Shown piece after piece: positions 1 through 35,788 of a stretch of 35,788 bases of DNA. The stretch comes from Kiritimatiellia bacterium (GTDB lineage Bacteria > Verrucomicrobiota > Kiritimatiellia > PWTM01), in assembly GCA_017996315.1 (NCBI GenBank), contig JAGOHE010000005.1, positions 1 through 35,788 on the forward strand, read 5' to 3'. Numbering within the stretch: the stretch's first letter is position 1; each line of letters opens with the position of its first letter. The translations under genes and the position numbers were made by a program. The notes beneath the pieces were generated by a model that was not told where the DNA came from, made no database searches, and saw only the letters and a list, made by a program, of their open reading frames with translations.

Positions 1-2
1 TG

Positions 3-218
3 ATCGAGCGCGTGCGCGCGGGCGGCATCGAGGAAGTGGTTCTCGCGCTCAATACGGATGTGGAGAGCGACGCCACGGCTTCCTTCCTCCGGGACCGGCT
101 GCGGGCGTTCAACGTGCGCGTCACGCGCATCGCGTTCGGCCTTCCCGCCGGAAGCGGGATCGGCTATTCCGACCCGGTGACCCTCCAGCGCGCGCTGGAA
201 GGACGTCGCGAGTGGTAG
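3..218 (+). CDS. recR: Recombination protein RecR, C-terminal part (cut by window start)
   Basis: Seen: an open frame entering from the window edge gives about 71 residues containing EEVVLALNTDVESDATA, then a TRIAFGLPAGSGIGYSD stretch, ending TLQRALEGRREW. This is the end of the Toprim domain and the C-terminal segment of RecR. Family knowledge: RecR works with RecO and RecF to load RecA at single-strand gaps during recombinational repair in the cytoplasm. The helix-hairpin-helix, zinc-finger and first Toprim motifs lie upstream of the window. The stop overlaps the GTG start of the next gene, so the two are probably cotranscribed. The family call is secure from the C-terminal signature. Confidence 0.93.
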   Translation: MERVRAGGIEEVVLALNTDVESDATASFLRDRLRAFNVRVTRIAFGLPAGSGIGYSDPVTLQRALEGRREW

Positions 219-991
219 ACGGCCACGCCGCCATGGATTTTGCGGAACTCAGATTTTGGAGCGCGGCGCTGGACCGGTGGGGCCGGATGGCGGTGTATCT
301 TCCGCCCGGCCGGGGGCCGCATCCGGTGATCGTGCTGCTGCACGGATTGGGCGGCGACTCCGGATCCTGGGTGTTGGATTACGAAGTGCATACCCTGTTC
401 TCCCCCCTGCGTTCGATCGTGGTCATGCCGGACGCGGGGAACGGGTATTATGTGGATGATCCCCGTCCGGACGGTTGCGGGCGCACGGAGTCGTTCCTCA
501 TGCGGGACGTGCTCGGATGCGTGGATCGTCTTTTCCCCACGCGCACCGATCCGGCGCATCGCTCTGTGGCCGGAATCAGCATGGGCGGCTACGGCGCTCT
601 GATGCTGGCTCTGCGGCATCCGGATGTGTTCGGACGAGCAGCGGCGTTATCCCCATCGCTGTACTTTGGGCATGCGCCCCATCCGCGCGGAGCCGCCCTG
701 CCCACCCGCCTCGCGTCCGCTCTTCCGGATGGCGAATACGACTGCTTCCGACTCGCCGCCCGCGTTGGGTCCAGTCATCAGAAGCCGGATCTTTGGGTGT
801 CCGTGGGACGATCCGACGCGCATCTTGCCACCTGCCGCTCATTCCATGATCACCTCGGGGAACTCGGCTGGCCGCATGTGTATCGGGAATCGGAAGGCGG
901 CCACGACCGCGATTTCTGGGCGCGTGAGCTGCCAGCGCTTGTGGAATTTCTCACCCCCGCGGGCCGGGCGTCGTCCGAACCAACAGCGTAG
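212..991 (+). CDS. Alpha/beta-hydrolase esterase (esterase D / tributyrin esterase-like)
   Basis: A 259-residue protein with the putative-esterase fold. Visible features are the oxyanion region VLLHGLGGDSGSW, the nucleophile elbow GISMGGYG (Ser), a late Asp in VSVGRSDAHL and a late His in SEGGHDRDFW, so the Ser-Asp-His triad is complete. There is no signal peptide, so it is probably cytoplasmic. The family includes S-formylglutathione hydrolases, tributyrin esterases and acetyl-esterases, and the substrate cannot be read from sequence. The GTG start lies 8 bases after a GGAAGGA ribosome site and overlaps the recR stop. An ATG at 233 is the alternative start. It is convergent with the MFS gene downstream. 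Confidence 0.82.
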   Translation: MVDGHAAMDFAELRFWSAALDRWGRMAVYLPPGRGPHPVIVLLHGLGGDSGSWVLDYEVHTLFSPLRSIVVMPDAGNGYYVDDPRPDGCGRTESFLMRDVLGCVDRLFPTRTDPAHRSVAGISMGGYGALMLALRHPDVFGRAAALSPSLYFGHAPHPRGAALPTRLASALPDGEYDCFRLAARVGSSHQKPDLWVSVGRSDAHLATCRSFHDHLGELGWPHVYRESEGGHDRDFWARELPALVEFLTPAGRASSEPTA

Positions 992-1016
992 CGGACGCAG
1001 CCCCGATCCTGGGAAA

Positions 1017-2168
1017 TCAGCGACGCGCGCCTCGGGATTGAACCCACGATATCGCCGAGCAGAAGACCAGCACGGGCAGGATCATCGCCAGCAATCCGAT
1101 TGAACGTCCGTTGGAAGCCGGCAGAATCCATAATCCCATCAACCCCAGGAGCGGCCCCAGGGAGAACGCCGTTCCGATCAGGGCTTCATGCGCGCCGCCG
1201 GCGGCCGCGGACCCGCGGTGCAACGCCAGCCCGTAATACAACGCACCGTAATAGGCGCCCCCCATGCCGAATCCGAATATGATCTGGCCGAGAATAACCA
1301 TCGCAAACGATTCCGCGCCGGCCAGGATCATGCCGTAGCCAACGGGCACGGCGAGCGCGACGAACAGCACAACGTTGCGGCGGCCGTGCCATCCGGCCCA
1401 GACCCCGCCGGCCCAGAAGATGACCACTCGCATCCAGTCCAGTTGGCTGGCCCAAAATCCCGCCCATCGCACGGGAACCTGCAGATCCGACAGAATGCGC
1501 GGCAGGAGCGGTTGCACCGTGAAAGCGCTCAAGTACGCCGCCACCATGAGCAGGCGATGCCCGCGAAGCAGACGGCCCCATTCGGCGGGGGCCTCCGAGA
1601 GCGGTTCCATGTGCTCCGAACCATACTCATTCGGTTCGGATGGAAGCCGTCGGATCCATGCCCATGCGGAGATTTCCGCCAGCACACCCGCGACAAATAT
1701 GGCCGCGGTATTCCATTCCGCCAGCGCTCCGGACAGGCTCAGGCTCAGGGGCAGCGCGATGGCCCAGGCCAGATTGAATCGGCTGATTGACCGGATCATT
1801 CCCGTGGAGCATTCGCCTCCCGCCACGAAACTCTCCAGAATAGGCCAAAATGTGCCAAACACGGCGCCGCACAAGATGATGACCGGCACCACCACAACCG
1901 GCACAGGCCAGAGCGCCGCGGCGGCAGCCAACAGGCCCAGGGCCACGGCGACGCTTTCCAGATGCTTGCGGGATCCCCATGCGCGCGCGCACCGCTGACT
2001 GATCAACGCGCCCACCACATAGGCCAACCCGCACCCCAGCGAGATCCAGAGCTGCGCCGCATCGCCGAACCCGAACCGATTCGCGGTTATAAAAAATACT
2101 CCGCGGCCCAGCATGCCGGATGCCAGGCTTTGGTTGAAGGCCAGCGCAACAATGGGGAACTTTCGCAT
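1017..2168 (-). CDS. Major facilitator superfamily (MFS) transporter
   Basis: A 383-residue, very hydrophobic protein with about 11-12 predicted membrane segments in two halves separated by a polar loop (around residues 185-205, rich in E and P). It starts MRKFPIVALAFNQSLASGML. The second half carries glycine-rich helices (GQIIFGFGMGGAYYGALYYG) of the kind seen in MFS permeases. It sits in the inner membrane and the transported compound cannot be predicted. It is convergent with the esterase (25 bases between stops) and divergent from the Sel1-repeat gene, so it is probably transcribed alone. I saw no clear Shine-Dalgarno sequence before the ATG. Confidence 0.75.
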   Translation of the reverse strand: MRKFPIVALAFNQSLASGMLGRGVFFITANRFGFGDAAQLWISLGCGLAYVVGALISQRCARAWGSRKHLESVAVALGLLAAAAALWPVPVVVVPVIILCGAVFGTFWPILESFVAGGECSTGMIRSISRFNLAWAIALPLSLSLSGALAEWNTAAIFVAGVLAEISAWAWIRRLPSEPNEYGSEHMEPLSEAPAEWGRLLRGHRLLMVAAYLSAFTVQPLLPRILSDLQVPVRWAGFWASQLDWMRVVIFWAGGVWAGWHGRRNVVLFVALAVPVGYGMILAGAESFAMVILGQIIFGFGMGGAYYGALYYGLALHRGSAAAGGAHEALIGTAFSLGPLLGLMGLWILPASNGRSIGLLAMILPVLVFCSAISWVQSRGARR

Positions 2169-2283
2169 GAAAGAGCATCGAGTATAGGCGTCCCGACAGA
2201 AAATTCCCAGCCTCCGGACCTGCCGTCATGATCCGCCGACGGAACGACGGCGGGCTTGCCGGAGACCGGTCCGAACCGTTAGG

Positions 2284-3138
2284 ATGCGTGGGATGATGCA
2301 GCGGAGCATGGCGATTCTGGTACTGATCGGGTTGGCCCCGGCGACATGGGGATCATCCGATACCCCGCCGCTATCATCGCCGGCGACGCCGGCCGCTCCC
2401 GCCGAATCATCGGTCGCTCCCGCGGACTGGACGGATCTGTTCGACCGGGCCAAAGCCGGCGACACCGAATCGCTGGTCGAAATAGGCGATCGGCTTCACG
2501 CCGGACGCGGGGTTAGGGCGGATCCGGTCAAGGCCATGGAATACTGGACGCATGCCGCGCTGCGAGGCCATGCGGGAGCCAAGCGACGGATTGCCCTGAT
2601 GCTCCTGGAAGGACGCGTGGTGCCCGCCCATCCGGAAAAGGCCATGGCGCTATTGCGTCAGGCCGCCGAACAAAGCGACCTGGACTCCGTACGAATGCTG
2701 GCTGATCGGTACGCGTCGGGCCGCGATGTGGAACGCGATGCGGCGGAAGCGGTGCGCTGGCTGAAGGTCGGCGCGGACCTGGGCGATCTCGATTGCCGGA
2801 TGCGTCTGGCCTGGCACTTGGAGAATGGTTCCGGGATTGCGCGCGACCGGGAAGCGGCGTGGGAGCTGTATCGGGCGTGCGCGATGCAGGATCACGCCCC
2901 GGCATGGAACCGCATGGGCATCCTGCACGCGGATGGCCTCGGCGTACGCAAAGACCCGGTCGAGGCGTATCGCTGTTTTGCCCGCGCCGATCGGCTGGGA
3001 CTGAAGGAAGCCGCTCGAAACATGAGCGCCGTCGAATCCCGCGCCTCGTTTCTCGAGCGCCGCAGGATGCGCGCCATCGCGGCGGAAATTCCCGGGCCGG
3101 CCTCTGTGCCCGGGCAGTCTGAACCCGGAGAGCCCTGA
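2284..3138 (+). CDS. Exported Sel1-repeat (TPR-like) protein
   Basis: A 284-residue protein. The N-terminus (MRGMMQRSMAILVLIGLAPATWG) looks like a signal peptide, followed by a Pro/Ala/Ser-rich linker. Residues about 50-240 hold five or six Sel1-like repeats of about 36 residues with the usual A..YW..AA..GH..A pattern, for example DPVKAMEYWTHAALRGHAGA and DPVEAYRCFARADRLG. Sel1 repeats form alpha-helical solenoids that mediate protein-protein contacts and have no catalytic activity of their own. The predicted location is periplasm or outer face of the membrane. The stop is one base before the GTG of the NusG-like gene, so it is probably the first gene of the surface-polysaccharide operon. Several close ATGs (2284, 2293, 2296) make the exact start uncertain. 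Confidence 0.75.
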   Translation: MRGMMQRSMAILVLIGLAPATWGSSDTPPLSSPATPAAPAESSVAPADWTDLFDRAKAGDTESLVEIGDRLHAGRGVRADPVKAMEYWTHAALRGHAGAKRRIALMLLEGRVVPAHPEKAMALLRQAAEQSDLDSVRMLADRYASGRDVERDAAEAVRWLKVGADLGDLDCRMRLAWHLENGSGIARDREAAWELYRACAMQDHAPAWNRMGILHADGLGVRKDPVEAYRCFARADRLGLKEAARNMSAVESRASFLERRRMRAIAAEIPGPASVPGQSEPGEP

Positions 3139-3139
3139 C

Positions 3140-3718
3140 GTGGAAGAGCGCATGACTCTCATCGAGCCGGCGGACGAGCGATGGTATTGCCTCCGAACAG
3201 GACCCCGGCAGGAAGATCTGGCCTCGCGGAATCTCTCCCGTTTGAGCGGGGTCAGCACTTTCCTGCCGCGTATCCGGTTCCGGCGCGCCACGCGGCGGGG
3301 TCCGGTATGGTTCACCGAACCGCTGTTTCCGCGATATCTGTTCGCCCGGTTTGACCGGGCGAAGTCTCAGCGGTACGTCCTGCACACCCATGGGGTCACG
3401 GGCTGGGTGCATTTCGGCGACACCCCCGCCGACATTCCCGATGCGACGCTCATGCGCCTGCGGGATGAACTGGGCGAAAAGGAGATCAAGATTTTTGACC
3501 AGCCGCTGCAGCCGGGCGACCAGGCCACAGTGGTGGCAGGACCGATGCAGGGCATTGAAGTCGTGGTCCGCCACTTGTTGCCTTCCCCGGAGCGGGTGCG
3601 TGTATTGCTGGAATTTCTCGGTCGGGAAATGGAAGTGGAAATGCATCGCGACAATCTGGCCCTGCCCAAGCAACATCCGCTTCTGCGAACTCCGGCAGGT
3701 CCGAAGCGCCATCCATGA
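3140..3718 (+). CDS. NusG paralogue, RfaH/UpxY-like transcription antiterminator
   Basis: A 192-residue protein with a NusG N-terminal domain (WYCLRTGPRQE at about 15-25, PLFPRYLFARF at 61-71) and a C-terminal KOW-type segment (LQPGDQATVVAGPMQGIEVVV at about 130-150). Housekeeping NusG normally lies beside secE/rplK. Here the gene heads a polysaccharide region, as RfaH, UpxY and LoaP paralogues do. Those proteins ride RNA polymerase and prevent termination or pausing in long capsule or LPS operons, so a similar role here is inferred from context. The GTG start follows the Sel1 stop by one base, with an ATG four codons in as alternative. Its stop overlaps the next ATG by 4 bases, which suggests translational coupling. 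Confidence 0.82.
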   Translation: MEERMTLIEPADERWYCLRTGPRQEDLASRNLSRLSGVSTFLPRIRFRRATRRGPVWFTEPLFPRYLFARFDRAKSQRYVLHTHGVTGWVHFGDTPADIPDATLMRLRDELGEKEIKIFDQPLQPGDQATVVAGPMQGIEVVVRHLLPSPERVRVLLEFLGREMEVEMHRDNLALPKQHPLLRTPAGPKRHP

Positions 3719-5124
3719 GCGAGCGCAAGAATCTTTCCGGCGGTGGTATCGTCCGCTCGTTCCGTCCCTATCATCTTTGGACCATCGGCTGCGCCATGAA
3801 CGAAGCGGATTCCCGCCGGCTTTCCGAAGGTCTTCGCGAAGCCGGATGGCTTCCGTGCCCGGACCCGCGCAAAGCCGAACTGCTGATCCTCAACACCTGT
3901 GTCGTCCGACAGCAGGCGGAGGACCGGGCCCGCCGGCGGCTGGGGTATTGTTTCGAACTCAAGAAATACCACCCCGAGGTTCGCATTGCGCTCATGGGCT
4001 GCATGGTGGGATCCCGGGAGGGCCCTGCCGCCCGCGCGCGGGACGCATGGCCGGAGGTTGATTTCTTCGTCCCCCCGTCAGATCCCGAACCCCTGCTGCG
4101 CGTGCTGCGCGCAGAGCGCAAGGCACAAGCCCTTTCCGAATTGGAAACACTGCAGCAGGAGGCTCGGGTGCTCGATGCCTACGCGGCGCCCTCCCATCAC
4201 GCCCGGTCCACGGCCTCTTCCGCTCCCGCGGCGCCCTCGCCCGTGTGCGCACAGGTTCCCGTCGTCCTGGGCTGTTCGCATGCCTGCACCTACTGCATCA
4301 TCCCCTACCGCCGCGGCCGTGAACGCAGCCGGCCGGAGGCGGATGTGCTCGAAGAAGCCGCCCGGCTCTCCCGCGCCGGCGCTCGGGAGCTGGTTCTGCT
4401 GGGTCAGATCGTCGATCGGTATGGCCATGACCTCCCCGGCCATCCGACGCTGGATTCGCTGATCCGGGAGATCGCTCGCCTGCCCGATGTGTGGCGCATT
4501 CGGTTTCTGACCAGCCACCCGAACTATCTCACCGACGCCATGATTGACGCCGTCGCGCGGACGCCCAAGGCCTGTCCCCATTTTGAACTTCCGGTACAGG
4601 CGGGGGATGACGAAATACTTGAACGCATGCGGCGCGGATATACCGTGGATGATTTTCGAGTGCTGGTTGCCCGCATCCGCTCCCGCATCCCCACCGCCGC
4701 CATCCAAACCGACATGATCACCGGTTTTCCCGGAGAAACGACGGAACAATTCGAACGCTCCCTGGCGCTGTTGGAAGAATTGCGCCTGGACAAAGTGCAT
4801 CTGGCTAAATACTCCCCCCGCCCGGACACATACGCGGCGCGGCGATTCACGGACGATGTTCCTCCCGAAGAAAAAGAGCGCCGGCTGCGGCGGCTGGATG
4901 ACGCGCAGCGGACGATCCAGACCGAGAAAAATGCCCGGATTGAGGGGGGGATCGTCGAGGTGCTGGTCGAGGGCTATGACGAAAAAAGGGGCCGGTGGAG
5001 CGGGCGCGACCGCCATGACCGCTGGGTGTTTTTCCCGGACCCCCGCAACCGTCACGCATCCCTCGCCGCCGTGCGCATCACCCGCCCCGCCCCCTTCGCC
5101 ATGGTCGGAGAGCCCGCCGACTGA
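3715..5124 (+). CDS. miaB: MiaB-type radical SAM methylthiotransferase
   Basis: A 469-residue protein of normal family length. The N-terminal UPF0004 domain has three conserved cysteines (C26 in TIGCAMNE, C62 in LNTCVV, C96 in MGCMVG) for the auxiliary 4Fe-4S cluster. The radical SAM motif CSHACTYC (C187, C191, C194) binds the SAM cluster, and a TRAM-like RNA-binding domain lies at about 410-465. Family knowledge: MiaB adds a methylthio group to i6A37 of tRNAs. The usual MiaB motif GQNVNSYG is here GQIVDRYGHD (230-239), which sits between the MiaB and MtaB/RimO subgroups, so the exact substrate is less certain. Residues 150-178 form an unusual Ala/Ser/Pro/His-rich insert just before the radical SAM domain. 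The start overlaps the NusG-like stop (ATGA). Confidence 0.85.
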   Translation: MSERKNLSGGGIVRSFRPYHLWTIGCAMNEADSRRLSEGLREAGWLPCPDPRKAELLILNTCVVRQQAEDRARRRLGYCFELKKYHPEVRIALMGCMVGSREGPAARARDAWPEVDFFVPPSDPEPLLRVLRAERKAQALSELETLQQEARVLDAYAAPSHHARSTASSAPAAPSPVCAQVPVVLGCSHACTYCIIPYRRGRERSRPEADVLEEAARLSRAGARELVLLGQIVDRYGHDLPGHPTLDSLIREIARLPDVWRIRFLTSHPNYLTDAMIDAVARTPKACPHFELPVQAGDDEILERMRRGYTVDDFRVLVARIRSRIPTAAIQTDMITGFPGETTEQFERSLALLEELRLDKVHLAKYSPRPDTYAARRFTDDVPPEEKERRLRRLDDAQRTIQTEKNARIEGGIVEVLVEGYDEKRGRWSGRDRHDRWVFFPDPRNRHASLAAVRITRPAPFAMVGEPAD

Positions 5125-5214
5125 TTGTTCTCCTCCGTCCACGGCCCACGTCCCACCCCCCTTGCCGAGCGCGTACTGCCGGGGCCGCGCGGTGGACTAT
5201 GGAACCTGTAACCA

Positions 5215-6843
5215 TTGACCGTTCATCCGTGGGATCCGGCCATTCTTGCTCCGTACATCCGCTTCGACTACTCTCCCTTCGTGAACAGACCTCCGAGCGG
5301 TGACCCCGATACGTCCGCGCGTCCGGCTTGGGGCCGGATGCTGGTCAACTTGCTGTTTGCCAGCCTCGGGTATGTGGCAATCCGGATCGTCATCGCCCCG
5401 GTTCGGATCAAACTGTTGACCTCACTACTTTCTAAGGAGGACTACGCCCTCCTCACTCTGGCCATGCTGACGGTTTCCTTTGTCACATTAATCTCCTCGC
5501 TAGGCAGCCTCGAGTTCATGCTGCGAAAGATACCCGGTCGGGACCGCGGCTTTCAGTTTTCCACGTTGCGCACGATCATGTCCTTCTTCGGCCTGCTGGG
5601 GATCGTGATCGCGGCCCTCGGCGGTCTTGCGCTCATGGTTTGGACTCCGGCCCGATTTCCCCTGGGCAGGTCCGATGCTGTGGCTCTCGGCCTGATCCTG
5701 GTGCTGACCGTGCACCTCACTCAACTGGTCTATTTTCTCATGGGTCGCTCGGAATATGCCCATTCGCGCATGCTGATGCTGCTGTACGCCGACGCCTGGT
5801 TCCTGCCTCTGCTGGTCTTCATGGGTCGAATTCGGATCTCAATCAGTTTCATCCTCTGGCTATGGGTGATCTGGCTGTTCCTCAGCATGGCGGTCTCGCA
5901 ATCGCTGGTGAGCCTCCGGGAGGTTTTTCAACGATCCAGTCCGCGCGCGCGCCTCCGGCCCATTCTCGCGTTCGGCGTCCCGCTGTTGCCGATGATCATG
6001 GGGGAATGGATTTTCCAGGTGCAGGACCGGTATGTGCTGCTCGCCTTCACGAATCTCGATGCGCTGGCCAATTACACCCTCTGCTTCAACATCGCATGGG
6101 TCGGCGTCGGAACCGGCACATCACTCCTCGACGTGCTGGTGACCGAGTTCTACAAGGCGCGCAACCTGAGCGGATCCAGAACACTCGCGGAATTGCGCGC
6201 GTATCCGCCACTGCGGAAATCGTTCACGCTGATGCTCCGGTACGGCCTGATCCTGGCGGTCCCGATTGTGCTCGCGCTCTGGATTGCGCGGACTCCGATC
6301 GTTCTGCTCCTGAGCGATCCCAAGTTCGCCGACGCCGCGGAGCTGATGAAATGGGTGGCGCCGCTCCCCTTGTGCTACATCCTGGTCATCATATCGGGGC
6401 GGACCCTGATGGCCCTGGACCGCGGCATGCTGGTGGGCGCAAGCACGCTCGCCGCCGCCGGGGTGCATCTGACGCTGAGCGTGGTGCTGGCGCCCCGGCT
6501 GGGCGAGCGCGGCGTGGCGCTGGCCGGGTGCGCCGCCTATACCCTTCTGGCCATCCATCTGGGCATGCAGGCGCGCATCGTCCGATGGATCGACTGGAGC
6601 GAATTGCGTCCGATCCGTCTTGGGGTCTTCTTCCTCGTGACGGCGGCGGGACTCATTTGCGCCGTGCGATACGTGGCCGGCCATCATTTCTGGATTCTGG
6701 CTTCGGGCGGTGCGATATCCCTCGCCGCCCTGCTCCTTCTGGGCCTGGTCCGGAAGTCCGATGTGGATCACCTTTTGAGATCCGTCCAATCCCCGTCCGA
6801 GCCCGAAGAAGCGGCGCTTCAGGAGCCGTTCGCGCGCGATTAG
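5215..6843 (+). CDS. Wzx-like polysaccharide flippase / oligosaccharide exporter
   Basis: An integral membrane protein of up to 542 residues with about 12-14 hydrophobic helices spread along its length, the pattern of the MOP superfamily (Wzx/RfbX/MurJ-like). The early segment (LTSLLSKEDYALLTLAML) matches the helix 1-2 region of polysaccharide exporters. Such proteins flip lipid-linked sugar units across the inner membrane. This fits the neighbouring deacetylase, glycosyltransferase and acyltransferase genes. The start is uncertain: the frame opens at TTG 5215, but GTG 5281 or ATG 5338 would remove a polar, proline-rich leader and place the first helix nearer the N-terminus. No clear ribosome site precedes any of them. 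It ends in a 4-base overlap with the convergent deacetylase. Confidence 0.78.
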   Translation: MTVHPWDPAILAPYIRFDYSPFVNRPPSGDPDTSARPAWGRMLVNLLFASLGYVAIRIVIAPVRIKLLTSLLSKEDYALLTLAMLTVSFVTLISSLGSLEFMLRKIPGRDRGFQFSTLRTIMSFFGLLGIVIAALGGLALMVWTPARFPLGRSDAVALGLILVLTVHLTQLVYFLMGRSEYAHSRMLMLLYADAWFLPLLVFMGRIRISISFILWLWVIWLFLSMAVSQSLVSLREVFQRSSPRARLRPILAFGVPLLPMIMGEWIFQVQDRYVLLAFTNLDALANYTLCFNIAWVGVGTGTSLLDVLVTEFYKARNLSGSRTLAELRAYPPLRKSFTLMLRYGLILAVPIVLALWIARTPIVLLLSDPKFADAAELMKWVAPLPLCYILVIISGRTLMALDRGMLVGASTLAAAGVHLTLSVVLAPRLGERGVALAGCAAYTLLAIHLGMQARIVRWIDWSELRPIRLGVFFLVTAAGLICAVRYVAGHHFWILASGGAISLAALLLLGLVRKSDVDHLLRSVQSPSEPEEAALQEPFARD

Positions 6844-7580
6844 CGCCGCTGCCAAATCCGCTCCCCGCCCCTGCGCCGCACGTAGGAGCGGATTTTCATT
6901 TCAAGCCGCCTCACCCCGCCCACCATCATGTCGACTTGGGATGAATACAATGCCGACGCCTCGCATCGCGCGAGGAGGTCCTCGTCCGACAATTCCCATA
7001 CCGCGGGCACCCATCCTCTCCCGAACATGATCCGTCGACGGACGGCCAGAAACCGGGAGGCATAGGGAAAATCTTCATAATAGAGCAAGGTGGAGCCGCA
7101 GGCTTCCTCCGCCGCTCTTCGAAGCAGGATGTGGTCCACGTGACCCCCCACCCCCAACGGCGCCACCACCGCGTCCGCCTCCGGCAACGCCCGAATCTGA
7201 TCGCGCCATGCGGCCCACGCGCGATCCGCCGGATGCGGACGCGAAAAAACATCGGACAATTGGCGGTACAGCGGAACGCCGTCTTCCGGGTTCACCCGGT
7301 AAATGCAATCGGGTGTGGCCCCGTGCCAGACCTCCGCTCCCAGTCGCCGGCACGCATTCTGATCCTCTTCCCGACGCAAGGAAGCATCCGGACCAACTCC
7401 CCATTGCGCATGCAGCGATTGCGCCAATTCGGACAACACGCGCGGCGCGTCGCCGGCAGCGAGGGTGGCGACCAGAACCGATTCGCCCCTCCGTACCCGT
7501 GCGCATATCGCCCCCCCGCAGGAAAGCACCGCATCATCCAGATGCGGGGACAGGTAGATGGCATCGTAACGATTCTTCAC
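6840..7580 (-). CDS. PIG-L/LmbE family N-acetylglucosamine deacetylase-like protein
   Basis: A 246-residue protein with the zinc motif SPHLDDAVLSCGG (H13, D15, D16; a variant of the usual PHPDD) and a second metal motif HVDH in GVGGHVDHILLRRA. Both are typical of the PIG-L fold. Family members remove acetyl groups from GlcNAc in GPI precursors, mycothiol, bacillithiol and antibiotic or glycan substrates. Here the surroundings (flippase, glycosyltransferases, acyltransferase) point to a sugar in a surface glycan, which is inference. No signal peptide was seen, so it is probably cytoplasmic. It starts at GTG after an AAGGTGGAG ribosome site. It is the only minus-strand gene within the polysaccharide block. 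Confidence 0.85.
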   Translation of the reverse strand: MKNRYDAIYLSPHLDDAVLSCGGAICARVRRGESVLVATLAAGDAPRVLSELAQSLHAQWGVGPDASLRREEDQNACRRLGAEVWHGATPDCIYRVNPEDGVPLYRQLSDVFSRPHPADRAWAAWRDQIRALPEADAVVAPLGVGGHVDHILLRRAAEEACGSTLLYYEDFPYASRFLAVRRRIMFGRGWVPAVWELSDEDLLARCEASALYSSQVDMMVGGVRRLEMKIRSYVRRRGGERIWQRR

Positions 7581-7728
7581 GGCGTCTCCACCTTATGATA
7601 TTTTCCGGTTCGCCGACAAGTCGCCTCGATGGCCCGCCAGGGTCCGCCGATTCGACCGCTCAGAGGATTCATCCGGCAAATTGCCTCTTGCGGAGACCCG
7701 CCGGCTGTGTTTGACTCCGCTCCATCGC

Positions 7729-8910
7729 ATGAACAAATCCACCGGTCCCATGCTGGCCATGATGCGCCGTATCTTGCGGCGGCTGCGCGGAGTGAACGAG
7801 CGGGTGGTGACGCTGAACCCGCCCGCATCGGGCGCGCCCAAGGGCCGCGTACTGCTTTCCTATATCATTGACGGCGTCCTGGCGCCCACGGAGGCAAAGC
7901 TGCCCCATTCCCACCCCCACTTCTGGGAGACCCGCGCCATGGCCGAAGCCTTCCGGGACGAAGGTTACATCGTGGACGTCGTTCATTGGACCCGCCGGAA
8001 CCCCCCGCCGAGAACGGATTACGACGTCTATGTGGATGTACGCCGCAATTTCGACCGGTTTTCGAAACTCATGCCCGAGTCCTGCTTCAAGATCGCGCAC
8101 ATGGATACGGCTCACCACCGGGTCCATAACGGCAACCAAATGAAGCGGCTGGAGGAGCTCCGGCAGCGGAGCGGTATTGATCTGAAACCCTTCAAACTTG
8201 TCGAGCAGAACAGCGCGGCGGAACAGGCGGATTTGATCGTCGTCCTGGGCAATGAATTCACCATGAACACCTTTGCCTATGCGGGCAAGCCGATCCGGCG
8301 AATTCGGTTGTCCAACGCCTTCGCGTATCCTTTTCCAGAAACCAAGGATTTTTCCAAGGTCCGGCGTCGGTACCTCTGGCTGGGCAGCGAAGGATTTGTT
8401 CACAAGGGGCTCGATCTGGTATTGGAGGCCTTTGCCGGCATGCCGGAATCCCATTTGACGGTGTGCGGGCCGCTGAACCGCGAGCCGGCGTTTACCCGGG
8501 CGTTCCACCAGCTCCTTTTCAATACTCCGAATATTCACGCCGAGGGCTGGGTGGATGTTCATGGAGATCGTTTTCGTGATATCGCAGGTTCCTGCCTGGG
8601 GGGGGTGTACCCCTCCTGCTCCGAAGGCGGCGCAGGCTGTGTGATCACCATGATGCACACCGGGCTGATCCCGGTGGTCAGCCGGGAAGCCAGCGTGGAC
8701 ATCGAACCCGGCCGGGGTGTGATCCTGTCCGAATGTTCGGTGGAATCCATCCAAGCCTCCATACGGGAACTATCCGCCGGCTCCCCCGCTCGCCTCTCCG
8801 AAATGGCCCATTCCGCGTGGTCCTGGGTTCGGACTCATCACAGCCGGGAACGATTTCGGGCAGAATACCGGGTGCTGGTCCAGGACATTCCGGGAATGCG
8901 CTCAACCTGA
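7729..8910 (+). CDS. GT-B fold glycosyltransferase (GT4-like)
   Basis: About 393 residues. The C-terminal half has the layout of family 4 glycosyltransferases: RYLWLGSEGFVHKGLDLVLEAF (sugar-nucleotide domain entry), LTVCGPLN, NIHAEGWVDV, then YPSCSEGGAGCVITMMHTGL, in which the first Glu of the E-x7-E donor motif is kept but the second is not obvious. The N-terminal half (DGVLAPTEAKLPHSHPHFWETRAMAEAF) is a typical acceptor domain opening. It probably transfers a sugar during assembly of the surface glycan, and neither donor nor acceptor can be named. The frame is open from TTG 7681; I prefer ATG 7729 (MNKSTGPML). No ribosome site is evident for either. It is divergent from the deacetylase. Confidence 0.75.
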   Translation: MNKSTGPMLAMMRRILRRLRGVNERVVTLNPPASGAPKGRVLLSYIIDGVLAPTEAKLPHSHPHFWETRAMAEAFRDEGYIVDVVHWTRRNPPPRTDYDVYVDVRRNFDRFSKLMPESCFKIAHMDTAHHRVHNGNQMKRLEELRQRSGIDLKPFKLVEQNSAAEQADLIVVLGNEFTMNTFAYAGKPIRRIRLSNAFAYPFPETKDFSKVRRRYLWLGSEGFVHKGLDLVLEAFAGMPESHLTVCGPLNREPAFTRAFHQLLFNTPNIHAEGWVDVHGDRFRDIAGSCLGGVYPSCSEGGAGCVITMMHTGLIPVVSREASVDIEPGRGVILSECSVESIQASIRELSAGSPARLSEMAHSAWSWVRTHHSRERFRAEYRVLVQDIPGMRST

Positions 8911-8968
8911 CCGGCGGCAGGCTGGGGCGGAAGAGGCCATGCGGGCAATTCCGTTCGTCACTCGCCGC

Positions 8969-8997
8969 TTGATATCACCCGGTCTTTGGGTGAATAT
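8969..8997 (+). promoter_or_regulatory. Sigma70-type promoter with overlapping palindrome, upstream of the OmpW-like gene
   Basis: TTGATA (8969-8974), a 17-base spacer and GAATAT (8992-8997) form a good -35/-10 pair about 60 bases before the ATG at 9060. The spacer carries an inverted repeat, CACCC-ggtcttt-GGGTG, flanked by ATAT on both sides, so the palindrome spans the whole space between the hexamers as a repressor operator would. The inferred 5' leader of about 55 bases contains a further CGTG/CACG pairing before the AAAGGAG ribosome site. The promoter call is by eye only. Confidence 0.55.
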
Positions 8998-9059
8998 ACG
9001 GCGCGTGGGCTATCGCCATGCCAATGGGCACGCGATGAAAACCCGAAAGGAGTGTCTGT

Positions 9060-9980
9060 ATGCGTCACGTCCTCCGAGGGATTATTCTGGGGATGCTGTG
9101 CCAGCTATCTTCCGCTTCGTTCGCTGATCAATCTCACATTCTGGTTCCCGCGCCTGCGTCGCATCTATCCACCTCCCCCCGAACGGATAGCGTGGTTGTT
9201 CCCAATAGTCCGGCGATCAGGCCCCAGGCCGACGAGCCCGTTCGCCCCCATGTAGCGCCCCGAGGTTCTCTTCAGGTCAACGATTCAGAGCGTTACTCCG
9301 TATCGTCGAGCCTTCCCTCGGAAACAACGGATTCGAAACCAGCCTGGCTTGAAAAACTGAGCGTGGGCTTGCGGTGTTATTACTTTGAGCTTCGTGACAC
9401 ACGCCGTACGGTTCGCGGACGCCGCAGCAACAGCAATGTCCGAGGCAACTTCATCGGAAGCATTTGGGGATTGGATGAAGAGCAGGACCTGCTGCCCCGG
9501 CTCCATGTCCAGTACATGTTCATGCCATACTTTGGCGCCGGTATCACCTACGATCATGTCGGCGCGAAAACCGTGGATTGGGGCAACGAAGAGGCGACCC
9601 GCACCAGCAGCGACGGCACAGTGGAAATCTGGGGCCCGATGCTCTATCTGACCGGTCGTTATCCCAATTCCACGCTCTGTACGCCCTTTGCGGAACTCGG
9701 GTGGGTGTCGTATCGGGCTTCGTTCGACACGAGTTCGGCCTGGGCCGCAACGGCTCCGGGATATCGCTTCGAAGTGGATGATACCTCGGGAACCTTTTTC
9801 GGCGTCGGCGTAGATGTTGAAGTCCATGACCGATGGTCGGTCAGCCTGTATTACCGGCGGATGAACGACGCGGAAGTGGACGCCCGGGCCTATTTCACAC
9901 CCGGCCCCCGCGTGGGCCGGTACGGAGCCTTCCCGATGGAGTACACCATGTTCGGACTTGGCGCCACTTACCGGTTCTAA
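9060..9980 (+). CDS. Outer-membrane beta-barrel protein (OmpW/OmpA-barrel-like)
   Basis: A 306-residue protein. A signal peptide (MRHVLRGIILGMLCQLSSASFA) is followed by a Pro/Ser-rich stretch to about residue 95. Alternating amphipathic strands then run to a C-terminal aromatic end (MFGLGATYRF). The terminal Phe after alternating residues is the usual outer-membrane assembly signal. The strand pattern (YFGAGITYDHVG, FFGVGVDVEVHDRWSVSLYYRR) resembles small 8-stranded barrels of the OmpW/OprG kind. The role is unknown: porin, hydrophobic-compound uptake or structural. A strong AAAGGAG ribosome site lies 6-7 bases before the ATG, and a promoter with a palindrome lies upstream, so it probably has its own regulation inside the polysaccharide region. 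Confidence 0.75.
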   Translation: MRHVLRGIILGMLCQLSSASFADQSHILVPAPASHLSTSPRTDSVVVPNSPAIRPQADEPVRPHVAPRGSLQVNDSERYSVSSSLPSETTDSKPAWLEKLSVGLRCYYFELRDTRRTVRGRRSNSNVRGNFIGSIWGLDEEQDLLPRLHVQYMFMPYFGAGITYDHVGAKTVDWGNEEATRTSSDGTVEIWGPMLYLTGRYPNSTLCTPFAELGWVSYRASFDTSSAWAATAPGYRFEVDDTSGTFFGVGVDVEVHDRWSVSLYYRRMNDAEVDARAYFTPGPRVGRYGAFPMEYTMFGLGATYRF

Positions 9981-9999
9981 CACAGCAAACACTCGCATC

Positions 10000-10647
10000 A
10001 TGCTTTGGAAACTGTTGGGGGCTTGGATTCATGCGGCGTACAAGATGGAAACCTTGTTCGTTGCCCGTTATTGGATCGGGAAATTCGCCCGGGCCGGCGC
10101 CCGGGTGTCCATTGGACGCGACTTTCAGGCCTATCATCCCGATTGTATCCATGTTGGAAATGACGTGTCCATCGCCCACCGCGTGACGCTGCGCGCCATC
10201 CGAAGCTACCCCTGGACCACACCGCCTCAATCTTTCTCCCCGCGCATGGTCATCGGCGACGGATGTTTCATCAATAACGGCTCCCAGATCGCGTGCGTCG
10301 GCGAAGTTATCGTGGGCCGGAACGTAATGATCGCCGAAAACTGTTTCCTGTCCGACCACAACCACGAATATTCGGATCCTGGGAAAAGCATCAAGGAACA
10401 GCCCTTGACGGCGGGTGGTCGGCTGACGATTGGCGACGATACCTGGATCGGCGCCGGTTGTTGCGTGGCGGGCGGGCGAACGATCGGAACGCATTGCGTA
10501 ATCGGAGCCAATTCCGTGGTGACCACCGACGTGCCTGATTTCAGCGTGGCCGCGGGAGTTCCCGCGCGCATTCTCCGGCGCTATGACACCGCCCTCGGCC
10601 AATGGGTTCGCCCGGATTCGGATCGCCCCGATTCGGAGCAGCGCTAG
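10000..10647 (+). CDS. Hexapeptide-repeat acyltransferase (left-handed beta-helix, WcaF/Maa-like)
   Basis: 215 residues dominated by hexapeptide repeats ([LIV]-G-x4), for example CIHVGNDVSIAHRVTL, MVIGDGCFINNGSQIA, VIVGRNVMIAENCFLS and LTIGDDTWIGAGCCVAGG. These form a left-handed parallel beta-helix that trimerises and binds acetyl- or acyl-CoA. The HNHEY segment in FLSDHNHEYSD supplies the likely catalytic His, as in sugar O-acetyltransferases (WcaF, NodL, Maa). It probably O-acetylates a sugar of the surface polysaccharide, which is inference from neighbours. I chose ATG 10000, 19 bases after the barrel gene. An upstream in-frame TTG (9958) lies inside that gene and is unlikely. Confidence 0.85.
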   Translation: MLWKLLGAWIHAAYKMETLFVARYWIGKFARAGARVSIGRDFQAYHPDCIHVGNDVSIAHRVTLRAIRSYPWTTPPQSFSPRMVIGDGCFINNGSQIACVGEVIVGRNVMIAENCFLSDHNHEYSDPGKSIKEQPLTAGGRLTIGDDTWIGAGCCVAGGRTIGTHCVIGANSVVTTDVPDFSVAAGVPARILRRYDTALGQWVRPDSDRPDSEQR

Positions 10648-10650
10648 CTC

Positions 10651-11910
10651 ATGCGCGTGATCGCGGATTTCCTGGCCGGTGTGTTCAAGCGCGCGCCCGC
10701 GCGGTTCATCTTCCTGACCCTGCTGATCGCCCTGTACGTGACCAACGCTCTTCCGATCCTCCGGGAATGGGGACACATCCGGACCTTCGGCCAACCGCAT
10801 ACCCACATCCGCCTGGCTCAGGAATTCCTGCAGGGGAGCATGGAGTTCGATGAGTTGTTCTATAAGGACATCGCTATATTCCAGGGACATTATTTCTCGC
10901 CCTTCCCCCCCTTCCCCGCACTGGCGCTGATGCTGCCGGTGGCGTTGTTCGGCGTGAATTGGCCGATCACCCTGATAACCCCGCTGTTGGGAGCCGGCAT
11001 CGGTGTGATTCTCTACCGCGTGCTGGTTCGCATGGACGTTCAACCCGCGGTCAGCGCCTGGTGTGCCTATGGTTTTGTGCTGGGCACGGTGCACTGGTTC
11101 ACCCTCCGCTCGTCCATCGACACCTGCCTGGCGAATGTGCTCGCGGTGGGGCTGGTCTTTCTCGCCATGGAATTTGCCGTCCATCGCCGAGCTCCCCTGT
11201 GGATCGGGGTGTTCATGGGATGCGCTTTTCTCAGCCGCCAGCTCGCCATTCTGTCGCTGCCCTTCGTGTGGGCGCTGATGCGTGACTCCGACGGCGATCA
11301 AAGGTTCCGGCGCATGCTCCGTCCCCTGCTCTGGACGGTGCCCGGACTGGCCCTGGCCCTGGGCCTATACCTGCTCTACAACCATCTCCGATTTGGGAAT
11401 CCGATGGAATGCGGATATCCCTATATTGCGGAGCCGTCATGGTACGGGACTCGCATGGAACGGTGGGGTATTCACCACTGGATCTATATCCCGTCCAATC
11501 TGCTGCAACTGTTCGTCCAGGGCTTCGTGATCGAGTTCAACGATCCGAACCGGCTGATCCCCGACATGGGCCAGAGCGGCACCTCGCTGACGTTTGCGAG
11601 TCCGTTCCTGTTTTTTGCGCTGGCCGGCCGCTTTTCCCGGCGTCCCCTGCTCAACTGGACAGGCGGCATCGGCATCGGTCTATGCCTCATGGTCCTGCTC
11701 ATGAACAAGAACGCCATGGGCGGATGGCAGATCAACGGAATGCGCTACGCGCTGGATTTTCTGCCGACGCTGATGATCTTCGCCGCGCGGGGGATGCAAC
11801 GCCATGCCGACGGCCCGTATCACATCGTTTGGAAATCCGCCATTGTCTATTCCATCCTGCTCAACGCGCTGGCGTTTTCCATCCAGTACATCCCCAAGAT
11901 GTTCGGCTAG
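10651..11910 (+). CDS. Polytopic membrane glycosyltransferase-like protein (GT-C / GT39-like)
   Basis: A 419-residue protein with around ten hydrophobic helices. The first periplasmic loop contains polar conserved-looking residues (IRTFGQPHTHIRLAQEF, ELFYKDIAIFQGHYFSPF). This is the arrangement of GT-C glycosyltransferases such as PMT/ArnT, which use lipid-linked sugars and carry acidic catalytic residues in the first loop. The standard DD or DE pair is not clear, so the activity is not proven. It starts at ATG 10651, three bases after the acyltransferase stop, so the two are probably one transcript. It is likely the last gene of the polysaccharide block, and a hairpin follows its stop. Confidence 0.65.
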   Translation: MRVIADFLAGVFKRAPARFIFLTLLIALYVTNALPILREWGHIRTFGQPHTHIRLAQEFLQGSMEFDELFYKDIAIFQGHYFSPFPPFPALALMLPVALFGVNWPITLITPLLGAGIGVILYRVLVRMDVQPAVSAWCAYGFVLGTVHWFTLRSSIDTCLANVLAVGLVFLAMEFAVHRRAPLWIGVFMGCAFLSRQLAILSLPFVWALMRDSDGDQRFRRMLRPLLWTVPGLALALGLYLLYNHLRFGNPMECGYPYIAEPSWYGTRMERWGIHHWIYIPSNLLQLFVQGFVIEFNDPNRLIPDMGQSGTSLTFASPFLFFALAGRFSRRPLLNWTGGIGIGLCLMVLLMNKNAMGGWQINGMRYALDFLPTLMIFAARGMQRHADGPYHIVWKSAIVYSILLNALAFSIQYIPKMFG

Positions 11911-12060
11911 ACTGCGTACGGACGCGATGCGATGCGTCCCTCGATGTAAACCCACGTTGTGGATCGCTGCGCGTGGCCGAGGCGTCCAAGGATTGGATGG
12001 AACCGGCATCCGATCCTCCAAGGGTTGGATGGAATTCCGAATAGGCTGGAATCCCGCGCG
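11911..12060. repeat. Palindrome-rich intergenic patch with an 18-base direct repeat
   Basis: Read directly: a hairpin GGACGC-gatgcgat-GCGTCC (11920-11939) lies just after the preceding stop. Next is CCAC-gtt-GTGG (11952-11962), then two copies of TCCAAGG[A/G]TTGGATGGAA (11985-12002 and 12017-12034). Each copy contains the small palindrome TCCAA-N3-TTGGA. A further ATTCC...GGAAT pair lies at 12034-12052. The first hairpin has no T-run, so it is not a standard intrinsic terminator. The two copies differ at one base and are 32 bases apart. They could be a REP-like element, a protein-binding array or decayed repeats. No gene is seen here. Confidence 0.55.
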
Positions 12061-12104
12061 GCTTGGGAGTACATAGAAACGAAACCCATCGCAAGGAGAG
12101 TCGC

Positions 12105-12539
12105 ATGCTCAAGGGAATATCGCCGCTGCTGAGCCCGGACCTGCTGGCCGTTTTGTGCCGCATGGGGCACGGGGATGAAATCGTGCTCGCGGACGCCCAT
12201 TTTCCCGGCGACACCATGAACGCCCGGGTGCTCCGCGCCGACGGACTGCGCATTCCCGATCTGTTGAATGCCATCCTGCCGGTGTTCGAACTGGACAGCT
12301 ATGTGGATGCCCCGCTGTTCATGATGCGCGCCGTGCCGGGAGACAAGCTCGACCCGAAGGTCGAAAAATCCTATCGCTCCGCCATCGAACGCCATACCCC
12401 CAAGCCCCCGGCCATCGCGCGTGTCGAGCGCTTCGCGTTCTACGATCAGGCGCGCAAAGCCTTTGCCGTCGTGATGACGGGTGAAACGGCGAAGTACGGA
12501 AATATCATCCTCAAGAAAGGCGTGACTCCGATCGCCTGA
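12105..12539 (+). CDS. fucU: RbsD/FucU family sugar mutarotase (FucU-like)
   Basis: 144 residues, the normal length for this family. It begins [20 protein letters not shown], followed by [16 protein letters not shown] with the catalytic His/Asp region. It ends [15 protein letters not shown], the conserved C-terminal segment with the YGN motif. Family knowledge: FucU interconverts alpha and beta anomers of L-fucose, and RbsD those of ribose pyranose/furanose. The opening and the YGNIILKKG end fit FucU better than RbsD. No fucose isomerase, kinase or transporter lies beside it here. ATG 12105 is preceded by AAGGAG at 12093-12098, and the upstream in-frame ATG 12063 is not needed. Confidence 0.88.
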
Positions 12540-12613
12540 TTCATCCCGCGACCATGCCATCGGCCCGGCCTCACCTTCACCAGTGATTTCTCGCCGGGCA
12601 CGGCGCGAGGCCA

Positions 12614-13150
12614 TTGGACACCGTGACCATTCAAGCCATCCGGGCGGACATCACCACGTTGGACGTGGATGCGATTGTCAACGCGGCCAACACCACTCTG
12701 CTCGGCGGCGGTGGCGTGGATGGCGCGATACACCGCGCGGCCGGGCCGGGTCTGCTCGCGGAATGCCTTCATCTGGGCGGCTGCCCCACCGGGGAGGCCC
12801 GCATCACCGGCGGCCACCGATTGCGCGCCCGCCATGTCATCCACACGGTCGGGCCGGTTTGGCGCCCCGGCTCGGACCGCGTGGCGTCGCTGCTGGCCGA
12901 TTGCTATCGCCATGCGCTCTTTCTTGCGGCGAAACATGGGATCCGCAGCATCGCATTCCCGTGCATCAGCACCGGCGCCTACGGGTATCCCCCGGGAGAA
13001 GCCGCGGACATCGCCGTGCGCACGGTTCGGGAGACCCTCGCAACGCGCGCCATGGATATCGCGGTGATGTTCTGCTGCTTTGACGAACGCGATCTCGAAC
13101 TCTATCGCTCCCGGCTGGCGGATGTGTCTGAAGACCATTCCGCGCACTGA
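12614..13150 (+). CDS. Macrodomain protein (O-acetyl-ADP-ribose deacetylase-like, YmdB/MacroD type)
   Basis: 178 residues, a single macrodomain. Landmarks are the ADP-ribose site VNAANTTLLGGGGVDGAIH (22-40), with the conserved Asn and GGGGVD loop, the segment GGHRLRARHVIHTVGP, and the second loop CISTGAYGYP. All these match the MacroD/YmdB class, which hydrolyses O-acetyl-ADP-ribose and removes mono-ADP-ribose from proteins. It acts in the cytoplasm. The start is a TTG at 12614; GTG 12623 is an alternative. It follows the FucU gene by 74 bases in the same direction and may share its transcript, although no functional link between the two is known to me. Confidence 0.9.
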   Translation: MDTVTIQAIRADITTLDVDAIVNAANTTLLGGGGVDGAIHRAAGPGLLAECLHLGGCPTGEARITGGHRLRARHVIHTVGPVWRPGSDRVASLLADCYRHALFLAAKHGIRSIAFPCISTGAYGYPPGEAADIAVRTVRETLATRAMDIAVMFCCFDERDLELYRSRLADVSEDHSAH

Positions 13151-13170
13151 CGAACTTCAAATATTTTCGG

Positions 13171-13198
13171 TTGCAAAAATGATCCGATGTTGTATTAT
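13171..13198 (+). promoter_or_regulatory. Sigma70-type promoter for the MarR/RND operon
   Basis: TTGCAA (13171-13176), a 16-base spacer and TATTAT (13193-13198) lie 30 bases before the marR-type ATG at 13228, in a locally AT-rich stretch that contrasts with the GC-rich surroundings. The -35 hexamer falls inside an imperfect inverted repeat (ATTTT...AAAAT, about 13162-13180). This would suit binding by the MarR-type repressor encoded next to it. Autoregulation is inferred; the hexamers are seen. Confidence 0.6.
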
Positions 13199-13227
13199 CC
13201 CACCATGTACATTTTGGAGTTCCCCGT

Positions 13228-13710
13228 ATGACTCGCGCCACGACCTCTATGGCCTGCGGAGGATCAGGCGTGTCGGTGGAGCAGGCGAATCAGACTCTGC
13301 TTCCGCTCTGGCGGCGCATCTACACGGAATTCAACCGGCGCATGGAACGGCCCGGCCTGGCGTCGAACTCCGCCTTTGTCCTGCTGGACTTGTACATACA
13401 TCCGGACCGCGCCGAGCCCTTGGTGCTGGCCGACTCGACCGGTCTGCCCCGGCAGACGATGACGTTCGTGCTCGATCAACTCGAGCGCAAGGACATGCTG
13501 CGGCGGACGCCCCACCCTTCGGATCGCCGGCGACGGCTGATCCAGATCACCCCGCGCGGAACCCGGATGGCGCGCGATATTCTGGAAGACATTGTGAACT
13601 TTGAATCCCAGGGCCTCGCCGCCATGCCCCCGGTTGAAGTTTCGAAGATTCGCGCCCATTTGGGGCAATATGCCGATGCGCTCGCCCGGCAGAATGCCCA
13701 GGAGAATTAA
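13228..13710 (+). CDS. MarR-family transcriptional regulator
   Basis: 160 residues with a winged helix-turn-helix: PLVLADSTGLPRQTMTFVLDQL (recognition helices, about 65-88), then RKDMLRRTPHPSDRRRRLIQIT, the basic beta-wing with the MarR signature DRR..., and long flanking helices for dimerisation. MarR proteins usually repress a neighbouring operon and are released by phenolic or other small ligands. It lies 3 bases before an RND adaptor gene, so it most likely controls the pump operon including itself. ATG 13228 has a TTGGAG ribosome site. The first 15 or so residues (MTRATTSMACGGSGV) are not typical, and an internal GTG could be the true start. Confidence 0.88.
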   Translation: MTRATTSMACGGSGVSVEQANQTLLPLWRRIYTEFNRRMERPGLASNSAFVLLDLYIHPDRAEPLVLADSTGLPRQTMTFVLDQLERKDMLRRTPHPSDRRRRLIQITPRGTRMARDILEDIVNFESQGLAAMPPVEVSKIRAHLGQYADALARQNAQEN

Positions 13711-13713
13711 AGA

Positions 13714-14961
13714 ATGCCCGCCTCGACCATCATTCCCGGAGTCTCTATGAATACCACCGTCTCCCGTATGTTGAAGGTTCTGATCCGCCCGACAGGGCGG
13801 GGCGGCGCCGTGACCCGAGCCGTGCTGGCGGCCGCGGGCGCCGTGATGCTCAGCAGTTGCAAGCCCCAGGGAGGACCGCCCCCGGCCATGACTCCGGAAG
13901 TCGCGTTCATCGCGGTGCAGCCCGAACCCGTGACGCTGACGACCGAATTGCCCGGCCGGACCTCGGCGTTCCTGGTCGCGGATATCCGGCCGCAGGTGAA
14001 CGGCATCATCGAAAAGCGTTTGTTTGAAGAGGGCGCGGAGGTGGACGCCGGACAGGTGCTCTACCAGATTGACCCCGCCACCTACGAAGCCGCGCTGGGC
14101 AGCGCGGAAGCCGCGCTCGCGCGCGCCGAAGCGGCGGCGCAAGCGGTGAAGCTGCGCGCCGAGCGATATGGGCAATTGATTGAGGAAAAGGCGATCAGCC
14201 GCCAGGATTACGACGACGCTCTCGCTGGAGTTCAACAGGCGAACGCCGAAGTGATGTACGCGCGGGCCGCGGTCCAAACAGCGCGCATCCACCTTGACTA
14301 TACCAAGGTAACCGCTCCGATCGGCGGGCGCATCGGGCGATCCAGCGTGACCGATGGCGCGCTGGTGACGGCGTTTCAGCCGATGGCCCTGGCCACCATC
14401 CAGCAGCTCGATCCGATGTATGTGGACGTGCCCCAGCCCACCGCGGAGCGCATCCGGAAGCCGGATGGTCCGGGGAGGGAGGTTGTAAAGCTCATCCTCG
14501 CCGATGGCCGCCCCTATCCGCTGGAAGGTCAACTTCAGTTCCAGGATGTCAGCGTGGATCCGTCCACCGGCACGGTCAACCTGCGCGCCGTCTTCCCCAA
14601 TCCGGACCGGGTGTTGCTGCCCGGAATGTTCGTTCGCGCGATCATCACGGACGAGGCTGATGCGCAGGCCATTCTGGTTCCCCAAACGTGCGTGCAGCGC
14701 ACACCCAAAGGGGACGCGTATGTGTTGGTTGTGAACGCGGAAGAGCGAGTCCAGATTCAGCCGGTGGTCATTGACCGGACGGTGGGGAATCAGTGGCGGG
14801 TGACGTCTGGATTACAGCCGGGCGACCGGGTGGTTGTGGGGGGGTTGCAGCGCCCCCGGCCGGGGGTTCCGGTGAAAGCGGCGCCCCTGAATGGACCTCC
14901 CGCAGCGGATGCTCCCGCTGGTACTCCCACCGGCCCGACCGCGCCTCCGGCCCAGAAATAA
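13714..14961 (+). CDS. RND efflux pump periplasmic adaptor (AcrA/MexA-like lipoprotein)
   Basis: 415 residues. The lipobox VMLSSC (Cys49, or Cys38 from the internal ATG at 13747) predicts lipid anchoring to the inner membrane. The family order is visible: a membrane-proximal and lipoyl half (LPGRTSAFLVADIRPQVNG, EGAEVDAGQVLYQIDP), an Ala/Glu-rich alpha-hairpin (about 120-190), the second lipoyl half (KVTAPIGGRIGR), then the beta-barrel with DGRPYPLEGQLQFQDV and STGTVNLRAVFPNPD. It links the inner-membrane pump to the outer-membrane channel. An AGGAG site lies 9 bases before ATG 13714. The C-terminus is a Pro/Ala/Thr tail. It is the first structural gene of the pump operon, just after the MarR gene. 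Confidence 0.93.
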   Translation: MPASTIIPGVSMNTTVSRMLKVLIRPTGRGGAVTRAVLAAAGAVMLSSCKPQGGPPPAMTPEVAFIAVQPEPVTLTTELPGRTSAFLVADIRPQVNGIIEKRLFEEGAEVDAGQVLYQIDPATYEAALGSAEAALARAEAAAQAVKLRAERYGQLIEEKAISRQDYDDALAGVQQANAEVMYARAAVQTARIHLDYTKVTAPIGGRIGRSSVTDGALVTAFQPMALATIQQLDPMYVDVPQPTAERIRKPDGPGREVVKLILADGRPYPLEGQLQFQDVSVDPSTGTVNLRAVFPNPDRVLLPGMFVRAIITDEADAQAILVPQTCVQRTPKGDAYVLVVNAEERVQIQPVVIDRTVGNQWRVTSGLQPGDRVVVGGLQRPRPGVPVKAAPLNGPPAADAPAGTPTGPTAPPAQK

Positions 14962-14973
14962 TCGGAGACCGCC

Positions 14974-17900
14974 ATGTTTTCGAAATTCTTTCTCGATCGT
15001 CCGGTTTTTGCCTGGGTGGTCGCCATTTTCATCATGATGTTTGGCGTGCTGGGCATTTTCAATCTTCCCGTCGCCCAATATCCCAACATCGCGCCGCCCT
15101 CCATCTCCATCACGGCAACCTATCCGGGCGCCTCGGCGGAGACGGTGGAAAACAGCGTGACGCAGGTGATTGAGCAGAACATGTCCGGATTGGACGGCAT
15201 GATTTATCTCTCCTCCACGAGCGATTCCTCCGGCATGACCCGCATCGAGCTGGTGTTCGCCCCCGGTGTGGATTCGGACATCGCCTGGTCCAAGGTGCAG
15301 AACAAACTGCAACCCGCCATCGCCAGCCTGCCCGAAGTGGTCCAGCGCACCGGGGTGCAGGTGAACAAGTCCACGCGCAATTACCTGATGATGGTGGGCT
15401 TGATTTCCGAGGATGGAAGCATGGATTCCATCGACATCGGAGACTTTGCGGCGTCCAACATCCGCAACGTGCTCGCCCGGGTGCCGGGCGTCGGCGAGGT
15501 GGAGGCGTTCGGCAAGGAATACGCCATGCGGATCTGGCTGAACCCGGATCAGCTCGTCAATTACAACCTCACCGTTCAGGACGTCATCACCGCGTTGAGA
15601 ACCTATAACGTGGAAGTCTCCGCCGGGCAGTTCGGCAGCGGTCCTTTTGTGAACGACCAGCAGTTGAACGCGCCGATTGTGGTTCAAAATCTGTTGAAAA
15701 CGCCCGACGAGTTCGCGGCGATCCCCCTGCGGACTCAGCCGGACGGTTCCGTGGTGCGAGTTCGCGATGTCGGCCGGACCGAGATGGGCACGGCCATCTA
15801 CGATTTGGATGTGCTCTACAACGGACAACCCGCCTCCATGCTCGCGGTGCGGCAGATGCCGGGCGCCAACGCGCTGAATACCGCCAACGGCGTCAAAGCC
15901 CGGATGGTGGAATTGAGCGCCAACTTCCCCGAAGGGCTGAAAGTGGTCTATCCCTTCGACACCACGCCGTTTGTCCGCGTGGCCATCGGCGAAGCGGTCA
16001 AGTCGCTCCTGCAGGCGATCGTGCTGGTCTTCCTGGTCATGTGGCTGTTCATGGGCAACCTGCGCGCCACGCTGATTCCCACCATCGCGGTGCCGGTGGT
16101 GTTGCTGGGCACCTGCGCCACGCTCTCCCTGTTCGGATTTTCGATCAACATGCTCACCATGTTTGCCATGGTGATCGCGATCGGACTGCTGGTGGACGAT
16201 ACCATTGTGGTGGTGGAAAACGTGGAGCGCCTCATGTCCGAGGAGGGATTGTCGCCCCGCGAAGCCACAGCCAAGTCCATGGGCCAGGTGACCAGCGCCT
16301 TGATCGGGTTCATGCTGGTGCTGTCGGCGCTGTTCGGCCCCATGGCCTTCCTGGCCGGATCCACCGGCATCATTTACCGGCAATTTTCCATCACCGTGGT
16401 GGCCTCGATGGTCCTCTCGGTTCTGGTCGCCCTCATTTTAACGCCGGTGCTATGCGCTTCGATCCTCAAACCGGTGGCGAAAGGCCACGAGGCGGCGGAG
16501 AGCGCCGTTTGGTTCCTGCGCCCCCTTCTGCTGGGTTTTGACCGGGAATTTTTCCGCTTCCGGGACGCGGCCGTCCGGCTGGTAGGCTACGGTCTTTCCC
16601 GGACGGTCCGTTTTGTCCTCATCTACGCGCTGCTCATGGGCGGGCTGGGCTATCTCCTGCTGCGCATGCCCACCAGCTATCTTCCCGATGAAGACCAGGG
16701 CAGCCTGTTCACTCAGGTCATCCTCCCCACCGGCGCCACGCTGGAGCAGACGCAAGCGATCATGGACCAGGTGCGCGCGCACTTTCTTCAACAGGAATCG
16801 GAAGCCGTCGAGTCGTGCGCGACCATCTCGGGGGTCGGGTTCTCCGGCCGGGCGCAGAATAACGGAATGGTCTTCGTGAAACTGCGCGACTGGAAACTCC
16901 GGGACCGTCCGGATCTGCGCGCGCCGGCCGTGGCCGCCCGCGCCATGGCTCGTTTCGGAAGGCAGCGCGACGCGATGATTTTCACCACCCCGCCCCCGCC
17001 CATTCCGGAATTGGGCGTGGCCTCCGGCTTCGATTTCCAGCTGGTGGACCGCGGGGGGCATGGTCATGAGGCGCTCATGGCCGCGCGCAACCAACTGCTC
17101 GGCATGGCAGCGCAGGATACGAGACTCATGGGACTTCGCCCCAACGGGCTGGAGGATTCCCCGCAGTACCGCGTGGATGTGGATTGGGAGAAGGCCGGCG
17201 CGCTGGGTGTGCCGATCGGTTCCGTCTTCAATACCATCTCCGCCGCGTTCGGCAGCGCGTACGTGAACGACTTCGTCCAAGGGGGTCGCATCAAACGCGT
17301 GTTCCTGCAGGCGGACGCGGAATATCGCAGCCGCCCCGAAGACCTGAACCGGCTGTATGTCCGCAATATCAGCGGCCAAATGGTGCCCTACCTCTCCCTC
17401 GCCTCCGGGCGCTGGTCCAGCGGCTCGCCCCGACTGGAGCGTTTCAATGCGTCGCCCTCGTTGAATATCTGGGGACAGGCGGCGCCGGGATTCAGCTCCG
17501 GCGAGGCCATGGACGCCATGGAAGAGCTGACGGCGAAACTGCCGCGCGGGTTCGATTTCGACTGGACCGGGCTTTCGTACCAGGAACGCCAGTCCACGGC
17601 CCAAACCGGCGTCCTGTATGCCTTCTCCGTGGGAATTATGTTCCTCTTTCTGGCCGCGTTGTACGGAAAATGGGATGTGCCGATTTCGGTGCTGCTCATC
17701 CTCCCTCTCGGCATCATCGGCGGCTTCACCGCGTCGCGGTTGCGGGGCATGTCCAGCGATGTGTATTTTCAGATCGGACTGTTGAACACCCTCGGACTGG
17801 CCACCAAGAACGCGATCCTGATCGTCCAGTTCGCGCTGCAGGGTGTCGCGGAAGGCCAGGGACTGATCGAGGCCGCCATGAACGCGGTGAAACTCCGGCT

Positions 17901-18105
17901 GCGTCCGATCCTGATGACGTCCCTGACCACGGGCATTTCCGTGCTGCCGCTGGCCTTCAGCACCGGCGCGGGCGCGGGCGCCATGAACGCGATCGGCACG
18001 GTCGTACTGGGCGGTATGATCACGGGCACCCTTCTGGTGGTGGTGTTCACACCCCTGTTCTTCGTCATCATCGAAAAGATCTTCGGCAATAAGAGGCGCG
18101 CATGA
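14974..18105 (+). CDS. RND multidrug efflux transporter, HAE1 type (AcrB/MexB-like)
   Basis: 1043 residues, full family length. It opens MFSKFFLDRPVFAWVVAIFI with AQYPNIAPP and TYPGASAETVE, both hallmarks of hydrophobe/amphiphile RND pumps. The fourth transmembrane helix carries GLLVDDTIVVVENVERLM with the proton-relay Asp pair (about D407-D408). The second half repeats the fold (TSYLPDEDQGSLFTQV, LNTLGLATKNAILIVQFA). Twelve transmembrane helices and two large periplasmic loops are expected. It functions as a proton-driven trimer with the adaptor and the outer-membrane channel. The substrate range (antibiotics, bile salts, solvents) is not readable. Its stop overlaps the next start by 4 bases. 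Confidence 0.96.
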   Translation: MFSKFFLDRPVFAWVVAIFIMMFGVLGIFNLPVAQYPNIAPPSISITATYPGASAETVENSVTQVIEQNMSGLDGMIYLSSTSDSSGMTRIELVFAPGVDSDIAWSKVQNKLQPAIASLPEVVQRTGVQVNKSTRNYLMMVGLISEDGSMDSIDIGDFAASNIRNVLARVPGVGEVEAFGKEYAMRIWLNPDQLVNYNLTVQDVITALRTYNVEVSAGQFGSGPFVNDQQLNAPIVVQNLLKTPDEFAAIPLRTQPDGSVVRVRDVGRTEMGTAIYDLDVLYNGQPASMLAVRQMPGANALNTANGVKARMVELSANFPEGLKVVYPFDTTPFVRVAIGEAVKSLLQAIVLVFLVMWLFMGNLRATLIPTIAVPVVLLGTCATLSLFGFSINMLTMFAMVIAIGLLVDDTIVVVENVERLMSEEGLSPREATAKSMGQVTSALIGFMLVLSALFGPMAFLAGSTGIIYRQFSITVVASMVLSVLVALILTPVLCASILKPVAKGHEAAESAVWFLRPLLLGFDREFFRFRDAAVRLVGYGLSRTVRFVLIYALLMGGLGYLLLRMPTSYLPDEDQGSLFTQVILPTGATLEQTQAIMDQVRAHFLQQESEAVESCATISGVGFSGRAQNNGMVFVKLRDWKLRDRPDLRAPAVAARAMARFGRQRDAMIFTTPPPPIPELGVASGFDFQLVDRGGHGHEALMAARNQLLGMAAQDTRLMGLRPNGLEDSPQYRVDVDWEKAGALGVPIGSVFNTISAAFGSAYVNDFVQGGRIKRVFLQADAEYRSRPEDLNRLYVRNISGQMVPYLSLASGRWSSGSPRLERFNASPSLNIWGQAAPGFSSGEAMDAMEELTAKLPRGFDFDWTGLSYQERQSTAQTGVLYAFSVGIMFLFLAALYGKWDVPISVLLILPLGIIGGFTASRLRGMSSDVYFQIGLLNTLGLATKNAILIVQFALQGVAEGQGLIEAAMNAVKLRLRPILMTSLTTGISVLPLAFSTGAGAGAMNAIGTVVLGGMITGTLLVVVFTPLFFVIIEKIFGNKRRA

Positions 18106-19562
18106 TCAGGCACATCATTATGAATCCGCGTACGCTTCCGGTCCTCCTGCTGGCGGGCGCGCTGGGCGGCTGCGGAACCCTGGCCCCGACCTATCGTCGT
18201 CCGGAGGCGCCGGTACCGGAGCAATGGCCTCAGGGCGATGCCTACACCTCCGCCGCATCGGAGGAAGGCGCGGTGTCGGTTCCCGAAATCCAATGGCCGT
18301 CCTATTTCCCCGATCCGCAGTTGCGCGAGATCATTCGCCTGGCGTTGGACCAGAATCGCGACCTGCGTCTGGCGGCGTTGAACGTGGATCGCGCGCGGGC
18401 GCTCTATGGCGTGACACGCGCGGAGCTGTTTCCGACCGTGAACGCCACGGGCACGGGCAGCCGGCAACGCACGTCGACCGATCTCCTGCAGGCAGGCCAG
18501 CCTGATATCTCCGAACGCTATGAGGTCAATCTGGGCATGGCGTCGTGGGAACTGGATATATTCGGCCGGATCCGCAGCCTGAAAGATCAGGCGCTCGAAG
18601 AATATCTCGCGTCGGAACAAATGCAGCGCGGCGCGCGGCTCGCCCTCGTTTCCGGCGTGGCCTCCGCCTACTACGCCATCGCGGCCGACCGGTCCGCCCT
18701 CGCCCTGGCGCGCTCGACCTTGAACACCCAGGAAGAGGCGCATCGCATGATCCAACGCCAGTATGACTCGGCGCTGATCACCGAAATCGATGTGCGTCGC
18801 TCCCAATCGCAGGTGGATGCCGCGCGCGTGGAAGTGACGCGCGCGGTCCAGCGCGAGGCGCTGAGCCGTAATGCGCTCCAGTTGCTCACCGGCGGTCCGG
18901 CGCCGGAGGAATGGCTGCCCGCCGATCTCTCGGATGTCGTGCCGCCCGCCGGCCTGAAGACGGGACTTTCCTCGGAAGCTCTGCTGGCGCGGCCGGATAT
19001 CCTCGCCGCGGAACACCAACTGAAAGCCGCCTATGCGTTGATCGGCGTGGCGCGGGCATCGTTTTTCCCCCGCATCGGGCTGACCGCGGCGTTCGGGACG
19101 GCGAGCAACGAGTTGTCCGGCCTGTTCGGTTCCGGCACGAAAGCATGGACCTTCGCGCCGAGCGTGGTACTTCCCATCTTCGACGCGCGCACGTGGGCGG
19201 CCAACCGGGTCAGTCAGGCCACCCGGGACATCGTGGTGGTCGAATACGAGCGGGCCATCCAGACCGCTTTCCGGGAAGTCGCCGATACGCTGGCCATACG
19301 CGGAACCCTCGGCGCGCAAGGGGAAGCGCAGCAAGCGCTCGTTGAATCCACCACGGCGATTCACCGGCTCGCCCTGAATCGGTACGAGAACGGGATCGAC
19401 AGTTATCTCAGCGTCCTCGATGCCCAGCGCACCATGTTCGCTGCGCAGCAAGGATGGGTCGCCCTGCGATTTACGCAACTGGCCAATGACGTGAAAATGT
19501 ACGCCGTGCTCGGCGGCGGCGGGGACGACGTGGAGTCAGCGCCACCCGAGCGCGGGCGCTAG
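18102..19562 (+). CDS. Outer-membrane efflux channel lipoprotein (OprM/NodT family)
   Basis: 486 residues. The lipobox LGGC (Cys24) is followed by the OprM/NodT opening GTLAPTYRRPEAPVPEQWP. Two repeats of coiled-coil alpha-barrel helices are visible (QNRDLRLAALNVDRARALYGVTRAELFP and LLARPDILAAEHQLKAAYALIGVARASFFP, each shown here as longer runs of the same helix type). The conserved ELDIFGRIRSL follows the first beta-strand region. This is the TolC-like trimer that completes the pump. The start overlaps the RND stop (ATGA), and an internal ATG at 18120 is also possible. The last 27 bases overlap the convergent HAD gene. Confidence 0.93.
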   Translation: MIRHIIMNPRTLPVLLLAGALGGCGTLAPTYRRPEAPVPEQWPQGDAYTSAASEEGAVSVPEIQWPSYFPDPQLREIIRLALDQNRDLRLAALNVDRARALYGVTRAELFPTVNATGTGSRQRTSTDLLQAGQPDISERYEVNLGMASWELDIFGRIRSLKDQALEEYLASEQMQRGARLALVSGVASAYYAIAADRSALALARSTLNTQEEAHRMIQRQYDSALITEIDVRRSQSQVDAARVEVTRAVQREALSRNALQLLTGGPAPEEWLPADLSDVVPPAGLKTGLSSEALLARPDILAAEHQLKAAYALIGVARASFFPRIGLTAAFGTASNELSGLFGSGTKAWTFAPSVVLPIFDARTWAANRVSQATRDIVVVEYERAIQTAFREVADTLAIRGTLGAQGEAQQALVESTTAIHRLALNRYENGIDSYLSVLDAQRTMFAAQQGWVALRFTQLANDVKMYAVLGGGGDDVESAPPERGR

Positions 19563-20462
19563 TTCGTCCCACGAGCCGAGTTCCAGATCCGGGGACACCC
19601 CGGCGCATTCCGGGTCGTCCTCCCGGAGACGAAGCGATCCGGCATCGCCCGCAAACAGGGCCGTCCGGCAGCCCTGCCCCGCGGCGGCAGCCACATCCAA
19701 TCGCAGATCGTTGCCCACACACAACACTTCACCCGCGGAACAGCCACAAGCGGCCCGCAAGGCGTCAAGAGCCGTACGCACCAATCGGGGCGACGGTTTG
19801 GCCTCCCGAAGCCGATAGGACCACGCGCAGGCGTCCGGTTCCCAAATTCCATCCCGCCACCCTGTTTCGTCATGGAACGCGGAGAGTATCAGCGGCGTGT
19901 AGAACTGGGCGTTGGACACGATCCCCAGACACAGACCGGCCTGGTGCGCCGCGCGCAGCATGTTTCCCAAACCCGGCATGGGCCAGGCGGGATTGATCCG
20001 ACATTCATACTCGATCGCGATCCGCTCCAAGTCCATGTGACCACCCGATTCCAGCTCGCCTCCGGCGCGAAGTTCATCGAGCGTCTCCGCCCAGCATTCC
20101 CGAATGTCGATCTCCGGGAACATCACTCCCGCGGCATGAGCGCGGTCATGACCCCTTCGTATGGCCGCATCAAGGCCGCGCACGACGTGTTCGCCGACGC
20201 CGGGTCCCGCCAGGCGTAATCCCGCCGACCGCAGGGCGTCCTCCGCCAGCGCCGCCGGCGGTCGGGGTGCGATTACATGCCCGGCCTCTCCCAGCCCGCT
20301 GGTCAGCATGGTTCCGTACACATCGAACAGAATGGCGCGAACGCCCTGCAGGCGACGAATCCGGGATGGCCGCCCGGTGGACGCGGGCGTACGCGGAAGG
20401 CACAGGGCCCGGATCCGAGCCATCAGGTCCAACGACGAGGATTCAGGAACTTGTTCGTGCAT
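19536..20462 (-). CDS. HAD-superfamily hydrolase with dehalogenase-type DVYGT motif
   Basis: 308 residues, HAD class with an alpha-helical cap. Motif I is ILFDVYGTML (D47), motif II IVSNAQ (S183), motif III K222 in EAKPSP, and motif IV GNDLRLD (D252, D256), so the fold is intact. The residue two after the nucleophile is Tyr49, where phosphatases have Asp as general acid. Tyr there is usual in L-2-haloacid dehalogenases and some uncharacterised HADs. By position (two bases after a GT4 gene in an operon with a GpgS-like synthase) it is the obvious candidate for glucosyl-3-phosphoglycerate phosphatase, but this motif argues for caution. It has an unusual 40-residue N-terminal extension. The 3' end overlaps the efflux gene. 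Confidence 0.8.
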   Translation of the reverse strand: MHEQVPESSSLDLMARIRALCLPRTPASTGRPSRIRRLQGVRAILFDVYGTMLTSGLGEAGHVIAPRPPAALAEDALRSAGLRLAGPGVGEHVVRGLDAAIRRGHDRAHAAGVMFPEIDIRECWAETLDELRAGGELESGGHMDLERIAIEYECRINPAWPMPGLGNMLRAAHQAGLCLGIVSNAQFYTPLILSAFHDETGWRDGIWEPDACAWSYRLREAKPSPRLVRTALDALRAACGCSAGEVLCVGNDLRLDVAAAAGQGCRTALFAGDAGSLRLREDDPECAGVSPDLELGSWDELAPALGWR

Positions 20463-20464
20463 GC

Positions 20465-21913
20465 TCAGGTCCTCAGCAAAGAAAACTGTTCCGGCCCTGA
20501 GAAGAAATCGAGCACCCTCGCTTCATCCGCGCCTTCGACCTTTGAACCGGCGGCGGAACCCGAGGCGCTGCGATATATGCGCTCCAGCCGGAGACCATAC
20601 GCCGGAAGACCATACTCGCGGAGAATCCGCTCGTGATTTCGCGCGATAGTTTTCGGACCGGCGCCTTCCGGAACGCGCGGATGAACGTCCTCTTCCCCGC
20701 CGCAGCCGCGAAGCAGAGCGGAGATCGCGTCCCGTTGCATCTCCTCGTCCAATCGGCCGAAATCCACGCCCCCCGAACGCACACCGACATCCATGGCCTG
20801 TTCGACCGATGCGGCCGGCAGGCGGCGACCGTAGGCCGCCGCGGACGACTCCATCGCCGCCGCCAGCCGCTGGCGATATCGCTCCGCGCCCACCCACTCC
20901 AGCGGCACATCGAGTCTGCGATAGGCGCCGGGGAATTCCACACCCTGAGCTTCAAAGTCGTCGGTAATCCCGGGAATCAATCTGCCCGTCACCGGCCGCC
21001 CCGCGAGCCAGGGCTCCAGAAACGACATGCCGAAACCTTCCGCCACGCTGGTGGACATCATCATTCGAGCCGAACGAAGCATTTGCACATAGGTGGCTTG
21101 GGCACCCAGTCCGATTTCAAAATCCACCGGCAACTGATATTCGCGGGCGAACTCGATCCACTTCTGGTAGGGCGCGACATCTATCGCACTGGTTGGCGCC
21201 AGAGTCACCGACCATCGCATCCCCGGCTCGGAACAGGCGCTCCAGAATAGGAATTCCCCCAGATTCTTTCTCCGGATCGGGCGCACGGGATAGATGATGC
21301 GCGGAGGCTCATCCGGCCCCGCATCCGCTTCGGCGGCCTCCAGCGCGACGGCGTTGGGAAGAAAATGCAGGACCTCCGGGCTGATCCCGCCCGCCGAAAG
21401 CGCGCGGGCATCCCGATGGTTGATCACCGCGTAATGCACATGAGGCGCCCGGGGATACAGCATCCGGCGCCAGTCTTCCGATCCATCCGACGCGAGCGCC
21501 GCGCGCAGCCGGGAGAACATTTCCGGCCGGCCATCCTCCGCAAAATCATGAATCTGCAGCAGCGCCGGTCGCCCCTGCCGGACCCATTCGTACACCGCGC
21601 CGGTGACCGTCGGATTTTTCCCCAGCGCGTGATTGTGCGCGTGGAGCACATCCGGATCTCCCCCCAGCGCCTCCCGCGCCGCGCAGAGCATCTCCTCCGC
21701 GAGGACGCGCGGCGAACCGCGCGCCCCATCGGCCGAGTACCCGAGATCGGGAATCACGCGAATTCGTTCAAGAGGAATGCCGCCAGCCTGCGGCGGCTGG
21801 CCGGTCAGCACCACCACGCGCATCCCCCGATCCAAGGCCGAGCGGACGGCATGTTCTATAACGCGGGTGACGCCGCCGGAGCGCAGGTGATAATGAAGGA
21901 TGGCAATCCGCAT
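20465..21913 (-). CDS. GT4-family glycosyltransferase in the glucosylglycerate cluster
   Basis: 482 residues. It opens MRIAILHYHLRSGGVTRVIE, a typical GT-B acceptor domain, with VLHAHNHALGKNP and LLQIHDFAEDGRPE. The donor domain has IIYPVRPIRRKNLGEFL and the E-x7-E motif in VAEGFGMSFLEPWLAG. The retaining mechanism and the family are clear; donor and acceptor are not. It lies 6 bases downstream of the GpgS-like gene and 2 bases before the HAD gene, so it belongs to the same operon. It may extend glucosylglycerate with another sugar. The last 90 or so residues after the GT core (GGEEDVHPRVPEG onward) are an extra segment of unknown role. Confidence 0.8.
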   Translation of the reverse strand: MRIAILHYHLRSGGVTRVIEHAVRSALDRGMRVVVLTGQPPQAGGIPLERIRVIPDLGYSADGARGSPRVLAEEMLCAAREALGGDPDVLHAHNHALGKNPTVTGAVYEWVRQGRPALLQIHDFAEDGRPEMFSRLRAALASDGSEDWRRMLYPRAPHVHYAVINHRDARALSAGGISPEVLHFLPNAVALEAAEADAGPDEPPRIIYPVRPIRRKNLGEFLFWSACSEPGMRWSVTLAPTSAIDVAPYQKWIEFAREYQLPVDFEIGLGAQATYVQMLRSARMMMSTSVAEGFGMSFLEPWLAGRPVTGRLIPGITDDFEAQGVEFPGAYRRLDVPLEWVGAERYRQRLAAAMESSAAAYGRRLPAASVEQAMDVGVRSGGVDFGRLDEEMQRDAISALLRGCGGEEDVHPRVPEGAGPKTIARNHERILREYGLPAYGLRLERIYRSASGSAAGSKVEGADEARVLDFFSGPEQFSLLRT

Positions 21914-21919
21914 GCCGCC

Positions 21920-22933
21920 TCACGCCGGACGCCCGAATTTCTCCCGGTATACAGCCAACTCGATCATGGGCGGGCGTTCCTCCTCCCGGATCTCAAACTC
22001 CAACTGCTCGTACCGGTTATCCTTGGTCTGAAACTGGCGGAGGATGGGATGCAGATCGGGCAGATCTTCCACCACCCCGAGTTTTTCCGTGCGCGACAGA
22101 AACGTCTGCAGAATGCCGAAAGCCATGCGACCCAGATCGGTGGTGGATTGATTCCGATGTATCCGCTGGTCGAGATCCGTCTGCGCGAACACGTCCATGC
22201 CCCACAGCCGTAATCCGTCAATCAGATGGGAGGTTTCCACGCCATAGCCGATGGGAAACGGTAATCGCTCCAGCACCGAGCGGCGCGCCGCGTACTCGCC
22301 CGAAAGCGGTTGCACCAGCGCCGTGAGTTCCGGGAAAAACAGGGAGAACAGCGGACGCACCAGAATCTCCGTCACGCGCCCCCCGCCCGTGGGCCGACGC
22401 TGACCCGACGATACCAGCGGCCGGTCATAAAACGCTTTGACATAGCCGATTTCCGGACGGATCAACAGGGGACCCACCAACCCATAGACGAACCTCGGGT
22501 GGACATTTTTGATGTCGGCATCCACATAGACGATGATGTCTCCCTTGAGTTGATAAATGGCCTTCCATAGATTTTCGCCTTTGCCCCGCTTCGACCCCTC
22601 CCCGGGAAGAATGTCCGCCGACGCATAGACTTCCGCCCCGAACGACGAGGCCACGTCGCGGGTGCGATCCGTGGAACCGGAATCAATGACCGCGATTTCG
22701 TCCAGCAGCGGAGCCCGGGTCATCAGATCGGACTTGAACATCACGATCTCTTTGCCGATCGTCCGCTCTTCGTTCAAGGTGGGAATGCAGAGCGAAATGG
22801 TCAGCCCGAGCTTTTCCTTGAGCGCCACAAGCGCGCGGATGTCGGCAAAGGCCGAGTGATGAAACGTGTGCGTATCAATCCACTGCTGGATGCGGTCGTT
22901 CGGAGACGCGACGGAAGGATCAGGCTGGGACAT
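21920..22933 (-). CDS. gpgS: Glucosyl-3-phosphoglycerate synthase-like glycosyltransferase (GpgS, GT81)
   Basis: About 337 residues with a GT-A fold. Landmarks, numbered from an upstream in-frame ATG at 22948, are SLCIPTLNEERTIG (about 52-65), AVIDSGSTDRT (86-96), GKGENLWKA (the GpgS phosphoglycerate/nucleotide loop), the metal motif YVDADI (D143, D145), PLSGEYAARRSVLE, IGYGVETSHLID, and DLDQRIHRNQ. The GEYAxRR, GYGVE and R-x-H-x-N-Q signatures are specific to GpgS-type enzymes. Those transfer glucose from NDP-glucose to 3-phosphoglycerate, the first step to glucosylglycerate, a compatible solute. I prefer ATG 22933 because GAGGAG lies 7 bases before it. It overlaps the end of the M20-like gene and is followed closely by a GT4 gene and a HAD gene. 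Confidence 0.87.
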   Translation of the reverse strand: MSQPDPSVASPNDRIQQWIDTHTFHHSAFADIRALVALKEKLGLTISLCIPTLNEERTIGKEIVMFKSDLMTRAPLLDEIAVIDSGSTDRTRDVASSFGAEVYASADILPGEGSKRGKGENLWKAIYQLKGDIIVYVDADIKNVHPRFVYGLVGPLLIRPEIGYVKAFYDRPLVSSGQRRPTGGGRVTEILVRPLFSLFFPELTALVQPLSGEYAARRSVLERLPFPIGYGVETSHLIDGLRLWGMDVFAQTDLDQRIHRNQSTTDLGRMAFGILQTFLSRTEKLGVVEDLPDLHPILRQFQTKDNRYEQLEFEIREEERPPMIELAVYREKFGRPA

Positions 22934-24101
22934 CGGCGGACTCCTCATCCATCGCGCACAACAGACCGACCAATTGCGCCATTCCCGTATACAGCGTGGG
23001 AAGCCGGATCACTTCTTCGATCTCCGCCAGATCGCTGCGGCGCTCGCCGGAGGAAAGGCCGATCGTGACCGCGGGAATGCTCCGGTCCAGGAACGCCGAA
23101 AGGCTCGAGGTGGACGGATAGAGCATCGGATTGATGCCCAACCCGCCCAAAATCGCCCTTCCGGCGCACACCAGCGGATGACCGATATCGAGCGCCCCGG
23201 GCTCCCGGCGCGCAAAGACGTCCAGAAACACCCGGAGCCCGGCCCGCGCGGCCACATCTTCGGTAATGTCCTTAATCTGCCCGAGCATCTGTTCGAGCAA
23301 CTCGCTGGATTCGCTGCGCAATTCGAAGCCCAGGGTGGTTTCGCGCGCGATGTTCTGATGCCCGATCCCTCCCGCAACGGAGCCGATCACCATCGAAGTC
23401 AGGGGGCGCCGGGGCATCGGAATGTGTCCCATCCGGCGGACGATTTCGGCCATGGGCAGGATGGTGCCGGTGGATCCGAATTTGACCCAGTCGTAGTCGT
23501 CGGGCAGACGGACGACAACATCCGCCCGGGCCATGCCCAGACTCACATAGTTGAGCCGTCCCAGTTGCACGCCTTCGACACACAGCCCGATATCGCATCG
23601 AGGGGAGGCGTGATCGAGGAAAAACTTCAATCCTTCCTGGTTGCCCCGGCCCAGCGCGCGGGACGCGGCGAGAAACATGACGTTCGAGCGCAGCCGGATT
23701 CCCAGCCGCTCCAGCAGGGTCGGCATGGAGGCCAGGACGGCCAGCGCAAGGCTGTTGTCCCCCACGTACGGTCCGATGACCTGGTCGGCGTCAATCTGAA
23801 CGCGGGGCTCGTAATCCTCCTCCGCCAGCGAATCCGCGTTGGATACCACCAACAGCGTTCGGTCTCCGGGATCCCCGGGCAGACATCCGAGGCCGTTGGT
23901 CATTTCGTCCATCGAACAGGACGACATCCCGGCGTCGGAAAACCGGCTCAGCACCCGCTCCACGCGGGCGGATTCATGGAATGTCTGAGAAGGCACATCG
24001 CCAATCATCGCCAGATGCGCGAGAACGACCTCGCGCATCCCTTCCGCGGCGTCCCGGAAAACGGGCAACCGCTGAACGATGCTGTCCAAATCTGCTCTCA
24101 T
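22920..24101 (-). CDS. M20/PepT-fold protein lacking metal and catalytic residues (probable pseudopeptidase)
   Basis: 393 residues with the M20 layout: a catalytic-domain half, a lid/dimerisation insert (KFGSTGTILPMAEIV, IGSVAGGIGHQNIARE, about 207-255) and the return to the core (YPSTSSLSAFLDRSIPAVTIG). Active M20 enzymes need an H-x-D, a bridging D, an EE pair, a D/E and a late H. Here H-x-D is N88-A-D90, the bridging D115 is kept, EE is R148-A149, the D/E is E176, and there is no histidine after residue 318. It should therefore not bind the usual zinc pair or hydrolyse peptides. It is the first gene of the minus-strand operon with GpgS, GT4 and HAD. A ligand-binding or scaffold role is possible but unproven. 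Confidence 0.72.
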   Translation of the reverse strand: MRADLDSIVQRLPVFRDAAEGMREVVLAHLAMIGDVPSQTFHESARVERVLSRFSDAGMSSCSMDEMTNGLGCLPGDPGDRTLLVVSNADSLAEEDYEPRVQIDADQVIGPYVGDNSLALAVLASMPTLLERLGIRLRSNVMFLAASRALGRGNQEGLKFFLDHASPRCDIGLCVEGVQLGRLNYVSLGMARADVVVRLPDDYDWVKFGSTGTILPMAEIVRRMGHIPMPRRPLTSMVIGSVAGGIGHQNIARETTLGFELRSESSELLEQMLGQIKDITEDVAARAGLRVFLDVFARREPGALDIGHPLVCAGRAILGGLGINPMLYPSTSSLSAFLDRSIPAVTIGLSSGERRSDLAEIEEVIRLPTLYTGMAQLVGLLCAMDEESADVPA

Positions 24102-24139
24102 GGTTCATGAACCCGGAGAAAGAACTTCAAGACCGTGAA

Positions 24140-24168
24140 TTGCGAAGTTCCACTCACCCGGGTACTAT
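24140..24168 (+). promoter_or_regulatory. Sigma70-type promoter for the GT4/phosphorylase operon
   Basis: TTGCGA (24140-24145), a 17-base spacer and TACTAT (24163-24168) lie about 49 bases before the ATG at 24217, in the 115-base gap between the two divergent operons. A second -10-like TTATAGT follows at 24173-24179. I could not find an equally good promoter for the opposite strand. The gap probably holds shared control of both operons. Confidence 0.6.
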
Positions 24169-24216
24169 GCCGTTATAGTCAATGCATGCGGGGATGTCCA
24201 CCCGCGATCGTCTACC

Positions 24217-25560
24217 ATGCCCATGATGCCGGATACCAGCTCTGCGATCGGAGGCGTGGCGCCCTGGAAAGCGGGGCGCTTCATCGTCCCCCAGAATATC
24301 GGGTTCATCTCCACCCGCTTCGCGGGCACCGACGGGGTGTCGCTGGAAAGCGCCAAATGGGCCGAGGTGCTGGAAGCCGACCGGCACACGTGTTTTTGGT
24401 ACGCCGGCCGGCTGGATCGTCCGCCCGCGCACAGCCATTGCGTCCCCGAGGCAAACTTCGGGCATCCCGAGAACGACTGGATCAATGCCCAGCTTTGGGG
24501 ACAGACCGCGCGGTCCTCGCTCGTCAGCCGCCGGGTTCGTGAACTGGCGGAGTACCTCAAACACACGTTGTATGAGTTTGTGCGCCGCTATGAAATCCGG
24601 GTGCTCATCATCGAAAACGCGCTGAGTATTCCGATGCACGTGCCGCTGGGCATCGCGTTGACGGAGTTGCTGATCGAAACGCACATCCCGGCCATCGCCC
24701 ATCATCACGATTTTTTCTGGGAGCGTACGCGCTTCAGTATCAACGCCGCTTCGGACTATCTCGACATGGCGTTTCCGCCGCGCGAACGGGATCTCCAACA
24801 CGTCGTCATCAACCAGGCCGCGCAGGAGGAACTGTCGTGGCGCAAGGGGGTTCCCTCCATCCTGGTGCCGAACGTGCTGAACTTCGCCCAGCCCCCGCCC
24901 GTGCCGGACGCGTATTCCGAGAACGTGCGCGCGGAAATCGGGTTGGCGCCCGACGACATCTTCATCCTGCAGCCCACCCGGGTGGTGCCTCGCAAGGGTA
25001 TCGAACACGCCATCAGCCTCGTCCGTCAGTTGAACGATCCCCGGTGTAAACTGGTCGTGTCCCATGAAGCGGGCGACGAAGGGCTTGAGTACCGCACGAT
25101 GCTGGCCGAGTGGGCGCGGCAGTCGAATGTGGATCTTCGATTCATCGAGACGCGCATTTCGGACACCCGGCAGTATGACAGCGAAGGCCGGAAAGTGTTT
25201 ACCTTGTGGGATCTTTATCCGCACGCCGACCTGGTCTCCTATCCCAGCCTCTACGAAGGCTTCGGCAACGCATTTCTCGAAGCCGTGTATTTCCGGGTTC
25301 CTCTGCTGATGAATCGGTATGCGATCTTCGGCCGCGACATCGAACCCAAGGGCTTCCGGACCATCGTCATGGACGGCTTCCTGACATCCGCGGTGGTGGA
25401 CGAAGTCCGCCGGGTGCTGGGCGATCCGGCATTCCGCAAAAATATGGTGGACCATAATTTCGAGCTGGCCTCCCGGCATTACGATTACACGGAACTGCGC
25501 AGACACCTGCGCGGTCTGCTCTCCAGCATTCCCGGCATCACATCGCCCACCCATGTCTGA
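24217..25560 (+). CDS. GT4-family glycosyltransferase, candidate glucosylglycerate glycosyltransferase (MggS-like)
   Basis: 447 residues. The GT-B opening is NIGFISTRFAGTDGVSLESA. A middle His pair (IAHHHDFFWERTRF) and the donor-domain segment ILQPTRVVPRKGIEHAIS follow, with E-x7-E in SLYEGFGNAFLEAVYF. These identify a retaining GT4 enzyme. It overlaps the GH13 phosphorylase gene by 8 bases and faces the GpgS operon. In organisms that make mannosylglucosylglycerate, a GT4 enzyme (MggS) adds mannose to glucosylglycerate, and that or a similar disaccharide step is my inference here. It starts at ATG 24217, after a promoter at 24140-24168. The first 25 residues are not part of the fold, so a later start is possible. 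Confidence 0.78.
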   Translation: MPMMPDTSSAIGGVAPWKAGRFIVPQNIGFISTRFAGTDGVSLESAKWAEVLEADRHTCFWYAGRLDRPPAHSHCVPEANFGHPENDWINAQLWGQTARSSLVSRRVRELAEYLKHTLYEFVRRYEIRVLIIENALSIPMHVPLGIALTELLIETHIPAIAHHHDFFWERTRFSINAASDYLDMAFPPRERDLQHVVINQAAQEELSWRKGVPSILVPNVLNFAQPPPVPDAYSENVRAEIGLAPDDIFILQPTRVVPRKGIEHAISLVRQLNDPRCKLVVSHEAGDEGLEYRTMLAEWARQSNVDLRFIETRISDTRQYDSEGRKVFTLWDLYPHADLVSYPSLYEGFGNAFLEAVYFRVPLLMNRYAIFGRDIEPKGFRTIVMDGFLTSAVVDEVRRVLGDPAFRKNMVDHNFELASRHYDYTELRRHLRGLLSSIPGITSPTHV

Positions 25561-27274
25561 CCTGTCTCCATTCCCCCGGCTGCTGCAACCCGTCCATGGG
25601 CGGTTCGAACGGCTCTACGGCGCGGAGCGCGCCGCGGATTGCGTGGACCGGCTGCGGATGATGATCGGCCGATACGGTGTCGGACCCTCCGGCGATCCGG
25701 AACGCCCCTGGCAGACCGGTGACGCGGCGCTGATCGCCTATGCGGATGCTGTTCGCGCGGAGGGCGAGACGCCGCTGGCGACGTTGCGCCGGTTTCTCGA
25801 TGAGCGAATGCCCGGCCTGTTCAACATCGCGCATGTGCTGCCGTTCTTCCCGTATTCGTCAGATGACGGTTTTTCGGTGATCCACTACCGCCATGTGCGA
25901 CCGGACCTGGGATCCTGGAGCGATCTGGAAGCATTGGCCGCGGGCGGGCGGCGGTTGATGGTGGACCTGGTGCTCAATCACACCTCGCGGGAAAGCAACT
26001 GGTTCCGCGACTACATCCTCGGCATTGCTCCCGGGCGCGATTTTTTCATCGAGATCGCGCCGGATATGGATCTCTCGCGCGTGGTACGGCCCCGAACGTC
26101 CGCCCTGGCCACGTCCGTGCATACTCGCTCGGGGAGCCGAAAGGTCTGGACCACGTTCAGCGCGGACCAGATCGACCTGAATTTTGCGAATCCCGACGTG
26201 CTGTTCGAATTCCTGGACCTGCTGTTTCTGTATTACTCGCATGGCGCGCGCCTGTTCCGTTTGGACGCCATCGCCTATCTCTGGAAAACATCCGGCACGG
26301 GTTGCATCCATCTGCCCCAAACACACGAAATCGTCGCGTTGCTGCGGGATGTGCTGGAACTGGCCATGCCCGACGCGGCGTTGGTCACCGAAACCAATGT
26401 GCCGCACGAGGAGAATGTGTCGTACTTCGGTCACGGCCGCGAGTCCCGCATGGTCTATCAGTTCACCCTGCCTCCGCTGCTGTTGCACACCCTGCTCTCC
26501 GGCGATGCCCGTCCCCTCGCGGATTGGGTGACCCATCTGCAGGATCCGCCCCCGGGATGCACCTTCCTCAATTTCACTGCGTCGCACGACGGCATCGGAG
26601 TTCGGCCGCTGGAAGGAATCCTGCCCGACCCCGCTGTGGAAGCGCTGGCCGACCACGTGCGAGCGCGCGGGGGAGATGTCTCGATGCGTCGCGCGGCGGG
26701 AGGACTGGACCGGCCCTATGAGCTCAACACAACCTATTTTGACGCGCTGGGGAAGCGGGAGGACTCCGTTGTACTTCATCTCGCAAGATTTCTCTGCTCG
26801 CAGACGATCGCCTGCGCCTTGAAGGGCATACCCGCGATTTATTTCAACAGCCTCGTGGCCGCCCCGAACGATCACGCGCTGGCCCGCCAGACCGGCCGCG
26901 CACGATCGCTGAACCGCACCCTCTGGATGGAGGGGGATCTCTCCGCCCGCCTGAGCGATCCTGCGAGTCCCGCTTCCGTGGCGCTTCAGGGATTTCGCCG
27001 GATACTTCCGGCGCGAACCTCATGCGAGGCGTTTCATCCGCACGGCCGGCAGGAGGTGCTCCGCACGCCTCCGGAGGTCTTTGGACTCGAGCGCGTATCC
27101 CCCGACGGTCGGGTCCGGGTCCGCGCTCTGCACAATATCACCGCCGGGACGGTTCGCGTCCCCGAAGGCGCCGGGGCGGGTCCGCAGGTGGACCTGATTT
27201 CCGGGACGTCGTATCCCGGCGGAGATCTCGCGCTAGCCCCCTACCAGGCCGTCTGGCTCCGCCCCCTCGACTGA
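25553..27274 (+). CDS. GH13 subfamily 18 glycoside phosphorylase (glucosylglycerate phosphorylase-like)
   Basis: 573 residues, GH13 barrel. Seen are LPFFPYSSDDGFSV (about 96-109), DLVLNHTS (138-145), the nucleophile D238 in FRLDAIAY, the acid/base E280 in VTETNVP, the stabiliser D346 in TASHDGIG, and a late TGRARSLNR segment. The SSDDGFSV form separates it from classical sucrose phosphorylases and fits the YcjM/glucosylglycerate phosphorylase branch. Those enzymes use phosphate to split glucosylglycerate into glucose 1-phosphate and glycerate. A neighbouring GpgS gene supports this substrate, though glucosylglycerol or a related glycoside cannot be excluded. There is no signal peptide. ATG 25553 overlaps the GT4 stop. 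The last 42 bases overlap the convergent GspK-like gene. Confidence 0.82.
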   Translation: MSDLSPFPRLLQPVHGRFERLYGAERAADCVDRLRMMIGRYGVGPSGDPERPWQTGDAALIAYADAVRAEGETPLATLRRFLDERMPGLFNIAHVLPFFPYSSDDGFSVIHYRHVRPDLGSWSDLEALAAGGRRLMVDLVLNHTSRESNWFRDYILGIAPGRDFFIEIAPDMDLSRVVRPRTSALATSVHTRSGSRKVWTTFSADQIDLNFANPDVLFEFLDLLFLYYSHGARLFRLDAIAYLWKTSGTGCIHLPQTHEIVALLRDVLELAMPDAALVTETNVPHEENVSYFGHGRESRMVYQFTLPPLLLHTLLSGDARPLADWVTHLQDPPPGCTFLNFTASHDGIGVRPLEGILPDPAVEALADHVRARGGDVSMRRAAGGLDRPYELNTTYFDALGKREDSVVLHLARFLCSQTIACALKGIPAIYFNSLVAAPNDHALARQTGRARSLNRTLWMEGDLSARLSDPASPASVALQGFRRILPARTSCEAFHPHGRQEVLRTPPEVFGLERVSPDGRVRVRALHNITAGTVRVPEGAGAGPQVDLISGTSYPGGDLALAPYQAVWLRPLD

Positions 27275-28219
27275 CGCCTCCACCGCGGTCCATTCCCAGC
27301 GGATCACGCGCACCGATCCTTCAGGGCTTCGAACCGCCGTCACCAGAAGCCCCGCGCCGCGATCCGCCGCGCGCGCCTCCACCCGTATGTTGAACCACCG
27401 GCTGCGCACATCGAGGAATCTCAGTCGCTGCGGCTCCGCTGCACCGCGCACATCCGGAATGGAGCGATAGGGCATGGATTCCCTGGTACGAAGGATACGC
27501 GCGGCCAGCACACGCCCCTGAGGCCCCAACAGGCCCCGCAGAGTTTCCTCGGATGCCGTGTTGATGTTCACCGGCTCGGGCGTCTCTGGCGGCGACGGGT
27601 GAGCGGTCAGCAGCTCCCTCCAGCGCGAGCGCTCCGCGCCGTCCTCCGGCATGCTGTCCCAAATTCCCGCCCATTCCGCCGGCGACAGCAGCGCACGATG
27701 CGGTCCGGCCGGGCGTCCGGCGCGCGAAATTCGATTTGCGCTTCCATCATCGCGGCCGATCGCATCCCGCGCCTCACCGGCGGCGGACTGCGGATGGGGA
27801 TGCCCGCCTTCCTGCAGCAAATCCCGCACCATCAGGAAGGCCATCGCGCGCTGCTCCTCCCGTGGGAGCGCAAGATTATTGAGGTCGAACGCGGACGATC
27901 CGTCATCCACCCGGAGACGCACCCGGATCGCCTCCGGGCCGGGGGTGATCCATTCCGCGGGCTGAGCCCAATCCTCGCCGGGGTGATCGCACAACAAGTC
28001 CTCGTCGTCCGCCAGCCGTTGCATCGCGAGTTCGGCAGCCTCCCGGGCGGCGGCCTGAAGTTCCATCCGGCGGACGCGATGGGAGTTCGAACGCCAGGCG
28101 GATTCCGCCAGGAGGAAGGACGACAGGGCGAACGCGGTCAGCGCCAGAAGCAGGCCGAGCGAGGCCACCAGCGCCGCTCCGCGACGGCGATCGTTGAGCT
28201 GCGCGCGGGAACGAAGCAC
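27233..28219 (-). CDS. GspK-like type II secretion minor pseudopilin
   Basis: 328 residues. The N-terminus RRRGAALVASLGLLLALTAF is a prepilin-type site (cleavage after Gly) followed by a hydrophobic helix. Position 5 of the mature form is Ala, not Glu, as expected for GspK at the pseudopilus tip. The soluble part contains FDLNNLALP and a helix-hairpin-helix-like segment EPVNINTASEETLRGLLG, both typical of GspK. GspK caps the pseudopilus of type II secretion systems. No other gsp genes lie in this window, so it may be an orphan or work with a distant system. It starts at GTG, 12 bases after a GT-C gene, and is probably cotranscribed with it. Confidence 0.8.
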   Translation of the reverse strand: MLRSRAQLNDRRRGAALVASLGLLLALTAFALSSFLLAESAWRSNSHRVRRMELQAAAREAAELAMQRLADDEDLLCDHPGEDWAQPAEWITPGPEAIRVRLRVDDGSSAFDLNNLALPREEQRAMAFLMVRDLLQEGGHPHPQSAAGEARDAIGRDDGSANRISRAGRPAGPHRALLSPAEWAGIWDSMPEDGAERSRWRELLTAHPSPPETPEPVNINTASEETLRGLLGPQGRVLAARILRTRESMPYRSIPDVRGAAEPQRLRFLDVRSRWFNIRVEARAADRGAGLLVTAVRSPEGSVRVIRWEWTAVEASVEGAEPDGLVGG

Positions 28220-28231
28220 AGAAAAACTCCG

Positions 28232-29968
28232 CTAGGGATTCCGGGATTCGGGCAGCCGCAGTTGATCGGTCAGGAACAACTGGTCTCGATTGCTCAGCGG
28301 CAGCCCCTGCGTCAGCGGAAAATCATTCGGCAGGCGATTGTTCAGGATGGGATACCACTGGCGGAACGGTCCTGTCAGCAACTGTCGGGTCATGGGCAGA
28401 TCCGTGGTCAGGGTGGTCAGATAGACCCCCTTGATGGTGCGGCGATAGTCGTTGATCTGATAGAAATCATTCAGTTTGATGGGCAGATACACGGATATCC
28501 GGCGGCCATACCATGCGGTGGCCCAGGGCATGTCGGTCGCCATCACATCGGCCGGGCTGAGCATTTCGGTCACGTATTGAATGAACGGGGGGTAGTACGG
28601 AGGATAGGGAACGCCGGGGCGCGGTGGCAGCAGCGCGAGCGCATACGGCACGGCGGTCAACAGCACCACCAGTCCGGTGATCGCGCCGTTGACGATTCGC
28701 AACTGGAACTGGAGCCGGTCCAGCAGCACAAAGAAAAACGCCAACCCGTAGATGATGATGAAGGGCCAGAATATCGTCATCATGCGGAACACCGGATCCC
28801 CAAACAGCGCTGCGGCCATCCACATGGAGATCATGGACACCAGCAGGGCCCATCGAAACAGGCGGACCTCGGGCCGCACAAAACGGAAGAAGAAGGTGGT
28901 GAGAAACAGCGGCCAAATCACGATGCCGTCGCCCAAGCCGGGAATTCCATCGCGCAGGTATTCCCCTCCCCGAACGATGAGGTTGCGACGCATCAGGCCA
29001 ACCCATTCACCCAGCCCTTTGCCCGGCACATCGAGATCGCGCTCCCAGGCATCTCCCTCGGACCCCTTGCTGTCGGTCCACATCCGATAATGCGCCATGC
29101 CAAACGGGGTTCCGCTGACGCTCATATTCCGGGCCATCCACGGCGCCAGCATCAGCGCCACCACCGCGAGATAGACGGGAAGCCAGATCGTGGAACGCCG
29201 CTTCAGCGCAAAACCCAAATACAGCAGCAGTCCGGGGATCACGGCCAGCGCGGCATAGCGGGTCAGCGCCGCCAACCCGACGAGCACGGCGGATCCGACC
29301 ATCGGAAGCGCGAAGCGCATCCACCTCTCCCCGGCACGAGCCCGGTCGGCCGCCACCAGCGTGAGATAAAACGCCGCGGTGATGAAAAAATACACCAGGG
29401 TCAGGCCGAGCCCGGATATGCTGTCCTCCCAGATCGTCCGGCTGAGAAAGTAGCACGCGGTGGCCACCATGCTGACTTTGCGATTGAAGAGTCGTCCGGC
29501 GATGATCCAAACCAAAACCCCGGTCAGGATCGCGAAGGTGTGATTCAAGGGCATGATGATCCATTGCTCGGGGGAGTACACGCCGCGTTGTCCCGGCGCA
29601 AACGCCGTGGGAAAGAGCTTGAATCCGGCCGCGAGCAATACGGGATACAACGGCGCGTGAAACATATCCGGATGATTCATCACCTGCGTATTGGCGTCCG
29701 AGCCCGGGCGCGCGCTTAGAAATTCCATGGACGCGGGGCGAACCACTTTGGTGACGAACGCGCGCTGTTCGGAAATATTCTGCCCGAGCTGAGCCAGCTC
29801 CATCGCCTCGGGCTCTTTCAATCCCTTGAACTGGGAGACTTGGAATAGAAGGACCAGCACGAATACCGCCGCCACGGCCAACAGCCATTGGATGCTGCGG
29901 AGCCCGGTGCCCGTATCGAGCGTATACACCACATCCTGAACTCGGGTTTCCAGCGGTTGAATTGCCAT
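28232..29968 (-). CDS. Polytopic membrane protein, GT39-like (GT-C) glycosyltransferase
   Basis: About 578 residues with roughly 11-12 membrane helices in the first 430 residues and a soluble C-terminal domain (about 460-578). The first periplasmic loop contains KEPEAMELAQLGQNI, then HPDMFHAPLYPVLLA. This is the arrangement of ArnT/PMT-type glycosyltransferases, although the first acidic residue is Glu rather than Asp. The donor is probably a polyprenyl-phosphate sugar and the acceptor is unknown. The frame is open to TTG 30001, but that codon lies upstream of the -10 box of a good promoter. ATG 29968 with a GGGG site is therefore preferred. It is followed closely by the GspK-like gene. Confidence 0.72.
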   Translation of the reverse strand: MAIQPLETRVQDVVYTLDTGTGLRSIQWLLAVAAVFVLVLLFQVSQFKGLKEPEAMELAQLGQNISEQRAFVTKVVRPASMEFLSARPGSDANTQVMNHPDMFHAPLYPVLLAAGFKLFPTAFAPGQRGVYSPEQWIIMPLNHTFAILTGVLVWIIAGRLFNRKVSMVATACYFLSRTIWEDSISGLGLTLVYFFITAAFYLTLVAADRARAGERWMRFALPMVGSAVLVGLAALTRYAALAVIPGLLLYLGFALKRRSTIWLPVYLAVVALMLAPWMARNMSVSGTPFGMAHYRMWTDSKGSEGDAWERDLDVPGKGLGEWVGLMRRNLIVRGGEYLRDGIPGLGDGIVIWPLFLTTFFFRFVRPEVRLFRWALLVSMISMWMAAALFGDPVFRMMTIFWPFIIIYGLAFFFVLLDRLQFQLRIVNGAITGLVVLLTAVPYALALLPPRPGVPYPPYYPPFIQYVTEMLSPADVMATDMPWATAWYGRRISVYLPIKLNDFYQINDYRRTIKGVYLTTLTTDLPMTRQLLTGPFRQWYPILNNRLPNDFPLTQGLPLSNRDQLFLTDQLRLPESRNP

Positions 29969-29990
29969 GATGACCCCATTTGATACGTGG

Positions 29991-30020
29991 ATTGTACGCA
30001 ATCCGCGGCTTCCCGATCAA
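29991..30020 (-). promoter_or_regulatory. Sigma70-type promoter for the GT-C/GspK operon
   Basis: On the minus strand TTGATC (30020-30015), an 18-base spacer and TACAAT (29996-29991) lie just before the ATG at 29968. The implied leader is only about 16 bases. The position of the -10 box argues against the longer frame starting at 30001. The rest of the gap 30021-30116 shows only a small GCCTGTTCAGGC palindrome near 30083 and nothing else I can name. Confidence 0.6.
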
Positions 30021-30116
30021 GAACTCAAACGAGCCGCACGCCGATCGTTCCGGCAGACACATTGTCCGGATGGGCTGTCTTTGCCTGTTCAGGCGTTTCC
30101 ATCCATGAATCGGAAA

Positions 30117-31361
30117 TTACCCCGGGCCGGCCCGTGAATCTTTGGCGGGCGCGGGTTTCGATCCCGGCGGATACAGCGGAAATTCGATGACGCGGCATTC
30201 GACTGGACCGTTGAACATGGTGGTCCGGCGCGATGAGGTAAGACCCATCCTTCGGGACGCTCGCAGATTTCCGCTGATGACAACCGCCCGACCCGGACCA
30301 CCCACCGTCCGCAGCCAGGCGCCCAGTTGCCCATACAGGACCTGCACCTCTTCCGGAGCGCCTCCCATGCGAAGCCCGTACGGGGGATTGATCAGGATCC
30401 ACCGGGATCCTTCCGGAATACGCGTGGCATCAAACGCGCAGGTTTCGTGGCGAACGAGCGCGGCCACACCCGCGCGATGCGCGTTGCGCCGGGCCGCCTC
30501 TACCGCGGCGGGGTCAGAATCGGTGGCCAGAATCAATGGCTGTTTGCCGTCAGACTTCTCCCGCTGTTCCGCCTGCGCGCGCAGCGCCCCCCACGCATCC
30601 GCTTCATGCCCGCAGAACCGCTCAAAAGAAAAAAAGGCCCTCCGCAATCCCGGCGCCCGGTTGATGGCAATCCACGCGGCTTCAATGGCCAACGCCCCGC
30701 GCCCGCACATGGGATGGATCAATGTGGACGAACGGTCCCACTCGGACCACAGCACCAGACCCGCAGCCAGCGACTCTCGCAACGGGGCCGGACCGCTTTC
30801 CGTGCGGTAGCCTCGAAACGAAAGCGGCACCCCGCTGGTATCAAAGAAGAAATCCACCCGCCCATTCGCACTCCATCGGGCAAACAGCGGGACCGACTCC
30901 GGCGCGGCGCGGGAGTCGGGACGGCGGCCAAAACGATTGCGCAGACGATCCGCTACCGCGTCCTTGACCCGCAGGGCGCAGAATCGTTCGTCCGCCATCC
31001 CCGGGAGTTCGAGTGATGCACGCACTTGAAACGGTGTATCGGGTCCCAGTTGCGATTCCCATGGAACGCGCAGCGCGGCGGCATAGAGATCATCCGTCGA
31101 CGATGCCACCCCCCGCCCCGCGCTCCACAGTACCCGATGAGCCGTACGCAGCCAGAGATTGAACTCCCGAACCACGTCCCATCCCCCGGAAGACCAGACT
31201 CCGGCGTCCGCGACGCCATTCACCGGGCGGCCCAGTGCCCGGATTTCATCCGACAGAATGGGTTCGAGTCCCCGGGGACAGGTGATAAACAGATTGGATG
31301 AATCGGCGGAGCCCGCGATACCGCGGGCTGGAGGTGACAGCGGACGTCGGCCCGGAATCAC
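30117..31361 (-). CDS. rlmL: THUMP-domain 23S rRNA guanine-N2 methyltransferase (RlmL N-terminal type)
   Basis: 414 residues. The N-terminal part FITCPRGLEPILSDEIRALG is the RlmL opening, followed by a THUMP domain and then a Rossmann methyltransferase with LIHPMCGRGALAIEAAW, ILATDSDPAAVEAAR and the catalytic motif LINPPYGLRMG. Family knowledge: RlmL methylates G2445 of 23S rRNA using SAM. The E. coli protein is fused to RlmK; this one has only the RlmL half, as in most bacteria. It acts on ribosomal RNA in the cytoplasm. Its start overlaps the stop of the small exported-protein gene by 4 bases, so it is transcribed with it. The first 20 residues are not conserved and the start may lie slightly downstream. 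Confidence 0.87.
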   Translation of the reverse strand: MIPGRRPLSPPARGIAGSADSSNLFITCPRGLEPILSDEIRALGRPVNGVADAGVWSSGGWDVVREFNLWLRTAHRVLWSAGRGVASSTDDLYAAALRVPWESQLGPDTPFQVRASLELPGMADERFCALRVKDAVADRLRNRFGRRPDSRAAPESVPLFARWSANGRVDFFFDTSGVPLSFRGYRTESGPAPLRESLAAGLVLWSEWDRSSTLIHPMCGRGALAIEAAWIAINRAPGLRRAFFSFERFCGHEADAWGALRAQAEQREKSDGKQPLILATDSDPAAVEAARRNAHRAGVAALVRHETCAFDATRIPEGSRWILINPPYGLRMGGAPEEVQVLYGQLGAWLRTVGGPGRAVVISGNLRASRRMGLTSSRRTTMFNGPVECRVIEFPLYPPGSKPAPAKDSRAGPG

Positions 31362-31966
31362 GGATTTCCGGTCTGGGCCTTCAACGCGGCCAGTTTTTTG
31401 AAGTCCACCGCACTCAACGCTGCCTTGAGCTGCTCCGGTTTGATGTTTTGCATGGAGATCTTGACCATGAACCGTCCCTCCACCATGGTGGAAATCTCAC
31501 CGCTGCGATTCTCCGAATCGTACTGTTCCATGACCCGGAGACCCTGATGGGTGTAGGTCTTCTCGTATCCCGTGTCGCTCTCGCTGTCGATGTCCCCCGC
31601 GAGGGCCATCTGCGCGAACGCGCCCAAACCGCCCATGCCGGCCGTATCCGAAAGCTCCACCACGGCGGAGGCGTCGTCGGGGCCCGTATATTTACCTTCA
31701 GCCTCTGAAATCGTGATGCCCATGGCCGCATTCTTCTGGCCCTTGGCCGAGGTGCGCTTCAAATCGCCCAGCTTCTCCGGCAACAGTTCTTTCAACTTGC
31801 GAAAATCCACCGTCTGAGCCGCTCCGGCGGCCGCTCGGGCCTGGATCGCTCCCATGGCTTTCTGCAACGCTTCCATGTCCACCGGCGGCGGGCTGACCCG
31901 GTTCTGCGCCTCGGACGTGACGGCGACGCACATCGTAAACACGAAGACATACCACATATGTTTCAT
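31358..31966 (-). CDS. Small exported protein of unknown function
   Basis: 202 residues. MKHMWYVFVFTMCVAVTSEAQ is a clear signal peptide. The mature part is mixed helical: an Ala/Gln-rich helix (VDMEALQKAMGAIQARAAAG), a segment starting FRKLKELLPEKLGDL, then GKYTGPDDASAVVELSDTAGMGGL and a C-terminal ISMQNIKPEQLKAALSAVDF. No catalytic motif was recognised and I do not recognise the family. It probably resides in the periplasm. ATG 31966 follows a GGGGAG ribosome site, a hairpin and a strong promoter. The frame stays open much further upstream but runs through that promoter into dapB, so the longer version is rejected. It overlaps the rlmL-like start. Confidence 0.78.
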   Translation of the reverse strand: MKHMWYVFVFTMCVAVTSEAQNRVSPPPVDMEALQKAMGAIQARAAAGAAQTVDFRKLKELLPEKLGDLKRTSAKGQKNAAMGITISEAEGKYTGPDDASAVVELSDTAGMGGLGAFAQMALAGDIDSESDTGYEKTYTHQGLRVMEQYDSENRSGEISTMVEGRFMVKISMQNIKPEQLKAALSAVDFKKLAALKAQTGNP

Positions 31967-31978
31967 AAAGTTCTCCCC

Positions 31979-31997
31979 GGATTTGAGGTTCAAATCC
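31979..31997 (-). promoter_or_regulatory. Perfect 8-base-pair hairpin at the 5' end of the exported-protein transcript
   Basis: Read on the plus strand: GGATTTGA (31979-31986), loop GGT, TCAAATCC (31990-31997), a perfect inverted repeat. On the minus-strand transcript it would begin at about the first base after the promoter and end directly against the GGGGAG ribosome site. It could be an mRNA-stabilising 5' stem, a translational control element or a repressor operator at the start site. It has no T-run and points away from being a terminator. Confidence 0.6.
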
Positions 31998-32005
31998 ATG
32001 CGTTC

Positions 32006-32033
32006 ATTATATGCTGAAGATGATGCACCGCAA
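32006..32033 (-). promoter_or_regulatory. Strong sigma70-type promoter for the exported-protein gene
   Basis: On the minus strand TTGCGG (32033-32028), a 16-base spacer and a perfect TATAAT (32011-32006) lie in the 79 bases between dapB and the exported-protein gene. The predicted start is near 31998, immediately at a hairpin. It should drive the exported protein and the rlmL-like gene independently of dapB. Confidence 0.7.
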
Positions 32034-32045
32034 GTTCGCTCCGGG

Positions 32046-32858
32046 TTAAAGCCCGAGCACATCCCGCATTCGATATAATCCCGGCTCGCGCCCGACCACC
32101 CATTCCGCCGCGCGCAGGGCGCCCATGGCAAACGTGTCGCGGCTGGTCGCCCGGTGACTGAATTCGATGCACTCCCCGGTTCCGGCGAACACGACTGTAT
32201 GATCCCCCACAAAGTCACCGCCACGCACCGCGTGGAATCCAATCTGCTGTTCCGGGCGGACGTCGGACGAAACGCCCGACCGTCCGTGCGCGGCGACCTG
32301 ATCCAGCCGCCATTCAAAGCCCTTCGCGACCGCCTGCCCGAGGGCCAGCGCCGTCCCGCTGGGCGCGTCCTTTTTCATCCGATGGTGGCGTTCCACGATC
32401 TCCACGTCATAGCCCTTCCCCTTCAGAGCCCGTGCGGCGTCTTCGATCAATGCCTGAAGCAAGTTCACGCCCAGACTCATGTTGGGAGCCATGACGATCG
32501 GAATTTGACGCGAGGCTTCTTCAATGGTGAGTTGCTCGTCCTTGGTCAATCCGGTGGTGCCAATTACCATCGGCACCCCCCAGCCCGCGCAGCGGGGCGC
32601 GTTTCCCGCCGTGCCGTGGTGGCCGGAAAAATCAATGACCACCCCCGCCCCCGACGCCGCCTGTTCAAGATTCGTACCGACGACGATGCCGAGCTCGCCC
32701 ACTCCGGCCATCCGCCCCGCATCCTGGCCCCGGACCGGGGAGTCCCAGAGATCCACGGCGCCCGCCAGGCGAAGTTCGGGCGCGCGGCCCGATGCCAGAC
32801 ACGCGATCAACGCCCGGCCCATACGGCCGCCCGCGCCCAGTACGACGACAGAAATCAT
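32046..32858 (-). CDS. dapB: 4-Hydroxy-tetrahydrodipicolinate reductase
   Basis: 270 residues, normal family length. The nucleotide-binding loop VVLGAGGRMGRAL is followed by VVIDFSGH, MVIGTTGL and MAPNMSLGVNLL. The signature ERHHRMKKDAPSGTA carries the catalytic His and Lys, and VGDHTVVFAGTGECIEFSHRA closes the substrate domain. It reduces hydroxy-tetrahydrodipicolinate with NAD(P)H in the lysine and meso-diaminopimelate pathway, needed for peptidoglycan. I chose ATG 32858 because AAGGAG lies 9 bases upstream; an ATG at 32876 would lie before that site. dapA or other lysine genes are not in the window. It is divergent from the PPDK-like fusion gene, with about 180 bases between them. Confidence 0.95.
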   Translation of the reverse strand: MISVVVLGAGGRMGRALIACLASGRAPELRLAGAVDLWDSPVRGQDAGRMAGVGELGIVVGTNLEQAASGAGVVIDFSGHHGTAGNAPRCAGWGVPMVIGTTGLTKDEQLTIEEASRQIPIVMAPNMSLGVNLLQALIEDAARALKGKGYDVEIVERHHRMKKDAPSGTALALGQAVAKGFEWRLDQVAAHGRSGVSSDVRPEQQIGFHAVRGGDFVGDHTVVFAGTGECIEFSHRATSRDTFAMGALRAAEWVVGREPGLYRMRDVLGL

Positions 32859-33037
32859 CTTCGGTGGCTCCTTCATATTCCGGTCGCATCATCGCCGAAC
32901 CCGCCCCGTGCATCAATCCGAAAGCGCCCGGCGGCCCTCGTCCGCAGCGCCGCTCACCCGTCGCGATCCGCGGAAATCGGCGCCATGCTGTGAAAAGATG
33001 CATTGCTCTATTTCCGTCGGGATTCCAAACTAGCCGC

Positions 33038-35665
33038 ATGCACGATCCGTTACTCAGCTCGTCCGAACCGTTGACTACCGGTCTGCCGGGGCTGGATCGA
33101 GTGCTGCAGGGTGTGATGCCCGGCGATAACATTGTCTGGCAGGTCGAGCAGATGGACGACTATCGCGCGCTCGTGCTTCCCTATGCGGATGCGGCGCTTC
33201 GGCAGCGCCGGCCGTTCGTCTACTTCCGATTCGCCTCCCACTCGCCGCTGCTGGCCGAAACACCCGGGCTTGAAATCCACGAGCTGCATCCGGAGGCGGG
33301 GTTCGAGCAATTCACCACGGATGTGCATACCGTCATCCGGTCCCACGGACCGGGCGCCGTGTATGTGTTCGACGGCATTTCCGAACTGGCGGCGGCCTGG
33401 CGGTCCGATCAGATGCTCGGGAATTTCTTCATGCTCACCTGCCCGCTGCTGCTCGAGCTGAAGACCCTCACCTACTTCGCCCTCCTCCGGCACTACCACG
33501 CGTCGTTCGCCACCCGGCCAATCACCGATACCACGCAATATCTCATAGACGTCTTCCGACACGAAGACCGGCTCTTTGTGCGGCCGATCAAAACGCAGTA
33601 CCGGTCGGCGTCCGCCCTGAACATGATGCACGAGTGGAAGGGAACCGATTTCATCCCCGTCACCTCAAGCGCCATCGTCGCCGAACTGCTCGTGGCATCG
33701 CGCTGGCCGGGGTTGCGCATGGACGGGCGCATGGGATTCTGGCGTCGCATTTTCAATGAAGCCCAGGACCTGAGAGAGCGGATTCGCACCGGCTCCAGTT
33801 CCGAGGACCAGGAACGGGTCATGTTCGATCGCCTGAGCCGGATGATCCTGTCGCAAGACCCCAAGATTCTGCACATGGTCCGCGAGTATTTCACGCTGGA
33901 CGACATTTTCAATATCTGGGACCGCATGATCGGCATTGGATTGATCGGCGGTAAAGCGGTCGGCATGCTGCTCGCCCGCGCGATGCTCCAACAACGCGAA
34001 CCGCGGTTTCGTGAATTACTGGAAGCGCACGATTCCTTTTTTATCGGTGCGGACGTGTTTTACACCTATCTCGTGCGCAACGGGGTCTGGCCGGCGCGCC
34101 AGCGGCAGCGGGATCCGTACACCTTCCTCGAAAACCTGGACGACGCGCGAGCCCGCATTCTGGAGGGCGATTTCCAGGACTACACCGTGGACCAGTTCCG
34201 GGAGATGCTGGACTACTACGGCGAGGTTCCCATCATCGTGCGATCCAGCAGCCTGCTGGAGGATAACTATGGAAACGCCTTCGCGGGCAAGTACGACAGC
34301 GTTTTTTGCGTCAACCAGGGTTCGCGCGAGAAACGTCTTTCCGAATTCCTCAACGCGGTGCGCGTGATCTACGCCAGCACCATGAGCGAGGAGGCGCTGC
34401 GCTATCGCGCGCGGCGGGGTCTTCTGGCCCGGGACGAACAGATGGCCCTGCTGGTGATGCGGGTCTCGGGATCCGCCTACGGAAATCTTTTTTACCCGCA
34501 GATGGCCGGCGTCGGATTTTCATTCAATCCCTACAAATGGAGCGAGCACATCGATCCGCAGGCCGGAGTGGTCCGGCTGGTATTCGGTCTGGGTACGCGC
34601 GCCGTAGACCGTTCCGACGACGATTACACCCGGGTGGTGGCGCTCAACGCACCCCAGCGGCGGCCCGAAGCCAGCATGGATGAAGTCTGCCGCTATGCGC
34701 AACGCCGCGTGGACTATCTGAACTTGAAGGAAAACCGCCTGACCTCCGGATACTTTGTGGATCTGATCGAAGACCGCCCCGCTCTTCCGCTCGATCTGTT
34801 CGCCACGGCCGATCTCCCGACGGATGCGCCGGAGGCCGCTCCCTCCTGGGTGCTGACGTTTGACCGGCTGCTATCGGAGACTTCCCTCGTCCGGGATCTG
34901 CGGGAGATCCTGCGCATATTGCAGGAGTCCTATCGCCACCCCGTGGACATCGAATTCACAGCCAACTTCTTCGGCGACCACTGCAAAATCAATTTGCTTC
35001 AGTGCCGGCCCCTGCAGGTGCGCGGCTCGGAGATGATCCGGGTGCCCTCGCTGGCGGAGATTCCGCCCGAAGATGTAATTCTGGCCGCCTCCGGCGCCGT
35101 CATCGGCACCAGTCGCATCGAGAATTTGGACCGGCTGATTTACGTCGTGCCGGACCAATACGGCATCCTGCCCATTTCCGACCGCTTCGAGATCGCCCGT
35201 CTGATTGGCGAAATCAACCGCCTCACGCCCACCGACGGATCCGAACGCGTGATGATTCTCGGGCCCGGCCGATGGGGCACCCGGAGCCCCGACCTGGGCA
35301 TCCCGGTGAATTTTCACCAGATCAACCGCATGGCCGTGGTCTGCGAAATCGTGGCGATGCACGAACATCTGATTCCGGATGTTTCGCTGGGCACCCACTT
35401 TCTGAACGAGCTGGTGGAGATGAATATGCTCTACCTGGCATTGTTCCCCCGGCAGCGGAAAACCCTGTTCCATGAGGACCGCCTGCTTGCGCCCCCGAAT
35501 CAGCTTTCCGCGCTGCTCCCCAACGCCGCGCGCTGGGAGAACGTGGTCCGCGTGCTGGATGCCGGGGCCATCGCCGAATCGGGACGCAAGCTGACGTTCA
35601 TCGCCAACGCTGTTGAACAACAGGCCGTCTGCTATCTGCGAACGGACGACGCTAGAGCGATTTAA
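33038..35665 (+). CDS. KaiC-like / PPDK ATP-binding fusion protein
   Basis: About 875 residues in three parts. Residues 1-230 resemble a KaiC/RecA-like domain: TGLPGLDRVLQGVMPGD at 14-30, then VYVFDGISELAA as Walker B. The P-loop is absent (GDNIVWQVEQ, no GKT/S). Residues about 300-660 are a PPDK/PEP-synthase ATP-grasp domain: IGGKAVGML, IIVRSSSLLEDN, AFAGKYDSVF, DIEFTANFFGDH and LLQCRPLQ. Residues 660-875 contain LGPGRWGTRSPDLGIPV and PDVSLGTHFLNELVEM. The phospho-histidine swivel domain and PEP barrel of true PPDK are missing, so it is not a normal dikinase. Homologous architectures exist as uncharacterised PEP/pyruvate-binding proteins. The final codons and TAA seem to be supplied by an insertion element. 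The longer frame from 32792 overlaps dapB and is rejected. Confidence 0.75.
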   Translation: MHDPLLSSSEPLTTGLPGLDRVLQGVMPGDNIVWQVEQMDDYRALVLPYADAALRQRRPFVYFRFASHSPLLAETPGLEIHELHPEAGFEQFTTDVHTVIRSHGPGAVYVFDGISELAAAWRSDQMLGNFFMLTCPLLLELKTLTYFALLRHYHASFATRPITDTTQYLIDVFRHEDRLFVRPIKTQYRSASALNMMHEWKGTDFIPVTSSAIVAELLVASRWPGLRMDGRMGFWRRIFNEAQDLRERIRTGSSSEDQERVMFDRLSRMILSQDPKILHMVREYFTLDDIFNIWDRMIGIGLIGGKAVGMLLARAMLQQREPRFRELLEAHDSFFIGADVFYTYLVRNGVWPARQRQRDPYTFLENLDDARARILEGDFQDYTVDQFREMLDYYGEVPIIVRSSSLLEDNYGNAFAGKYDSVFCVNQGSREKRLSEFLNAVRVIYASTMSEEALRYRARRGLLARDEQMALLVMRVSGSAYGNLFYPQMAGVGFSFNPYKWSEHIDPQAGVVRLVFGLGTRAVDRSDDDYTRVVALNAPQRRPEASMDEVCRYAQRRVDYLNLKENRLTSGYFVDLIEDRPALPLDLFATADLPTDAPEAAPSWVLTFDRLLSETSLVRDLREILRILQESYRHPVDIEFTANFFGDHCKINLLQCRPLQVRGSEMIRVPSLAEIPPEDVILAASGAVIGTSRIENLDRLIYVVPDQYGILPISDRFEIARLIGEINRLTPTDGSERVMILGPGRWGTRSPDLGIPVNFHQINRMAVVCEIVAMHEHLIPDVSLGTHFLNELVEMNMLYLALFPRQRKTLFHEDRLLAPPNQLSALLPNAARWENVVRVLDAGAIAESGRKLTFIANAVEQQAVCYLRTDDARAI

Positions 35666-35788
35666 GTAATACTATAGCCGCATGAGGCAAACCAATGGAG
35701 GGCGTCTTCGGGCGTGATGGAGGCCAAGGCGCAGGCAATGGCCGCCCATAGATCTTCTTCCGTTCGAGCCTTGGCCGCCCGCAAGCAC
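35655..35788 (-). mobile_element. End of an IS630-family insertion sequence (continues past the window)
   Basis: The transposase fragment here reads out of the window on the minus strand. IS630-type elements insert at TA, and a TA stands at 35653-35654 directly before GAGCGATTTAAGT, which I take as the element's outer end. The target-side sequence is the last part of the KaiC-like/PPDK fusion gene. The other end, the second inverted repeat and the duplicated TA lie outside the window, so the boundary is inferred. Confidence 0.55.
35662..35788 (-). CDS. IS630-family transposase, C-terminal fragment (cut by window end)
   Basis: 41 residues are visible on the minus strand: LRAAKARTEEDLWAAIACA, then LASITPEDALHWFASCGY and SIT before the stop. 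The pattern TEEDLxxAIxxALxxITPED...WFxxCGY is the typical end of IS630-type DDE transposases, after the NPIE/DDE core that lies outside the window. The stop codon TAA (complement at 35662-35664) overlaps the TAA of the opposite-strand fusion gene. Whether the complete transposase is intact cannot be judged. Confidence 0.75.
   Translation of the reverse strand, partial: CLRAAKARTEEDLWAAIACALASITPEDALHWFASCGYSIT

Follow-up and report, generated by a model that had tools for sequence, protein, structure and literature searches.

Genome context

The window, that is the whole stretch of 35,788 nucleotides analysed here, is contig C130 of a genome assembly of 2.22 Mb (240 contigs, 84% complete). 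The gene under study is a real open reading frame on the forward strand which starts with the ATG at 33038, ends with the stop codon at 35665 and specifies 875 amino acids. A further in-frame ATG at 32792 makes a form of 957 amino acids possible; the matches of the relatives begin mostly at residues 1–13 of the 875-amino acid form. The features of the locus are as follows:

33038–35665, + strand: whole gene, KaiC-like part, PPDK_N ATP-grasp and GPGRWG/GTHF domain
33059–33703, + strand: KaiC/FlaH-like fold without Walker A, residues 8–222 (fold matches, motif)
33704–33937, + strand: linker, mostly helical, residues 223–300 (DSSP on the model)
33941–35035, + strand: PPDK_N ATP-grasp, residues 302–666 (K306, R402, S421, D637, E639, Q655, R657)
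35039–35662, + strand: C-terminal domain, putative diverged swivelling phosphohistidine domain, residues 668–875 (model, VIA-align)
35261–35281, + strand: GPGRWGT loop, residues 742–748 (GPGRW in all 16 sequences, drawn from three architectures)
35396–35398, + strand: His787 of SLGTHF, candidate phosphoryl acceptor (73 of 73 sequences; 16 of 16 across architectures)
32046–32876, - strand: dapB (dihydrodipicolinate reductase), divergent neighbour, outside the system

The contig ends 123 bases past the gene, and this end holds a short open frame on the reverse strand (35665–35787), the 41 residues of which gave no match in Pfam; we take it to resemble the C-terminus of an IS630-type transposase. 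Elsewhere in the window, between 13714 and 19562, HlyD-type, AcrB-type and outer-membrane efflux genes lie in a row and look like an ordinary RND efflux operon.

The initial annotation had described the protein as a fusion of a KaiC-like domain, a PPDK ATP-grasp domain and a GPGRWGT domain, and this three-part architecture is borne out by the KaiC-like fold, the PPDK_N domain at residues 302–666 and a conserved C-terminus.

Conservation and distribution

Relatives occur in 47 of 194 genomes of the host phylum, its own genome counted (E ≤ 1e-20). Twenty-five relatives with 45–69% identity align across nearly the entire 875-amino acid protein, so the architecture is no product of chance. A scan of named genomes yielded at least 588 stretches, at least 577 of which encode relatives; the named set is the best 80 of these at least 577, and its record titles span many bacterial phyla and the Asgard archaea. 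With a broader core profile (E ≤ 1e-60) matches were obtained in 2 of 398 genomes in the phylum of L055 (Dechloromonas), one of them being the centre itself, and, with the centre included in each case, in 35 of 246 genomes in the phylum of L057 (Planctomycetaceae) and 5 of 45 in that of L091 (Spirochaetia). The family is widespread but patchy in its occurrence.

Residue conservation was read from two alignments. The first, A1 (26 sequences), takes 25 of the 29 relatives L004–L032 and omits L007, L013, L014 and L016 (one stop reported). Into the second, A2 (73 sequences), 72 of the 80 named loci entered; L039, L062 and L083 (stop in range), L066 (N run), L050, L094 and L100 (cut) and L044 (for no strong reason) were left out, and L112, which is without its N-terminus, was retained. 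For gene neighbourhoods, 50 phylum regions were drawn from the 46 other gene-bearing genomes, some of them fragments or short contigs. The planctomycete set comprises 42 places, 37 of which fall in 34 regions; those left out are G196 (L057 of the named set), G628, G700, G825 and G696:C7. The named and phylum sets overlap in some genomes, for example L092, which is G186 (Kiritimatiellota bacterium B12222, CP120722.1).

A phage or plasmid origin was rejected, the matches being just three plasmid and two unannotated gut records at 23–28% identity. Two unannotated records filed as gut 'Bacteriophage sp.' (MT835811.1 and MT835667.1) encode relatives of the core with 27% identity, and are possibly bacterial contigs filed as phage. 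One relative in the databases carries the name 'PEP/pyruvate-binding domain-containing protein', and among the papers listed by searches of open-access PMC, as distinct from subscription papers, we recognised no description of this family.

The ATP-grasp core

Pfam (E ≤ 1) recognised PPDK_N as the sole domain of the protein, at residues 302–666, scoring 162.9 bits (cut-off 27). In the full-length model (mean pLDDT 86.8, pTM 0.85) the ATP-grasp fold matches rifampin phosphotransferase (RPH) and PEPS with Z scores of 20–25. The ATP-grasp motifs had been thought complete, and alignment A2 agrees: K306, R402, S421, E639, Q655 and R657 are invariant in all 73 sequences, and position 637 holds D in 70 of them and E in the remaining three. 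Counted on the 5fbs row, R402 aligns with Arg117 and S421 with Thr136 of RPH; K306 aligns with the GGK of the dikinases, and by motif K306 and E639 would correspond to Lys22 and Glu297 of RPH. RPH requires its Lys22, Arg117 and Thr136, Glu297 being dispensable (PMC4844700). When aligned by MAFFT with six dikinase rows, K306, D637/E639 and Q655/R657 fell into register in four of the six, and R402 in the PEPS-like L175 only, not in the PPDK rows. The NCBIfam name 'phosphoenolpyruvate synthase' was rejected, as the scores lie far below the cut-offs (the best 52.9 against 883).

The C-terminal domain and His787

R745, W746, E770, S783 and H787 are invariant in the 73 sequences of A2. The GPGRWGT...GTHF elements are conserved. 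The earlier suggestion that the C-terminal part may hold the acceptor site stands, His787 being the candidate. No known catalytic domain emerged from the profile search that the initial annotation had proposed for this part: Pfam was negative, a search of the PDB with a four-sequence C-terminal profile gave no credible match, and hhalign against the His domains of PPDK, PEPS and EI returned a probability of 0.1% (positive controls EI–PPDK 96.6% and PEPS–PPDK 98.3%). The PEP/pyruvate barrel, also said to be missing, is indeed without a Pfam match at E ≤ 1, and the chain stops after the C-terminal domain.

Modelled alone, the C-terminus gave a pLDDT of 93.1 and a pTM of 0.91. Foldseek with this model found nothing below an E value of 0.001 (best 0.01). 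In a VIA-align ranking among the Foldseek top 1000 chains, PPDK His domains occupy seven of the eleven top rows with weak Z scores of 4.7–5.7, aligned over approximately residues 381–510; all Z scores for the C-terminus are below 8, a range which, according to the tool's own note, may mean merely a common arrangement. Two entries share the top place at Z 5.7: the DRTGG domain 2ioj (107 aligned, rmsd 3.6) and the phosphoryl-carrier domain of PPDK in isolation, 2fm4 (119 of 128 aligned, rmsd 3.8). Further rows comprise chaperonin apical domains, LdcA/MccF, aconitase and the small subunit of carbamoyl-phosphate synthetase, which we take to have the swivelling beta/beta/alpha fold too (SCOP). Strands and helices of the model presumably follow one another as they do in the PPDK phosphohistidine domain, and the invariant His787 lies at the start of a helix, which we assume to be the place of the catalytic His in the PPDK fold. 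In the MAFFT alignment His787 did not coincide with the catalytic His of the six dikinase rows, so that the equivalence rests on the order of elements and not on a residue alignment.

The initial annotation had the protein 'without the phospho-histidine domain'. By sequence this holds: PF00391 is absent from the 875-amino acid protein, the hhalign probability is negligible, the family lacks the PPDK motif that surrounds the His, and the PEP-utiliser motif is found in none of the 73 sequences of A2 as against 21 of 24 dikinase/EI controls. By fold the statement is doubtful, given the PPDK His domains among the best matches and the invariant His787. With low Z scores and a non-significant Foldseek result the likeness is suggestive only. 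Going by the model, the C-terminus probably has the swivelling beta/beta/alpha fold, weakly supported as this is, and a hidden phosphohistidine domain is plausible; whether His787 becomes phosphorylated we put at an even chance.

The N-terminal part and its replacements

In the full model residues 8–222 or thereabouts adopt the KaiC/FlaH fold (Z 17.6–20.7 in the rows listed), and a Pfam scan of the 875-amino acid protein for KaiC gave no match. The place of Walker A reads GDN-(I/V)-V across the family, and a P-loop occurs there in 0 of the 26 sequences of A1 and 0 of the 72 of 73 in A2 which cover it, in accordance with the loss of Walker A noted at the outset; the one P-loop regex match, in L060, sits elsewhere.

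The common core (A5, 16 sequences) is preceded by a KaiC-like, a receiver-like or a Pfam-unassigned N-terminus, and both GPGRW and His787 are found in all 16 sequences of these three architectures. Response_reg passes its cut-off in L153 and L156 and falls just short of it in L113. Among 17 receiver-type relatives E187, D188 and K310 are kept in 16 and D257 in all 17, a set which we take to be that of working receivers; Pfam makes no call in the second receiver-like stretch, in which the signature is complete. The third architecture sometimes carries a C-terminal nucleotidyltransferase domain: NTP_transf_2 is above its cut-off in the second copy of L120 and in L152, just below it in L151, and recognisable by motif in L208–L210 and L237. 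Such a C-terminus on the core is reminiscent of GlnD/GlnE-type chemistry.

The host genome encodes a second KaiC-like part on contig C4 (L002:3–1547, - strand), which is followed by GAF and then by a Sigma54_activat domain interrupted by the contig end. It scores 21.7 bits with PF06745, below the cut-off, and a P-loop was not seen at its place. Since this second copy is joined to GAF and sigma-54 activator domains, it fits a reading of the KaiC-like part as regulatory, and suggests that it is a mobile regulatory module.

Linkage to GDH

A gene for glutamate dehydrogenase (GDH) is found no more than 1.5 kb away in 23 of the 50 phylum regions (anywhere in 26), in 16 of the 34 planctomycete regions (anywhere in 20) and, by tblastn, in 30 of the 80 named loci (anywhere in 34), which are the best 80 of at least 577. 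Within 500 bp it was found in 26 of the same 80 loci (25 by a slightly different rule). The numbers expected by chance are about 0.16, 0.11 and 0.26 loci in the phylum, planctomycete and named sets, respectively, assuming two GDH genes per 3.5-Mb genome; the unit counted is the region and not the genome, and the sets partly share genomes. None of 30 PPDK/EI control loci had GDH in flanks of up to 1.5 kb. GOGAT is present in 18, and GDH, GOGAT or NrpR in 43, of these best 80 of at least 577 named loci. Clustering of their ORFs without prior choice gave GDH as the commonest neighbour (30 loci), followed by the glutamate synthase subunits (12 and 11) and NrpR-like regulators (6; NRD1_2, PF01995, in the one scanned), with no other family at more than five. 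GDH is the first neighbour cluster in the phylum and planctomycete regions as well.

The record titles of GDH-linked loci include Verrucomicrobia, Planctomycetota, Pseudomonadota, Spirochaetales, Omnitrophota and Armatimonadota, and the locus of the Asgard archaeon Prometheoarchaeum (L108) also has GDH. The linkage is common to the three architectures sharing the one core and occurs in both orientations, with varied gaps and with different GDH subfamilies; in L092 the gene is 30 bp from gdhA. KaiC types mostly adjoin a GDH 61–88% identical to the query, a kind that NCBIfam names NADP-specific GDH (L164), with L046, L114, L120 and L149 adjoining one of 27–35%. Eleven of the 15 receiver-type loci with GDH in view adjoin a GDH of 58–72% identity, and the other four (L153, L154, L208, L209) only one of 32–36%; that of L209 is nearest to the archaeal GdhA models, yet under their cut-offs. 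The third architecture adjoins GDH of 32–40% identity. In genome G056 a pair of neighbouring paralogues adjoin two different GDH genes, one each; a third copy (L146) has no GDH in view. In the phylum of L055 the single further match (L242) lies 26 bp from GDH, and the Acidobacteria genome of L072 contains a second copy (L243) with GDH to either side. In L143 and L145 (G012, G118) a partial-match copy is flanked by GDH genes that differ from each other, and a full-length copy is close by.

GDH is not in view in 24 of the 50 phylum regions, 14 of the 34 planctomycete regions and 46 of the best 80 of at least 577 named loci, some of these loci being incomplete, nor in any of the six KaiC-type planctomycete loci, two of which are shorter than 5 kb. 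In the phylum sample GDH occurs in 46 of the 47 gene-bearing genomes and in 125 of the 147 that lack the gene (G185, absent from the matches listed, being counted as lacking GDH), and such co-occurrence alone is weak evidence. The host genome has its gdhA, 81% identical to that of L033, beginning at base 46 of contig C20 (L164), and the opening 126 bases of the match are repeated where C198 (L165) ends; there an NrpR-like gene (38% identity, E 4e-69 by tblastn) is divergent from it; NrpR-like genes are near gdhA in several relatives too. With the studied gene beside dapB on C130 and gdhA on C198/C20, the pair is separate in this genome. Judged from the gene neighbourhoods, a functional link of the family to GDH or glutamate synthesis is very probable.

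Proposed function

The gene may control or assist GDH, a nitrogen-assimilation enzyme, and the chances are about equal for and against the product being a dikinase-like regulator or partner of GDH which works by phosphotransfer from its ATP-grasp core, perhaps via His787. The conserved core of PPDK-type ATP-grasp and C-terminal GPGRWG/GTHF domain would bind ATP and would most likely move a (pyro)phosphoryl group onto His787, which could hand it on to GDH, a partner or a domain of the same chain. The N-terminal module would be an exchangeable signal input, P-loop-less and KaiC-like here, receiver-like or other in the relatives. ATP use, phosphotransfer to His787 and action on GDH are steps which we infer, and a gene neighbourhood is no proof of regulation. 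The GDH of E. coli is reportedly phosphorylated on histidine; searches of open-access PMC, PMC10597456 included, gave no confirmation of this, and it does not serve as evidence here. A swivelling domain beside a dikinase ATP-grasp would fit the scheme of RPH, which runs from ATP to His to acceptor (PMC4844700).

Because the N-terminal modules are swapped, we lean towards regulation of GDH over a fixed metabolic step. Such a step would be that of a glutamate- or ammonium-assimilating enzyme that binds a small molecule at the GPGRWG/GTHF site, be it glutamate, 2-oxoglutarate or a product, and activates it through the ATP-grasp, with GDH and GOGAT as pathway neighbours and not targets. It would account for GltB/GltD and GDH of several subfamilies among the neighbours and for the invariant R745, W746, E770, S783 and H787, and RPH, which likewise has a PPDK_N domain, modifies a small molecule (PMC4844700). 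We consider it rather unlikely, however, since the N-terminal modules resemble signal-input domains and are swapped, the other KaiC-like part of this genome is joined to GAF and sigma-54 activator domains, and the gene is missing from 125 of the 171 GDH-bearing genomes in the phylum sample.

If the ATP-grasp merely bound its nucleotide, the protein would be an ATP/AMP-sensing pseudo-kinase which switches GDH by binding, without phosphotransfer. A P-loop already gone from the KaiC-like part and an unrecognisable phosphohistidine motif speak for such a protein, but a pure binder would hardly need K306, R402, S421, E639, Q655, R657 and His787 invariant in 73 of 73 sequences, and we regard it as unlikely. 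The neighbourhood could also be the result of hitch-hiking, through old gene order or shared transfer, the role of the protein being unrelated to GDH; the patchy occurrence (47/194, 2/398 with one the centre, 35/246 and 5/45 genomes) and the separation from gdhA in the host genome speak for this. Linkage in many phyla, in both orientations, with varied gaps, with several GDH subfamilies and by paralogues within one genome makes it very improbable.

Returning to the dikinase-like regulator, we tentatively raise the further possibility, itself doubtful, of a new signalling phosphotransferase in which the phosphate would pass from the ATP-grasp through an unrecognised swivelling His787 domain to GDH or, in receiver-type relatives, to the receiver aspartate. 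GDH joins carbon and nitrogen metabolism, and to our knowledge its control is understood in few bacteria. If the proposal is true, many uncultured bacteria and some Asgard archaea would use interchangeable input modules to set their main ammonia-to-glutamate step, and if His787 is phosphorylated, the C-terminus would be a histidine-phosphotransfer domain invisible to sequence profiles. Since the protein is widespread, adjoins GDH and has swappable N-termini on one ATP-grasp core, control of GDH is directly testable.

Comparison with known systems

As in PPDK and PEP synthase, the ATP-grasp is directly followed by a domain with weak fold matches to the PPDK phosphohistidine domain; unlike them, the protein is without the PEP/pyruvate barrel and its His domain is undetectable by profile. 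RPH (5hv1/5hv3) is the best fold match (Z about 25), shares the PPDK_N ATP-grasp, with equivalents of its Arg117 and Thr136 present here, and likewise has a C-terminally placed domain, its swivelling His domain (PMC4844700). The studied protein differs from RPH in that it has no recognisable PF00391 motif and no reported match to the rifampin-binding part, adds a KaiC-like N-terminus, and belongs to a family linked to GDH. To KaiC and FlaH it is related by the fold of its N-terminus (Z about 18–21), which is a single KaiC-like domain without Walker A. The Bacteroidota protein WP_041525632.1 (L113) possesses the same ATP-grasp and GPGRWG/GTHF core with 28% identity; its N-terminus is response-regulator-like (Response_reg 28.2 bits, cut-off 30.2) and not KaiC-like, and it also adjoins gdhA.
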